A stretch of DNA of 57,044 nt from positions 1 to 57,044 of the forward strand of contig JABSOZ010000026.1 in assembly GCA_013215295.1 (NCBI GenBank). The letters run 5' to 3'. Position numbers and translations under genes: made by a program. Numbering within the stretch: the stretch's first letter is position 1; each line of letters opens with the position of its first letter. The notes below the pieces were generated by a model, which saw nothing but the letters and a program-made list of their open reading frames with translations, did no database searches and had not been told where the DNA came from. The stretch is from Colwellia sp. GTDB taxonomy: Bacteria; Pseudomonadota; Gammaproteobacteria; Enterobacterales; Alteromonadaceae. Below, piece after piece: positions 1-57,044 of the stretch.

Positions 1-686
1 ATTTAAAAGCGTTGAGCGACAGAAATTCTCCATTACTTTTTAAAGAAAAAGCTTGTTAAAGGTCTCAGGGCGTAGAGTTGTCATTTTAATATAAAATATT
101 TAAGGTTTGCGTTTATCTCTGTCGGTTATATCTTTATTAACTATAATATTTTTATCAATACCATTATTGAACATTAATATTTTCTAAGTACGACAAGTCT
201 ACAATTATAAATTTGTATACCTTTATTATATTTATGTCACATCCTTTGATTATTTATTTCTAATATACATATTCAACCTACAAATATTGCAGTATATATA
301 ATTTTATTGTTCCTCCTAAATATATGAGTTCAATTATTTATACTCAATATTTCAGTTAATTTTCCATTGCACTAAATCCTTTATAGATTTTTATGTATAT
401 ATTTATGATTTCTATTATATGAAATCAGAATAATTATGCCTTCATTCTCTTTTATAACAGGTCTAAATTACTTATTTTACCTCTATAAACTATATGTTTT
501 TCTCTGCCCTACCCTATTATATTCATTTATGTATTTTCCAAACTCTATATTTTGCGATTAAACTGCTTCAATAAATCTTCTTTTTCCTTTATTTTATTAT
601 TCTTTTATTTCAACATTGTATTTTTGATGGCTATTTTATCTGTATATTTATTAGTGTTTCCTGCTTTATTAATCCTAAATTTATGG

Positions 687-705
687 GTGTCTCCCTGGGA
701 GACAC
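687..705. promoter_or_regulatory. 19-bp perfect palindrome, copy 1 (candidate parS or ParB/ParA operator)
   Basis: The sequence GTGTCTCCCTGGGAGACAC is a perfect inverted repeat with 9-bp arms around a single central T. The identical palindrome, with central A, recurs at 1776-1794 in the parA-parB gap. It is GC-rich in a very AT-rich setting and lies about 120 bp before parA. Palindromes of this size next to parAB usually bind ParB (centromere) or the Par autorepressor; which of these applies here is inferred. Confidence 0.7.
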
Positions 706-767
706 TTTTACATCCATTATGATTTTCTTCAGCATTTGAAACAATGTATACGTGATATTTTTAAATG

Positions 768-806
768 TTGACATATAAAAACATACGTATATTATTGCTG
801 TATGTT
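768..806 (+). promoter_or_regulatory. parA promoter with overlapping inverted-repeat operator
   Basis: TTGACA at 768-773 and TATTAT at 790-795 are separated by 16 bp and form a near-consensus sigma-70 promoter ahead of parA. The half-sites AACATAC (780-786) and GTATGTT (800-806) are inverted and straddle the -10 element, where a bound protein would block transcription. The same half-sites occur as a tight palindrome in the origin at 4247-4265. The bound protein is unknown; the RHH-like protein or ParB of this operon are the obvious candidates. Confidence 0.6.
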
Positions 807-825
807 ATTAATTTGGAGTTAGAAA

Positions 826-1773
826 ATGCCGATAAAAATGCCAATAATATTAGGTGTATTTAATCAAAAAGGTGGAGTTGGAAAGTCACTTGTAACATCA
901 ATAGTTGCTGAATATGCAGCCATAAAAGCTAATATGAATGTATTGGTCGTAGATCTCGATATGCAATGTAACAGTTCTGATTATTGGGTTGGAATGGAAA
1001 ATAGTCCACAATCTACTGGTGGTCAATTACCGCCAATCCATCCTGATTATATAGAAGATGACGAAGATTTTTCGGATGTAGAAGCAAGGAGTACAATTGC
1101 AGATACGTTTTATGGCAAAGAAGTATTAGCGTACGAAACATATATTAAACCTGACAATGGTTTTAAAGGTAAAGTAGATTGTCTTCTTGGGCACCCTGCT
1201 CTACTAGAAAAAATTAATACTGAGTTTTCAAATGAAAGCGGTCAGATTGAAGAAAAGGTTATTAATCGTCTTAAAGAAGTATTGCTTAATGAATTTGTAG
1301 GTGGTGAGTATGACCTGGTAGTACTTGATACTGGGCCATCAAGAAATCCAATATTTCGTTCTGCTATTCGTTGTGCAACACACGCTTGTATTCCTTTTGA
1401 GCCGGAAGAAAAAAGTATGCAGGGCATTAATGCTATGGTTCAAGTCATTCAATCAGAAAATTTCTCTAGAAATTCAGCCCAACAGTTGAATCTAATCGGT
1501 TTGATCCCAAATAAAGTACGTATAAATACAAACCTTCATAAAGGTACCTTGGATATGCTTCAAAATAGATTGGGGTCTATTATGCTACCCGATGATTTAT
1601 TTCTTCCGCATTCTACTGCGTTTCCAGAAAGAGATCTAAAAGGAATTAATCCTAGGTCAATATTCCAGATCAGTAAACATCACACAGCATTAAAGCATAG
1701 TGAGACACTTTGTCATTACATACTGAATGACATGTTCGGCAAAAGTGTAATAACAAAAAGATTAGCTAAATAA
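826..1773 (+). CDS. parA: ParA-family partition ATPase
   Basis: This 315-residue protein belongs to the ParA/MinD P-loop ATPases that position low-copy replicons on the nucleoid together with ParB and parS. The deviant Walker A motif KGGVGKS is at residues 15-21, followed by a VVDLDMQ Walker A' strand near residue 43 and a VVLDTGPS-type Walker B segment near residue 165. It lacks the N-terminal helix-turn-helix of P1-type ParA, so autoregulation probably depends on another protein. The start is supported by GGAG about 7 bp upstream. It is the first gene of an apparent operon with parB, an RHH-like gene and repA. Two identical 19-bp palindromes bracket it. Confidence 0.92.
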   Translation: MPIKMPIILGVFNQKGGVGKSLVTSIVAEYAAIKANMNVLVVDLDMQCNSSDYWVGMENSPQSTGGQLPPIHPDYIEDDEDFSDVEARSTIADTFYGKEVLAYETYIKPDNGFKGKVDCLLGHPALLEKINTEFSNESGQIEEKVINRLKEVLLNEFVGGEYDLVVLDTGPSRNPIFRSAIRCATHACIPFEPEEKSMQGINAMVQVIQSENFSRNSAQQLNLIGLIPNKVRINTNLHKGTLDMLQNRLGSIMLPDDLFLPHSTAFPERDLKGINPRSIFQISKHHTALKHSETLCHYILNDMFGKSVITKRLAK

Positions 1774-1775
1774 AG

Positions 1776-1794
1776 GTGTCTCCCAGGGAGACAC
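1776..1794. promoter_or_regulatory. 19-bp perfect palindrome, copy 2 (candidate parS or operator)
   Basis: GTGTCTCCCAGGGAGACAC has 9-bp arms around a central A and is the reverse complement of the copy at 687-705. It lies between the parA stop (1773) and the parB ribosome-binding site (AAGGA, 1796-1800). A protein bound here, or the RNA hairpin it would form, could affect parB expression as well as act as a centromere. Confidence 0.7.
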
Positions 1795-1806
1795 TAAGGA
1801 AATAAC

Positions 1807-2838
1807 ATGGTCAAAAAATTCGGTTCAAAAAATAGAGCAGGTACAGGTTCTATTGAAAAAGATAACAATTCAACAGCTAACACTGAAAAGTGGGCCGGAG
1901 CAATTGCTTCTCAAATGTTGAATAAAGACAAAGTTAAAGAAGTAATCGTTAAAACTATACCTATTGATTTCATAAAAGCAGATCAAGATAACCCACGTAA
2001 ACTTGCCATAGATTTAGCATTAATTAAAAATATAGTTGAAAAACACCCTATTCAACAATTTATCAGAAATGAACAATGTAATGACTGGATTGAAGAATAT
2101 GTAGAAAAAATTACCAAGGCGTACAATCTAGAGGGTAAACAAATTGGAGACTTCACTTCAATTGTAGAATTTGCAGCCGTGTTAAAATCACCCGAGAGAT
2201 TACTTCACCCAATAGTAGTATGGAGAGAAGAAAGTATATTTCATTTAATTGCAGGGGAGAGAAGGGTACTTGCTTTTGCACAATTAAATGAATCACATAT
2301 ATCAGCAAAGATATGTGATACAAAACCAGATGAAAGCGAAATAGATATATTGCAGTGGGAAGAAAATGTATCTAGGGAGGATATGTCTTTATATGAAAGA
2401 ACAATAAGAATTCAAAAGTTTGTAAAAGCCACTACTCCTAAAAATATATCAGTAAGGAAATTAGCAAAAATAACAGGATTGTCAGTTGCTGAATCTCATC
2501 GATACTTAGCGGTAATCAAATATGAAACTGATACATTGATAAATGCTATAAAAGATGGAAAAGTTAAAAGTATTAAACTTGCTCAGGAATATTCAAAATT
2601 GTCGGAAGAAGATCTGCAAATGAAATTGTCCGGCAAAAAAAACCAAGTAATGAACACCGTTAAGCCCATGGTGAAGATTAGTAAAGATGTAGACATTAAC
2701 GTAATAAAAAAGATAATTAATACTATTACTAAAGAATACAATGCTGATGCAGTATTAAAAGATTTAGATTTGAGTAAGACTAAAGATATAAATTTAGCCT
2801 TCAATCTGTTGATCAATTTTTTATCAGAAGATAAATAG
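1807..2838 (+). CDS. parB: ParB/RepB/Spo0J-family partition protein
   Basis: This 343-residue centromere-binding protein has the ParB N-terminal nuclease-like domain from about residue 50 (DNPRK near 60) to 180. It carries the CTP-binding motif GERRVLAF near residue 150 and then an ENVSRED-type segment typical of the family. A helix-turn-helix follows at about 214-235 (VRKLAKITGLSVAESHRYLA). The C-terminal 80 residues, rich in K, I and N, would be the dimerisation part. An insertion between the DNPRK segment and the GERR motif makes the N-domain longer than in chromosomal ParB. It follows parA by 33 bp, with one palindrome in the gap. It probably binds the 19-bp palindromes; that is inference. 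Confidence 0.9.
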   Translation: MVKKFGSKNRAGTGSIEKDNNSTANTEKWAGAIASQMLNKDKVKEVIVKTIPIDFIKADQDNPRKLAIDLALIKNIVEKHPIQQFIRNEQCNDWIEEYVEKITKAYNLEGKQIGDFTSIVEFAAVLKSPERLLHPIVVWREESIFHLIAGERRVLAFAQLNESHISAKICDTKPDESEIDILQWEENVSREDMSLYERTIRIQKFVKATTPKNISVRKLAKITGLSVAESHRYLAVIKYETDTLINAIKDGKVKSIKLAQEYSKLSEEDLQMKLSGKKNQVMNTVKPMVKISKDVDINVIKKIINTITKEYNADAVLKDLDLSKTKDINLAFNLLINFLSEDK

Positions 2839-2848
2839 GGAAGAGTAA

Positions 2849-3229
2849 ATGGTTCGTATTAAAAACCCTACTTCTGTACAGATAAAAAAAAGAATGTCCG
2901 TAAGAGTTCCATTAGGAATGATAACGCGTATCGAGATAGATCTCCTCGCTTCTGGCTACAACAAGAAGCAACGATTCTTTTGGTTTGAAGATGTAATAAA
3001 TGAATTATTCTTAACGCCCGATTATCACAACCTGATTGCAGAAGAATTTATAACTGCGGGAACGACTAAAGTGGTTACATTGAGTATTAGCAATAATACT
3101 TATAAGAAAGTTGAGGCTACCGTTGCGGAAGTATTAGCAATAGAAAAATATAATACTGATAAAAGCTCAATTATACGTACAGCAATTATTCAACGCCTAC
3201 TTAATAAAACAAACGAGCATCTGGTATAG
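2849..3229 (+). CDS. Small protein with two ribbon-helix-helix-like units
   Basis: This 126-residue basic protein is not a family I can name with certainty. It appears to contain two similar units. Each starts with a short alternating strand (KRMSVRVP near residue 14; KVVTLSIS near residue 73), followed by a helix and a second helix (WFEDVINELF; KSSIIRTAIIQRLL). That pattern matches ribbon-helix-helix (CopG/Arc-like) DNA-binding folds, here possibly as a single-chain pseudo-dimer. It lies 10 bp after parB and 11 bp before repA, so it is probably a copy-number or operon regulator. The AACATAC/GTATGTT palindromes are plausible targets (inference). Confidence 0.6.
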   Translation: MVRIKNPTSVQIKKRMSVRVPLGMITRIEIDLLASGYNKKQRFFWFEDVINELFLTPDYHNLIAEEFITAGTTKVVTLSISNNTYKKVEATVAEVLAIEKYNTDKSSIIRTAIIQRLLNKTNEHLV

Positions 3230-3240
3230 GAAGATAAACT

Positions 3241-4104
3241 ATGAGTTCTGATTTAATAGCTTCTGAACAGCTAGAATTATTTGTAGCAAACATAATTGAT
3301 GCTGCGCCTAAAGGTGATACACAATCAATGGAATTCCCTTTGTTCAGTATAAGCTCCAAAAGAGATACCGATACTTATCGTTATCAAAATAAAAAAACAG
3401 GTGCTTCTATAGAGATTGTCCCTAACGAAAAGGGAAGGGCAACCATCCATGATAAGGATTTACTATTATATTGTTTTGGTCAAATTGCCGAAGCCAATAA
3501 TAGAGGTATTCCTATTGGCCAAAAGATCCATGTGACTCTGTACGACTTCCTAAAGACAACAAAAAAGGGTACTGATGGGAAAGCTTATAAATCTGTATTA
3601 GAGTCCTTGAAAAGGCTAACTGGGACAACCGTCTATACAACAACAAGACAAGATAACTTCAAGAAAGATAAAGGATTTAGCTTTATTAGTGATTACGATT
3701 TAATTACCGATGAAAAAACAGGGAGAATGAAATATGTGGAACTAATACTACCAAATATATTATTTAACGCTGTGAGCAATAACCAAATACTAACATATTC
3801 TTCAGAGTACTTTTCTCTAAGATCTCCATACGATAGGAGGTTATATGAGTTATGTAGAAAACATTGTGGCAACCAAACACAATGGGAGATAGGCTTTGAG
3901 AACCTATATAACAAGTTCGGGGTAAAATCACCATTGAGAGAATTTAGACGAAAAATAAAAGAAATCGTTAAAAAACAATCAATACCTGACTACTGTTTAA
4001 TGTACGCAGATGCTAAAACGTCTGGAACTATTGAAAAAATCATTGTTTTTAAAGACAAAAGTGGTGAAATTAAACATGACTTTTTGAGTAATAATAATGA
4101 CTAA
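3241..4104 (+). CDS. repA: Plasmid/chromid replication initiator protein (RPA family)
   Basis: This 287-residue protein resembles the 'replication initiator protein A' (RPA, PF10134-type) family. Such proteins have winged-helix domains and bind iterons to open the replicon's origin. Typical features are the N-terminal MEFPLFSISSKRDT segment, the DKDLLLYCFGQI helix and a region resembling LYDFLKTTKKGTDGKAYKSV. A YFSLRSPYDRRLYELCRKHC winged-helix segment lies near residues 188-210. It ends directly at an iteron array (4108-4531), the normal arrangement for an initiator and its own origin. It is the last gene of the parA-parB-RHH-repA operon. Confidence 0.85.
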   Translation: MSSDLIASEQLELFVANIIDAAPKGDTQSMEFPLFSISSKRDTDTYRYQNKKTGASIEIVPNEKGRATIHDKDLLLYCFGQIAEANNRGIPIGQKIHVTLYDFLKTTKKGTDGKAYKSVLESLKRLTGTTVYTTTRQDNFKKDKGFSFISDYDLITDEKTGRMKYVELILPNILFNAVSNNQILTYSSEYFSLRSPYDRRLYELCRKHCGNQTQWEIGFENLYNKFGVKSPLREFRRKIKEIVKKQSIPDYCLMYADAKTSGTIEKIIVFKDKSGEIKHDFLSNNND

Positions 4105-4107
4105 TTA

Positions 4108-4124
4108 TCGGGGTTTTAAACACA
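4108..4124 (+). repeat. Iteron 1
   Basis: TCGGGGTTTTAAACACA, starting 3 bp after the repA stop. It defines the consensus of the array and is repeated exactly at 4291-4307. Confidence 0.8.
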
Positions 4125-4159
4125 GTAAGTAATAAAATCAGTAGAATCGTGAATAATAG

Positions 4160-4176
4160 ACGGGGTTTTGAACACA
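4160..4176 (+). repeat. Iteron 2
   Basis: ACGGGGTTTTGAACACA; differs from the consensus at two positions. Confidence 0.75.
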
Positions 4177-4246
4177 TAATAATTTAATAAATACATATTT
4201 TGGGCCTATTTGCATAAAAGTTGACGAAGAAACAATCAAAAAAAAG

Positions 4247-4265
4247 ATAACATACGGTATGTTAT
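4247..4265. promoter_or_regulatory. 19-bp palindrome in the origin (AACATAC/GTATGTT half-sites)
   Basis: ATAACATAC and GTATGTTAT are perfect 9-bp inverted arms around a central G. The inner half-sites AACATAC and GTATGTT also flank the -10 box of parA (780-806). GTATGTT is additionally the start of the E. coli Ter core, which matters because a Tus-like gene lies 480 bp away. A binding site for the RHH-like regulator or for the Tus-like protein is possible. Confidence 0.6.
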
Positions 4266-4290
4266 TTTGAATTTAGATGTAAATTAACAT

Positions 4291-4307
4291 TCGGGGTTTT
4301 AAACACA
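4291..4307 (+). repeat. Iteron 3
   Basis: TCGGGGTTTTAAACACA, identical to iteron 1. Confidence 0.8.
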
Positions 4308-4368
4308 ACATTAATGTAGATAAAATTGAGCTTTATGTAATAAATAACATAATAACCTGTATATAGAC

Positions 4369-4377
4369 TGTGCATAA
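4369..4377 (-). promoter_or_regulatory. DnaA box
   Basis: TGTGCATAA reads TTATGCACA on the minus strand and fits the DnaA-box consensus TTATNCACA exactly. It lies among the iterons, which suggests that host DnaA assists initiation. Confidence 0.65.
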
Positions 4378-4413
4378 CCTGTTTATTATAACGTGTTATT
4401 AAACACGTATATA

Positions 4414-4430
4414 TCGGGGTATTAAACACA
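4414..4430 (+). repeat. Iteron 4
   Basis: TCGGGGTATTAAACACA; one mismatch to iteron 1. A degenerate copy (ACGTGTTATTAAACACG) lies just before it at 4391-4407. Confidence 0.75.
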
Positions 4431-4458
4431 TAAGGCACGAGATTGTAGACACAAACTA

Positions 4459-4475
4459 ACGGGGGTTTAAACACG
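4459..4475 (+). repeat. Iteron 5
   Basis: ACGGGGGTTTAAACACG; keeps the G-run and the AAACAC end of the motif, with three changes from iteron 1. Confidence 0.65.
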
Positions 4476-4492
4476 CTACTAACCACAATGTA

Positions 4493-4509
4493 CTGTGGTT
4501 ATAAACACA
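4493..4509 (+). repeat. Iteron 6 (diverged)
   Basis: CTGTGGTTATAAACACA; the right half matches iteron 1 while the left half is diverged. Confidence 0.55.
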
Positions 4510-4514
4510 AAACA

Positions 4515-4531
4515 TCGGGTTGTTGAACACA
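4515..4531 (+). repeat. Iteron 7 (diverged)
   Basis: TCGGGTTGTTGAACACA; the last recognisable copy of the array. Confidence 0.6.
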
Positions 4532-4745
4532 GAACTATGCTATGAGTCATATGAAATAAGGGTTTGCGCTGACGTAACCTATTAACTCCATAACTTAATG
4601 GTTAACTATAATAACTAAATATCTATAACGAGAAATATTAACTTTATTAGAAATATTGATACTGTAAAATATATTTAAATTAAATAAGTAAATCAAAAGT
4701 TAGTAAGAGTAATTTAGCTTCGGATGAATTTAAAAAGAGTCAAAA

Positions 4746-5657
4746 ATGCAAAGTGATGAATTTGAATTGCTATTGAAAAGCACCGGAATAGTATTAAAAG
4801 GTCTATTTATTGAATTAAATAACGCTCAAAGTAAGTTTATTAAGCATAGTGCTGAAAAAGGTTACCTATTATTTATAGAAAACCAAAGGTTTACGCTAGA
4901 AGAAATAGGGTACACAGACAGTTATAAGATCAAAAAAGCATTAGGAAAAGTGTTAGCCCTAGAATATGATGAAGGTGTTTCCATTACAAAATTACCAGGA
5001 ACAACAGAAACGTTCCATGCAGTAATAGCACTTCCATATGAAAGTTTAAATATTATTCAAAAAATTAATGGACTAAAAGCTGAAATAGGTTCAGTGATGA
5101 AAGAATATGTAGATGAAAGGGTAAAAATAAATGGTCAATGGACACCTGTTAATAAAGCTTTATTAAAGGAAATTGGCAGGCCTAGGGTAAACTTAAAGCA
5201 AATTAGGCGTCGATTAAATCACCATAAAGATTATTATCAAAGATTATCATTAAGCTGTACTAATTCACGGCCGTCATATAAAAAAAATAAATTAGAAATC
5301 ATAGAATTGCTGAAAAAGATTAAAAATGATACAGCGAAAGAAGACATAAAGTTTTTAGATAAATATAGTAATGATACGGAATTTGCATATTTTTATGATA
5401 AAACTTACTCCGTCATAGATGGAAATTTTAGATATAAAGAAAGTGTATATAATGATCCTACCAATGAAATAGATAAAAAATTTCGAACACAAAAAATATC
5501 TTCACCTGTGTACATAATATGTGATGATCCAAAGAAGATTGATATAGAAATAATTTTTCGAAATAAAGAGAAAAAGCAAAAGAAAAGAGTAGGTTATAAG
5601 AATGTAATTTTGAAAGAAAAAATACTAATGACTTTACCTGTCTTTGAATATGAGTAA
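4746..5657 (+). CDS. tus: Tus-like DNA replication terminus site-binding protein
   Basis: This 303-residue protein is similar in length to E. coli Tus (309). By hand comparison it shares the KLPG strand after residue 80 (Tus RLPG), the helix IIQKINGLKAEIGSVMKEYV (Tus IQHINKLKTTFEHIV), the basic RPSYKKNKLEIIELLKKIK segment (Tus FGWANKHIIKNLHRDEV), a SPVYIICDD strand (Tus TPLIALINRD) and the closing ILMTLPVFEYE strand (Tus LRLIIPRLHLYVAD). Tus binds Ter DNA and blocks replication forks from one side. The position aligned with Tus His144, which helps lock onto Ter, appears to be Asn here, though the alignment is manual. The gene lies about 215 bp beyond the iterons and reads away from the origin. 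AAGAG precedes the start. Confidence 0.65.
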   Translation: MQSDEFELLLKSTGIVLKGLFIELNNAQSKFIKHSAEKGYLLFIENQRFTLEEIGYTDSYKIKKALGKVLALEYDEGVSITKLPGTTETFHAVIALPYESLNIIQKINGLKAEIGSVMKEYVDERVKINGQWTPVNKALLKEIGRPRVNLKQIRRRLNHHKDYYQRLSLSCTNSRPSYKKNKLEIIELLKKIKNDTAKEDIKFLDKYSNDTEFAYFYDKTYSVIDGNFRYKESVYNDPTNEIDKKFRTQKISSPVYIICDDPKKIDIEIIFRNKEKKQKKRVGYKNVILKEKILMTLPVFEYE

Positions 5658-5760
5658 GATATTGTGATTAATTTAACCGCTTACAGATAAAAACGAATTA
5701 TAACTATTTTAAAAGATCAGTCCCCCTTATTTGTAGTGTCGGCCATATGGAGATTTAACA

Positions 5761-6399
5761 TTGTTAGAATTAATAAAATACTTAAACGATAATTTTTTTA
5801 CTAAACAAGAACTACTTAATGTAACTAAGATCCAACAACAAACGTTGTTAGATTACCAAGAGTTAAAAGTTATGCCAAAATGCTCTTATAAGTTAAATAT
5901 TGATTTACAAAGTGATTCAGTTTTTGGTTTGTATAATGAAGAACAAGAAATAGAATATTATGCGAAAGGTTACGCTTCTTGGTTAGCTACGATAGAATCT
6001 ATAAAACCTCCGGAAACCGGTTATTCTGTATTCTCTGAGCGTTATAAAGTTGCAATAAATACCCTTAAAGAAGATGGGTATACAACGAGCTCCTCGAAAG
6101 TAACCACTGAATTGAATCAGCACATTAAGGAAGAATGGTCCCACTTTATAAATGGCGTATACGGATTGTGCACAAAATCTGGTTTACCTGAAGATATAGC
6201 AGCTAAGGAGCTTGCGGTTATTATAATCACAGAACTATCAGAAATTAATGAATTAAGCGCTGATGAAATGACTAAGCTTACTTCAGCTGTAAATCTATTG
6301 GACAAAGCTAGTTCTTTGTTTGCACCACATGAAAGGTTACGAAGTTCAAGGCATCGATTGGTCAATGAAACACGTAGAAAATATATGTTAAACAGCTAA
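5761..6399 (+). CDS. DUF6058-family protein
   Basis: This 212-residue soluble protein resembles the DUF6058 family, which some annotations link loosely to natural-product loci; its function is not established. The N-terminus (LIKYLNDNFFTKQELLNVTKI) looks like a winged-helix or MerR-like DNA-binding unit whose second helix contains LLDYQELKVMP. The rest is helical, with no catalytic motif that I can see. The TTG start is chosen because GGAG lies 8 bp upstream (in ATGGAGATTTAACA). It stands alone after tus, with no clear operon partner. Confidence 0.55.
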   Translation: MLELIKYLNDNFFTKQELLNVTKIQQQTLLDYQELKVMPKCSYKLNIDLQSDSVFGLYNEEQEIEYYAKGYASWLATIESIKPPETGYSVFSERYKVAINTLKEDGYTTSSSKVTTELNQHIKEEWSHFINGVYGLCTKSGLPEDIAAKELAVIIITELSEINELSADEMTKLTSAVNLLDKASSLFAPHERLRSSRHRLVNETRRKYMLNS

Positions 6400-6525
6400 C
6401 GTTGTTTACTACTGGGTTTTGTTAAATGTTTGTGAGAGGCCTAAGGTTCTTGCTTCAGAAAAGGCTATAGAAAATCCTAAAAGTTAGTTATTCTAAATCC
6501 CCATTATCAAAGATAAACTAAAACA

Positions 6526-7065
6526 ATGATACTTAGAGAAGCACATTTAAAAGACCTGTCAAATATTGCAGAATTACATGCTCAGAGTTGGCGTGAAAAT
6601 TATAGTGAAGTCTTATCTTATACCTATTTGAACGTTGATGTTTATGCCGATAGAACAAAAATCTGGACAGAACGATTAACTGATCCATCTGAAAATCAAT
6701 ATATCTTAATAGCGGAAATTGATCATGTTTTCTGCGGTTTTGTTTGCGTGTTTGGTGCAAACGATCCTAAATTTGGCACTATCATTGATAACCTGCACGT
6801 TAAATCAGAGATTAAAGGTAAGGGAATTGGTACTCAATTAATACTTGAAGCTGCTGGGTGGGCAATGCGAAATTACAAAAAAGACAATCTATACCTTGAA
6901 GTTTTAGAGGTGAACACAAACGCGATTACATTTTATGAATATCTTGGTGGAAAAAATGTCGATACTGCTTATTGGCATACTCCGTGTGGTAATAAGGTTA
7001 AAGAGCATATTTATAGCTGGGGTTTGCCTGAAAACCTAGTTAACCAGGTAAAACAACAGAGCTGA
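6526..7065 (+). CDS. GNAT-family N-acetyltransferase
   Basis: A 179-residue acetyl-CoA-dependent acetyltransferase. The GNAT fold is recognisable from the N-terminal LREAHLKDLSNIAELHAQSW start and the DNLHVKSEIKGKGIGTQLI segment near residues 90-105. That segment is the acetyl-CoA pyrophosphate-binding loop (here KGKGIG). A YLEVLEVNTNAITFYEYLGG motif B region follows. The length is normal for a single-domain GNAT. The substrate cannot be predicted. Confidence 0.85.
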   Translation: MILREAHLKDLSNIAELHAQSWRENYSEVLSYTYLNVDVYADRTKIWTERLTDPSENQYILIAEIDHVFCGFVCVFGANDPKFGTIIDNLHVKSEIKGKGIGTQLILEAAGWAMRNYKKDNLYLEVLEVNTNAITFYEYLGGKNVDTAYWHTPCGNKVKEHIYSWGLPENLVNQVKQQS

Positions 7066-7434
7066 AGATTTTGAACTCATCTTGGATGTTGAATTGATAG
7101 GCCACTGATTTTATACCGCTATGATGACATGGGTTTAACCGTACAGTTAGACTTTACTTTTGGATAAGTTCATTGAGGAAAGATCATTTATATTTGATAT
7201 AAGATCAATTGTTTTGAAATTGCCTCACTCTGAAATTTTTGTGTTTGTTTTAAAATTATAAGCCCGATGTAAATAGGGTCTTAAAAGCGCATTTTTCGTT
7301 GTCTGAGGTTGTAATCTAGTATAAGTAACTAAAACGTATGTTAAATAGCGGTATATCATCGCCATATGCTTGTTCTAGTCATTAATATTAAACACTTAAT
7401 ACATTGGCGTGTATTTATTTAGTTAGGAGTTTGT
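7066..7434. other. Intergenic stretch, no gene seen
   Basis: About 370 bp between the GNAT gene and the DUF1330-like gene. No coding frame, RNA gene or clear repeat is visible; the downstream promoter presumably lies near its right end. Confidence 0.5.
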
Positions 7435-7737
7435 ATGTCTTTTGAGAGAGTTATGGGATTAGAGGTTGTTGATGAAACAGTCTATCAGCAATATCGGGAA
7501 AATATGATACCGATCCTTGAAACTTTTGGCGGGAGTTTTGGTTATGATTTCATAGTGAGTGATGTATTAAAATCTAAAACGGATGATCCGATAAACCGTG
7601 TATTTACTATCGACTTCCCAAGTAGAGAAATGATGGATCAATTTTTCTCAGACTCATCATACCTTGAAGTAAAAAATAAATATTTTAATCGTTCGGTTAA
7701 GTCTGTTACAACGATTTCAATGCATGAAAAAATGTGA
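7435..7737 (+). CDS. DUF1330-like small protein
   Basis: A 100-residue protein resembling the DUF1330 dimeric alpha-beta-barrel (ferredoxin-like) family. It has the pattern YQQYRENMIPILETFGGSFGYDF in the first half and IDFPSREMMDQFFSDSSYLEVK in the second. That matches the family's 'Y-x-(Y)-x3-P-x4-G' and 'fps-x-a-x-a-W/F-y-s-x-Y' signatures. The role of the family is not established. A TTAGGAG ribosome-binding site lies just upstream. It stands alone. Confidence 0.65.
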   Translation: MSFERVMGLEVVDETVYQQYRENMIPILETFGGSFGYDFIVSDVLKSKTDDPINRVFTIDFPSREMMDQFFSDSSYLEVKNKYFNRSVKSVTTISMHEKM

Positions 7738-7764
7738 TTTGACCCATATAAAAATTAAATTTTG

Positions 7765-8634
7765 TCATGTAAGAAAGTCTAATAAACGTTTAGTACAACT
7801 GTTTTGAAAAACATTATTCGGCCAAACAGCATAGAGAGCTATCGGCTCCACTTGCCAATTTGGCAGTAATTCTATTAAGGTATTATTTTCAATTTCTTTG
7901 TCGATCAAATAATCAGGTGGTGTTGCTATACCTGCGCCATTAATACAAAGCTGAGTCATGGCTTCAACACTATTGACACTGATATTGCTGTCGAAATTAA
8001 TTTCACATTTGTCACCAACAGAATTTATTAACGTTCGGTGATTTGGCAGCATATCTAATTTTATCCAATTCCATGTTGTTAAACTCTTCGGAGAGGTAGG
8101 GGGAATATGTTCTTGGAAATAATCAGAGGAACAAACTAATTTTCTGTTTATTTCACCTATCCGCTTTGACTTCAAATTACTGTCATCCATTGCACCCGCT
8201 CTGAAAGCTAAATCAATGCCTTGATGAATCAAATCTTGTCTGTCGTCGGTGTAAAATAACTTTAAATTCAGTAAAGGATGAATTTTACTAAATTTTGCTA
8301 TGTTATTACTTATGTTTGACTTGATCAGAGCCGACGGTAGACTAACGGTTAAGGTTCCTCTTAATTCCTGTTTTTCTAATGCGATTTGATTTAATCCTTG
8401 CTGAGCGGTTTGGATCATATTTAGCGCATACTGATACAAAACAGTGCCTTCAGACGTTAATGACAACTTTCTAGTTGATCTGTAAATTAACGCCGTGCCA
8501 ACAAATTCTTCTAATTGACTCACTTGATAACTAACAACTGAAGGTGAAAGTTTTAACTCTTTTGCCGCAGATCGAAAAGAGCCCTGTTTGATGGTTTCAG
8601 CAAAGATCGCCATTGATCGTAATTCATCTATCAT
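7765..8634 (-). CDS. LysR-family transcriptional regulator
   Basis: The N-terminal winged helix-turn-helix (MAIFAETIKQGSFRSAAKEL followed by LSPSVVSYQVSQLE) and a C-terminal LysR substrate-binding domain are both present, with about 289 residues from the ATG at 8634. The frame stays open to a GTG at 8682. That would add 16 residues unlike the family start, so the internal ATG is preferred. It is transcribed divergently from the LysE-type exporter 100 bp away, the usual layout when a LysR protein controls an exporter. The ligand is unknown. Confidence 0.85.
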   Translation of the reverse strand: MIDELRSMAIFAETIKQGSFRSAAKELKLSPSVVSYQVSQLEEFVGTALIYRSTRKLSLTSEGTVLYQYALNMIQTAQQGLNQIALEKQELRGTLTVSLPSALIKSNISNNIAKFSKIHPLLNLKLFYTDDRQDLIHQGIDLAFRAGAMDDSNLKSKRIGEINRKLVCSSDYFQEHIPPTSPKSLTTWNWIKLDMLPNHRTLINSVGDKCEINFDSNISVNSVEAMTQLCINGAGIATPPDYLIDKEIENNTLIELLPNWQVEPIALYAVWPNNVFQNSCTKRLLDFLT

Positions 8635-8734
8635 TTGTTTCTTTATTAAAGTTTTTAGAACAGTGTAGTTTAATTCTAGCACCTTATGTTATTAATAAAA
8701 CCGATATATAGTTTAGAAAAACAAGGGGGAAATT

Positions 8735-9328
8735 ATGTCATTATTGTTTGCAATGTTTTCATTTTCATTGGTTATGTCAATTTCACCGGGGCCAGTGAAT
8801 ATGGTCATTGTGTCTTCAGGTGCAACTTACGGGGTACGTAAGACTTTTGCATTCGTTTCAGGTGGAACGATTGGATTCACATCTCTATTACTATTTATTG
8901 GTTTGGGATTTTATCAAATCATTGATTTATATCCATTATTGCTTAAGAACTTGGCCGTAGTGGGCTCATTGTTTATTGTATATATGGGATATTTAATCGC
9001 ATGCTCGAAGCCTGAGTTAGCGATTGAAGAGCAAAGGCGGCCAACATTTATACAAGGATTCTTTTTGCAATGGTTGAACCCTAAGGCTTGGATTGCGAGT
9101 CTGGCTGGTGTTTCTTTATTTTCTGTGTCTGACAATGGTCAGGTATTTTTAACCTTTTCGTTAGTCTATTTCATCGTCTGTTATCTATCTCTTTTTTCTT
9201 GGTCGGTATTAGGAGATAAAGTAACAATATTTTTGAATAGTCCATTGAAGTTAAAAATGTTTAATCAATTTATGGGAGGATTATTAATCGTGACGGGAGG
9301 ATTTTTACTATCTTCTCAATTCAAGTAA
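8735..9328 (+). CDS. LysE/RhtB-family amino-acid exporter
   Basis: A 197-residue inner-membrane protein with about six hydrophobic segments and the LysE signature near the N-terminus (SISPGPVNMVIVSSGATYGV). A QWLNPKAWIASLAG segment around residues 112-125 is also typical. This family exports amino acids or related small molecules. An AAGGGGGAA ribosome-binding site precedes the start. It is divergent from the LysR gene at 7765-8634, its likely regulator. A perfect hairpin terminator follows at 9407-9438. Confidence 0.85.
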   Translation: MSLLFAMFSFSLVMSISPGPVNMVIVSSGATYGVRKTFAFVSGGTIGFTSLLLFIGLGFYQIIDLYPLLLKNLAVVGSLFIVYMGYLIACSKPELAIEEQRRPTFIQGFFLQWLNPKAWIASLAGVSLFSVSDNGQVFLTFSLVYFIVCYLSLFSWSVLGDKVTIFLNSPLKLKMFNQFMGGLLIVTGGFLLSSQFK

Positions 9329-9406
9329 ACTGACTTATGTATAGTCTAATCAAAAAATGGTTCAGTGAAACGTCAGCTCTGCTTTATAAGTCAATATTTG
9401 GTAGAA

Positions 9407-9438
9407 GAATACTAAGTCAATTGATTGACTTAGTATTC
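9407..9438. terminator. Bidirectional hairpin terminator
   Basis: The arms 9407-9420 (GAATACTAAGTCAA) and 9425-9438 are perfect 14-bp complements around a TTGA loop. They lie between the convergent LysE gene and the TPR-hydrolase gene. Confidence 0.75.
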
Positions 9439-9454
9439 AAATATTATGTGAGAA

Positions 9455-10522
9455 TTATTGTAGGTGCTTGTACAGTTGACCATCTTCAAGAGCTGTAATT
9501 CTAGCTCCTTCGCCTTCAAAAATCTTAAGTTCAACCATCATGCCTTCATTTTTAAAGATATCGTGCGCACGTTGATTGATTTCAATACCTATTTTATCTT
9601 TTTCACCCAAGAATAAATGTGTCGGTTTAGCACTGAAATTCTTTAACGAGCTATCCTTCCAATTTTCCCAATAATAATTTCCTATCGTGGTTAATCCATT
9701 CACATAGTCGCTCGACATTTGAGAATAGGTTGCGGCAGGTGCACCTCCACTGTGATAACCAAGGAAGTGAAACTGATTGTCAGCAATTTTGTACTTTTTT
9801 CTTTGATGACTCATTAAGTCGTTTAATGCATGATGAGCAGGGTGGTTTATCAAACCTTTCTCAGGGGCTAATACAACAGTAATGATCCATTCGTCGTTGT
9901 CATGATTATTAAAAAGTTTATCAACCATCCAATCTGCTGAAGCCTTCCCATAATCTCCAGGAGGAAATGCGACCATGCCCTTATAGGTTTTATTGTTATC
10001 AAAATGAGTGGGCAATATTGTTTTGTACGGCACTACAATGTTGTTGTGAGCGGTGAACTCTTTGTATTGTTGCTCAGGAGAAAATTTAAAGGTTTTATGG
10101 TTGTTTAGTTTTGTTAATAGAGGTTCATTTTTCAAGCGATCGAAATTTGTATAACCGGCATGAATGGCATGGTTAATGTGCTTAAGTGCTTCTTCAGATT
10201 GTTCAAGTCCAGCATAAGCTAAACCTATATCAAATGTTGCATACCTAGAATAGCTATCAGATATGTCGATGGTTTCTTTATATACGTTAATTGCCTCTTT
10301 GAATTTATGCATTCTCAGCAATGACAATCCAAACTGATATCGCACATCAGCATCTTTTGGATATTGTTTGACTAATCCTTGTAATTTATGTGCTGCCTTT
10401 TCATATTGCTTGTCGTCCATCATATTATAGACTGAGCGCAAGTTAGCTTTATCTTGAGCACAGACCAAGCTACTAAACGCAACAAGTCCTACTCCAACAA
10501 TTGATAACCATTTTTTCATCAT
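9455..10522 (-). CDS. Exported TPR protein with an alpha/beta-hydrolase-like C-terminal half
   Basis: This 355-residue protein starts with a signal peptide (KKWLSIVGVGLVAFSSLVCA, cleavage after about residue 22), so it is probably periplasmic. Residues 30-125 contain TPR-type helix pairs (YEKAAHKLQGLVKQYPKDA and EAINVYKETIDISD). The second half resembles an esterase of the alpha/beta-hydrolase fold, with strand patterns, a QFHFLGYHSGGAPAATYS nucleophile-elbow-like segment and a LFLGEKDK segment. The elbow reads YHSGG rather than GxSxG, so activity is uncertain. No operon partner; it is separated from the divergent lytS-like gene by 228 bp. Confidence 0.6.
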   Translation of the reverse strand: MMKKWLSIVGVGLVAFSSLVCAQDKANLRSVYNMMDDKQYEKAAHKLQGLVKQYPKDADVRYQFGLSLLRMHKFKEAINVYKETIDISDSYSRYATFDIGLAYAGLEQSEEALKHINHAIHAGYTNFDRLKNEPLLTKLNNHKTFKFSPEQQYKEFTAHNNIVVPYKTILPTHFDNNKTYKGMVAFPPGDYGKASADWMVDKLFNNHDNDEWIITVVLAPEKGLINHPAHHALNDLMSHQRKKYKIADNQFHFLGYHSGGAPAATYSQMSSDYVNGLTTIGNYYWENWKDSSLKNFSAKPTHLFLGEKDKIGIEINQRAHDIFKNEGMMVELKIFEGEGARITALEDGQLYKHLQ

Positions 10523-10750
10523 TTATTCCTTTTAATAAAAAGTTAAAGCATTTGATCATTAATGCTCGTGAACAAAGCATATCTTTACGGATTAAAAGAA
10601 AAAACTAATTTGTGAGCAATAACATTGCCAGTGCTAGAATGGGTTAAATGATGACAGTTATCACTAAAAATGCTTTTCGTCCCACAACATGTCACATATT
10701 AATATGGTTGAGTTTAAAATAGATCGATAACACAGTTTTGAGGTATTACC

Positions 10751-11857
10751 ATGTATAAAAAGTTTGTCCCATTTTCTTTTTTTGCTTCAGTAGGTGGGTG
10801 CGCTGCAGTTTCAGCCATATTTTTTCTTCAAGCATTAATCCCCTATATTTCCAATAACCAATTGGATAACTTTAATTGGCTGTTTGAAAGCCTAAATATT
10901 TTTATGCGTTACTTTCTATGGGCGCTTATTATTCCATTTGTTTATCGTTATCTTCATTTATTACTTTGGCAAGTGGGGCGTGCGTTTACCGCTAATCTTT
11001 ACTCGATAATGAATGGAATATTAGTGGCAATGGTTCATAGTATTATTTCATATTGGATGTTTATAGGCGTTTATTCTACACAAAGTGAAATGGATATAAC
11101 CGCTGCTATGAGCCATATAATGTCTGCAATCTATGTGGGTTGTGTTAGTAGCTTTGTCGAGTTATGGGTATTACTTGGTTTATTTAGCGCCATGAATTAC
11201 TACAAAAAATATCGGCAACAAATGGTAATGATGGCCAATCAAGAAAAAGAACTGGCGAATGCTAAGTTAACTGCTTTTCGCATGCAGTTACACCCACACT
11301 TTCTTTTTAATTCATTCAATTCAGTTATGTCGTTGATTGATATTGATAAATTACAAGCGAAAAACATGCTGGCAGAGTTATCTATTTTAATGCGACGGTT
11401 ATTAGAAAGTGATCGACGACACACCGTCACAGTACAGGATGAAATTAGTTTTATCCGTAGTTATTTAGAGATTGAAACCTTGCGATTTCAAGACAGATTA
11501 AAAATTCAAATTGATATAGAAAAAGAATTAGAAGATGCTTTATTACCGAACCTTATTCTTCAACCTATCGTTGAAAACGCTATTAAGCATGGCTTTAATC
11601 AATCAACTGAAGAATGCAAAATTAGTATAGAAATAAAAGAAAATAAAGAACATCTGTTTATTCGAGTTGAAGACAATGGTGTTGAAAATCCTGTGATACC
11701 GAAGTTACCTCAGTCGGGAGGCGTGGGATTACAAAATGTTTATCGACGTCTTGAGCAAATGTTTGATACCGATTTTATTTTTACTGTTTATGCTGTCAAT
11801 CCAAAAGGCTTTGGTGTGCAACTTCAAATGCCTTTAACCCGTTCGAGTTTCTCATGA
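10751..11857 (+). CDS. LytS/YehU-type sensor histidine kinase
   Basis: A 368-residue membrane histidine kinase of the His_kinase (PF06580) class. The first 160 residues contain about four hydrophobic segments. Then comes a short coiled stretch and the phospho-acceptor motif RMQLHPHFLFNSFNSVMSL, with the conserved His in LHPHFLFN near residue 182. The ATPase N-box LILQPIVENAIKHGF lies near residue 275 and the G-box at GGVGLQNVYRRL. The stop codon overlaps the start of the response regulator (11854-11857), so the pair is translationally coupled. The signal is unknown. Confidence 0.9.
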   Translation: MYKKFVPFSFFASVGGCAAVSAIFFLQALIPYISNNQLDNFNWLFESLNIFMRYFLWALIIPFVYRYLHLLLWQVGRAFTANLYSIMNGILVAMVHSIISYWMFIGVYSTQSEMDITAAMSHIMSAIYVGCVSSFVELWVLLGLFSAMNYYKKYRQQMVMMANQEKELANAKLTAFRMQLHPHFLFNSFNSVMSLIDIDKLQAKNMLAELSILMRRLLESDRRHTVTVQDEISFIRSYLEIETLRFQDRLKIQIDIEKELEDALLPNLILQPIVENAIKHGFNQSTEECKISIEIKENKEHLFIRVEDNGVENPVIPKLPQSGGVGLQNVYRRLEQMFDTDFIFTVYAVNPKGFGVQLQMPLTRSSFS

Positions 11858-12627
11858 AAATAAGAACGATAATAATCGACGACGAACCTCTTGCTCGGCA
11901 ACGCATTGAAGGTTTACTATCACATGTCGATGAAGTTGAGGTGATCTGCCAGTGTAGAAATGGCGCAGAGGCGATCGAAGCAATTACTAAGTATCAGCCA
12001 GATTTGATATTTTTAGATATTCAAATGCCTGGAATAAATGGATTTGGCGTATTAGATAAAATTGAAGTTTTACCCGTTGTTACTTTTGTAACCGCCTACG
12101 ACCACTATGCGATGCAAGCGTTTGACTATCACGCTATTGATTATCTATTAAAACCATATAAAGATGCACGGTTTTATGAAGCACTCTCACATGCTATTAA
12201 ACAGATCCAACTGCAAAACCTTTCTAGTGTTCACCAAAAACTTGAATCGTTAAGAGCGTCAACTCGACAAGAAGAAAGCTATTTTAAGGGCATTAATTTC
12301 GAAATAAAACATTTAGGGCGACAGATCAAGGTTAACTCAAACGACATTGAATATGTTAATGCCGCAGGAAATTACGTTGAGCTTCATGTAAAAGGTGCTG
12401 TTCACTTGATACGCAGTACTATCTCGTCTTTAGAATACGACTTGGAAGAAAATGGATTTATACGCATTCATCGTTCAATTCTGATTAAGGAAGCTTCCAT
12501 TGACCGTGTTAAATATCTGAATACCAATAATCAATATAAGTTTGTTTTACAAAGCGGAGAGATATTGCAATCATCTCGGTCATTTAAGGATCGAATTGTC
12601 AGTTATTTAGAAAGAGCGAATCATTAG
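11854..12627 (+). CDS. LytTR-family response regulator
   Basis: A 257-residue response regulator. The receiver domain (residues 1-120) has the acidic pair DDE at about 9-11, the phospho-acceptor Asp in LIFLDIQMPG near residue 54 and the Lys in LLKPYK near 104. A LytTR DNA-binding domain covers about residues 150-250 (VNAAGNYVELHVKG; FIRIHRSILIKEASIDRV). It overlaps the kinase gene by 4 bp. Such regulators bind direct repeats; none was clear near this operon. A hairpin terminator follows at 12711-12736. Confidence 0.9.
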   Translation: MKIRTIIIDDEPLARQRIEGLLSHVDEVEVICQCRNGAEAIEAITKYQPDLIFLDIQMPGINGFGVLDKIEVLPVVTFVTAYDHYAMQAFDYHAIDYLLKPYKDARFYEALSHAIKQIQLQNLSSVHQKLESLRASTRQEESYFKGINFEIKHLGRQIKVNSNDIEYVNAAGNYVELHVKGAVHLIRSTISSLEYDLEENGFIRIHRSILIKEASIDRVKYLNTNNQYKFVLQSGEILQSSRSFKDRIVSYLERANH

Positions 12628-12710
12628 CATATATTATTAACGCTAGATCGGACATCGAGTGCGAATAGCGTCATAATTCTAATAAAAGTAATAGATTTAT
12701 TCCCAGTAAA

Positions 12711-12736
12711 TACTTATTCAGAGCGATGAATAAGTA
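12711..12736. terminator. Bidirectional hairpin terminator
   Basis: TACTTATTCA (12711-12720) and TGAATAAGTA (12727-12736) are perfect 10-bp arms around GAGCGA. They lie between the convergent lytTR and yeiH genes and abut the yeiH stop codon. Confidence 0.65.
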
Positions 12737-13747
12737 CTAACTACAATAAATTGCGATTAACATAAAAGATGCAATCCAAATTGTTTCAACTAACATCAGT
12801 ATAATTGGTTTAAAACCGACACAAGAAAGCTTAGCAAAGTTAGATTTCATGCCGATAGCGGCTATCGACGTGATTAAAGCAAAACGCGAAAAACTAATGA
12901 CTGGATCTGTAATGCTCTGTGGAATGTCAAAACTAGAATTGATTATCATAAGCACAACGAAAGCGATAAGAAATGTCGGCACACTTGCGGCTTTAGCACT
13001 ACTGCTATCAGCATCATTGAAACGTTTAATAATAATTAACATAATTAAGACCACAGGCATTAACATACTTACCCGTACTAACTTAACTAATGTTGATATA
13101 TCGCCGGTAGTTTCTGACACAGAATAACCTGCACCAACCACTTGGGCGACATCGTGTATTGTGCCGCCTAAAAACAAACCAGATTGAGCTTCATCTAGCC
13201 CTAAATAAGCAGCAAGTATGGGATAAAGTACCATGGCTATAGTTGATAAAGACGTGACACCAATTACGGTTAATAAGGTGTCGCGCTCTTTGTGTTCATG
13301 ATCAGGTAACACGGCGGTAATTGCCATTGCCGCGGAAGCTCCACAAATAGCAACAGAACCGCCAGTAAGTGAGCCAAAACTTTTACTAAGACCTAACTTT
13401 TTGGCTAAGAATATACCAAAAAGTATAGTTGTCCCTATCGACGCTGCGAGTATTGCGATGGTTTCCCAACCTAAGCCCAATAAGTCAGTAAAAGCTAGGC
13501 GTAGACCGAGTAGGGCAACACCTACTCTTAAAACAAAGCTGGATGTAAATTCAATACCTTCTTTACAAGGTGATACTTGATAAGTGCCGTCTGCACGCGC
13601 GGGTCCTTGGTATAAAAAAGACATGGCAATACCTAGAAGTAATGCAAATAGCATCGCCGGTGCGCCATAGTGTTCACTTAAAAACAGCGCAGCTAGACCC
13701 GTTATTATTGAAATACTAATACCAGGAAGTTTGGTCTTGAATGACAT
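12737..13747 (-). CDS. yeiH: YeiH-family (UPF0324) putative exporter
   Basis: A 336-residue integral membrane protein with about ten hydrophobic segments. It matches the YeiH/UPF0324 family, annotated as putative sulfate exporters. Recognisable features are the GISISIITGLAALFLSEHYG start, the SSFVLRVGVALLGLRLAF segment, the GGSVAICGASAAMAITAVLP segment near residue 128 and GGTIHDVAQVVGAGYS near residue 195. A LysR gene usually flanks this family; here none does. Transport substrate is only inferred from family annotation. Confidence 0.85.
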   Translation of the reverse strand: MSFKTKLPGISISIITGLAALFLSEHYGAPAMLFALLLGIAMSFLYQGPARADGTYQVSPCKEGIEFTSSFVLRVGVALLGLRLAFTDLLGLGWETIAILAASIGTTILFGIFLAKKLGLSKSFGSLTGGSVAICGASAAMAITAVLPDHEHKERDTLLTVIGVTSLSTIAMVLYPILAAYLGLDEAQSGLFLGGTIHDVAQVVGAGYSVSETTGDISTLVKLVRVSMLMPVVLIMLIIIKRFNDADSSSAKAASVPTFLIAFVVLMIINSSFDIPQSITDPVISFSRFALITSIAAIGMKSNFAKLSCVGFKPIILMLVETIWIASFMLIAIYCS

Positions 13748-14260
13748 GTAAAAGTCCTAAATTATTATTGTGTTGCTAAAGTGCTGAGTACAACAAAAAC
13801 TTTACGTTTCGTTCATCACAATAGAGACAACGACGCATTGTTAAGTGATCTGTAAACACTGCTTCAGCAGTTACTCAGTATATTTAATGCGTATCCAGTT
13901 AGAAAATGAATCGTTATGAGTAAAGTTAGGATAAGTAAATACCAAGAAAAAGTCATCAAATGTTTGCACATCTAATACAGAAACCCCATGAGGAATAATA
14001 AACAGGTATCGGGTTTTTTTTCTAACGTTGTTAATTTATATCAAAACCAGACCTTTGAATGTTAGTACAACCAGTGGAACATCCCAGGTCGCTATTAAAT
14101 ATCACTTACTGTGACCATCGAATTATATTAGGTTCATCACGAGTAAAGTAGGATCCCTTTGTGCTGCTGAAGAGGAGAAATCCTGCCATTTTGTGATTGA
14201 ATTTTGAAATAGAAGAAGTCTCATAAAGACCGCTTTGTATTAAATTTATTTTGTATAACG
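13748..14260. other. Intergenic stretch, no gene seen
   Basis: About 510 bp between two minus-strand genes. No convincing frame, RNA or repeat is visible. The yeiH promoter should lie at its left end. Confidence 0.5.
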
Positions 14261-15271
14261 TTATTTAGATAAGTTCGCCGTAGATGGTTGGTGTTTATTA
14301 ATTATGCTATTGATTACATTGTATTTCGAACGACGTTTCTCTAATAGTACGGGTAATAACTGGATACCAAATACAGATATAACAACCAGAATCATGCCTA
14401 ATATCGTGAGAAGATCTAATTCGTCCGCTTTAATTATTTCAGGCCACCATCCGAGTGACGCAACTATTGCCGTACTAGTAATACTCAAAATGGGAGTTAA
14501 TGCGACCATAGGCCCTACCCGTGATGTAGGCCAGTACTTCATTGACTGAGCAAAACATCCAAAGGCAACAAGGGTAATCGCTGCACAAAACAGTGCAATT
14601 ATCCAATCATTGCTTTGCATATGAGTAAACGACTGCCATTGGCTAAACGGCACCATGGCTAAAGTACCAAAACCATAGACAAACAATAAAATATTATTAG
14701 AAGACAAGCGTTGCACCAGTGACTTTTGAACCAATGCATAACTACTCAAGGTTAATGCTGAAAATTGCACAATTAGAACACCAAGCCAAATATCGTTATT
14801 ACTGGTTTGGGAAAAATCTATGTAAGGATGAAAAAACAGCATCATACCCAACGCCAGTGTAGAAAAACACATTATTTGTACAGCATTAACTTTTTCTTTA
14901 AAAAATAACACACCGCCTATTGCCATAAAAAAAGGTGCGGTTTGGAAATTTAGTTGCGCCTGACCAGGCGTCAAATAGTCCAAACAATAAACAAAGGAAA
15001 TATAGTTACCTATAGAGAATAAAGCCGCTAAAACTAATTTAGACCAATCAGCTTTGTTTAATTTTTTGAACTCACTTAGTTTTCCGGAATAATACTGAAT
15101 AAAGAAACTGACTATCATGGCAATCAAAAATCGAAACCAAGTAAGTGTTACAGGATCGATAAAACTGGCCGATAATTTTAGTGCAATTGGCGCAATACTC
15201 CAAAAAATTACTGCTGTAGATACAAAAAAAAGTCCTAGTCGAAAGTTAGTTGATACCAAGGCATGCTCCAA
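14261..15271 (-). CDS. EamA/DMT-family transporter
   Basis: A 336-residue protein with ten hydrophobic segments in two EamA repeats (about residues 15-145 and 160-315). The second starts IWLGVLIVQFSALTLSSYAL. Conserved features are the WFRFLIAMIVSFFIQ segment and the LNFQTAPFFMAIGGVLFFKE end of the first repeat. Drug/metabolite exporters of this kind move small polar compounds; the substrate is unknown. It is divergent from a LysR gene that starts 100 bp away. The basic C-terminal tail (EKRRSKYN onward) should be cytoplasmic. Confidence 0.85.
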   Translation of the reverse strand: MEHALVSTNFRLGLFFVSTAVIFWSIAPIALKLSASFIDPVTLTWFRFLIAMIVSFFIQYYSGKLSEFKKLNKADWSKLVLAALFSIGNYISFVYCLDYLTPGQAQLNFQTAPFFMAIGGVLFFKEKVNAVQIMCFSTLALGMMLFFHPYIDFSQTSNNDIWLGVLIVQFSALTLSSYALVQKSLVQRLSSNNILLFVYGFGTLAMVPFSQWQSFTHMQSNDWIIALFCAAITLVAFGCFAQSMKYWPTSRVGPMVALTPILSITSTAIVASLGWWPEIIKADELDLLTILGMILVVISVFGIQLLPVLLEKRRSKYNVINSIINKHQPSTANLSK

Positions 15272-15370
15272 AAAATTGTCTGTTCGTTATTTACCCATTG
15301 TGGTCTATATTATGTATTCGATCCAATGCATAATTAAGCTAACCATTATTCGAATTATGTATATTACTTT

Positions 15371-16276
15371 ATGGCGTTATCCCAAATAGATTTCAAATTA
15401 TTGTTATGCTTGAACAGCCTACTTAAGAATCGTAGCGTGAGCATGGCAGCTGATGAAATGAATATGAGCCAACCAGCAATGAGTCGTGCATTAGCCAAAT
15501 TAAGAACCTTGTTTGGTGATCCATTATTTGTTCGCAGCTCTTTGGGTATGGAGCCAACTCATCGAGCATTATCACTATCCCAACCGTTGAGTAATACATT
15601 AGATCAAATGACAGAGTTGCTCTCCAATCAAAGTTTTACACCAGAAACCTGTAAAAGAAATTTTCGTCTGCACATGAGTAGTTATCTTACTCAAGCCTAT
15701 TTACCCGCTATTGCTGAAAAATTTTATAAAGAAGCGCCGGATGCCCAGCTTGAAGTTATTGATCTAAAAGAGAAGTCATTGTTTAACCAAAGTGGACAGA
15801 ACATTGATCTAGCTATGTGCAGTCAGGCAATGCAGATACCTGAATACTTCCATCAAATACCTGTTGGGGAAGAGTTTATGCAATGTTTCATGTCGGATAA
15901 ACACCCTTTAAACGGAAAGAAGATGACAATGAATGACTACCTTAATTACTCTCACATCATGGTCACATTAGGTGGTGGTCCCAATATTCCAATACAGAAT
16001 AGTTTAACCAAGTTAGGCAGAGCACGTAAGGTCGGTTTACGCGTCTCGCATTATCTTGGGGCATTAGAAGTATTAAGTCGTACCAATATGTTATTTAGCT
16101 CAAGTCCGTTGGTTCCAGACCGATTCGCAGAGCAATTTTCAATTACTTCACAGCCATTACCTTTTAAACAAGATAGTCTGCGTTATTTATTAGTATGGCC
16201 ACCGACGGTACATAAAGATCCCGCTCAAAAATGGTTAAGGAATTTATGTGCTAATGTAATTAAGACAAACTCTTGA
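15371..16276 (+). CDS. LysR-family transcriptional regulator
   Basis: A 301-residue regulator with an N-terminal winged helix-turn-helix (SVSMAADEMNMSQPAMSRALAKLRTLFGDP) of the NodD/PnbR-like branch ('DPLFVR' follows) and a LysR substrate-binding domain. It is transcribed divergently from the EamA transporter, its likely target. No strong ribosome-binding site precedes the ATG. The proposed start matches the family pattern (short lead before the recognition helices). Confidence 0.85.
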   Translation: MALSQIDFKLLLCLNSLLKNRSVSMAADEMNMSQPAMSRALAKLRTLFGDPLFVRSSLGMEPTHRALSLSQPLSNTLDQMTELLSNQSFTPETCKRNFRLHMSSYLTQAYLPAIAEKFYKEAPDAQLEVIDLKEKSLFNQSGQNIDLAMCSQAMQIPEYFHQIPVGEEFMQCFMSDKHPLNGKKMTMNDYLNYSHIMVTLGGGPNIPIQNSLTKLGRARKVGLRVSHYLGALEVLSRTNMLFSSSPLVPDRFAEQFSITSQPLPFKQDSLRYLLVWPPTVHKDPAQKWLRNLCANVIKTNS

Positions 16277-16861
16277 GCTAAAATTTTTTTTTAACTACGT
16301 AACGTGACTTGCCACTTTTTTATCAATCTACAGCTCAAATATTTTATCTAAACTGAAGGTTGGACTTCTCAGTGTACAATAAAAACACGAAATTGATGAC
16401 AGCTGTATGTGCGGAAAGTTGACCTTTCTGCTTGGTGTTCTTTTATGTCTTTATTGCGCAAAGTATATTCTTTCTCTGAAATTCAATAATGTCTATATCG
16501 TATCTAAGTGATCGTTTCAAAGTGCAAAATTTGCACTTTGCTATGTATCTTTAGTGGCAAAAGTTAGCGTTCTGAGATGAAACACGACAGGCATATTGAG
16601 CTTGAAGCAGTCATTAACTTACCAACCTATAATTGTTCACCCTGACGGGCAGAAAATCCACCATTGCTGTCGTTCACGTATTTGTATTGGCATGACTTCA
16701 AAGTGCCATCAAGGGACCTTCACATTAGAAAACAGACACGATCATAGAGTGTAAGAGTGGTCACAATACTAATGCCCATAACAAGGACTTTTGAGAAACT
16801 TGAACTAAACTTAACACCTATGGTGAATTGTTTAAATCACAATCTAATATGTAGTAATTTT
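16277..16861. other. Intergenic stretch with an 11-bp-arm palindrome
   Basis: About 580 bp between the LysR gene and the substrate-binding protein. No gene is recognised. A strong palindrome at 16518-16540 is listed separately. The frame of the next gene stays open back to 16757 but shows no protein-like composition before the signal peptide. Confidence 0.5.
16518..16540. promoter_or_regulatory. Palindrome, 11-bp perfect arms
   Basis: CAAAGTGCAAA (16518-16528) and TTTGCACTTTG (16530-16540) are perfect complements around one central A. With no room for a loop it is unlikely to be a terminator and is more likely a dimer-binding operator. The regulator is unknown. Confidence 0.5.
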
Positions 16862-17665
16862 ATGACGTCAATAACAAAGTTCATATTATCAACCGTTTTC
16901 TTACTATGGTCTTGCTCGGTCCTAGCAGCCTTTAAAGAATGCAAAATACCGTTAAAATTATCAGCTACATCAGAATGGTATCCATACATCTATCAAGATA
17001 AAAACGGTGCGAGCACAGGCGTTGATGTGAGTTTACTCACTACTATCCTGCACCATATGGGGTGTCAGTTAGAAGTATTCCATTTTCCTGAGCGACGTGC
17101 GTTATATGAATTGAGTCATGGGCACTTTGATATAGGTCTAGGTGCAAGTAAAAACGCTGCTCGGTCAAAGGCTTTTTTTTATTCCGAGCCTTATCGAAAT
17201 GAAAGAAACAAATTTGCCTACAGGGGTCATAAGCAAGACATTGCTTTGGTAAAAAATTTACAAGAAATCTTAAAATTGAAAAAGGTTATTGCGATTAACT
17301 ATGCTGGTTGGTATGGCGATGAAATCGAAAAAGCCAAGGCGAAATACGAGTCATTCATTTATAGCCCAACTGCTGCCATTCGATTAAAAATGTTACACTT
17401 TAATCGTGTAGATATTGTGGTCGATGACGAAATAGTTTTGTGTAAAGAATTACTTCGTTCTACCTATAAAGAGATAATAATTCATCCGATAGTGCTGTTT
17501 GAGGCACCAATTCATTTTATCTTTAACAAGGAATCTGTATCTTCAATATTTGTTAAACAATTTAATAAAGTACTCGATAGTATGAGAGATGATGGTAGCT
17601 TATCGGCACATTATTACAAGCAACTTCCGATACAGTGCCAAATACACGAAACAAAAGAACCATAA
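16862..17665 (+). CDS. Periplasmic substrate-binding protein (SBP_bac_3 type)
   Basis: About 267 residues from the preferred ATG at 16862, which begins a clean signal peptide (MTSITKFILSTVFLLWSCSV, cleavage after LAA). The frame continues upstream to GTG 16757, but that would bury the signal peptide. The mature part resembles extracellular solute-binding proteins of family 3 (SATSEWYPYIYQDKNGASTG, then GVDVSLLTTIL; FDIGLGASKNAARSKAFFYS). No transport permease or ATPase is adjacent, as is common for orphan family-3 proteins in Alteromonadales. The ligand is unknown; polar amino acid-like compounds are typical. Confidence 0.75.
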   Translation: MTSITKFILSTVFLLWSCSVLAAFKECKIPLKLSATSEWYPYIYQDKNGASTGVDVSLLTTILHHMGCQLEVFHFPERRALYELSHGHFDIGLGASKNAARSKAFFYSEPYRNERNKFAYRGHKQDIALVKNLQEILKLKKVIAINYAGWYGDEIEKAKAKYESFIYSPTAAIRLKMLHFNRVDIVVDDEIVLCKELLRSTYKEIIIHPIVLFEAPIHFIFNKESVSSIFVKQFNKVLDSMRDDGSLSAHYYKQLPIQCQIHETKEP

Positions 17666-17696
17666 AGTATAGAACTATTGGAACAGATCAAATTGA

Positions 17697-18023
17697 CCGT
17701 CTGTAGAGTTTCCCTACGGCATAAAAGAAGCCCCCATTGATGAGGCAACTTTGCAGCAATCTCTGGCTAAAAAACTGGTTGTTTTTCTCGGCGAATTCGA
17801 TAATAAAAACGAGACTAGAGGAGACCTGAGAAAAGAACCTGAAATTAATAAACAAGGTACTGGTAGGCTGGAAAGAGGCAAATATTTTTACCAAACGGCT
17901 CAACTGACCAGTAAGAAATTGGCCGTTAAATTATCTTGGCAGTTAGTAACGGTACCTGACGCAGGGCACTCCAGCACTAAAATGAGCATTGCCGCAGCCG
18001 AATATTTGTATGGCGACGAATAG
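17697..18023 (+). pseudogene. C-terminal remnant of an alpha/beta-hydrolase
   Basis: From 17697 the frame reads PSVEFPYGIKEAPIDEATL, then KKLVVFLGEFDNKNETRGDL and VTVPDAGHSSTKMSIAAAEY to the stop at 18023. This looks like the last 100 or so residues of a secreted esterase-type alpha/beta-hydrolase. The acid-bearing strand is VVFLGEFDN and the catalytic-His segment is PDAGHSS. No upstream frame supplies the catalytic serine half and an in-frame stop lies at 17694. It is best explained as a 5'-truncated gene; expression from the TTG at 17751 is unlikely. Confidence 0.6.
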
Positions 18024-18531
18024 CGGTTTAACGAAATTATTGTGGAGTAATAAAAATTTAAACAGTCTAGAGTCTAACTGATATTCAATTAACGGGTATG
18101 AGGCATTATAGAAGCTTCTAACATCTAAGGGTGAATTGAAGAGCGGTGATGATATTGCCAATCAAGTTTATGGTGTAAATTCGAAATTTAACACGTTTAT
18201 AAGACCCTCACTAATTATGACTATATTCAGATTAAAAGGAATGGAATGCTTAAATAGTATCTAAGTCTGTTTATACACCAAGCTGCATATAAGGGGAAGT
18301 GAGTACTAACTTATATGTTATATCAGGCTGATAACAAGCATTCACTATGTGGTCATTTGATTTGTATTGTCGACATTTTTGAATATTATTTACTCAAAAC
18401 AATATAATAAATATTTATAGTTTATAAAGCTTTGAAATTATGTGATATTAACAAAAATTAAATGAAGCGTATGGGACGGTCATTACGAGCAGTCCCCACA
18501 ATATATTGTTAAATGAAATAAGGAAGTTAGT
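18024..18531. other. Intergenic stretch, possible decayed coding sequence
   Basis: About 500 bp before the methyltransferase gene. An open frame with no start runs from 18112 to 18264 (50 codons, containing SGDDIANQVYGVNSKFN) and has protein-like composition, but I cannot assign it. Together with the hydrolase remnant it suggests a decaying locus. Confidence 0.35.
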
Positions 18532-19296
18532 ATGAAATCTTTTAGCGTTAAACTGTTGTTACTTACAGTAGGTTTACTATTTGTAACGATTGGTAAAGCA
18601 GATGTTATGTCTGAAAATGCAATTAAATCAGCACTTAAGGTTGGTAAAAGACCAATTTCTGATCAAATGAAGGATAGTAATAGGAAACCTAAAGAAATAT
18701 TAAACTTCTTCAAAGTAACCCCTGAAACTGTCGTTCTTGATGTATTGGCGGGTAGTGGTTATTACTCTGAAATACTGTCTGGAGTTGTTGGACCTAAAGG
18801 AAAAGTTATCATTCATAATGATAAACACTTTCTAGCATATTATGGCAAAAGCTTAACCGAACGGTTAGGAACAGGAGAGCGTTTAAGTAACGTTAAACGA
18901 ATGGACATTTCTCTGAATAATTTAGAATTAAAAGAGAATAGTGTTGATACGATACTTCTGGTATTGGGCTACCATGATTTTTATTATGTAATGAATGGCG
19001 CTGAGAAAATTGATGTTAAAAAAGTACTTTCTAAATTTAGAAAGTTTTTAAAGCCAAACGGTGTCATCGGCATAATAGATCATGAAGCAATAAAAGGTTC
19101 TCCGAGTAATGTCGGTAATACGTTGCACCGAATTGACCCGCAAATCGTTAAAAGAGAAATGGCTGCCGCCGGATTTGTATTAGATGGTGAGTTAGATATT
19201 TTAAAAAATACCATAGATATTAAATCTAAGAAAATTTGGGATATCCCTAATAGTAAAACGAGTAGATTTGTATTACGTTTCAAAAATATAAAATAG
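18532..19296 (+). CDS. Exported class I SAM-dependent methyltransferase-like protein
   Basis: A 254-residue protein with an N-terminal signal peptide (KSFSVKLLLLTVGLLFVTIG). The Rossmann-type SAM-binding motif I, VVLDVLAGSGYYSEILSG, is near residue 65. Further motifs are VIIHNDKH, NSVDTILLVLGYHD near 145 and FLKPNGVIGIIDHEA near 180. It belongs to a group of periplasm-targeted methyltransferase-fold proteins of unknown substrate. AAGGAAG precedes the start. Confidence 0.75.
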   Translation: MKSFSVKLLLLTVGLLFVTIGKADVMSENAIKSALKVGKRPISDQMKDSNRKPKEILNFFKVTPETVVLDVLAGSGYYSEILSGVVGPKGKVIIHNDKHFLAYYGKSLTERLGTGERLSNVKRMDISLNNLELKENSVDTILLVLGYHDFYYVMNGAEKIDVKKVLSKFRKFLKPNGVIGIIDHEAIKGSPSNVGNTLHRIDPQIVKREMAAAGFVLDGELDILKNTIDIKSKKIWDIPNSKTSRFVLRFKNIK

Positions 19297-19419
19297 GATG
19301 ATTTGCTCAAGTTTAGGATGAAAAGTAAGTTATGGTTCGTTTTTCACAATTATAGTCAACTCGTTCGCGCCTCACATTGAGGCGTTATTTTTACTGATAT
19401 TCATGGAGTTACCTATATT

Positions 19420-19881
19420 TTGAACGTCAATATTAGACCCGCCCAATTAAAAGATTTAAATCAATTACTGGAATTCGAACAAGGGGTGATCGCTTCAGAA
19501 CGTCCGTTTGATGAAAGCCTTAAAGACAGTGAAATAACCTATTACAATCTTGAAAAATTAATCACCAATGAAAACTCACAACTCATGGTAGCTGAATATG
19601 CAGGAGTATTAATCGCTTCAGGATATGCGTTAATTATGAACTCTAGACCATTCGAAAAGCATGAGTATTTTTCCTATCTAGGTTTTATGTTTGTGGTGCC
19701 TGAATATAGAAGAAAAGGATTAAATAAAAAAATTATAGGATCTCTCATCGATTGGAGTAAGAGTAAAGGTATTGTAGAAATACGACTTGATGTTTTTGAG
19801 CAAAATGAATCGGCGTTACTTGCCTATGAAAAACTTGGCTTTAATAAAACCTTGGTTAAAATGAGGTTGGATATCTCATAA
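19420..19881 (+). CDS. GNAT-family N-acetyltransferase
   Basis: A 153-residue acetyltransferase with the complete GNAT pattern: IRPAQLKDLNQLLEFEQGVI at the start, YLGFMFVVPEYRRKGLNKKI (acetyl-CoA loop YRRKGLNKK) near residues 87-106, and RLDVFEQNESALLAYEKLGF at the end. The TTG start is chosen because GGAG lies 8-9 bp upstream and an earlier start is not available. Substrate unknown. Confidence 0.82.
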   Translation: MNVNIRPAQLKDLNQLLEFEQGVIASERPFDESLKDSEITYYNLEKLITNENSQLMVAEYAGVLIASGYALIMNSRPFEKHEYFSYLGFMFVVPEYRRKGLNKKIIGSLIDWSKSKGIVEIRLDVFEQNESALLAYEKLGFNKTLVKMRLDIS

Positions 19882-20030
19882 AGTAAACATAACAAGGTAT
19901 CAAAATAAAGGGTGACAATTGTTAGTGCTTAAATAGGGTAATTTATTGGCTTTAATTCTCCAGCAGTAAAATAGTTTGCATAACTCGATCACAGCCAATT
20001 GATACTTTCCCATATTGAATGGGTTATAGT

Positions 20031-20054
20031 CATTTAACCATTTAACCATTTAAC
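20031..20054. repeat. Three tandem 8-bp repeats
   Basis: CATTTAAC occurs three times head to tail between the convergent GNAT and DUF3565 genes. Simple-sequence expansion is the likely explanation; no function is implied. Confidence 0.6.
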
Positions 20055-20064
20055 CAGAATGATA

Positions 20065-20271
20065 TTACTCTATATCTTTTGGTTCTCCCGAATCACACTT
20101 TTTACAATTTAATAGATGACCTAACATAGAAGAACGACCTTTTTCTGTCGTTACCCAAGGCCTACATATAAAAGGCGGATTATCTCTAACGTGTTGAAAG
20201 TGTCCACACTGTAATTCTGCGACCCAATCATTTTTTTCATCTTTATGATAATCAATAATAGATTGTTTCAT
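20065..20271 (-). CDS. DUF3565-family zinc-finger-like protein
   Basis: About 68 residues from the ATG at 20271 (MKQSIIDYHKDEKNDWVAEL). It matches the DUF3565 pattern with ELQCGHFQHVRDNPPF, RPWV and a GHLLNCKKCD end. Cys and His residues in CGHxQHV and CxxC would coordinate a metal. The frame is open to 20349, but the extra 26 residues do not resemble the family. Function unknown. Confidence 0.7.
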   Translation of the reverse strand: MKQSIIDYHKDEKNDWVAELQCGHFQHVRDNPPFICRPWVTTEKGRSSMLGHLLNCKKCDSGEPKDIE

Positions 20272-20781
20272 TAATACACATAACGCTCCGTTAAGGGGGT
20301 TCATTGTTGGATAAAATAGGTGATGTGAGATCATAAAGCGAACATTCATTTGTTCTTTTTGAATGGCTTGTGATAAGCACTTATAACATCAACCAATGAT
20401 TGTAGGATTTCCGGATTGAAAAATATACTATGAATATCAGTTAATTGTATTTGTTTACTGGCACATCTAAAAGTTTCAGAAGTTATACCTAATTATACTC
20501 GACTAACTCTGTAAATTTCGGGTGATGGTTCACCTTTTAATTTAAGTTCAACGATCTGAATTACTGCCGCTTATCGTTATACTATTTGGATCTAAATGTT
20601 AGATTCATTCTAGTAAAATTAAAGGTTTCTTTCACTGTCCAAAATGATAGAATTTTTCAGATATTGTAATTAGAAAATAGATCGAGCATTAACTAGGCTA
20701 AAATTTTTTAAAAATACCTTTCAGAACCTAACCTCTTTTTAATGAGGTGCTTTATCTAATTCAAACCGGGATGATATTTAA
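20272..20781. other. Intergenic stretch, nothing recognised
   Basis: About 510 bp between the DUF3565 gene and a small lipoprotein gene, AT-rich. No gene, RNA or strong hairpin is seen. Confidence 0.45.
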
Positions 20782-21042
20782 ATGAAATGCACAATTCTTA
20801 TTTTTATTCTTTTTTTAAGTGGCTGTGTTGTATTACCGACTGACGATAATACATACGTTAACAAATGTGAAATTTCGAGTGATCGAAAGACATTAAAAGT
20901 GGTGAGTGCTTCAGAAGGTTTGAACACTTTTTATTCTATAAGTGATTTACTTTTGTTACCCGTAACGGGCGTTATCGTAGGTATATATGTAGGGGTTAAT
21001 AATATATATCACCTTGGAGAAGAAAAAATTGTTTGTGGTTGA
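20782..21042 (+). CDS. Small lipoprotein, hypothetical
   Basis: An 86-residue protein with a short lipoprotein signal peptide and lipobox LSGC near residues 12-15, so it should be lipid-anchored. The mature part has two Cys at about 29 and 85 that could form a disulfide, and a hydrophobic central stretch (LLLLPVTGVIVGIYVGV). No family is recognised. GGGAT is placed as a weak ribosome-binding site. Confidence 0.6.
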   Translation: MKCTILIFILFLSGCVVLPTDDNTYVNKCEISSDRKTLKVVSASEGLNTFYSISDLLLLPVTGVIVGIYVGVNNIYHLGEEKIVCG

Positions 21043-21139
21043 GCATCTCATAATAAGTCGCTCGCGAGATAATTAAATTGTTTTTTTAACTCTGCTTTGA
21101 AGACCAAAATACACCTCCCATTAGAGGGATATGTAGATT

Positions 21140-21523
21140 ATGGAGAAATATATGTTACTAGTAGGTGCTTTTCTACTGATTTTTATTGGATTAATTCACT
21201 CATATTTAGGTGAAAAATTTATCTTGATCCGTTTATTTAGACGTGATGATTTACCTAAATTACTGGGTAGCGATTGGTTTACCAAACGTGTTCTAAGATT
21301 TGCTTGGCATATAACTACAATAGCGTGGTGGGGATTTGCAACAATATTGTATTTTCTTTCTAACCCAAGCGATAATATTCGTACTGAAATTCTGATAACA
21401 ATTGCTGTTGTATTTGCAATAAGTGGCGTTGTATCCTTGTTTTTTTCACGTGGAAAACACTTATCGTGGTTGTTTTTTTTCGGTATTGCTGGCTCAAGCG
21501 TTTTTGGTCTATTATTCAATTAA
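21140..21523 (+). CDS. Small integral membrane protein, hypothetical
   Basis: A 127-residue protein with four predicted membrane segments (about residues 5-20, 50-70, 83-103 and 108-126) and a basic loop LIRLFRRDDLPKLLGSDW after the first. It resembles conserved four-helix membrane proteins of unknown function in marine gammaproteobacteria. A receiver-domain fragment lies just after it. No role can be given. Confidence 0.6.
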   Translation: MEKYMLLVGAFLLIFIGLIHSYLGEKFILIRLFRRDDLPKLLGSDWFTKRVLRFAWHITTIAWWGFATILYFLSNPSDNIRTEILITIAVVFAISGVVSLFFSRGKHLSWLFFFGIAGSSVFGLLFN

Positions 21524-21550
21524 AAAGTTTCAGTTAATGTTAAGAATATT

Positions 21551-21653
21551 GATATTCAAATGCCCATAATGGACGGCAAAGAAGCAACCAGAGATTTCCG
21601 TAAAAATAGTCATCAATCGTTAAATTATAGCTTTGACAGCCAATATCACTGTA
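21551..21653 (+). pseudogene. Fragment of a response-regulator receiver domain
   Basis: From 21551 the plus strand reads DIQMPIMDGKEATRDFRKNS, the phospho-acceptor loop of a hybrid-kinase receiver domain (D in DIQMPIMDG). After a frameshift, 21624 onward reads IIALTANIT, the next conserved strand of the same domain. Neither part has a start or the rest of a protein. It is a degenerated remnant of a two-component or hybrid histidine kinase gene. Confidence 0.65.
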
Positions 21654-21735
21654 GACATTAATGATAGAAACGCTTTTATCATTCGAATATTCGTTCTAAA
21701 TAAGTTCGTTCTTATACCACCGCTAAATTCGATAA

Positions 21736-22536
21736 CTAAGGTTGCGTTTTATTGACAAAATTAGTGACATTTTTTAACGCCTGTTGAAAACCACTTTGAT
21801 AGCCTTGTTGATAATCTGTTTCTGATGAGGTATCGGTAATTTGGCTCATTTCATTTTGAGTAGATTGAACTGAGTTTTTGATCGTTTCATCATCACTGCT
21901 TTTGATTTTATATAATGCCGCAGGACGATGTTGGCCACCTGATTTGAGTTTGTCGGTTTTAACAAAGTAATCAGTTGAGTTGATCCATTTTCTAAAATTA
22001 CGTTTATCAACTTCTTTAGTCAAAATTATTTCGTAGACTTTTTGAAACTCAGCTAAAGTGAATTCTGTTTCAAGAAATTTAGAAGGTAAAGATGAATTCT
22101 CTAGATCACTAATTAATGTCTTGAATGCTAAGTCTACAATTTTATTATGATCAAAGGCTAATGCGGGTAAATCTTCATAGACATACCAATCAACATTTTC
22201 AGCATCAGTACCTGCTTCAACGATAATATCGTGTGATGGAATAATTGCATAAAAACCAACAGATAATACTCTGTCACGCGGATCACGCTCTATGTCGTCA
22301 AAAATACCAAACATTTTCAAATGAAAGTCGGAAAGATGAGTTTCTTCTTTTAATTCTCTTTGTGCCGCAGCAAACAAGGTTTCACTCGTATTAACAAAAC
22401 CGCCGGGTAAAGCTAATACACCTTTAAAAGGTTCTATGCCACGATTGATCAGTAAAATATGAAGTCGATTCTGTCTAATAGTAAATACTATAATGTCTAC
22501 CGTCGTCGCGGGTCTTGGGTATTTGTATGTTGCCAT
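21736..22536 (-). CDS. nrtR: NrtR-like Nudix transcriptional regulator
   Basis: A 266-residue protein with an N-terminal Nudix domain (residues 10-140) and a C-terminal winged helix (about 150-220; FTLAEFQKVYEIIL, KRNFRKWI, QHRPAALYKI). That is the architecture of NrtR regulators, which bind ADP-ribose-type ligands to control NAD metabolism. The Nudix box GFVNTSE...RELKEET is near consensus, but the Gly after EET is His, so hydrolysis may be weak, as in other NrtR proteins. A low-complexity tail (EMSQITDTSSETDYQQGYQS) is extra. It is divergent from an oxidoreductase gene 250 bp away; no NAD-synthesis genes are adjacent. Confidence 0.75.
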   Translation of the reverse strand: MATYKYPRPATTVDIIVFTIRQNRLHILLINRGIEPFKGVLALPGGFVNTSETLFAAAQRELKEETHLSDFHLKMFGIFDDIERDPRDRVLSVGFYAIIPSHDIIVEAGTDAENVDWYVYEDLPALAFDHNKIVDLAFKTLISDLENSSLPSKFLETEFTLAEFQKVYEIILTKEVDKRNFRKWINSTDYFVKTDKLKSGGQHRPAALYKIKSSDDETIKNSVQSTQNEMSQITDTSSETDYQQGYQSGFQQALKNVTNFVNKTQP

Positions 22537-22789
22537 TCGCTGTACAAACCTTGTTGCTATAAAATACTAAAAGGTATTCAGTGAGATTTTATCTACGTTT
22601 AATAGGGGTTAAAAAGAAAGCTATTTTTAATTTATCAAATTCTTTAAAACTACATAAGTGTTTATGTTACAGTACAGTTTGTGTTGCTTCAACACTAACA
22701 TGTAAGATTGTATTAAATTTTTGATAGAACAAAAATTCAATGCTTTATCATTTTGTCATGTCTGAGATATAGAAATTGTGGAGTTTTTG

Positions 22790-23749
22790 ATGAAAGCAGT
22801 TGTATGCACTAAATACGGTAAAGCAGATGTACTTAAACTAGAAAATATAGCTAAACCAGCGCCAAAAGATAAACAGGTTTTAATAAAAATTATGGCAACC
22901 ACTGTTACTGCCGGTGATTGCGAAATAAGAAGCCTACGGTTCAATTTGTTTATCAAACTGATATTAAAAGTACTTATTCTCTTCAAAAAGCTGATATTGG
23001 GCATGGAACTCGCTGGTGAGATAGTTGAAGTCGGTAAAAAGGTTACGCTATTCAAAGTGGGCGATAAAGTCATTGCTGCTCCTGGGTTTAATACTTATGC
23101 ACAATATATGTGCATGGACGAAACAGGACCTATTGCAATAAAACCAGAAAAATTAAGTTATGAAGAAGCTGCAACAATTTCAGTGGGTGGTATAACTGCC
23201 TTATATCTGATGAGAAAGGCTGTTATTTCCCCAAAAGATAAGGTGCTCATATATGGCGCATCCGGAAGTATTGGTGCGGTAGCAATTCAATTAGCAAAAT
23301 ATTATGGAGCAACGGTTACTGCGGTCTGTAGTACTTCAAATTTTGAACTCGTAAAGTCGTTAGGGGCGGATGAAGTCATTGACTATACAAAAGAAGATTA
23401 TACAAAAAAGGGTGTGGTTTATGATCTTATATTCGATGTTTTGGGCAAAAGTACGTTCAGTAAAAATGTAAATATATTATCTGATAAAGGCTATTACTTA
23501 CTTGGCTCTCCAAAATTCACCGAGTCGCTTAAAGGTTTTTGGGTTTCAATGACAACCGCTAAAACTGTGATCTCTACATTTGCTCTTCATGACGCAGAAA
23601 AATTACAGTTTCTCGCTGATATCCATGAACAAGGAATAATAAAGGCAGTAATCGATAGAACGTATTCCTTAGAAGATATTATTGATGCCCACGTTTATGT
23701 AGAAAAAGGTCATAAAAAAGGTAATGTTGTCATTACCGTTTGTCATTAA
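22790..23749 (+). CDS. Medium-chain (MDR) NAD(P)-dependent oxidoreductase
   Basis: About 319 residues of the quinone-oxidoreductase-like MDR superfamily. The N-terminal GroES-like domain reads MKAVVCTKYGKADVLKLENI, then GMELAGEIVEVGKKV. The nucleotide-binding loop is VLIYGASGSIGAVAIQLAKY near residue 152. It lacks the usual catalytic and structural zinc cysteines, as zinc-free quinone reductases do. The ATG at 22790 is preferred over GTG 22778, because GTGGAG forms the ribosome-binding site 6 bp before it. It is divergent from nrtR. Confidence 0.82.
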   Translation: MKAVVCTKYGKADVLKLENIAKPAPKDKQVLIKIMATTVTAGDCEIRSLRFNLFIKLILKVLILFKKLILGMELAGEIVEVGKKVTLFKVGDKVIAAPGFNTYAQYMCMDETGPIAIKPEKLSYEEAATISVGGITALYLMRKAVISPKDKVLIYGASGSIGAVAIQLAKYYGATVTAVCSTSNFELVKSLGADEVIDYTKEDYTKKGVVYDLIFDVLGKSTFSKNVNILSDKGYYLLGSPKFTESLKGFWVSMTTAKTVISTFALHDAEKLQFLADIHEQGIIKAVIDRTYSLEDIIDAHVYVEKGHKKGNVVITVCH

Positions 23750-23764
23750 ATTGAAAAGTATTTA

Positions 23765-24490
23765 TTATGATTTAGTTATCATAATCAACTGAAATATTCC
23801 GTAAGCAGTCGTCAAATAAATCATTATTAATAGTAGCCACTTCATTAATGTTTTAATCCAGCTCTGTTGATAAAATCGTTTCAACGCAAATGCAATATAG
23901 ATAAGAAGATAGAACACCAACGGAAGTTCAAGGAAGAGCAATATAGAAATTATATCTTTTGGCAAACTCCAAAATTCCGCCAGACTTATGGCAAAGATAA
24001 AAATATAGATAAAATAAATAACACAATGTATATGGATTGAAAAAATTAAGTTAGACAGATAATAAGTCTTTCCAAACATGAGTTTCAAAATTACAGCAAA
24101 CAGCGGTAACATTACAAACATCATCGCAGCACCAAACTCTTTTAAGGCGTGAACACCCAGGTCTGATCTTGTGTCATAAGAATCAAGAATGTTTAAAGTT
24201 AACAAAGAAATGAAACTGATCACCAGATATAATCTTAGCGGCGGCGTATATTTCATCCTTTTTCCTGCACAATACGCCTTCGACATTAAGCCAGGTTTAA
24301 AAAGCATTGCTTTTAATGTTATCAATACTTTGCCATCAATATCTAACATTTCGTGAAACATATCTTTTAATACAGGTTTTAACGGTTTCTGAATACTTAC
24401 AACACTTTGCCCACATTGATGACAAAACTTGTATTGAGGTTTCATAGCAATATCACAGTTTTGGCAACTCATCATATTCTCTGTCTTCAT
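23765..24490 (-). CDS. DUF3667-family zinc-ribbon membrane protein
   Basis: A 241-residue protein with an N-terminal zinc ribbon (SCQNCDIAMKPQYKFCHQCG, four Cys), then a conserved DMFHEMLDIDGKVLITLKAM motif. Next comes the GKRMKYTPPLRLYLVISFI segment that introduces about five membrane helices. This matches DUF3667 proteins of unknown function. It is convergent with the oxidoreductase gene with only 15 bp between them. Confidence 0.75.
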   Translation of the reverse strand: MKTENMMSCQNCDIAMKPQYKFCHQCGQSVVSIQKPLKPVLKDMFHEMLDIDGKVLITLKAMLFKPGLMSKAYCAGKRMKYTPPLRLYLVISFISLLTLNILDSYDTRSDLGVHALKEFGAAMMFVMLPLFAVILKLMFGKTYYLSNLIFSIHIHCVIYFIYIFIFAISLAEFWSLPKDIISILLFLELPLVFYLLIYIAFALKRFYQQSWIKTLMKWLLLIMIYLTTAYGIFQLIMITKS

Positions 24491-24871
24491 CTATTCATTT
24501 AGCCTTTCTATCGAATAACTTCATTAGTATAAAAAAGTCATTTCTAACATTATATTTGTTGTAGCAGCAAAGGGTCAGTTAACTTTTACTGACTATCAGC
24601 TTGTTCAAAAATCTTCATTTACAGTATAGACAGTTAATGAACACGACTAAGCTTCATCAGAATATTTATCATTAATATGTCAATAAACGTTACAAAAAAC
24701 ACTTAGTGTTGTTTGTACGCTAACGATAGTGTACCATGTTGTGGTTAGTGGTGTTGTCACTATATTCAAACTGCGTATTATTTGGTTTTTTAGATAATGT
24801 AAAACTAAATAAATGTTCGTTCATATATCGAGCATTTAGTCAGTTAAAACCAACCTATTAAGGAGAGTATT
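24491..24871. other. Intergenic stretch, no gene seen
   Basis: About 380 bp between divergent genes and presumably carrying both promoters. No palindrome stood out. Confidence 0.45.
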
Positions 24872-26443
24872 TTGCAAGTAACTGAAATTGTTTTTTTCCT
24901 CTATGTGATTGTTATTATTTTAAACCCAACGATAAATCCAATGATAAAGCCATTGATGAGTATTAAATCAAAAGGTAAATTTATTTTCATTGGATATTTG
25001 CTGATTTTAGTGGGTATAACTTTGGAAGGATTTCGTTGGCAATTAATTCCTTCCTACCTGGTATATGTCGTTATCACTGTTGTTATTTTGAAATTTCCAG
25101 CAATGAAAATGTGGATCAGAAATATTGGGCGGGTTGTCGCAGTGATGTTTCTGTCGATTTCAATATTTCTATCTTATCAATTTCCCGTTTTTACATTAGC
25201 TACGCCAAGTGGCTCATACGGGGTTGGAACATTTAATTATATGGAAACGGATGAATCTAGAACCGAACGCTTTAGTCCCAAAGATAAACGTAATATTTAT
25301 GTTCAAGTTTGGTATCCATCTGATAAAAGTACGAGTACTGATTACCCTGTGAGAACATTTTGGCAAGAGCTTTACAGCGGTGATTATGACTTAACGAGCT
25401 TTCTTTTTGGATATCTAGGACAGATTGATACGCATTCACATATAAATTCTCCCATTGCTAAAGACAAAAAATTTCCGGGATTACTCTTTAATCATGGTCT
25501 GTTTTTGATCACTGAACAAAATACGTCTTTGATGGAGCACCTAGCGAGTAATGGCTATGTCGTTTTCTCCATTAGTCGACCCTATCAGGGGTTCAAAATT
25601 AATTTTGATGACTCACCGAGCATCATGATGTCTGACAAAGTACCAATGGATGTAGGTAACACACAGATTAGTTCAATAGACATAATCAACAGGTTATTGA
25701 CGAATGAAGAACAGGCTATTGCCATGAAAGAATTATTTGCTTTAGGGCTGTCGTTTTCAAATGCGAGTAATGAAAATGAGAAACGTGCGCTGGTAACTCA
25801 AGGCCTAAAAAGCAGACAGTTTCAGCTTCTTGAGCCCGCAATAACAGAAGAGTCTTTATATGACTCTTTAACATTCTTGTGGCATATGAATCTATCGATT
25901 GACCATTGGGTAAAAGATACCCAGTTTATTATCGACAATCTTGAAAGCGTTAAAGGGCCCGATGGTAACTTCTTGAGTCATTTGAATACCGAAGGTTTTG
26001 GTCTGTTTGGTATGTCATTTGGTGGTGGTGCTACGGGGGAATTTTGCAAAATTGACGACCGATGTTTAGCTGGGATTAATATGGATGGTTTGCACTTTGG
26101 CGATCATTGGGACTCCCCACTAAAATCTCCTTTTCTTGTTCTGACGAGTGTTGAGAATACCGGTATGAATGACTTTGCTTATTTACCAAGTTCGAAAGAC
26201 TATTTTGACTACACCATTAAAAACACGATGCACTTTGATCTTCTCGATGCGGGGTTGATTTCACCGTTGTTTCATAATTATTTTATGGAAGAGGATCTCG
26301 ATGCAGTCAGGGTAAACGAGGTTATTAATGATGTTCATCTTAGTTTCTTTGACCATTATATTAAACGAAAAACAAATACCATAATGTCCGATCCTGACAT
26401 CCCAGAACTAACAATTAGACAGGGTAAAGAAAACGTTAAGTGA
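24872..26443 (+). CDS. Membrane-anchored alpha/beta-hydrolase, platelet-activating-factor acetylhydrolase-like
   Basis: A 523-residue protein. The first 115 residues hold four hydrophobic segments. The rest is an alpha/beta-hydrolase resembling the PAF-AH isoform II family (KRNIYVQVWYPSD; FPGLLFNHGLF as oxyanion-hole strand). The nucleophile elbow GMSFGGGATGE lies near residue 380, followed by a KNTMHFDLLD segment that may carry the catalytic His. Esterase activity on phospholipid-like or short-chain esters is inferred. The TTG start is set by AAGGAG 6-7 bp upstream. Confidence 0.72.
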   Translation: MQVTEIVFFLYVIVIILNPTINPMIKPLMSIKSKGKFIFIGYLLILVGITLEGFRWQLIPSYLVYVVITVVILKFPAMKMWIRNIGRVVAVMFLSISIFLSYQFPVFTLATPSGSYGVGTFNYMETDESRTERFSPKDKRNIYVQVWYPSDKSTSTDYPVRTFWQELYSGDYDLTSFLFGYLGQIDTHSHINSPIAKDKKFPGLLFNHGLFLITEQNTSLMEHLASNGYVVFSISRPYQGFKINFDDSPSIMMSDKVPMDVGNTQISSIDIINRLLTNEEQAIAMKELFALGLSFSNASNENEKRALVTQGLKSRQFQLLEPAITEESLYDSLTFLWHMNLSIDHWVKDTQFIIDNLESVKGPDGNFLSHLNTEGFGLFGMSFGGGATGEFCKIDDRCLAGINMDGLHFGDHWDSPLKSPFLVLTSVENTGMNDFAYLPSSKDYFDYTIKNTMHFDLLDAGLISPLFHNYFMEEDLDAVRVNEVINDVHLSFFDHYIKRKTNTIMSDPDIPELTIRQGKENVK

Positions 26444-26518
26444 TCAGCATGAAAATAGTCAACATATTAAAAGTATTGAAAAAAATTAATTTTTCTTATC
26501 GATTTACCGAGGTAAAAA

Positions 26519-27343
26519 ATGAATATAACAGAAGTTGGTAATACAATGTCATCAGCAGGTAAAGCTGGGATTAATTATCAGAAAGTCAGTAGAAAAGCAT
26601 TGGACTTAGTCGCAAAGTTTTGGTTTTTTTTTGCCGTAGTCGGCCAATCTATTTTTGCCTATTATATTGTTGCACGTTATTTTAATTCAAGTTTCACGCA
26701 AAAGGTTGAAGAATTACACTTTACGGGGGATGAGCCACTTGGCATCATCTGGCTGTCTATCCACATATTCTTAGCATTTATCATTACAGTGAGTGGACCG
26801 ATACAACTCATACCACAAATACGTAACAAAGCACCATTATTTCACCGCATTAATGGTCGGTTATATGTATTTACGGCCCTTGTTATTTCTGTAGCGGGGG
26901 TTCTTGCTTTGCTTGTTAGAGGTCCCGTAGTTGGAATACCTACAGGTGTTGGAAATATTACCAATGCCATAGTTATTATCATATGCGCGTTATTGACGAT
27001 TCGTTTTGCGATGCAAGGAAACATTAGTCGGCATAGACGGTGGGCGTTGAGGTTGTTTCTAGCGGTAAGCGGAACTTGGTTTTATCGCGTTATATTAATG
27101 TTCTGGTTTGCTGCAACTGAAGGATCCGGTCATACCGATGCGTTTGATGGGCCGTTTGATTTGTTTTTAGCCTTTGGATCTTTTGGATTACCTTTGATAA
27201 TACTGCAAATGTATTTAGCTGCGCAAAAAACTAAGTGTGTTTGGAGACGCTCGTTGGGAGCATTGATATTGTTCATTCTGACGCTAATGATGGGTGTTGG
27301 TATTGCGGTAGCAACACTGGGCATGTGGTTGCCTATGAGCTAA
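26519..27343 (+). CDS. DUF2306-family membrane protein
   Basis: A 274-residue integral membrane protein with about seven hydrophobic segments. It has the DUF2306 signature histidines and arginines (IWLSIHIFLAFIITVSGPIQ; LFHRINGRLYVFTALV; SRHRRWALRLFLAV). The conserved H and R residues suggest a cofactor or proton-relay role, but none is established. GAGGT 5 bp before the ATG sets the start. It follows the hydrolase gene by 75 bp and may be co-transcribed; a clear terminator follows at 27351. Confidence 0.75.
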   Translation: MNITEVGNTMSSAGKAGINYQKVSRKALDLVAKFWFFFAVVGQSIFAYYIVARYFNSSFTQKVEELHFTGDEPLGIIWLSIHIFLAFIITVSGPIQLIPQIRNKAPLFHRINGRLYVFTALVISVAGVLALLVRGPVVGIPTGVGNITNAIVIIICALLTIRFAMQGNISRHRRWALRLFLAVSGTWFYRVILMFWFAATEGSGHTDAFDGPFDLFLAFGSFGLPLIILQMYLAAQKTKCVWRRSLGALILFILTLMMGVGIAVATLGMWLPMS

Positions 27344-27887
27344 TTTAGTCACATCCCTAAATTACACTAAACTTAAATTTAGGGATGTTATTTTTAATGT
27401 TGATTATTTCTCCCTAGTAGTTCATCCATAACTTTTATTGCATCCTATATTTTAACGTGATATTTAATAACTACAATAATAGTGTTGATTCATACACTAA
27501 CTAGTCATTGAATTTGATAATTGATTTAATTAGTCAATATCCAATAACGACTATGTTCCGTTACATTAACCTACCTACGGTAACCATAGGCTACAAGTGA
27601 TGCTTGTAGCTGATCATGTGGCATAACCGAAAAGCTAAGTTACATAATTTTCTTTAATACGTTAAGCCGGTATAAAATAGATTTGACAGCTGATATTGTT
27701 AGTGTATAATTTACACTTAGTTGGTTTGGGTAGATGTATACGATAACCAGAAATAATATTCGTATACATATAATTCGCCTGTCTAACTAAGTTCACACGA
27801 AAAAAGAACGTGTGATTAGCTGAAGTATTGAGGGTGAACACCTTGTTACTTTACTATTGAATTAAACACAAAAAGAGAACATAAAAT
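27344..27887. other. Intergenic stretch with terminator
   Basis: About 540 bp. The left end holds the terminator at 27351-27395. A small hairpin CTACAAG/CTTGTAG lies near 27591-27610. No coding frame is supported in the rest. Confidence 0.5.
27351..27395 (+). terminator. Intrinsic terminator after the DUF2306 gene
   Basis: ACATCCCTAAATT (27351-27363) pairs perfectly with AATTTAGGGATGT (27376-27388) around a 12-nt loop and is followed by TATTTTTAA. It is a classic rho-independent terminator, 8 bp after the stop codon. Confidence 0.8.
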
Positions 27888-28529
27888 ATGACATTTTTAA
27901 AGAAATTTTTCACACTGACCAAAAAACAAACACTTTTATGTTCGTTATTATCCCTTACTGCCATTTCGAGTTGTGCTTCGAATGTTAACTCCCAGAGCTG
28001 GAATCTGGAAAAGGAAGAGAGCGGTATTAAGACTTATTCAAGGCAAGTCGCAAATCATAGTATTAATGAGGTACGTGGTGAGACAAAAATCAAAGCGACA
28101 GTAAGTCAACTTGTCAATCTGTTCATGGATGTAGATAAATGTCATTTATTCTCGGAAAATTGTCATTCGGCTAAAATACTTAATCGAAAAAATGACAATG
28201 AATTTGATCTATACAAAATGATCAAAAATCCTGCCCCCTTTAGTGATAGAGACGTTTTACTCAATGTTAAGGTGGAGAAGTCCACTGAAACAGGTGAAGT
28301 ACTTATTTCATATAAAGATATAAAAGGTGATATGGCTCAAGATGATTGTTGCTTAAGACTGATATCTGATATAGGTTTTTGGAAGTTCACTCCTATGAGC
28401 GATGGTTATACTAATATTACTTGGCAGTTTCATACAGACCCTGGAGGAGCTTTGCCTGCAATGTTACTCAATGGAGTAATGCCGAGTTTACCTGTTAATT
28501 TGTTTAACAAGATTATCAAAGAAATATAA
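27888..28529 (+). CDS. START-domain lipoprotein
   Basis: A 213-residue protein with a signal peptide and lipobox ISSC near residue 29, so it is probably a lipoprotein. The mature part resembles the bacterial START (lipid-binding) domain family: SWNLEKEESGIKTYSRQV, then VRGETKIKATVSQLVNLFMD, then NPAPFSDRDVLLNVKVEK and a FWKFTPMSDGYTNITWQFHT strand. The domain binds hydrophobic ligands in a cavity; the ligand here is unknown. The family's C-terminal helix is present (LPVNLFNKIIKE). Confidence 0.75.
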   Translation: MTFLKKFFTLTKKQTLLCSLLSLTAISSCASNVNSQSWNLEKEESGIKTYSRQVANHSINEVRGETKIKATVSQLVNLFMDVDKCHLFSENCHSAKILNRKNDNEFDLYKMIKNPAPFSDRDVLLNVKVEKSTETGEVLISYKDIKGDMAQDDCCLRLISDIGFWKFTPMSDGYTNITWQFHTDPGGALPAMLLNGVMPSLPVNLFNKIIKEI

Positions 28530-28543
28530 ATAACTAATCTTTA

Positions 28544-28581
28544 TTCTCCAGAAACATATATGGATGTGTGTTTCTAGAGAA
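28544..28581. terminator. Hairpin terminator between convergent genes
   Basis: TTCTCcAGAAACA (28544-28556) pairs with TGTTTCTaGAGAA (28569-28581) with one C/A mismatch around a 12-nt loop. It lies between the START gene and the HTH gene. Confidence 0.55.
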
Positions 28582-28619
28582 AATGAAGTGATCAAGTCAG
28601 TTTCCCGCACTGCTCATCT

Positions 28620-29375
28620 TTACTTAAAAGTTTTTCTCGTTTCAGGTTTTCTTAACTTATCAAATAGATCAATATCCCATGGTCTCATCGCCAATACGAG
28701 ACTGGTACCAAATTTATCAGACAATATTTCTTGCTCGTTTTCTTTATGTAAAGCATCAAACGAAACTGCGAGTTTCTTTATCCTTCTTTGCATTTCAGCG
28801 TTAGATGACTTTGTTAGCATTCCTGAAATAAACAGTTTAATCTCACCAGGCGAAGTAAAATTACAATTAAAAAATTCCGACTCAATATTCTGGTTAAAGA
28901 ACTGTTGTATCGGGCCTTTATCAATCCATGTGAAATTTCGACTTATTTTTAACCTCACTCGTTCTCCTGCTAAATAATCAATGATCCGCATAGTATCGAG
29001 CTTAGATAATAGCTGGACCATCCTAAGTCGGTCTATTTGATAGTTACTGAGTATTTGATGCACCGTCCATTTGTTTATTAATAGATGTGCGGTTAACAAT
29101 AACTCTATGTCTGAAACTAATTCAATTTCATGCTTTATGGGTAATATTTCAGTCGACAGTTCTTTTTCTTTCATTCGCTCTAACAGATCGAATAACTCTA
29201 AATCAACTAGCGAGCAAATTTCTTCTAATCGCTTCAAGGTAAAATCATAGTTTGAGAAAATCCGCTTAATCGACCCTTCACTCAATTCAAGGTGAATTCC
29301 AATCGTTTTGTATGTAATGCATTTCTCTTTAAGCGCAATTTTAAGCTCATCAATTAATTTGTTGTTCTGATTCAT
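28620..29375 (-). CDS. Helix-turn-helix (XRE-like) regulator with unknown C-terminal domain
   Basis: A 251-residue protein. Residues 5-65 form an XRE-like helix-turn-helix (LIDELKIALKEKCITYKTIG, then LELSEGSIKRIFSN and FTLKRLEEICSLVDLELFDL). The rest (residues 75-250) resembles a second winged-helix unit (HQILSNYQIDRLRMVQLLSK) and a regulatory part, seen in other marine gammaproteobacterial regulators with no known ligand. It is divergent from the papain-like hydrolase gene 125 bp away, its possible target. Confidence 0.75.
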   Translation of the reverse strand: MNQNNKLIDELKIALKEKCITYKTIGIHLELSEGSIKRIFSNYDFTLKRLEEICSLVDLELFDLLERMKEKELSTEILPIKHEIELVSDIELLLTAHLLINKWTVHQILSNYQIDRLRMVQLLSKLDTMRIIDYLAGERVRLKISRNFTWIDKGPIQQFFNQNIESEFFNCNFTSPGEIKLFISGMLTKSSNAEMQRRIKKLAVSFDALHKENEQEILSDKFGTSLVLAMRPWDIDLFDKLRKPETRKTFK

Positions 29376-29500
29376 TTTATTGCCAAAGGTATCGATATAC
29401 GTTACTTGAAAGGGAGTTGAGTGAAACTATGCGCATTTAAGTATCGTCATGCAAGTCGAAATGTAAAAGTAATGACAATATTTAATAAGGAATTAAACGT

Positions 29501-30082
29501 ATGACGATGAATAGTAAAGTTAATGGTGTCGATAGAGATAAATTAAAAGAAGGCGATATTATTTTTATATCGATTGCTAATTTTCTCTATCGTGCCATAG
29601 AAAAAGGAACTGATTCACAGACTTCACATGTAGGAATTTTACTCAAAGAAAAGGGCAAATGGATGGTGGCTGAAAGTAAAGTGCCTATGAGTGGCCTTTC
29701 TTCATTGGATGATTTCATCAGCCGTTCGAATCATTCATGGTTTGCAATCAGGCGGTTTAGGGATGGTTTAACACCAGAACAAATAAAAGAACTGAAAATT
29801 GCTTGTGAAGCTCGTTACGGGGTTTTATATGATTTCAGTTTTAACTTTAACTCGACTAAATTATTTTGCTCTAAATTTGTATATGAAGTGTTTTACGAAG
29901 TTTGCAATATTGAAGTTGGTACACTGGAATCTTTTAATACACTCATCAATAAAAACCCCAAAGCGTTAACAGGTTTTTGGAAGTTATGGTTTCTTGGCTT
30001 CATACCTTACAAAAAGGTAACGGTTACACCACAAAGTCAAATCACCGATAAAAACCTTAAAGAGGTCATAGCCCATATTTAA
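29501..30082 (+). CDS. YiiX/YebB-type NlpC/P60-like cysteine hydrolase
   Basis: A 193-residue protein of the circularly permuted papain-fold family (Peptidase_C92, YiiX/YebB-like). The catalytic His is in SQTSHVGILLKEKGKW near residue 47, preceded by KEGDIIFISI, and the catalytic Cys is in KLFCSKFVYEVF near residue 125. No signal peptide is seen, so it should act in the cytoplasm. Members of the family cleave or remodel amide or thioester bonds, possibly of lipids or peptidoglycan; substrate unknown. Confidence 0.75.
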   Translation: MTMNSKVNGVDRDKLKEGDIIFISIANFLYRAIEKGTDSQTSHVGILLKEKGKWMVAESKVPMSGLSSLDDFISRSNHSWFAIRRFRDGLTPEQIKELKIACEARYGVLYDFSFNFNSTKLFCSKFVYEVFYEVCNIEVGTLESFNTLINKNPKALTGFWKLWFLGFIPYKKVTVTPQSQITDKNLKEVIAHI

Positions 30083-30292
30083 AGTATTCGTTAAAGAGGT
30101 TACTTAAGACTCAAAACGATTAATGATGAAAATATTAGATACTCTAGCTTAGAAATACAGCGGTGGCCCTTTAAATGCAAAGAACTGCAATATTTATAAA
30201 AAAAATATTGTTAAAAATGAAATAAATAAATTAACAGCTACACTTAAAAGAACACCATAAAATTAATGTATAAGCTAATTAAGGAGCGAATT

Positions 30293-30649
30293 GTGAGAAA
30301 TAACATCGCGAGTAGTACTTCAATAATTATATTATTAATAATGCAATTATATGCTCCTAATGTATCAGCCGCTAATATTGCTAAAGACTTATGTGAATAT
30401 GTTGCCGCTGATGATAAAAAACGACTGCGTTCTTTATTAAAAACACAACGCATAAAATTACGGTCTATATTTAGTGATGTAGCTTGTAATGGACAAAATT
30501 TATTACTTTTTGCTGCAACAAAAAATTCAAATAGAGTCGGTGAGATGATTATTAAAAAGTTACCAAAAAAAATATTGCGAAAATTAATTGACGAATTAAC
30601 AGCAACTTCCGCAACATTAGGTGCTATAGCTAAAGATAGGGCAGGGTAA
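30293..30649 (+). CDS. DUF3718-like exported protein
   Basis: About 118 residues. The GTG at 30293 is preferred because AAGGAG sits 6 bp upstream and the resulting N-terminus is a clean signal peptide (ASSTSIIILLIMQLYAPNVS, cleavage near SAA). The frame also allows ATG at 30266. The mature part matches the DUF3718 pattern LCEYVAADDKKRLRSLLK, then DVACNGQNLLLFA with two Cys that may pair. Periplasmic protein of unknown function. Confidence 0.65.
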   Translation: MRNNIASSTSIIILLIMQLYAPNVSAANIAKDLCEYVAADDKKRLRSLLKTQRIKLRSIFSDVACNGQNLLLFAATKNSNRVGEMIIKKLPKKILRKLIDELTATSATLGAIAKDRAG

Positions 30650-30720
30650 AATAAATATGTTGATTACTGCTTAATAGATTGCAGCGTTAGCCGCTACTTA
30701 TCCCTGTAATACTAGGATAA

Positions 30721-30742
30721 AAGTCATTATTATTAATGACTT
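30721..30742. terminator. Hairpin between convergent genes
   Basis: AAGTCATTA (30721-30729) and TAATGACTT (30734-30742) are perfect 9-bp arms around TTAT, between the DUF3718-like gene and the membrane-protein gene. Confidence 0.5.
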
Positions 30743-30765
30743 CTCAATACGAAATAGGCCTAAAG

Positions 30766-31602
30766 CTAACTTTTATAAACACTGTAATCAACTTGGTCAA
30801 ACTTCATTATCTGATAAACATAAACAATAAAAGCTTGTAAATATACGCTATAAATCACATTTCCCAAGTCACGTAAATCCATTGACGCTAATATCAGTGA
30901 TATACCTAGATAAAATGAAGAGCATATTGCTGTTAAAACCAATAGCTTAATCACTACTGTAGTTTCAAAAGACCTATCTTCACTTGTTTGCAATGGATTA
31001 CGTTTTTTACCATAAAGTTTTTGATAAATACCAACACTAAGACCTGCATATATAACACTTACGCCTAAAATGTTTACTAAACCAGCAAACCCATCAAAGG
31101 GATATTTAATAAAATATAATACGGTTAAAATACAAAAACTGTAGGAGAAAATTGCGGTTGTAAGTAATGATTTTGATACATAATCAAGTAGCTTTCGTGG
31201 TTGTAAATCGGCAATACGATGTTCACTTGTGTTTTGTTCACGCATCAATTTTAAATAATAATAACCTTGTGTGCCAAGGAATAAAACAGGTAAATATTGT
31301 AACATTACAAAGCAGACAAGCACGGCTTGATCATCCCACCCTATCAAGTCTTCCGTACGATTAATTATGCTTATTGCCAATATTCCAATACCAATAACTA
31401 CCACAAAAAAACTAAATAACTTAAATGTTTTGAGTTGTGTATTTATCACATCGTCTGCAACTGGATAAAGTTTTGGATAATCGATACGTGGATGTTGAGC
31501 CATTGATTTATTAATTTTTTCTAATATTTTCCTTGGAAAGTAATATGAAATTACGAATGTTTGCCCCAAAAAGGCTATATAAAGTAAATAATTATCCCAC
31601 AT
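30766..31602 (-). CDS. Polytopic membrane protein, hypothetical, coupled to a GntR regulator
   Basis: A 278-residue protein with about seven hydrophobic segments and a cytoplasmic-looking loop after the first (PRKILEKINKSMAQHPRIDY). No transporter signature is seen. It starts 11 bp after the GntR gene, and its AGGGA ribosome-binding site overlaps the GntR stop, so the two are translationally coupled. GntR proteins of the YtrA branch usually precede membrane transport genes; here no ATPase follows, so transport function is not supported. Confidence 0.6.
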   Translation of the reverse strand: MWDNYLLYIAFLGQTFVISYYFPRKILEKINKSMAQHPRIDYPKLYPVADDVINTQLKTFKLFSFFVVVIGIGILAISIINRTEDLIGWDDQAVLVCFVMLQYLPVLFLGTQGYYYLKLMREQNTSEHRIADLQPRKLLDYVSKSLLTTAIFSYSFCILTVLYFIKYPFDGFAGLVNILGVSVIYAGLSVGIYQKLYGKKRNPLQTSEDRSFETTVVIKLLVLTAICSSFYLGISLILASMDLRDLGNVIYSVYLQAFIVYVYQIMKFDQVDYSVYKS

Positions 31603-31612
31603 AATATTATCC

Positions 31613-31993
31613 CTAATTTTGACGTTTACTGATTAAGTTATTAAAGGCTATACGCATTTCTGATTCAGTAATGCCAGCGTCTCTAAAACTTGTTAATGTT
31701 TTATTTAATTCGGTCAATACCCATTCATTTAAGTCAACGATGCTATTCTCTTTAGCATTTTGATGAATAAAAGTACCGCGATATCCTTTGGTTTGAATGA
31801 CACCATCACGTTCAAGTAAACGGTAGGCTTTCGCGACGGTTTTATGATTAATATCTAAATCATTAGCGAGTTGACGAATTGAAGGCAATGGATCTCCAAT
31901 GCCAATTTCATCATCTTGAACGGCCTTTTTTATCTGCTCAATTAATTGAGTAAATAAAGGAATGCTATGTTCAATATTTACGGATATTTTCAT
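31613..31993 (-). CDS. GntR-family (YtrA-like) transcriptional regulator
   Basis: About 126 residues from the ATG at 31993. The winged helix-turn-helix has the GntR signature IPLFTQLIEQIKKAV, DPLPSIRQLANDLDINHKTV and AKAYRLLERDGVI. A short C-terminal helical tail replaces a ligand domain, as in YtrA. The open frame continues to 32038, but MKISVNIEHSIPLF is the typical start. Tandem 11-bp repeats lie in its upstream region (32051-32105). It probably represses its own operon with the membrane protein. Confidence 0.82.
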   Translation of the reverse strand: MKISVNIEHSIPLFTQLIEQIKKAVQDDEIGIGDPLPSIRQLANDLDINHKTVAKAYRLLERDGVIQTKGYRGTFIHQNAKENSIVDLNEWVLTELNKTLTSFRDAGITESEMRIAFNNLISKRQN

Positions 31994-32050
31994 TTTTTTT
32001 GTGATGACCCATGTGACCCAGCTAGTCAAAGGGTACATGGTGGCATTGCA

Positions 32051-32105
32051 ATAATCAAATAATAATCAAATAATAATCAAATAATAATCAAAAAATAATC
32101 AAAAA
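32051..32105. repeat. Five tandem 11-bp repeats
   Basis: ATAATCAAATA occurs three times head to tail, then twice as ATAATCAAAAA. It lies 58 bp upstream of the GntR start. A-tracts repeated every 11 bp are nearly in phase with the DNA helix, so the segment may be curved and could also provide regulator sites. Confidence 0.8.
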
Positions 32106-32358
32106 TGATGTAGACATATACCGGCAATGCCATTACTCGTTGGAGAAGTTCAATTTCTTATCTTGAACGGGAGAAGGGAATTGAGCTAATCAAATAACCT
32201 CGTTTTATCTTTTAAAGTGATTATATAATTTCATAAAATCAGTTGGTTATATATTGCACAACAATGTACGATGTAATGGGTACTATCATCATTGAAAAGT
32301 TAAGTCTTGAAAACTAATCGACTAAACTCAATGAAATCTTATTTTTCAAAAGGGACAC

Positions 32359-33843
32359 ATGAAGATGAAAACGCTAATAACTAAGATCGTGCTTCAATTT
32401 GCGATCGCATGCGCGATTGCCACAGTAATAACGACAACTCACGTTTACGCAGACAGTAAAAAATTCCAAATAGAAAGTTTGGTTCAACAATATGCGGATG
32501 CTGGACAATTCGCTGGATCTATTTTGGTTGCAAAAAAAGGGCAGGTGATTTTTAAGAAAAGTTACGGTTTGGCTAATATGGAATGGGAAGTCGCTAATAC
32601 GCCTGTAACCAAGTTCAGAATTGGTTCTTTAACTAAACAATTCACCTCAATGTTAATTATGCAACTGGTTCAAGAAGATAAAATTAAGCTAAATGCAATG
32701 ATCACAGAGTACTTGCCCCAATATAGGAAAGACACCGGAGATAAAGTAACCGTACATCATTTACTCACTCACACTTCCGGCATTCCTAGTTATACGGGGT
32801 TACCCAGTTTTTTCAAAGATGTTAGCCGAACATATTTCAGCGTTGATGACTTCACCAAAGACTACTGTAGTGGCACACTAGAGTTTGAGCCAGGGTCGAC
32901 TTTTAAATACAACAACTCAGGATACTTTTTGTTAGGAAATATCATAGAGAAAGTGACAGGAGATACTTACGAAACAGCATTGAAAAAAAGAATATTCGAT
33001 CCTTTAGGTATGGTAAATAGTGGCTACGACACATCAAATACTATTCTTAAAGAACGTGCCAGTGGTTACCAAAAATCGCTAGATGGATTAAACAACGCAG
33101 CATTTCTAGATATGTCATTGCCCTTTGCTGCTGGTTCACTCTATTCAACGGTTGAAGACTTATATTTGTGGGACAGAGCACTTTATACTGAAAAACTCCT
33201 TAATAATAAAAACAAAACGATAATGTTCACGCCTTTTTTGAACGGTTACGCCTATGGTTGGGGTCTGGAAGATATCAAAATAGACAAAAATGATCAGGCT
33301 GATAAAGTCGTTTCCATCGGGCATAGTGGTGGTATTAATGGTTTTCATGCGTTAATCACAAGATTAATTACAGATGAATATGTCATTGTTCAACTTAATA
33401 ATACTGGCGGTGCATCCCTCAACGCAATACGAAATGGAATAACAAAAGTGTTGTATGGAAAACCCTTTGATATCCCCAAAAAATCCATGGCGACTACCTT
33501 ATACAAATCTTTAAAACAAGACGGTGTTACTTCAATTGTTAGCACTTATAATCGCTTGAAGGAAAACTCGTTTGAAGAATATCAGTTTACTGAAAATCAG
33601 TTGAATAATTTTGGTTACCAGCTGTTGCAACGAAATAAATTGCTTGCGGCTGTTGAAGTGATGAAACTAAATGCTATTGAATATCCAGAATCAGGAAACG
33701 CTTATGACAGTCTAGGTGAAGTATATTTAGCTAACGGTCAAAAGAAATTAGCGTTAGCGAGTTATGAAAAATCACTTGAACTGGAACCAGAAAATGCTAA
33801 TGCAAAAAAAGTAATCGAACAATTGAAAAGCACACCCTTTTGA
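32359..33843 (+). CDS. Exported serine hydrolase (beta-lactamase class C fold) with C-terminal TPR
   Basis: A 494-residue protein with a signal peptide (KIVLQFAIACAIATVITTTH). The serine beta-lactamase-like domain has SxxK as SLTK in RIGSLTKQFTS near residue 94, YxN as YNN in FKYNNSGY near residue 190 and HSG in SIGHSGGINGF near residue 322. The C-terminal 60 residues contain TPR-like helices (AYDSLGEVYLANGQKKLALA). Such proteins are usually peptidases or esterases rather than beta-lactamases. GGGAC lies just upstream of the ATG. A related gene lies at 36867-38282. Confidence 0.82.
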   Translation: MKMKTLITKIVLQFAIACAIATVITTTHVYADSKKFQIESLVQQYADAGQFAGSILVAKKGQVIFKKSYGLANMEWEVANTPVTKFRIGSLTKQFTSMLIMQLVQEDKIKLNAMITEYLPQYRKDTGDKVTVHHLLTHTSGIPSYTGLPSFFKDVSRTYFSVDDFTKDYCSGTLEFEPGSTFKYNNSGYFLLGNIIEKVTGDTYETALKKRIFDPLGMVNSGYDTSNTILKERASGYQKSLDGLNNAAFLDMSLPFAAGSLYSTVEDLYLWDRALYTEKLLNNKNKTIMFTPFLNGYAYGWGLEDIKIDKNDQADKVVSIGHSGGINGFHALITRLITDEYVIVQLNNTGGASLNAIRNGITKVLYGKPFDIPKKSMATTLYKSLKQDGVTSIVSTYNRLKENSFEEYQFTENQLNNFGYQLLQRNKLLAAVEVMKLNAIEYPESGNAYDSLGEVYLANGQKKLALASYEKSLELEPENANAKKVIEQLKSTPF

Positions 33844-34222
33844 TTACGGTTAACTTATTATTTATCTGATACAGTTATTTTTTTCTACGGGAGGGGGACC
33901 AACAACCCGAAGGTTAATGAACTGATTGTTGTTTGAGGATAATGTTATTTTACATCTCTTAAGCATTTATCAAACATCATTCAATAGCCTTAATATTTTA
34001 TAACTCAATGTTATTGACAGTGATCATATTGAGTTAAACATCTTGAAAAAATGTTGGTGAATTTTCAGGAAAGGGTGCATAAAATCATGGCATGTTATTC
34101 ATTGCGTTTTTGAAAGCGTCCAATTCAATGACTCAATGGAAGGGCAATTTTATCTTGTTGAAAATAAAAGACAAGTAATGCGATAATGGTAATACATTCA
34201 TTTTTTCCGATAGGGCGACTTT
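33844..34222. other. Intergenic stretch, nothing recognised
   Basis: About 380 bp between two plus-strand genes. Inverted CAACAA/TTGTTG hexamers occur near 33899-33932, too weak to call a terminator. No gene is seen. Confidence 0.4.
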
Positions 34223-35344
34223 ATGCAAGATGAAGACTTTGAACCCGTAGCTAAAGAGATAGCTATACCGCGTAATCAATTAGAGCGTTTACAAGCCTCG
34301 TTAAAATATCGAGACGTATCATTTGAAAAGTTTAAAACTCTTTTTCTTTGGTTACCCAAAAAACTGATTTCTTGGTGGCAGGTTCTACATTCGAATCAAA
34401 AAATATATTTTGTGGCTGTAATATTTGGCATATCACAAGAAGAATCACTAACACAAGCAACTATGTTTGAACCCAGTACGGGAATGCTTATTGTTGGCTC
34501 TATTGCAATGGTCGGCATGTTACGCGAATTATTGGATATATTTACCCGAGTTTGGCAAACACTGCTTGGCAAGAGTCTTATTTTTATCATATACGTTATT
34601 ATTGGTAATTTTACCCTTGCCGTAGCGGCGAGAAAAGTTAATTACATTACCGGTGTTGACCCAGATTCATTGATATACGCACAAGGATTTACCACCGTTT
34701 TAGTACTTCCTTTATGGCTATTACTGTTAACATCGATGAGTTTAATTTTGTTGTTTACCTTAGGAAACGTTTGGTTTTTATTTCTAAAGTTAGTGAGTTT
34801 TTTGCGTTTGCATACGATTAAAGGGCGTGCAAAAGAACGTTTTTCCATGTTATTTATATTTATCCGTTTGATGTTAATATCACCGATTATGATCACTTTG
34901 ATGCAACCACTTAATTGGTATAACAATGAGTTGAATATTCAAATTCCCGGCATGATAATTAGTACAAATCAATCATCTGATGCAGAAAATGAAGAGACTA
35001 TTAATGAATCAAAGGTTATAGCAATAGGTGAGGGGCTAGAAACAGAACAGGTAGCCGTTCCGGTTAGCTCTGATGAGATAGATGGCAAAAAATCAGACGG
35101 TGACTTAGCTATTATTGGTTCACAGAGCAATACAGCTAAAGAAAAATACACTGATTTTGATCGAGCTATCGCAGCCTTCGTATTTGAATATGAAACTTTT
35201 CAACTTTCCCGTTGTGAAAAAACAGACACTGAAAGAGTGAGTATTATTGGTGAAGACATTATTTTAGTCGCAGAGAAAGTAGAGGGGCACCCATTAGGGT
35301 ATAAGTTTAGCGCACGAGCTTGTACTTTAAGAGATTATCCATAA
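34223..35344 (+). CDS. Membrane protein, hypothetical
   Basis: A 373-residue protein. The soluble N-terminus (about 60 residues) is followed by hydrophobic segments at about 60-75, 88-105, 115-140, 155-185 and 205-225. The last 140 residues are a soluble acidic linker (SSDAENEETINESK) and a small domain with two Cys (LSRCEKTD and SARACTLRD) that could pair outside the membrane. No family is recognised. The ribosome-binding site is weak (AGGGCG). Confidence 0.55.
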   Translation: MQDEDFEPVAKEIAIPRNQLERLQASLKYRDVSFEKFKTLFLWLPKKLISWWQVLHSNQKIYFVAVIFGISQEESLTQATMFEPSTGMLIVGSIAMVGMLRELLDIFTRVWQTLLGKSLIFIIYVIIGNFTLAVAARKVNYITGVDPDSLIYAQGFTTVLVLPLWLLLLTSMSLILLFTLGNVWFLFLKLVSFLRLHTIKGRAKERFSMLFIFIRLMLISPIMITLMQPLNWYNNELNIQIPGMIISTNQSSDAENEETINESKVIAIGEGLETEQVAVPVSSDEIDGKKSDGDLAIIGSQSNTAKEKYTDFDRAIAAFVFEYETFQLSRCEKTDTERVSIIGEDIILVAEKVEGHPLGYKFSARACTLRDYP

Positions 35345-35474
35345 TGGGCACATGTTTATAAATACTTACACTTAATCGTTCCTTTTTAATAAAGGAACAT
35401 TCCAAGCTCATGTAACTTCTCCAACTGAGTTCACAAAAGGCATGATGGGAGTTAACCAGTAGGCAAAATAGAAA

Positions 35475-36671
35475 ATGAATGAATTTGACCAGATTATAGA
35501 TCGTAGTAATACAAATTCCTTAGCGATCGAAGGTTTTGTTGATTATCTTTTTAAAGGGGACGTGAGTAAAAGTTTTTCAAGCGATTATACTGGCTTGATT
35601 TCAATGTGGGTTGCCGATATGGCATTTGCGGCTCCATCAGCTGCGACCAACGCTATGATAAAGCGAATTTCCCACCCTGTTTTCGGTTATACCATGAACT
35701 TTGATGAGCGTTATTACCGAGCGTTTTTAAACTGGACTGAAAAAAGATACGGTTGGACATTTGCTAAAGAATCGCTTCATATTTCGTCGGGTGTTATTCC
35801 TGCATTATTCGATTTAATTGATCAAATATGTGAACCCGGAGATAAAGTACTTACGCTCACTCCTGCTTATGGGTATTTTAAACACGCTGCAGATCATCAT
35901 CAAAACGAATTGGTTTCATGTTCGCTTAAATTTGTTGAAGGGGAATATTTCATTGATTTTGACGATTTGCGGATTAAAACCGCAGATCCGAAATCCAAAT
36001 TGTTTTTCTTGTGCCATCCCCATAATCCTACGGGAAGAATATGGACGGATGAAGAACTCCAATTGATCGGTGAAATTTGCATAAAGAACAAGGTCGTTAT
36101 TGTTTCCGATGAAATTCACTGCGATCTGCTTCGGAACAACAAAACACACACACCTTTAGCAAAACTCTTTCCGGACTCAGATCAAATAATAACGTGTATG
36201 GCACCGAGCAAAACATTCAATCTCGCCGGTTTAATGCTCGCTAACATCATTATTCCTAACCCTGAGCTGCGCGCTATGTGGCAAAAACGTACTCAAGCCT
36301 TTGTTAATCCTATTAGTCTTGCAGCAGCACATGGCGTATATGAAAACGGTCATGAGTGGCTACATAGGTTACGCGGTTATCTTGATGAAAACTTTAGCGT
36401 GCTTGAAAATGAATTAAAAGCGCATTTACCTGACGCAATATTTAAAATACCCGATGCGACATATTTAGCATGGATTGATCTAAGTGCATATCTTCCAGCG
36501 TCAGTTAATTTGACTCGATTATTTTTAGATGAAGCGGGTGTTATTATCGAAGGAGGGGAGATGTTTATTTCCGATGGTGGTATACGCATCAGAATGAATG
36601 TAGCGTGTCCAAGGTCACAACTCAAAGATGCCTTAAAAAGAGTCATTAAAGTCGTTAAAAACTTCAATTGA
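35475..36671 (+). CDS. PatB/MalY-type PLP-dependent C-S lyase or aminotransferase
   Basis: A 398-residue fold-type I PLP enzyme. It has the PatB/MalY pattern near the N-terminus (ISMWVADMAFAAP), the LFFLCHPHNPTGRIWTDEEL segment and VVIVSDEIHCDLL with the PLP-binding Asp. The lysine that binds PLP is in CMAPSKTFNLAGL near residue 240. A C-terminal GGIRIRMNVACPRSQL carries the carboxylate-binding Arg. This branch commonly cleaves cystathionine-type C-S bonds; aminotransfer is the alternative. Confidence 0.85.
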   Translation: MNEFDQIIDRSNTNSLAIEGFVDYLFKGDVSKSFSSDYTGLISMWVADMAFAAPSAATNAMIKRISHPVFGYTMNFDERYYRAFLNWTEKRYGWTFAKESLHISSGVIPALFDLIDQICEPGDKVLTLTPAYGYFKHAADHHQNELVSCSLKFVEGEYFIDFDDLRIKTADPKSKLFFLCHPHNPTGRIWTDEELQLIGEICIKNKVVIVSDEIHCDLLRNNKTHTPLAKLFPDSDQIITCMAPSKTFNLAGLMLANIIIPNPELRAMWQKRTQAFVNPISLAAAHGVYENGHEWLHRLRGYLDENFSVLENELKAHLPDAIFKIPDATYLAWIDLSAYLPASVNLTRLFLDEAGVIIEGGEMFISDGGIRIRMNVACPRSQLKDALKRVIKVVKNFN

Positions 36672-36733
36672 AAACTATCAATACAACGAGACTAAGTCTT
36701 GCCTAATTCAGCTTGGTTAATAGGATATTGTAC

Positions 36734-36779
36734 CTATAAAGAGGGTAACGATATGCGCACATCATTACCCTCTTTATAG
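36734..36779. terminator. Long hairpin terminator between convergent genes
   Basis: CTATAAAGAGGGTAA (36734-36748) pairs perfectly over 15 bp with TTACCCTCTTTATAG (36765-36779) around a 16-nt loop. It serves both the PatB-type gene and the serine hydrolase gene. Confidence 0.7.
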
Positions 36780-36866
36780 CTTAACAATCCTTGAAGAAAC
36801 TCAGAATATTAAGCGTCTTGTTACCTTAAAATAAAACCCATCCAGTAAATTATTACAAAGCCAGTG

Positions 36867-38282
36867 TTAGAGTTTTTTATCAATAATATTTAAAAACTCA
36901 ACTAATCTGCCCAATAAAAAAGTATTGTTTTCTTTTTTCGCTAAAGTAATTCCCCGCTCAGCAGCGGATTTGGCTTCCTTGTATTGTTGCGCCCTTAACA
37001 GTAATTCTACGTAACTATCATAAGCATTAGCACTGGGGAAATGAGTAACGGTTTCTTTCATTAACGCCAACCCTGCCAAATACTTTTTATCACTAAGCAA
37101 GTTATAAGCATTAGTGGTTAATTCAGTTTCATTGGTGACAAATGTGCCATTTTTAATACCTAACGATAATTCAGCAAATACTTCAGCATAACCCCTTACC
37201 TTTAATTGTTCCTTTAACCACCAACTGACAGGTAAAGAGACTTTCTTTTGCTCAACAGTCGGTAATGTACTATTAGTAAAAAGAGTCGATATATAAGATC
37301 TCAGCTCTTTGAGTGTTGCTCTTCTACCATCTCGGGATAAAAGAATAATAAACAAATCTTTTTCTATATCATAATATTTCAAGGCATAATGTTTTGGGTA
37401 AGTACCATCGTGCCAAACTGAAGATATTTCGCCTTCTTTATTCGTACTATAAAAGCCGAAATCAAAATAAGCTCTGCCAGGGCCTCCCTTACTTGGCGTG
37501 AGTAACGCCTTTTTAAAAGCTTCATTACTGATCAAGCGGTTTGTCCACAGGGCTCTTTCCCATTGATAAATATCAAATGCAGTCATATATGCAGTAACAC
37601 CATCAATAGCTAACGGCTTTTCTCCAAAGGCCATTAAAGGTGCGCTATCATTTATATCATCTCGGGCAAATGCCGTTGTCATCTTCGAAAGAGCGAAAAG
37701 GTCTTTTTCTATATAGGTTTTATAATCGCTGTTTGTTATTTTTTCTATAATTAACGCTCTCAATACAGTGACAAAATTACCGTAGGAAAACCCTTCGCCC
37801 GGTTGGTACTTTAACTTTTTTACTGCTTTAATTTGCTCAACTACACCGGCTGTTTCTATACCCGTTATATAATTCATTTCACCTAAACCATTGGTATGTG
37901 TTAATAAGTGTTCTATGGTGATGTCATTCGCCCAAGCAGGTAAGTCAGTTAGGTATTTAGTTATTTTGTCATGGTAATTAATTTTACCTTTGGCCTCTAA
38001 CCTCATCAGTGCGACCGTGGTGAATTCTTTTATAATTGACCCTGGGGCAAAACGGTACTCGTTTGTGAGGGGCGTTTTTTCCTCTTTGTCAGCAAAGCCT
38101 ATTGAGCTTTGGTATATAACCCCTGCAGAGTTAGCAATGAGTATAGTACCGTTAAAATTTACTATTTTGTTCGCTTCGGCTACGACTTGATCAACGTTTT
38201 CAGTAAATTTCGTTTGTGCTTGTACATTCGTCAAGCATATTAAAAGAGCACATAGCGTGACAATGCGGTTGAGTAAATTCAT
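36867..38282 (-). CDS. Exported serine hydrolase (beta-lactamase fold) of the blaI operon
   Basis: A 471-residue protein with a signal peptide (NRIVTLCALLICLTNVQAQ). The SxxK motif is SIIK in FAPGSIIKEFTTVALM near residue 85, YxN is YGN in FSYGNFVTV near 165, and the third motif appears as HDG in WHDGTYPKHY rather than HSG/KTG. A helical TPR-like tail of about 100 residues follows. It comes after the BlaI and BlaR1-like genes on the same strand, so it is probably their regulated target. GGAATAAA is a fair ribosome-binding site. Confidence 0.75.
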   Translation of the reverse strand: MNLLNRIVTLCALLICLTNVQAQTKFTENVDQVVAEANKIVNFNGTILIANSAGVIYQSSIGFADKEEKTPLTNEYRFAPGSIIKEFTTVALMRLEAKGKINYHDKITKYLTDLPAWANDITIEHLLTHTNGLGEMNYITGIETAGVVEQIKAVKKLKYQPGEGFSYGNFVTVLRALIIEKITNSDYKTYIEKDLFALSKMTTAFARDDINDSAPLMAFGEKPLAIDGVTAYMTAFDIYQWERALWTNRLISNEAFKKALLTPSKGGPGRAYFDFGFYSTNKEGEISSVWHDGTYPKHYALKYYDIEKDLFIILLSRDGRRATLKELRSYISTLFTNSTLPTVEQKKVSLPVSWWLKEQLKVRGYAEVFAELSLGIKNGTFVTNETELTTNAYNLLSDKKYLAGLALMKETVTHFPSANAYDSYVELLLRAQQYKEAKSAAERGITLAKKENNTFLLGRLVEFLNIIDKKL

Positions 38283-38309
38283 ATTTTATTCCTAAGATTA
38301 AAGATACAG

Positions 38310-38344
38310 TCCCCCCGAGTTTTATCATTTAAACAAAGCGGGGG
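38310..38344 (-). terminator. GC hairpin upstream of the serine hydrolase gene (possible attenuator)
   Basis: CCCCCCG and CGGGGG flank a 21-nt AT-rich loop in the 111-bp gap between the BlaR1-like gene and the serine hydrolase gene. It could partly terminate or separate the mRNAs. No strong T tract follows on the minus strand, so the call is weak. Confidence 0.35.
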
Positions 38345-38393
38345 AGAAGTTCTTGAAGATGTTCTAAGCGTGAATATTAGTACTTTATATAGG

Positions 38394-40055
38394 TTACTTT
38401 TCAGTTGCTCCTTGACTGACCAAATATGCCGTTACGTTTTTATTGCGGGTAATATTCAAAGGTGTTCTAAAGTAAGGTCCATTAAGGTTATTGCCTTCCA
38501 TTCCTAAGTTAACATCAGCGCCATTTTCTACTAGAAACGTTACCATCGCTAAGTCGCCGCTTTGTGATGCGTTAATCAGTGGTGTTTCGTCTTCCGCCAC
38601 TCCCATATTCACATGCGCACCATTATCGATAAGAAATTTAGCCGCCGCTATATTACCTCTTTTAGCCGCTTCAATTAACGCACTGCCATCACCAAAAGCC
38701 TTAGAGTTTACATTTGCACCATGGTCGTAGAGGTATTCCATTAGATCTAAACGGTTTAGAATGACGGCTTCCATCAATGGACTTCCATCACCTTCAGATG
38801 TCTGGTTTACATCCGCGCCCATACTAATTAAGTCTTCCATTAGTTGACGGTTACCATGTCTAACGGCAAGGAGTAATGCTGTACCTTCACCACTGAAAGG
38901 AGTATTAATGTCCATGCCGGTAGCTAGCATTGCATGTAAAGCTTGTCGATCATCTCTGCGTATAATATTGACCAGTTTCTCTCCTTCTATTGAAGACATA
39001 CTTGAGTAATGATTCGACTCTTGCTTCAAGTTTGTCACATTTATTTTGGGTGCATAATACTGTGCAGCAGCTACGCTCGATACGGCTAAAGCAATACATG
39101 CGATGATTGTTGTGATTGTTTTAGGTGTTCTGTTTGATTTGATTTTTAGCACTTCGTTTACCCTCTGGTTAAGTTCTGATTTTTTGGCAAATAAACCCAT
39201 CGCCAAAATGTTTGTATGTTGAGACAACATAAGTTGTGCACAGTCAACTAATGACTGTGCATAGTTTTTCCCGCTGTTTAACTGTTTTGCTGCTCTCATA
39301 TCACACGCTAATTCTCGTGAAATATGAATTCGTCGGTTTAATATTCGCATGACAGGGCTCCACCAAAAGATGATAGCCAGTGCTTCTTGAAACAATCCAA
39401 CCCATAGGTCATTACGTTGAATATGTGCAACTTCATGTAAGATAATAGGCTCTAATTTCTTTGCTTCGAATCGTTCAACAACGGCATCAGGTACTAATAT
39501 AATGGGGGACAGCAGTCCAGTTGCCATCGGCGTACTCACACCTTTCACCATAAATATTGGAAATGCACTGATGTGTGTAAACTGCAGTCTCTTATCATCT
39601 TGCATAGCTTTTGAAACAAGCTTATGAGTAAAATATGCAGAACGAATAACTGAAACCCCGCGCCAACAACTCCCGATAAGCCAAATTGTCAAAAATAGGT
39701 AAATCCATATCATTGCGGCTAATACATCTTTGCTAGGTACGTTCCACTCGACAGGGTTAGGTTGCTGTTCAGTGAATTTCTGCGAAGAAATCAATGCACT
39801 TTCGCCGCTTTTATTACTCGAATTTGTTAAATTGTCAGTCTGCTTCGTTGCGTAAGTATTAGGTCTTACATCATCAACGAATAATGAAAACGGTAATAAC
39901 GTTGAAACAACAAAAACGGTGATCCATAACCAACTTTTTAATTCAGCGGTAAATTTAAATAACTTAAAAGCGAGCGTTAATATTAAAAATAAACTGCAGC
40001 CAATAAGTAGGTGGTATACCGCAAAACTGGCAAATATGGTCAATTCGAATAGCAT
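38394..40055 (-). CDS. BlaR1-type M56 metalloprotease fused to ankyrin repeats
   Basis: A 553-residue membrane protein. The N-terminal half is a BlaR1/MecR1-like M56 peptidase. It has hydrophobic segments at about 5-30, 38-55 and 112-130, the zinc motif HEVAH in IILHEVAHIQRNDLW near residue 210, and a further helix at about 315-330. In place of the penicillin-binding sensor, the C-terminus has about five ankyrin repeats (residues 360-545; GTALLLAVRHGNRQLMEDLI, GADVN, GSALIEAAKRGNIAAAKFLI). By BlaR1 topology the repeats would face the periplasm; this is inference. It follows the BlaI gene by 9 bp and probably relieves its repression by proteolysis. Confidence 0.82.
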   Translation of the reverse strand: MLFELTIFASFAVYHLLIGCSLFLILTLAFKLFKFTAELKSWLWITVFVVSTLLPFSLFVDDVRPNTYATKQTDNLTNSSNKSGESALISSQKFTEQQPNPVEWNVPSKDVLAAMIWIYLFLTIWLIGSCWRGVSVIRSAYFTHKLVSKAMQDDKRLQFTHISAFPIFMVKGVSTPMATGLLSPIILVPDAVVERFEAKKLEPIILHEVAHIQRNDLWVGLFQEALAIIFWWSPVMRILNRRIHISRELACDMRAAKQLNSGKNYAQSLVDCAQLMLSQHTNILAMGLFAKKSELNQRVNEVLKIKSNRTPKTITTIIACIALAVSSVAAAQYYAPKINVTNLKQESNHYSSMSSIEGEKLVNIIRRDDRQALHAMLATGMDINTPFSGEGTALLLAVRHGNRQLMEDLISMGADVNQTSEGDGSPLMEAVILNRLDLMEYLYDHGANVNSKAFGDGSALIEAAKRGNIAAAKFLIDNGAHVNMGVAEDETPLINASQSGDLAMVTFLVENGADVNLGMEGNNLNGPYFRTPLNITRNKNVTAYLVSQGATEK

Positions 40056-40064
40056 AAGAGTTAC

Positions 40065-40442
40065 CTAATCTTCTTTGTCTATTTGATCTTGCAAAGATTG
40101 CAAATCATCTAGGTTTATATTGGATTCTTCCATCAAATGTTGGGCGAGCAATTCAGGAGAGCTGCCAAAGAAACGATTCAATAATGAAGTAAGTGCGCCT
40201 TGTCGTGCCTCTTTTTGAGATATCTTTGCTCGGTAAATGAATGCTCTGCCTTCTTTACGATATTCGGCGTAGCCCTTCTCTTCGAGAATCTTGCACATAG
40301 TCTGCGCAGTTGTATATGCAGTCGGCTTTTCCTCTGATAATGCCTGAGCAATATCTTTCACAGATGCTTCACCTTCTTTCCAAAGAACCTCTAAAATACG
40401 CTGTTCAACATCGGTGAGTTGGTTTGATTTTTTTCTGGCCAT
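40065..40442 (-). CDS. BlaI/MecI/CopY-family transcriptional repressor
   Basis: A 125-residue winged-helix repressor (LTDVEQRILEVLWKEGEASV, TAYTTAQTMCKILEEKGYAE, YRKEGRAFIYRAKIS) with the C-terminal dimerisation helices of the family (LTSLLNRFFGSSPELLAQHL). The normal control is cleavage by a BlaR1-type protease, encoded next. Twin palindromes CTAATTAATTAG flank the promoter of this gene (40453-40464 and 40499-40510) and are the expected BlaI operators. AGGAG precedes the start by 7 bp. Confidence 0.9.
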   Translation of the reverse strand: MARKKSNQLTDVEQRILEVLWKEGEASVKDIAQALSEEKPTAYTTAQTMCKILEEKGYAEYRKEGRAFIYRAKISQKEARQGALTSLLNRFFGSSPELLAQHLMEESNINLDDLQSLQDQIDKED

Positions 40443-40452
40443 AGCTTAACTC

Positions 40453-40464
40453 CTAATTAATTAG
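40453..40464. promoter_or_regulatory. BlaI-type operator 1
   Basis: CTAATTAATTAG is a perfect 12-bp palindrome. It overlaps the ribosome-binding site of the BlaI gene and lies just downstream of the -10 element of its promoter. Confidence 0.7.
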
Positions 40465-40465
40465 T

Positions 40466-40496
40466 TTTTAATTTAGTGCAAACAATAAATCTTGTC
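40466..40496 (-). promoter_or_regulatory. Promoter of the blaI operon
   Basis: On the minus strand TTGACA is followed after 17 bp by TAAATT, a good -35 and a fair -10. It lies between the two operators, so repressor binding at both would block it. Confidence 0.65.
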
Positions 40497-40512
40497 AACT
40501 AATTAATTAGTT
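40497..40512. promoter_or_regulatory. BlaI-type operator 2
   Basis: AACTAATTAATTAGTT is a perfect 16-bp palindrome containing the same 12-bp core as operator 1, 46 bp away, and it overlaps the -35 element by its edge. Confidence 0.7.
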
Positions 40513-40908
40513 TTTAAATGTGAGGTAAACAAAATATAGCGTTTTATATGTATTTTAATATGCATGTTCTCTAGAAATTAGTCATAAATTACAATCTATT
40601 ACTGTGAATTTTTAGTGCTGGTTTTTATGTGTTATAGAATTGATAAAATGATTTGATTTTTTAATAATGGCTTTTAAATTTAAGGTGCTTATGACTTTAG
40701 TTTCACACTATTGGTGAGAGGCTGATCAAAATTTTGATGTCATTTTTTATATAACTATGACGAGATCCCAGACATCATTACTTTTGATTACTACGGCAAC
40801 GAGTGCCAATATTTCTTACCAGTTTGAAAAATATTCGGCAGAATAACAGGTAATCATTACGCTGCATTTTGCGCTTTATCTGTTAAAATGGTCTCTTTAA
40901 TAAACGTT

Positions 40909-40981
40909 GTTGGCAGCCAACCCGCTTCTGGTGAACGGCTTAGCCGTGAATTCGGCCCATATTACCTAATTTGTTTTTTTT
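40909..40981 (+). ncRNA. Hairpin-rich leader of the ydeP-type gene (candidate regulatory RNA)
   Basis: GTTGGCaGCCAAC (40909-40921), ACGGCttaGCCGT (40935-40947) and GCCG...CGGC (40943-40956) are short hairpins; the last two share GCCG and are mutually exclusive. A run of eight T (about 40974-40981) follows. Such an arrangement before a molybdopterin enzyme gene could be a riboswitch or attenuator, but it does not match the Moco motif in detail that I can verify. Confidence 0.35.
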
Positions 40982-41029
40982 GCTTACAACACGCGCAACT
41001 AAAATGCTACGCATATAAAGAGAATTTAC

Positions 41030-43309
41030 ATGTCTAAGTCATCAAAAGATAATCCTGCCTATTCTTCACCCGCAGGTGGCTGGGGAGCATTAAGAAGCTC
41101 TGCTAAACATTTGATCCAAAGTGAAAATGCAGCCAAAAGCGTTAAAGCATTACTCAGGGCTAATCAGCCTGGTGGTTTTGACTGCCCGGGCTGTGCGTGG
41201 GGAGACTCTACAACGGCTGGCAAAGTTGATTTTTGTGAAAATGGCGTTAAAGCCATTGCATGGGAAGCCACCAGTAAACGTGTTGATAGCAGCTTTTTTA
41301 GACAGTATTCCATAACCGAGTTACAGCAATGGGATGACCATTCTCTAGAAAAAAGCGGCCGTTTAACCGAGCCAATGTACTATGACGGGATAAGCGATCA
41401 CTACCAACCGATTAGTTGGGATGAAGCTTTTAAAGTGATTGGAATTAGCCTGCAACAGCTAACTTCTCCCAATGAAGCCTTATTTTATACCTCTGGTAGA
41501 GCAAGCAATGAAGTCGCTTACTTATACCAATTATTTGGCCGTGTCCTCGGCACAAATAACTTTCCCGATTGCTCGAACATGTGCCATGAAGCGTCAGGCG
41601 TTGGCATGACTAAAAGCATAGGAATAGGTAAAGGCACAGTTACCATGGACGACTTTTCTCAAGCTGACGCTATTTTTGTTTTTGGTCAAAACCCTGGAAC
41701 CAATCATCCTCGTATGTTGGGCACCTTGCGTGAGGCAAGTAAACGCGGCGCTAAAATTGTTTCAATTAACAATTTAAAAGAACGCGGTTTACAAAAGTTT
41801 TCAGATCCACAAAGCCCAAAAGAAATGATATTTTTAACCGGCACGACCATCAGTAAATATTATTTCACCCCTAGATTAGGCGGCGACATGGCGTTATTAC
41901 GTGGTGTAGCTAAATGTTTATTTGAACGCTTTGAGCAAGACAAATCGACACTAGACACTGACTTTATCAAGGAACATTGCCACGGTTTTGAAGACTATCA
42001 ACGCAGTGTAGCCGCAAGCGATTGGGACAAAATTCTCGACCAATCTAGTTTAACTCGTGAAGAAATTGAGCAAATAGCAACCCTATACGCCAGTAGTGAA
42101 AAGGTTATTTTTACTTGGGCTATGGGTATTACCCAACACCGTCATTCTGTTGCTACGGTTCGAGAGCTGGTAAACGTATTAATGCTAAGAGGTAATATTG
42201 GCAAAGCCGGTGCAGGTGCATGTCCAGTACGTGGTCATTCCAATGTACAAGGAAATCGCACCATGGGCATTAACGAAAAGCCATCAATGGACTTTCTTGA
42301 CTCCTTAGAAAAGCGTTACACCTTTACGGTTCCACGTGACGCTGGTTTTAATACCGTTGAATCTATTCATGCGATGCTTGAAGGTAAAGCTAAAGTATTT
42401 ATTGCCTTAGGCGGTAATTTTTCGGCGGCAACCCCAGATACTAAACGCACTCACCAAGCCTTAAGAAACTGTGATTTAACCGTACAAATTAGCACTAAGC
42501 TAAATCGCAGCCATGTGGTAACAGGCAAACGTGCCTTAATTCTTCCGTGTCTTGGCCGTACAGAAATTGATCGACAAACGAGTGGCGAACAATGTATCAC
42601 GGTAGAAGACTCAATGAGTATGGTGCATGCTTCAAGAGGTCAAAATGAACCGGCATCTGACAAACTTCGTTCAGAGACATCTATTGTAGCCGGTATGGCA
42701 ATGGCGTCTTTAGGCGATCAAAAAGTAGATTGGAATAAATTAGCCAGTAATTACGCGTTAATTCGCGAAGAAATAAGTGCGGTATTACCGAGCTTTGAAA
42801 ATTATAACTCACGAATAAAAGAAGGCAGAGGTTTTTACCTGCAAAACCCTGCAGCACTTCGACAATGGCGTACCCCTGAGAAAAAAGCTGAATTTTCTGA
42901 TGCGAACTTACCAGAACAACTCGCGCATGAACGCGCACAATTGATGACAGAAAAACCTGTATTAACCCTGCAAACCCTGCGTTCTCATGACCAATACAAT
43001 ACTACTATTTATGGTATGGATGATCGCTACCGTGGGGTATATGGCGAGCGAAATGTCATCTTTATGAATGAAGATGACATCAGTAAGCAAGCATTGAACA
43101 GTGGCGATTATGTAAAAATAACCTCAATATCAAACGACGGTATTGAACGTTCAGTCTCTAATTTCAAAATTATTGAATATGCAATCCCTGCGGGTTGTGT
43201 GGCGGCATATTATCCTGAAACTAATCCGTTAGTGCCATTAGAAAGCATCGCTGATGACTGCGGAACGCCAACCTATAAATCGATTGCAGTTTCAATTGAG
43301 AAGATCTAA
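41030..43309 (+). CDS. ydeP: FdhF/YdeP-family molybdopterin oxidoreductase
   Basis: A 759-residue soluble member of the molybdopterin (bis-MGD) oxidoreductase family, close to YdeP. Features are PGGFDCPGCAWGDS near residue 47, EALFYTSGRASNEVAYLYQL near residue 147, a CSNMCHEASGVGM segment, FVFGQNPGTNHPRML, and AGACPVRGHSNVQGNRTMGI near residue 400. A molydop-binding barrel follows in the last 110 residues. There is no twin-arginine signal and the N-terminal Fe-S cysteine set looks incomplete, as in YdeP. In E. coli the homologue contributes to acid resistance by an unclear reaction. A structured leader precedes it. Confidence 0.85.
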   Translation: MSKSSKDNPAYSSPAGGWGALRSSAKHLIQSENAAKSVKALLRANQPGGFDCPGCAWGDSTTAGKVDFCENGVKAIAWEATSKRVDSSFFRQYSITELQQWDDHSLEKSGRLTEPMYYDGISDHYQPISWDEAFKVIGISLQQLTSPNEALFYTSGRASNEVAYLYQLFGRVLGTNNFPDCSNMCHEASGVGMTKSIGIGKGTVTMDDFSQADAIFVFGQNPGTNHPRMLGTLREASKRGAKIVSINNLKERGLQKFSDPQSPKEMIFLTGTTISKYYFTPRLGGDMALLRGVAKCLFERFEQDKSTLDTDFIKEHCHGFEDYQRSVAASDWDKILDQSSLTREEIEQIATLYASSEKVIFTWAMGITQHRHSVATVRELVNVLMLRGNIGKAGAGACPVRGHSNVQGNRTMGINEKPSMDFLDSLEKRYTFTVPRDAGFNTVESIHAMLEGKAKVFIALGGNFSAATPDTKRTHQALRNCDLTVQISTKLNRSHVVTGKRALILPCLGRTEIDRQTSGEQCITVEDSMSMVHASRGQNEPASDKLRSETSIVAGMAMASLGDQKVDWNKLASNYALIREEISAVLPSFENYNSRIKEGRGFYLQNPAALRQWRTPEKKAEFSDANLPEQLAHERAQLMTEKPVLTLQTLRSHDQYNTTIYGMDDRYRGVYGERNVIFMNEDDISKQALNSGDYVKITSISNDGIERSVSNFKIIEYAIPAGCVAAYYPETNPLVPLESIADDCGTPTYKSIAVSIEKI

Positions 43310-43345
43310 ATAGGGAATAGTCTATCAATATAACAGCTTATGTAA

Positions 43346-43672
43346 TCAATTAACTTTAAGTGAGCCTTTTTCGGCTTGCTTTATTATTGTGTAGGGTAAA
43401 ACGACAGTATCTGAAATTGCAGATAAAACCGTATCTATAACAAACCAAGGTAGTTTGTTAGTTGAACTACCCAAATATATTCTTGTACTTGGTTCACCAT
43501 ACATAAGGCAGAAATTATACCAAACACCACTATAAACTCTTGGTATCTCTTCACAATAACTTTTTTTTCCATTATAGGAAATATCAATATGGTCCGTTGG
43601 GGGATCAATCGTTTTAATTGTCGCACATGAAAATGTGCATAAAGCTAATAAAATAAATGTGAATCCTTTCAT
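43346..43672 (-). CDS. YceK/YidQ-family lipoprotein
   Basis: A 108-residue protein with a lipoprotein signal (LLALCTFSC, lipobox TFSC near residues 12-15). The mature part matches the YceK/YidQ pattern (IPRVYSGVWYNFCLMYG, WFVIDTVLSAISDTVVLPYT). The family is anchored in the envelope; its role is unknown. It is convergent with the ydeP-type gene. Confidence 0.75.
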   Translation of the reverse strand: MKGFTFILLALCTFSCATIKTIDPPTDHIDISYNGKKSYCEEIPRVYSGVWYNFCLMYGEPSTRIYLGSSTNKLPWFVIDTVLSAISDTVVLPYTIIKQAEKGSLKVN

Positions 43673-44097
43673 AAAAAATACTCCTTAGATGAAAATTACA
43701 TACGGCCTGAGTGAAAGGCTGCAATTACAAACTATTGGTGATCAATGCCAAAAGCAAATAATTCAACCCTATAATAACTCTTTTTACCACATCAACAACG
43801 TGAAATTTCGAGTACTTGGTTTGAAATGCCTGGCATTATAAAATTAACTTTCGAAGACAAATAGTGATAACCGTGCTTATTACTCATCTAAACCTACAGA
43901 TTATTATGGCGATCTTTCATTAATGTCTATCCGATAAAATGTATGTGAATCGTGTTAATGTCACATAACTTCAAGGCTTTAAAAACTATAAGTGTTTATT
44001 ATTACTTTAGATTTCTGATTATGACTTACCCGATATATGCCAAGAAATCCATTGGAAAGTGTTCTATCAACGAGTCTTTATACACTAATCTTCTGAT
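43673..44097. other. Intergenic stretch, no gene seen
   Basis: About 425 bp between two minus-strand genes. No hairpin or repeat stood out. Upstream signals of the YceK-type gene should lie at the left end. Confidence 0.45.
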
Positions 44098-45135
44098 TCA
44101 ATTACGATTTAATCTAACTTTTTGAATAACTGATATAACGGCGTTCACAACAATTTCAGGACGCTCAAACTGAACATAGTGGTCTGCGTTGTATATGACT
44201 GTAAGTTCACTGTTGGTTGACCAAGAGGCTTGATCCTTATGTGTGAAAAGGTCTTTTTTTATTAATATCGGCAACTGCTGACGAGTAAGACCTGCCGCAC
44301 TTAATTCGTCATCTGACATGTGTTGATAATCAGAAATAGCGCCGATAACAAAAAGAGGTTTGTTACCAAAGTCGCGATAGCTACCTGCTTCATTCAACGA
44401 TTGCGAGTAAGATTGGCTTTCTTGTGTTAATGCCAGTCCAGATGAAGGGGAATAGGCATCTATAGTTTGCTCGTCTTTGATGGATTGATTAACAAGTCTG
44501 TCGTCATTTGATTGTGCAAATATACGGGTTAGCCCAACAAAACTCCACAAGGGTTCAAAAAAGTCCATTACAACATAAGAAAATCGACTGAATAACGGCT
44601 CTTGATACTCTTTGAAAATTTCAATTTGATCTGGGTGTGATGTATCAACAAAAACCAAGCCCGCAACACTTGTACTGAAATATTTAGTAAAAGTAGTTAT
44701 GTAAGGACCACCAAAAGAATGGCCAACTAAAATATAGGGTGGTTCTTCACCTGCTATTGATAATGTTTTATTAAGATCTTCGGCAATCGCTTTAGCTAGT
44801 GAATCTTTAGTCGTTACACGGGGATCACTCCACATCATTCCTGCACGATCATATGTACATGCCCGTGTCGTTTTAGCTATTTTATCATGCACCATCGACC
44901 AACTGAGTGAGCCACTGGTGTCGAAGCCCGACTCAAAAACTACTATCGGGCTACCACTTCCTCTGCAATCCAAGTGCATGTATCGTTCGCCAATATCAAT
45001 TAATTGACCTGTAGGTGGGAAATCTATTAACGCTTGATTTCTCGCGAATATTTCGTGAATCACTCCGATGGTAGAGCAAATCACAATTAGGCCAATAATA
45101 TGACGAAAGTAAAATTTATTGTTTATTTTAAACAC
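44098..45135 (-). CDS. Membrane-anchored alpha/beta-hydrolase
   Basis: A 345-residue protein with one N-terminal membrane helix or uncleaved signal (FRHIIGLIVICSTIGVIHEI). The alpha/beta-hydrolase fold follows. It includes the SPIVVFESGFDTSGSLSW oxyanion strand, the nucleophile in ILVGHSFGGPYITTF near residue 138, and a probable catalytic His in TVIYNADHYVQFERP near residue 318. Substrate unknown. Confidence 0.8.
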   Translation of the reverse strand: MFKINNKFYFRHIIGLIVICSTIGVIHEIFARNQALIDFPPTGQLIDIGERYMHLDCRGSGSPIVVFESGFDTSGSLSWSMVHDKIAKTTRACTYDRAGMMWSDPRVTTKDSLAKAIAEDLNKTLSIAGEEPPYILVGHSFGGPYITTFTKYFSTSVAGLVFVDTSHPDQIEIFKEYQEPLFSRFSYVVMDFFEPLWSFVGLTRIFAQSNDDRLVNQSIKDEQTIDAYSPSSGLALTQESQSYSQSLNEAGSYRDFGNKPLFVIGAISDYQHMSDDELSAAGLTRQQLPILIKKDLFTHKDQASWSTNSELTVIYNADHYVQFERPEIVVNAVISVIQKVRLNRN

Positions 45136-45336
45136 TCTAACTCCATTGAAAGCGACATCATATTAACTTGAGGGCCGGTTAACAGCGTGTATTCATTGTT
45201 AATTTAAACTAAGCCCATCAATATTATAACAAAATAATTTTACGTTACTTCTGTATATCTATAGGCTTACTGTATCTTTTTGTTTGGTGTTTAGCACTAG
45301 AACAGGGGAAACCAGCTACAGGAAAACTTACCTTTC

Positions 45337-46335
45337 TTATGATAACTGGTCTCGACAAATAGCGCGGTTTTGCGTTTTTACAGATTTACAGAGTCGAACA
45401 TATTTTTGTTCTATAACCTGCTTGCCCCATTGGTTACCTGAAATTTCTTCAACGAGGTCAAAGTTGTGTCGCTCATAAAGTTTTTTTGCAGCATCTAAAC
45501 CTTTATAGGTCCAAAGGTGAACTTCATTAAACCCTTGGGTATCACAAAAATCCATCGTTATTTGTATTAGTTTACTTCCAAGGCCTACTGATTGCAGCGT
45601 GTTGTCAATTATAAACCAACGAAGGTGTGCTACATTATTGCCTAGATCCTCTCCATCAATAGTAATGCCGCCGACAATTTTTCCACTTTGTTCGGCATAC
45701 CATGTTTTATTTTTACTATTGTCAGCTCGTGGCATAAACTCTGCCATACCAGTGGCTACCAGACCTTCAAAAATTGCACCCAAACCTGCTATCTGACTAT
45801 GAATACTGCCATGATATCCGGATATAGCGCCAATAAGGCCTGGTCGATAGCCTTCATGAATTGCGATCTCTATAGGTTTTACTTCTGGGTCAAGCGCCTT
45901 AGAATATAAGTCTAATCCTTGCATGATCACGTCACGCGATGCACCACTTAGTGGAGCTATAGCATTGATCACCTGATTTTTAGCAAAATTATTTATTTCC
46001 TTTAAGGTAACTTCTCCTTGCTGCGTAAGAAATAAATTCTTCTGCCTGGTATCTATATCTGATTTTTTTTCTTCAACCTCACCATGTTTTATTAAGTTTT
46101 GAATCAAACGGCTAACCGATGACTTATCAAGATCCAAACGTTCTGAAAGCTCTTTACCTAAAAGTTTTCCTTGAGCGCCTATTTCGATAATGGCATGAAC
46201 AGCTGAAGCAGAATATTTGGTGCCCGCTATATTTTTTTTCATGTAACCAAATTTACGGACTAATGTCCGTGAAGCGAAACGAATAGAATTGATCATTTCG
46301 TCATTTAATTCATATTCTCTATTTATAGTGCTCAT
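45337..46335 (-). CDS. MarR-GNAT fusion protein
   Basis: A 332-residue protein that joins a MarR winged helix (residues 1-145; GKLLGKELSERLDLDKSSVS, RLIQNLIKHGEVEEKKSDID) with a GNAT acetyltransferase (residues 170-320; LRWFIIDNTLQSVGLGSKLI, QTMDF-like helix, and HLWTYKGLDAAKKLYERHNF). The acetyl-CoA loop is QSVGLGSKL. Such bifunctional MarR/GNAT proteins are widespread and link gene control with an acetylation reaction of unknown substrate. Confidence 0.85.
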   Translation of the reverse strand: MSTINREYELNDEMINSIRFASRTLVRKFGYMKKNIAGTKYSASAVHAIIEIGAQGKLLGKELSERLDLDKSSVSRLIQNLIKHGEVEEKKSDIDTRQKNLFLTQQGEVTLKEINNFAKNQVINAIAPLSGASRDVIMQGLDLYSKALDPEVKPIEIAIHEGYRPGLIGAISGYHGSIHSQIAGLGAIFEGLVATGMAEFMPRADNSKNKTWYAEQSGKIVGGITIDGEDLGNNVAHLRWFIIDNTLQSVGLGSKLIQITMDFCDTQGFNEVHLWTYKGLDAAKKLYERHNFDLVEEISGNQWGKQVIEQKYVRLCKSVKTQNRAICRDQLS

Positions 46336-46687
46336 TGGTTAAATCATCTTATTAATATATGGTTGTATGGTGCAACTATATATTAACTAAATATTTTATC
46401 AACTGATAATCTATTTAACTTTCGGGCTGGTAGGTGATGTGGGTGGAATTTGATAACAATGATATATAAATACCGTCAGTATTATTGGATTTTAGTCTTT
46501 GCACTCTGCATTCATAGCGTCAATTCAGCTTAGGTTTGAAATAGATAAAGGTTATATAGACTCAATGTGGAAATATATTGCGAGGGTAATCTTACTGACG
46601 ACATGCAATGTGGTTTGCAGGATAACGATTGGCATTTTATAACTAATAGACTAATATTTAAGTAAATTTATTTAGCAATATATATTT
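46336..46687. other. Intergenic stretch, no gene seen
   Basis: About 350 bp between divergent genes (MarR-GNAT and GGDEF). AT-rich; no strong palindrome was found. Confidence 0.45.
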
Positions 46688-47968
46688 ATGAAAGCGCTTG
46701 TAGTTGACCCTTCCAAATTAGCAAGAATGATTATCAATATGACGCTTAAAAGTCATGGGATTATAATAGACAGCGTGGGTTGTGAAAAAGAAGCGTTATC
46801 CTTAATCAAGAAGAATAAGTACCAGCTTATTTGTGTTGCTAAAACACTAGAAAACAGTGATTGTCGCCAATTTTGTACAAGATTGCGGGCTACCCCTGCT
46901 ACTCAATCTACACCTATCGTCATGTTATCTGTTTCAGATGTACAAGATGCAGAATCTTTTATGGCGTTAGGGGTCACAGAGATATTTAGTAAGAGCGATA
47001 TTCCTGCTTTTTCGAATTATGTTGACAGTCTTAGCAAAACAACAAATAGCAATTTTCTATACGGGGGAAGAATACTTTACGTTGAAGATTCAATGACTAT
47101 CGCCAAAATTACCATTACGGTATTAAACTCTCATGGTTATGAAGTTAGTCACATCACAACGGCCGAAGAAGCTATCGAGCTTTATGATGACAACGTATAT
47201 GACTTAGTAATAACGGATATTATACTTGCTGGAAAAATCAGTGGCACAGGGGTTGTACGACATATTCGAGCAAGCGAGAAAGAACAGAAAGTTCCATTTC
47301 CAATTTCTATTTTAGCGATGAGCGGCTTTGACGATACCTCTCGAAAATTGGCGCTATTTAAAGCGGGTGTCAATGATTATGTTCCTAAGCCAATTATGAA
47401 TGAAGAACTCCTAGCACGAGTTGATAACTTAATTCTTAACCAACACCTTTATAAACAGCTTGAAGTACAGCGACAAGGCTTAGAGGAGTTGGCAATGACC
47501 GACCAACTAACAGGCCTTTATAATCGTCATTACCTGTTGGATAACGCATCGAAAAAAATAAGTGCTTCAATAAGGCATAAAATTGATCTTTGTTTAGTTG
47601 TTATAGATATCGACTTCTTTAAGTCGTTTAATGACGACCATGGCCATGCTGTAGGTGATTTAGTGCTGATAAAAGTTGCAGAACTACTTTCTAATCATGT
47701 CCGTAATAATGATATTGTCGCTCGTTTTGGCGGGGAAGAGTTCGTTATATTATACGAGCACTGCTCTTTAATTAATGCTGTTGATAAAACGGAAGCGTTG
47801 CGAAAATCTTTAGAACAATTAAAACCAGAGGGCTTAAAAGTGACCGCAAGTTTTGGCATTGCGCAATTTAGCGAAGAGGATAAAGATTTTAATGGTGTAT
47901 TTGCTCGGGCTGATATAGCCGTCTATCAAGCAAAAGACAATGGTCGAAATTGCGTTGTATTTGTTTAG
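46688..47968 (+). CDS. Dual-receiver diguanylate cyclase (REC-REC-GGDEF)
   Basis: A 426-residue cytoplasmic protein. Receiver 1 (residues 1-115) lacks a phospho-acceptor Asp: the usual LDxxM strand reads LICVAKTLEN. Receiver 2 (residues 125-250) is intact, with ED near 132, Asp in VITDIIL and Lys in VPKPIM. The GGDEF domain (residues 265-426) has the active site as GGEEF in ARFGGEEFVILYE, and an RNND inhibitory I-site five residues before it. It should make cyclic di-GMP under control of receiver 2. No kinase is adjacent. The ATG has no clear ribosome-binding site. Confidence 0.88.
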   Translation: MKALVVDPSKLARMIINMTLKSHGIIIDSVGCEKEALSLIKKNKYQLICVAKTLENSDCRQFCTRLRATPATQSTPIVMLSVSDVQDAESFMALGVTEIFSKSDIPAFSNYVDSLSKTTNSNFLYGGRILYVEDSMTIAKITITVLNSHGYEVSHITTAEEAIELYDDNVYDLVITDIILAGKISGTGVVRHIRASEKEQKVPFPISILAMSGFDDTSRKLALFKAGVNDYVPKPIMNEELLARVDNLILNQHLYKQLEVQRQGLEELAMTDQLTGLYNRHYLLDNASKKISASIRHKIDLCLVVIDIDFFKSFNDDHGHAVGDLVLIKVAELLSNHVRNNDIVARFGGEEFVILYEHCSLINAVDKTEALRKSLEQLKPEGLKVTASFGIAQFSEEDKDFNGVFARADIAVYQAKDNGRNCVVFV

Positions 47969-48395
47969 CCAAATAATCTCATTGTTAATTACGTCAATAA
48001 CCTAACCTTTTGTAATTGATAGGTTGTTCGTCATCAGATAAACCTCATGTATTCCTAATATTTTGAAATTGTAACTCAAACAAATTTTCGAAAGATGAAA
48101 TTACTGATCTTTTAAATATTTTTGTTCATTTATTAAAGCGATTAGTTGATGTAAAAAGGAAACTTTTTTAAAAACTATCTCCTGCCATTTTATTGTCAAT
48201 GATTTACATGTTATTCCTTTAAATTAGAGGTTTAATGTGTCGTTGTTGGTTTGAAAGTTTTACGTTTTAGATCTGGAACTTTAAGGCTAATTTATGTGAA
48301 GACAAATAGATAATAAATTTTTTTGAAATTTTTTATTAACTTAAGCTTTCTTTTCATATGTATAAAACGAAATTAAACCTCACGAAGGAATGACA
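47969..48395. other. Intergenic stretch upstream of the bufferin operon
   Basis: About 425 bp, AT-rich, with no gene recognised. The operon promoter should lie near its right end. No characterised metal-regulator site was identified. Confidence 0.45.
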
Positions 48396-48683
48396 ATGAA
48401 TAATAAAATAGTAGCGAAAGCGGCAATATCGAGCATTTTAGCTTTAGGCGTATTAGCTGCAGGGTCTGCACACGCTGTGCCTGAACAGCCAACATCTTGG
48501 GAAAAATGTGCTGGTATTTCGAAAGCAGGGAAAAATGACTGCGGCGCGTTAAACGGTAGTCACGGTTGTGCGGGGCAGGCAACGATAGATAATGATGACA
48601 ATGAATGGGTATATGTGCCTAAAGGAACTTGTGAAAAAATTACTGGCGGTATCGTTAAAGCAGAAAAACCGGCCAAGAAATAG
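48396..48683 (+). CDS. bufA: Bufferin precursor (DUF2282-family peptide)
   Basis: A 95-residue precursor from the ATG at 48396; AAGGA lies 6 bp upstream, whereas the alternative ATG at 48390 abuts it. Residues 1-27 are a Sec signal peptide ending AHA. The mature part has four Cys (38, 49, 58, 79) in the family pattern EKCAGISKAGKNDC, HGCAG and KGTC. Bufferins are periplasmic peptides whose cysteines are modified, known from recent work to bind copper. The modifying enzyme pair BufB-BufC is encoded next. A hairpin follows the gene and probably raises its yield relative to bufBC. Confidence 0.85.
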   Translation: MNNKIVAKAAISSILALGVLAAGSAHAVPEQPTSWEKCAGISKAGKNDCGALNGSHGCAGQATIDNDDNEWVYVPKGTCEKITGGIVKAEKPAKK

Positions 48684-48699
48684 TTTACATAAAACTAGA

Positions 48700-48737
48700 T
48701 TGGCAATGTGCTCACTAACGCATTGCCAAACTATTTT
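48700..48737 (+). terminator. Leaky terminator or attenuator between bufA and bufB
   Basis: TTGGCAATG (48700-48708) pairs perfectly with CATTGCCAA (48721-48729), followed by ACTATTTT. It lies in the 67-bp gap between bufA and bufB, where partial termination would give more precursor than enzyme. Confidence 0.65.
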
Positions 48738-48750
48738 AGGGATATTATTA

Positions 48751-49608
48751 ATGCAAAAAATAAAGGGTGTTGGTCTGGGATTACGACACCAACATTTTCA
48801 GGATTTTATTGAAAGTAAACCTGATGTACCTTGGTTGGAAGTTCATACTGAAAATTTTTTGAGTCAAAATAGCACATCTTCAAAATACCTTGCTACCATT
48901 CGGCAGCATTATGAAATATCGGCACATTGTGTTGGCATGTCCTTAGGCTCAGCTGATGTGGCATGCCCAGTTCGCGAACAACATTTGCAGAAGATTAAGA
49001 AAACCGTCGATTGGTTGCAACCTGCGTTAGTTTCAGACCACCTTTCTTGGAGTGCTTCTGATGGTGTTCATTATATTCCTGATTTATTACCCATTCCCTA
49101 TACAGAAGAAGCATTTGATGTAGTAACTAAGAACATCAATCGCGCTCAAGATGTTTTACAAAGGCAAATACTTGTTGAAAATCCCTCGAGTTATTTGGGC
49201 TTTGTTGATTCAACGATACTTGAATGGGATTTTCTCGCAGGTCTATACAAAGCAACCGGATGTGGTCTATTGCTTGATGTTAATAATATTTTTGTCAGTG
49301 CCCATAATCATGATTTTGATGCACATACTTATTTAGAAAGTCTTCCGGTTGATTCAGTGAAAGAAATTCATTTGGCGGGTTACAGTATTGAAAATATTGA
49401 AGGGAAGGAGGTTTATATTGATACGCATGGTCAAAGAGTTTATGACGGTGTATGGAAGTTATATGAACAAGCAATAGAACGCTTTGGTGCATTACCCACC
49501 CTCATTGAATGGGATACTGATGTGCCAGCGCTTTCGGTTTTACTCGATGAAAAATGTAAGGCTGAAGCCATTATTAACAAAGTACTTAAGCATCAACTTA
49601 AGCTATGA
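48751..49608 (+). CDS. bufB: BufB, multinuclear non-haem iron oxidase (DUF692/MNIO)
   Basis: A 285-residue TIM-barrel enzyme from the ATG at 48751. Metal-ligand regions of MNIO proteins are recognisable: WLEVHTENF near residue 30, SAHCVGMSLG near 58, VSDHLSW near 95, LVENPSSYL near 145, LLLDVNNIFVSA near 178, EIHLAGY near 205 and LIEWDTDVP near 255. These bind a two- or three-iron centre. In the bufferin system the enzyme converts cysteine residues of BufA to thio-heterocycles with the help of BufC. The stop overlaps the bufC start by 4 bp (49605-49608). Confidence 0.88.
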   Translation: MQKIKGVGLGLRHQHFQDFIESKPDVPWLEVHTENFLSQNSTSSKYLATIRQHYEISAHCVGMSLGSADVACPVREQHLQKIKKTVDWLQPALVSDHLSWSASDGVHYIPDLLPIPYTEEAFDVVTKNINRAQDVLQRQILVENPSSYLGFVDSTILEWDFLAGLYKATGCGLLLDVNNIFVSAHNHDFDAHTYLESLPVDSVKEIHLAGYSIENIEGKEVYIDTHGQRVYDGVWKLYEQAIERFGALPTLIEWDTDVPALSVLLDEKCKAEAIINKVLKHQLKL

Positions 49609-50420
49609 ATAAATCGCTTCCGATCTCAACGTTAGCCCAAATGCAACGTAACTTTATCAGTGATTGTCTGTCTGGAAAATTAACCAGTGACAATATGTTA
49701 CTGACCAGCGGTGTTGATACACGCTTTATTTCAGCTCAAGGCTTGATGGGAATATATAAAAATAGTGCTATTGCAAATATTACTCAAGCTTTATCGCTAA
49801 CCTATCCCGTAATTGAAAAATTAGTAGGCAAAGATTTTTTTAACGCGGCTTGTCGACATTTTATCCGTGACGTTTGGCCTGAAAGTGGAAATATGGATGA
49901 TTATGGTTCAGAATTCCCTACATTTTTAGCTGAATTTGAGCATGCCAAACATCTTGTTTATCTTGAAGATGTAGCACGATTAGAATGGGCTCTTCATCTA
50001 AGTTCTTTAGCCAATAACGCGATCATTACTGACTGGTCTACGTTGGCATATGTGGCTGACATATTACAATTACAATTTACATTATCCCCTTCTATTCAAC
50101 TCATTCGCTCTTCACATCCTATTGATAGAATTTGGCAATTAAATCAACATAGTGATTTACAAGATAACCAAGTGGATTTAAGTCTCGATGATGAGACACG
50201 TAATGATATTTTATTGGTTGTGGCTAGGCCTGAATTAAAAACCGTTATCTTTTCGGTTACGGTCGGTGAGTTTGAATTTTTACATTGTTGTGAAAAAGCG
50301 CAAACCTTTGAACAAGCAATCACCTCTGCAACATTAAAACAAGCTGACTTCTGTGTTGAAGAAAGCCTCAGAAATTTCATTGAACGATTAGTTATTATTG
50401 ATTTTAAAGACAAGGAGTGA
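49605..50420 (+). CDS. bufC: BufC, MNIO partner protein (DUF2063)
   Basis: A 271-residue partner protein. The DUF2063 N-terminal domain (LAQMQRNFISDCLSG; GLMGIYKNSAIANITQALSL; DDYGSEFPTFLAEFEHAK) presents the precursor to the iron enzyme in characterised systems. A C-terminal RRE-like part (about 150-270) follows. It is coupled to bufB by a 4-bp overlap. The DoxX-like gene bufD that often completes such operons is not present here; the next gene is on the other strand. Confidence 0.85.
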   Translation: MNKSLPISTLAQMQRNFISDCLSGKLTSDNMLLTSGVDTRFISAQGLMGIYKNSAIANITQALSLTYPVIEKLVGKDFFNAACRHFIRDVWPESGNMDDYGSEFPTFLAEFEHAKHLVYLEDVARLEWALHLSSLANNAIITDWSTLAYVADILQLQFTLSPSIQLIRSSHPIDRIWQLNQHSDLQDNQVDLSLDDETRNDILLVVARPELKTVIFSVTVGEFEFLHCCEKAQTFEQAITSATLKQADFCVEESLRNFIERLVIIDFKDKE

Positions 50421-50636
50421 TCGCATATTTATAGTGTAGGTATTTCTACTCGAACTTGGTTTACAATCACTTACCCACGATGAAATATTACTATTATGCA
50501 GCGTTTGAAAATACTATTCTGACTGGCTAAGGTGAGGCGTATTTTCCGATATGAACAGCTTGGTCTTGACTCATGATATCTTGAAAGAATAACTGAGGCG
50601 AGATCGTTGCTAGTTTTATCTCCGTAGCAGAATCAA

Positions 50637-51488
50637 TTAAATGAGATTTGCTTTAAGTTCATCTCTATACCGACGAGATAAGCTCAAAACCTCTCCACTT
50701 TCTAATTTAATCTCACAATCACCCGTCGTTAGCGGCTTTATTGATTTTACAAATTTCAAATTAACGCCGTAAGATCTATGTATCCGAAAAAATCCCTGTT
50801 CTGAAATCAGTTCGATAAAATGGCTTAACGTAGATCTGGTCGGGTATATTCTATTTTTTATATGTAAATTTACGTAATTCCCGCTCGATTCAAGCCATTC
50901 GATGTCTTCTACTTTAATGATAAATTCTTCGCCGAGTTTCTTCACGATGAGTCGTTCTAATTTTTGTGGTTTTGAGCTGTTTACTCCATCAGTTATTATT
51001 TGAGCCTCACCTATCATGCGACTGGTGACAAATCGAAAACTGTAAATTATGATGATGAAAATAAAATATGCCCATATATCTTTTCGATATTCATAGAATA
51101 GCTCTGCAGGGATTTCACCAAATTCATAATGTAAGTTTTGGCTGATATAAATAATTTTACGAAAGACAACCATCAGGAAAATGTGGATTAATGAGAAAAC
51201 AATAGAGCCGAGTAAGTGCAACGCAATGTTTTTTTTAATGAATGACCAGGTGAGTGGGACTTTTTCTAAAAAAATAAAGAGCAATGGAACTAATAATATT
51301 AAGCTTAACGCACTGGAGTACTCCAAAGCAAAAGGTTGCCATAGTGGAAAGGAAATTCCATGAGCTTGTCTGCTTGATTCCATTAGAATTGACGTTGCAC
51401 TGATAGTATTATTAATCAGTAGATAGCAGGAAATAAACAATAGTTCGTAAAGTTTTGGCTGTTTTTCAAATTTAGATAATAGAGTCAT
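50637..51488 (-). CDS. Membrane LytTR-family transcriptional regulator
   Basis: A 283-residue protein with about four membrane helices in the first 170 residues and a LytTR DNA-binding domain at about 185-283 (IEWLESSGNYVNLHIKNRIY; FFRIHRSYGVNLKFVKSI). There is no receiver domain, so the membrane part probably senses the signal directly. It is divergent from an acyltransferase gene. Three 20-bp direct repeats (51521-51580) in the gap have the spacing LytTR domains use. Confidence 0.82.
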   Translation of the reverse strand: MTLLSKFEKQPKLYELLFISCYLLINNTISATSILMESSRQAHGISFPLWQPFALEYSSALSLILLVPLLFIFLEKVPLTWSFIKKNIALHLLGSIVFSLIHIFLMVVFRKIIYISQNLHYEFGEIPAELFYEYRKDIWAYFIFIIIIYSFRFVTSRMIGEAQIITDGVNSSKPQKLERLIVKKLGEEFIIKVEDIEWLESSGNYVNLHIKNRIYPTRSTLSHFIELISEQGFFRIHRSYGVNLKFVKSIKPLTTGDCEIKLESGEVLSLSRRYRDELKANLI

Positions 51489-51520
51489 TCGATTAATTGT
51501 TATATTGGTTAAATTTCCTT

Positions 51521-51580
51521 ATCCCTATATATCACCGTTCATCCCTATAAACCAGAAGTTATCCCTACACACCAGCAGTT
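51521..51580. repeat. Three 20-bp direct repeats (candidate LytTR sites)
   Basis: Three units of exactly 20 bp start at 51521, 51541 and 51561. All begin ATCCCTA and the last two end CCAGNAGTT; the first ends CACCGTTC. They resemble LytTR half-sites (consensus containing the CCGTT or CAGTT core) at a two-helical-turn spacing. They lie 33 bp upstream of the LytTR start and 79 bp upstream of the acyltransferase start. Confidence 0.75.
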
Positions 51581-51658
51581 AAGCCTTTATTGCTTTTTAG
51601 ATACCATTAAAAAGTTACAATTTTTATACATTGAAAAGCTTAATTAAGAGTAGGAAAC

Positions 51659-52840
51659 ATGTCTAAAAATATAGACTCAAGACGTTATGATATCGATTGG
51701 CTAAGAACGTTAGCTTTTATATTATTGATTTTTTATCATATTGGTCAATTCTATGTTGCTGACTGGGGCTGGCATGTAAAAAGTGCTTACCTCAGTGAGT
51801 TTTTAAAAAACATTATGCTGTTAGTTAATCAATGGAGAATGCCGTTGATATTCTTAATTTCGGGTGTTGCTTTATCACTTGTAGAAGCCAAAATCAGTAG
51901 TACAGAATTATTAAAAATAAGATTTACTCGAGTCGTGATCCCTTTGTTTTTTGGTATGTTGGTCATTGTTCCTCCTCAAGTATATTTTGAGTTAGTACAA
52001 AGTGAGGGTTATACCGCGAGTTATCTAGAATTTCTTAAATTATACTTAGATATAGACAGTACTATGTATGCAGAGCATCAACTACTGACAAGCAGAACTG
52101 GACTATCGTTAGGTTTGATAACTTATAATCACCTTTGGTACTTACTTTATCTATTCACTTACACTTTGGTTTACCTAGCGATTAAACCACTACTTGTAAA
52201 AATAAATTGGCAAAATATATCTCAAAACGTATCAGCATTTACAATTTTGGCGATACCTTTTACCTTAGTCTTATTCTACGATATTGTATTACTTCAATAT
52301 TTTCCGGAAGATACCTTTGTATTGGTTGGTGATTGGTATAATCACGCATTATATTTCACCGTATTTATGTTGGGCTATGCACTCGCTAAATCACCTAATG
52401 TATGGCAAACCCTTATTAATAATCGAAAGGTTTGGTTAGTATTAGCGATAACTAGCTATAGTTTAATTGTCATTAGATCCAATAGAGCTTTGTTTTTTGA
52501 TTTTGATTATAGTAGCGCATCAATGCAAACTCAGTTGTTAATCAATGTAATTTGGTCAGGTAATAAAGTGTTTTGGTTACTTACTTTATTGGGATTCGCA
52601 GGCGCTTATTTAAATAAGAAACACCCGATACTAACGTATATGAATAAAGCCGTATTACCCTGGTATATTTTGCATCAAACGTTAATTATTGTCTTCGCCA
52701 TGTGGTTAGCCAAGTTTGAATTAGGCCCAATATTCGAGCCAATTTTACTTATCATACTGACATTTATGGGGTGCGCGCTAGGCTATGAAATCATCAAGCG
52801 ATATGTTGTGACACGTTTTCTATTTGGTCTAAAAATATAA
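51659..52840 (+). CDS. Membrane acyltransferase (acyltransferase 3/OafA-like)
   Basis: A 393-residue membrane protein with about ten hydrophobic segments. It has the acyltransferase-3 pattern at the start (RYDIDWLRTLAFILLIFYHI, with Arg/Asp and a catalytic-type His). QWRMPLIFLISGVALSLVEA is next, and an internal LWYLLYLFTYTLVYLAI segment follows. These enzymes O-acylate glycans or other polar molecules at the inner membrane. Its promoter region is shared with the LytTR regulator. Substrate unknown. Confidence 0.82.
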   Translation: MSKNIDSRRYDIDWLRTLAFILLIFYHIGQFYVADWGWHVKSAYLSEFLKNIMLLVNQWRMPLIFLISGVALSLVEAKISSTELLKIRFTRVVIPLFFGMLVIVPPQVYFELVQSEGYTASYLEFLKLYLDIDSTMYAEHQLLTSRTGLSLGLITYNHLWYLLYLFTYTLVYLAIKPLLVKINWQNISQNVSAFTILAIPFTLVLFYDIVLLQYFPEDTFVLVGDWYNHALYFTVFMLGYALAKSPNVWQTLINNRKVWLVLAITSYSLIVIRSNRALFFDFDYSSASMQTQLLINVIWSGNKVFWLLTLLGFAGAYLNKKHPILTYMNKAVLPWYILHQTLIIVFAMWLAKFELGPIFEPILLIILTFMGCALGYEIIKRYVVTRFLFGLKI

Positions 52841-53393
52841 GGCTGCTTTAGCTTAATGGAAAATCTCTATAAGCAGTGCCATTTAATTGCATTTACCTAA
52901 GCCACAATATTCGGCTTTATTAAAGCTGTCACCTTTGGATAAGTTGAACACTGCTAATGCACACTTCTGCCACACTGCTACTAAAGCAAAAATCTAGATA
53001 AGGTCAGGTATATGCTCTAAAAGCAGACGCTAGGCTACCTCAATTATTAGTAAAACTTCAATACATGATATTATTGTTAAAATACAAGTTTTAGCAGTTA
53101 TGACTGACTGTAAAGCGCGAACAACAGCCGTCCAAGAATTTTCTAAGTAGATTTCACTTTGCCTCATAGTTGCCGTTAGCATTTGTTTCACTAAAGACAA
53201 CTGATCCGACAAAGCTGCCCTGCATCAGATAATGAAGTTATTCTAAATTTTCTTCCCGAAACCTTGGTATTTAGACTCAGATTTAATTGAAAACACCGAA
53301 AGCTGACATTCGACTGATATCGATTTACCTCATTTTTTGTCTAGTAGAAATTTCATACTTCTATGGCGGTTTGGGGCACATACTAACTAGCAA
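52841..53393. other. Intergenic stretch, no gene supported
   Basis: About 550 bp between convergent genes. A 60-codon minus-strand frame (53030-53212) is open but has no recognisable homology pattern or ribosome-binding site. No repeat or terminator is convincing. Confidence 0.45.
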
Positions 53394-53792
53394 TTATTCG
53401 GGGGGGGATTGCGCAAAAGGTAATTCTTTATTGCGCCATTCGATGGCCCCACCAGCTAAAGAATAAACTTTATCAAAGCCCATTTTACCTAATGACTGTG
53501 CTGCTAATGCTGAACGGGCTCCACTTTGGCAATATAAAATAATATTTAGCTGGGCAAGAGTCATCAATGGTTCTGAAGCATCAGAGACCCTAGCTAAGCT
53601 AGTGATACGCATTTCTAATACTCCTCTTGGCATATGGACAGCACTGGGCAACAGACCATTTTCTAGTTCAATTGCTTCTCGTATATCAATAATGAGGGGT
53701 TGAGTTGGCAACAGTTTATACAGTTCATCACACGTTATTTCTGTTATTTCTTTCTTTGCTAGACGTACTAGCTCTTTACCATTGATAAGCAT
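53394..53792 (-). CDS. Rhodanese-like sulfurtransferase
   Basis: A 132-residue single-domain rhodanese with the active-site loop CQSGARS (catalytic Cys near residue 89) and strands LIIDIREAIELENG and VHMPRGVLEMRI. It moves sulfane sulfur between thiosulfate, persulfide and acceptors. It lies 26 bp after the TSUP gene on the same strand. The C-terminus is encoded through a run of eight G (53399-53406). Confidence 0.88.
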   Translation of the reverse strand: MLINGKELVRLAKKEITEITCDELYKLLPTQPLIIDIREAIELENGLLPSAVHMPRGVLEMRITSLARVSDASEPLMTLAQLNIILYCQSGARSALAAQSLGKMGFDKVYSLAGGAIEWRNKELPFAQSPPE

Positions 53793-53818
53793 TATATTTC
53801 CTTGATCTATAAAATATG

Positions 53819-54574
53819 TTAATGAAATTGGTATAAGGTTTGTAATAAAATAAAACTCGACATCAGCAGCAGCATTAATGCAAAAAGCTGACGAATTTTT
53901 TGCTGTGGTAATTTAGTTGATATTTTTTGACCAATTAAGCTGCCAATTGAACCAATCACACTGATCAAACCGATGATTTGCCAATCAAGTGTTTGCTCTA
54001 TATCGATAAGTAGTTGCTGATATTTTAAAAAGCCAACAACAGAATTTAAGCTAATTATCATCAAGCTGGTGGCCACCGCTGCACTCATTTTAAGTCGACC
54101 AAAAGTCATTAAAGCGGGAACAATTATAAAGCCACCGCCGACACCAACAAAACCAGTTAAGATGCCTACTATGCCACCCAGAAAAACCGACTTCATGGGA
54201 TCTATACTCAAGGTGTTAACAAGTTCTTTAGCTTTAGCCATTCGCCAAGCCGCGATCATCATTACTAATGAAAATACCAGCATTTGTACCCATTGCTCGG
54301 TATATGAACCTAGCCAAGCTCCCATATAGGTTGCCATCATACTGGGCAAGCCAAACAGCAGGACCATCGACCAATTAATCTGTTTCTTTGCCAAGTTCAC
54401 TATCACGGTAACCAAACTAATAGTGCCAACAATAACCAAAGAGCTAGTAATTGCGATTATTTCGCTTTGATCTAGGCCATAAATGAGCACAGGTATGGTT
54501 AAAATGGCACCACCAGAGCCCAGAATCCCCAAACTTAAGCCAATTAATAAAGCAGCAATAATGATGATGAACAT
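53819..54574 (-). CDS. TSUP (TauE/SafE)-family sulfur-compound transporter
   Basis: About 251 residues from the ATG at 54574, with eight hydrophobic segments in two repeats (LLIGLSLGILGSGGAILTIP; GILTGFVGVGGGFIIVPALM). The frame continues to 54637, but the added residues overlap the operator palindrome and lack a ribosome-binding site. TSUP proteins of this context export or import sulfite or thiosulfate. It is divergent from the MBL gene and co-oriented with the rhodanese. Confidence 0.85.
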   Translation of the reverse strand: MFIIIIAALLIGLSLGILGSGGAILTIPVLIYGLDQSEIIAITSSLVIVGTISLVTVIVNLAKKQINWSMVLLFGLPSMMATYMGAWLGSYTEQWVQMLVFSLVMMIAAWRMAKAKELVNTLSIDPMKSVFLGGIVGILTGFVGVGGGFIIVPALMTFGRLKMSAAVATSLMIISLNSVVGFLKYQQLLIDIEQTLDWQIIGLISVIGSIGSLIGQKISTKLPQQKIRQLFALMLLLMSSFILLQTLYQFH

Positions 54575-54580
54575 TTTTAT

Positions 54581-54637
54581 TCTTGTATATTGATATCGTA
54601 TATTGCTAATATACGATATTAATAGATAAAAATACAA
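54581..54637. promoter_or_regulatory. Operator region with a perfect 12-bp inverted repeat (ArsR/BigR-type)
   Basis: ATATCGTATATT (54593-54604) and AATATACGATAT (54608-54619) are perfect arms around GCT. An outer pair TCTTGTAT/ATACAAGA adds to the symmetry. It lies between the divergent TSUP and MBL genes, the place where BigR-type repressors act. The ArsR-like regulator at 56467-56763 is the likely ligand. Confidence 0.75.
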
Positions 54638-54651
54638 GAGAAAATAATTTC

Positions 54652-55524
54652 ATGGTCAATATAGAAGCTTTTTATCATTCATGCAGTTCAACAATTAGTT
54701 ATATCGTTTACGATCAGCATGGCGGCCATGCCATTATTATTGATAGTGTTCTGGACTTCTCATTACAGTCTGGTCAAATTTGGAGTGAATTTGCCGATAA
54801 GCAAATTGCCTTTATCAAAGGTAATCAACTCACCGTCGATTGGATTTTAGAAACTCATGCGCATGCTGATCATCTCAGTGCGGCACATTATCTAAAATCT
54901 CAACTTGGCGGTCAAACAGCGGTTAGTGCTGGTATTACTAATGTTCAGCAAACCTTTAAACAAGTCTTTAATATTTCAGACCAAGAGCTATTGGCAACCG
55001 GTGATGTTTTTGATGTGCTACTTGGTAGCGAACAAGTGATTAAATTTGGCAATCTAAGGGTATTAGTGCTGGCAACTCCGGGACATACCAATGATAGCCT
55101 AACGTACTTAGTTGAGGATAATGCCTTTGTTGGCGACACTTTATTTATGCCCGATGGCGGCACCGCACGCTGTGACTTTCCTGGCGGTGATGCTGGAACT
55201 TTATTTGACAGTATTAGGCTGATTCATACCCTACCAGAAGAGACTAAATTATGGGTATGTCATGATTATCAACCCAATGGTCGAGTATTAAATTATACCA
55301 CTACAGTGGCCGAGAGTAAGCGTGAAAATATTCATATTAATGACAAAATATCAAAGGCAGACTTTGTTCAGTTACGCGAAAATCGTGATAAAAGCTTAGC
55401 AGTGCCTAATCTGCTTTATCCAGCGATTCAAGTAAATATTCGTGGTGGAAAATTACCTAGCGCAGAACAGAATGAACAAGCATTCTTGAAAATTCCGATT
55501 GATCAGAGCTTATTTTGCACTTAA
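54652..55524 (+). CDS. MBL-fold persulfide-dioxygenase-like hydrolase (Blh/ETHE1-like)
   Basis: A 290-residue metallo-beta-lactamase-fold protein. The metal ligands are THAHADHLSAAHYL near residue 64 (HxHxDH), GHTNDSLTYLV near residue 145, VGDTLF with Asp near 162, and VCHDYQPNG near 205. The ADHLSAAHYL spacing fits the ETHE1/Blh branch that oxidises glutathione persulfide to sulfite. It leads the operon with two YeeE/YedE genes and the ArsR-type repressor; the divergent TSUP and rhodanese genes complete the pathway. Confidence 0.86.
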   Translation: MVNIEAFYHSCSSTISYIVYDQHGGHAIIIDSVLDFSLQSGQIWSEFADKQIAFIKGNQLTVDWILETHAHADHLSAAHYLKSQLGGQTAVSAGITNVQQTFKQVFNISDQELLATGDVFDVLLGSEQVIKFGNLRVLVLATPGHTNDSLTYLVEDNAFVGDTLFMPDGGTARCDFPGGDAGTLFDSIRLIHTLPEETKLWVCHDYQPNGRVLNYTTTVAESKRENIHINDKISKADFVQLRENRDKSLAVPNLLYPAIQVNIRGGKLPSAEQNEQAFLKIPIDQSLFCT

Positions 55525-55600
55525 ACAGATCGGTAAAATTACGATATATACAGTTCAGCAATGACTAACCGGCGTTATTTAACGCAATAAAGAGAGCCAA

Positions 55601-56023
55601 ATGACAGAATTCACCCCACTAACCGCCTTGCTAGGTGGTGCATTAATTGGTGCTTCGGCACTACTGCTATTAATTTTCAATGGCCGAATAGCCGGGATTT
55701 CTGGCATATTACACAGTGCAATACAACCGATAGATAATGACCGGTTATGGCGCTGGCTATTTTTGCTGGGCTTAATGCTTGGAGTATTTTTTGCAATGAA
55801 CCCAGCAACACCATTACCTACCGATATAGAGGCGAGCTGGCCACTGATCATTATTGCCGGCTTATTGGTTGGTTTTGGCAGTAAAATGGGTAATGGTTGT
55901 ACTAGTGGTCATGGTATCTGTGGGATTGGTCGGTTATCAAGTCGTTCAATTGTTGCGACAATAATCTTTATGCTCACCGCAGCATTAACGGTATTTATTA
56001 CTCGTCATATTGTAGGGGCTTAA
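55601..56023 (+). CDS. YeeE/YedE-family sulfur transporter, first half
   Basis: A 140-residue membrane protein with about four hydrophobic segments and the YeeE signature GFGSKMGNGCTSGHGICGIG near residues 90-110. The conserved Cys in GNGCTSGHG binds or relays thiosulfate sulfur in related transporters. The second half is encoded by the next gene, 3 bp downstream. AGAGAG precedes the start. Confidence 0.85.
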   Translation: MTEFTPLTALLGGALIGASALLLLIFNGRIAGISGILHSAIQPIDNDRLWRWLFLLGLMLGVFFAMNPATPLPTDIEASWPLIIIAGLLVGFGSKMGNGCTSGHGICGIGRLSSRSIVATIIFMLTAALTVFITRHIVGA

Positions 56024-56026
56024 ACG

Positions 56027-56470
56027 ATGAAACTAGTTATAGCGTTAATCTCAGGGGTATTATTTGGTGTAGGATTAACGATTGCACAAATGGTTAACCC
56101 TGCCAAAGTGCTCAACTTTTTAGATATAGCCGGTCACTGGGATCCCAGTTTGGCTCTAGTAATGGCGAGTGCGTTAACCATTTTTGGCAGTGGTTATTTT
56201 TTACTGGTACAAACTAAAGATAAACCGTTGCTTGATAAAGAGTTTATTGTCTCAAAGAATAAGAAAATAGATAATTCTTTGGTCGTTGGTGCTACAGTGT
56301 TCGGTTTAGGCTGGGGGTTAATAGGAATTTGTCCTGGACCTGCTCTGGCTATTTTACTGACGGGTAATATGAAGTTTGTCGGATTTTTCATTGCAATGCT
56401 CATTGGTATGCAAGTCGCCCAAAAAATCTCTAAGACCAATCGAAGCAAAAGTAACATGAGAATACAATGA
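56027..56470 (+). CDS. YeeE/YedE-family sulfur transporter, second half
   Basis: A 147-residue membrane protein with about four hydrophobic segments, starting LVIALISGVLFGVGLTIAQM. The YeeE second-half signature GWGLIGICPGPALAIL with the conserved Cys lies near residue 100. It forms the pair to the preceding gene and overlaps the ArsR-type gene by 4 bp. Confidence 0.85.
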   Translation: MKLVIALISGVLFGVGLTIAQMVNPAKVLNFLDIAGHWDPSLALVMASALTIFGSGYFLLVQTKDKPLLDKEFIVSKNKKIDNSLVVGATVFGLGWGLIGICPGPALAILLTGNMKFVGFFIAMLIGMQVAQKISKTNRSKSNMRIQ

Positions 56471-56763
56471 TCGATTACAACCAATTAGAAGCCAATGCTG
56501 AAAAAGCAACCAAGCTATTAAAAACAATGGGCAACCAGCATAGGTTAATGATTTTATGTGCATTACAGCAAGGTGAATTATCGGTCAGTCAATTAAATGA
56601 ATTATTCCCTATTGCTCAATCAACACTATCACAACATCTGGCTTGGTTACGCCGTGAAAGTTATGTAAAAACTCGCCGTGATGCACAAACAATTTATTAT
56701 ACTTTAGACAGCCATGCGGTGATCGAAATCATTGCTGTTTTACATAAGCTGTATTGTGACTAA
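56467..56763 (+). CDS. ArsR/SmtB-family repressor (BigR-like)
   Basis: A 98-residue winged-helix repressor (KTMGNQHRLMILCALQQGEL; LNELFPIAQSTLSQHLAWLR; RRDAQTIYYTLDSHAVIEII). Two Cys (CALQ near 37, and the C-terminal YCD) match the BigR layout, in which a disulfide or persulfide bond between them releases the DNA. It ends the MBL-YeeE-YeeE operon and probably binds the inverted repeat at 54593-54619. Confidence 0.85.
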   Translation: MIDYNQLEANAEKATKLLKTMGNQHRLMILCALQQGELSVSQLNELFPIAQSTLSQHLAWLRRESYVKTRRDAQTIYYTLDSHAVIEIIAVLHKLYCD

Positions 56764-56968
56764 CTGACTCCGTTATTTTTTGCTAAATTTATCAACCAGA
56801 TAACTAATGGCCATCAAGGTGAAGTTTAAATTTACCTATAGCAATTTCAAGAAGGTAAATAATGAATATGATGATTAACCTCATTAGATAGTCTGTCCTA
56901 ATTGTAGTTTAGGGGAGGCTGGCCATCTCATTAATGTATATGTTCTTAATTTCTTCTATCTCGTTAAG
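56764..56968. other. Intergenic stretch between the ArsR gene and the intron
   Basis: About 205 bp with no gene recognised. It contains the flank into which the group II intron inserted. Confidence 0.45.
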
Positions 56969-57044
56969 GTCGGATAGACGACACCTGTTACCAAGTGCCG
57001 TCCTCCTAAGAACCGTACGTGCAACTTTCACTGCATACGGCTCA
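56969..57044 (-). mobile_element. 3' end of a group II intron (domains V and VI), cut by the window edge
   Basis: On the minus strand 57043-57010 is a 34-nt hairpin starting GAGCCGTATGC, with a GAAA tetraloop and closing GCACGTACGGTTC. This is the near-invariant domain V, with AGC catalytic triad and two-base bulge. The domain VI stem follows (GGACGGCAC with GTGTCGTCT) with an unpaired A in CTATCCGAC. The intron most likely ends at 56969 (…CCGAC). The body and any maturase gene would lie beyond the window. No maturase gene is seen inside the window. Confidence 0.85.

Follow-up and report, generated by a model that had tools for sequence, protein, structure and literature searches.

Plasmid R1 relies on the Tus protein of its Escherichia coli host. 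Ter sites at the R1 origin make replication run one way and guard against aberrant intermediates and loss of the plasmid, as set out in portions of PMC10331603 and PMC8347550. In Pseudoalteromonas, passages of PMC6549158 report that a tus gene systematically adjoins the origin of the second chromosome, describe plasmid-borne "mobile" tus genes, and propose that chromosomal tus was domesticated from plasmids. According to sections of PMC7858055, most Pseudoalteromonas chromids replicate one way, a fork block near ori2 is discussed, and in the chromid of P. tunicata an E. coli-like ter was not found near the expected place. One-way replication of one Pseudoalteromonas chromid is restated in an excerpt of PMC13342612, and Ter sequences immediately upstream of tus genes are noted in an excerpt of PMC8707476.

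Here, we analyzed a Colwellia sequence for which a Tus-like gene had been predicted right beside a replication origin, on the premise that Tus normally acts in the terminus. This premise is half right: tus adjoins the origin in Pseudoalteromonas, and R1 has its Ter sites at the origin (parts of PMC6549158, PMC7858055, and PMC10331603). With origin-adjacent tus genes and one-way chromids both in the literature, the predicted layout is thus a known kind of arrangement. What sets this locus apart is the unusual divergence of the protein together with several missing lock residues; origin-adjacent Tus genes were already known in other bacteria. In searches of part of the literature, made with other search words, no report of a Tus this divergent or of a Tus on an RPA/Rep3 replicon was seen.

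A plasmid-type origin between partition genes and a putative Tus gene

The window (the whole stretch of DNA that we analyzed) is one entire contig of 57,044 bases, G000:C19, from a draft genome of 5.77 Mb in 52 contigs. An overlap of 21 to 200 bases between its ends was not found; over the lengths tested, the contig is therefore not a closed circle, and the replicon is known from these 57 kb. From left to right, the contig carries a 19-bp palindrome, ParA, a second palindrome, a ParB-like protein, a 126-aa ORF, an RPA/Rep3 initiator, seven iteron-like repeats, and a 303-aa ORF (Table 1). With a putative Tus-family gene adjoining both parAB and the origin on a plasmid-derived replicon, this arrangement is like that described for Pseudoalteromonas ori2 in parts of PMC6549158 and PMC7858055.

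Table 1 Features of the origin region, with positions in the window
Feature	Position	Strand	Basis or remark
19-bp palindrome, candidate parS-like site	687..705; second copy 1776-1794	.	function inferred
ParA-type partition ATPase, 315 aa	826..1773	+	Pfam AAA_31 E 4e-19, CbiA E 8e-15
ParB-like protein, 343 aa	1807..2838	+	position after ParA; sub-cut-off profile matches
Small ORF, 126 aa, no assigned function	2849..3229	+	no match in Pfam or NCBIfam at E 0.1
Plasmid replication initiator RepA (RPA/Rep3 family), 287 aa	3241..4104	+	Pfam PF10134 E 8e-73, Rep3_N E 1e-6
Iteron-like array, seven copies, core CGGGGTTTTAAACACA	4093..4531	+	between initiator gene and 303-aa ORF
AT-rich gap from iterons to Tus-like ORF; predicted promoter and origin-proximal Ter site	4532..4745	+	inferred from E. 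coli-type layout
Probable remote homologue of Tus (PF05472), 303 aa, with Asn in place of His144	4746..5657	+	hhalign, BLASTP to L030, alignments, model and Foldseek
DUF6058 protein, gene following the Tus-like ORF	5761-6399		PF19531 E 4e-42; first listed start TTG

The window carries a plasmid-type origin. Its initiator was matched by tblastn in 1144 plasmid records, every one at less than 60% identity, and, among the 294 other genomes in the relatives set, in 2 (E 1e-10). Unlike the RepA of Pseudoalteromonas, for which portions of PMC6549158 and PMC7858055 give no significant relatives outside the genus, it belongs to the widespread RPA/Rep3 type with iterons. The iteron-like unit is 32 nt long, and each of the seven copies is at least 65% identical to the reference copy, the last one ending at 4531. 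Searching the whole genome for the 16-nt iteron core with up to 2 mismatches revealed 11 matches, 5 of them clustered at the array and 6 at single places on other contigs; a backward control pattern of the same core had 5 genome matches. On another replicon with a related initiator (L034), no Tus-like ORF was seen by eye within 3.7 kb.

The ParB-like protein scored 37.6 bits against TIGR00180 parB_part (cut-off, 58.45) and 20.8 bits against ParB_N (cut-off, 26.3), both below cut-off. The palindrome, GTGTCTCCC(T/A)GGGAGACAC, was found at two places genome-wide when up to one mismatch was allowed, and both flank parA; the two copies are likely parS sites.

Further elements were observed in this region. 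A 12-bp inverted repeat within the origin, at 4244-4268, has arms AAGATAACATAC and GTATGTTATTTT that are 92% complementary. The element ACATAC/GTATGTTATT is common to this inverted repeat and to the region before parA (777-809). At up to one mismatch, GTATGTTATT occurs 17 times versus 10 expected, a count reached by 3 of 100 shuffles, and the element could possibly be an operator common to par and ori. A relaxed DnaA-box-like site, TTATNCACA, lies on the minus strand at 4369 within the iteron region, one of three such sites in the window.

The ATG of the 303-aa ORF (at 4746, with the stop codon ending at 5657) is 214 bp past the last iteron-like copy. The original prediction had these coordinates right and had put the gap at about 215 bp.

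The 303-aa ORF is probably a remote Tus homologue

Is the protein encoded next to the iterons related to Tus? Sequence searches of Pfam, NCBIfam, PHROGs, and PDB with the 303-aa ORF did not name Tus. The Tus family model, PF05472, gave no hmmscan match to the ORF at E 0.1 and none in a search of the whole genome at E up to 1, so the ORF stays below the curated cut-off. An HMMER profile built from 26 Tus proteins gave it 2 bits and rank 7 among 208 sequences, 200 of which were its own shuffles, a score at chance level. The weak library matches that did appear were to ICAT (Pfam, E 0.08), NrdG (NCBIfam, E 0.01), a small-subunit family of anaerobic ribonucleotide reductase (E 0.01), and a family of unknown function (E 0.06). 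NrdG was ruled out because the ORF has just two cysteines (171 and 259), so that the CxxxCxxC motif of NrdG is absent.

Relatives of the ORF were equally scarce. At E 0.01, neither the 72,556 plasmid records nor the 50,697 phage records contained one; scans of contigs, both viral and genomic, yielded none that was confirmed, and none was present in the other 146 of 147 relatives. Across 394 genomes of the order, a set that overlaps with the relatives, the ORF matched itself and one scrap (E 0.006) with 10 internal stops. A wider profile that included the ORF found nothing beyond the ORF itself in 6 genomes of the genus. The ORF is therefore an orphan among the plasmid, phage, viral, and genome sets searched.

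Although these Pfam-level and HMMER searches miss Tus, profile-profile comparison (hhalign), which took in Tus profiles and decoys made from them, gave a match far above its controls. With a profile of 27 Tus sequences, the ORF scored 31, while 31 window ORFs reached at most 20.4 and 60 shuffles at most 19.0. The score rose as the Tus profile broadened, to 41 with 34 sequences (145 control ORFs, at most 23.6) and to 49.0 with 64 rows, including four repeats of the same genes; this last match had Prob 92 and a pairwise E of 8e-7, with residues 78-266 aligned. Against the 64-row profile, the 145 control ORFs scored at most 21.5 and 40 shuffles at most 19.4. These control ORFs were mechanical ORFs of 220 to 450 aa from the window and the other loci, 180 records less 35 that matched the Tus model. 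Decoys made from 30 column-shuffled Tus profiles gave at most 19.2, and a reversed profile gave 12.5 (one of these decoy values may be stale). A separate hhalign run on one alignment (A1) returned a probability of 51.

When 12 Tus subgroups (the names are labels of this analysis) were tried singly, signal came from the enteric/Aeromonadales subgroup (35) and from L030 (34) only; the other ten, the Pseudoalteromonas subgroup among them, scored below 19. Compared with the three-member L030 subgroup (L030, L060, and L061), the ORF scored 43.8 and the controls at most 22.9. Seven divergent Tus proteins omitted from the profile scored 83 to 250, which places the 303-aa ORF far out even within the Tus family. 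Pseudoalteromonas-type Tus proteins, of which L057 is an annotated example, are found by Pfam, whereas the putative Tus of the window is below Pfam detection.

The closest sequence link of the ORF is L030, a Pfam-recognised Tus (32 bits against a cut-off of 22), with which a single BLASTP comparison gave 25% identity over 147 aa at E 1e-5. L030 itself had no Tus match in PDB by phmmer at E 1. The genome that encodes it, G110, has two divergent Tus genes, L030 and L060, which are 30% alike and both without His144. In a MAFFT alignment, the 303-aa ORF was collinear over its full length with 20 canonical Tus rows at 15-22% identity. Set beside E. coli Tus-TerB, the ORF appears alike in family, length, and order of the conserved motifs.

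Folded from its single sequence, the ORF gave a model with pLDDT 36 and pTM 0.22; a model fed the 20 canonical Tus rows reached pLDDT 56 and pTM 0.54. Foldseek comparison of the latter with PDB revealed Tus (4xr1) as the best match (E 0.017, probability 0.91, TM 0.37), with no match passing E 0.001 and with all other hits among the best 50 of 133 at a probability of 0.16 or less. The model is partly circular, because Tus rows were fed to it. Of the checks proposed alongside the original prediction, structure prediction lends it weak support: Tus is the best PDB match, but the model is weak and biased by the Tus rows. The alignment to Tus, also proposed, is collinear.

One potential explanation for the failure of the Pfam, NCBIfam, PHROGs, and PDB sequence searches, and for the chance-level HMMER score, is that the ORF is an unrelated origin-associated DNA-binding protein whose profile match is a chance effect of similar helices; the comparison having taken in Tus profiles and decoys alone fits this explanation too. 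The gap in hhalign score between the ORF and the 145 control ORFs, the shuffles, and the reversed and column-shuffled profiles argues against it, as does the direct BLASTP link to L030, and we regard it as unlikely. The Tus-likeness of the ORF exceeds chance, and profile-profile comparison indicates homology to the Tus family. The sequence data suggest that the 303-aa ORF is most probably a remote Tus homologue below Pfam detection, in agreement with the Tus-like protein that had been predicted.

Residues of the lock pocket are replaced

Three residues are near-invariant, each being kept in 63 of the 64 Tus rows: Asn119, the YR-motif Arg, and Pro259. The ORF has all three. The roles of Phe140, His144, and Gly149, which make up the pocket for the flipped C6 in Tus, are given in Table 1 of PMC10331603. 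Among the 64 rows, Phe occupies position 140 in 52 and Trp does so in 5, 59 have His at position 144, and at position 149 there are 39 with Gly and 7 with Arg. At these three positions, the ORF carries Trp, Asn (Asn 136), and Arg, so the Phe140/His144/Gly149 pocket is not present in it, and an intact E. coli-type lock is unlikely on this evidence. Three other residues, Glu47, Glu49, and Arg198 (E. coli Tus numbering), align to Thr, Ser, and a gap and seem to be lost as well. Relative to E. coli Tus, the ORF thus differs both in its low identity to the canonical rows and in having Asn for His144 and Arg for Gly149. The prediction that Asn takes the place of His144, and that locking may differ, held up: Asn 136 was seen across alignments, and Gly149 is replaced too.

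A residue other than His at position 144 was found in five Tus rows: Asn in L030, as in the ORF, Val in L026, Arg in L056, Gln in L060, and Arg in L061. Of these, L056 is an annotated plasmid Tus.

A putative fork barrier at the origin

How might such a protein act beside an iteron origin? The ORF would supply the replicon with a DNA-binding protein of its own, a highly divergent member of the Tus family. This protein would most likely bind one or two asymmetric sites beside the iterons, probably within the promoter region of its own gene (4532-4745). Once bound, it would block the replication fork in one direction. The outcome would be one-way replication from the iteron origin or a returning fork kept from re-replicating past the origin, in parallel to the host Tus at the terR sites of R1. 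One-way replication from the iteron origin by fork arrest is our best guess, held with roughly even confidence. The likeness to terRL/terRR of R1 lies in the expected logic, in which a fork barrier at the origin leads to one-way replication (part of PMC10331603). In contrast to R1, the window replicon carries its own tus-like gene, the only Tus candidate detected in the host genome. PF05472 had no match in five mates of the same genus either. With no other Tus recognised in the host genome or in these mates, the replicon would need its own.

A search for Ter-like sites near the origin, suggested with the original prediction, identified none near the ORF with the E. coli consensus, which is also missing before most tus genes. 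In the window, the E. coli Ter core at up to 3 mismatches had 19 matches versus 28 expected, showing no enrichment, and the best match to the Ter consensus in 4532-4745 was 10 of 15 (shuffle p 0.77). In this respect, the locus differs from E. coli Tus-TerB. Among the 64 Tus rows, the full consensus was present upstream of tus in two, L003 and L004, where it lies 8-10 bp before the gene; upstream of the other 62, the match was at most 11 of 15 (for L080, 33 bases were scanned). Since the full consensus is missing in 62 of 64 rows, its absence beside the ORF says nothing either way. Upstream of the ORF, 17 of the 17-mers have near copies elsewhere, compared with 1-14 in 25 control stretches, and those shown are AT-rich. 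The best repeated candidate, around TAACTAAAT at 4603-4624 with near copies at ∼46378 and ∼37951, was not convincing, and near the ORF no further repeated motif was conspicuous.

The replaced residues could also mean that a Tus-family protein no longer arrests forks but binds near the origin, without a locking step, to regulate initiation, copy number, or its own gene. Beyond the replacement of His144 and Gly149 and the apparent loss of Glu47, Glu49, and Arg198, this explanation draws on the start of the ORF 214 bp past the iterons and on the two close E. coli-type genes, L003 and L004, in which Ter directly before tus indicates that promoter binding fits the Tus family. However, His144 is also absent in 5 of the 64 Tus rows, the annotated plasmid Tus L056 included, and Gly149 in 25, so their loss alone does not prove a new role. 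We consider such a regulator doubtful.

Returning to fork arrest, in which direction would the origin fire? In E. coli, a Ter site before tus blocks forks moving in the direction of tus transcription. If this geometry holds, a fork moving rightward would be halted ahead of the ORF, leaving replication to proceed leftward through rep and par. GC skew at fourfold sites from 4700 to the end, expressed for the plus strand, was −0.03 in 26 plus ORFs and +0.07 in 16 minus ORFs, and intergenic DNA had 1614 G versus 1513 C. Silent-site and intergenic skew thus gave no clear replication direction.

Tus genes next to rep or par genes on other replicons

We viewed 21 stretches with Tus: 14 genome stretches (L036-L049, with Tus or part-Tus matches) and seven annotated plasmid stretches. 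Rep or par genes adjoin Tus in five of them (L036, L037, L045, L052, and L057). In L036, ParA is followed by a 413-aa ORF in the place of ParB, a 497-aa ORF without a Pfam match, and then a convergent Tus. L037 is a 6-kb contig (G044:C77) with an Rep3 initiator and a Pfam-recognised Tus 994 bp apart, in the same order and direction as in the window; between them are just two-copy repeats and no iteron array. A ParA-type ATPase is near Tus in L045 and, within 6 kb, near the annotated Tus of L057, while L052 has ParB, ParA, and RepA within 6 kb of Tus. The other eleven genome stretches were judged by eye and ParA motif alone. Five of the seven annotated plasmid stretches have no rep or par gene near Tus, and one of these, L056, has a KfrA-type gene nearby. 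Inspection by eye and a ParA motif revealed no rep or par gene in the stretches around L030, L060, and L061, whereas the window ORF lies beside both rep and par.

Plasmid Tus genes are common, as revealed by two tblastn searches with Tus proteins: one matched 1268 plasmid records, 28 of which had one place covering >80% of the query, and the other matched 2549 records, 1242 of which did. In the relatives set, PF05472 matched 32 of 196 genomes at E 0.01, with 28 over the cut-off.

These settings bear on an explanation in which the protein is a fork-arrest Tus with its Ter sites elsewhere on the replicon, opposite the origin, and in which the place of the gene by the origin is incidental. The recurrence of Tus beside rep or par on plasmid-type replicons (the five stretches above) and the position of Ter directly before tus in L003 and L004 speak against it. 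On its side are the 16 of 21 stretches in which Tus had no visible rep or par neighbor (L056, with its KfrA-type gene nearby, among them) and the visible extent of the replicon, 57 kb with contig ends that do not overlap. We judge this explanation to be very unlikely.

If a fork barrier at the origin is indeed what the ORF provides, Tus proteins extend beyond the reach of Pfam, and plasmid-borne relatives annotated as hypothetical beside iteron origins could be overlooked. The missing lock residues would then make the ORF a natural test of whether arrest needs the C6 lock. We put forward tentatively, as a somewhat unlikely possibility, a self-supplied fork barrier or regulator at the origin: a Tus that has lost the C6-flip lock and is borne on an iteron replicon of the RPA/Rep3 type would work otherwise than by the mousetrap of E. 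coli, its host having no other recognisable Tus. The ORF also bears on the proposal, made in a portion of PMC6549158, that tus passed from plasmids to chromosomes by domestication.

Two repeats were observed in the remainder of the window. A 19-nt motif around AYGTGAAATTTCGA has three copies, at 20865, 28928, and 43798, all on the plus strand and 84-89% like the reference copy. At 32050-32104, an 11-nt unit, AATAATCAAAT, forms a tandem array.
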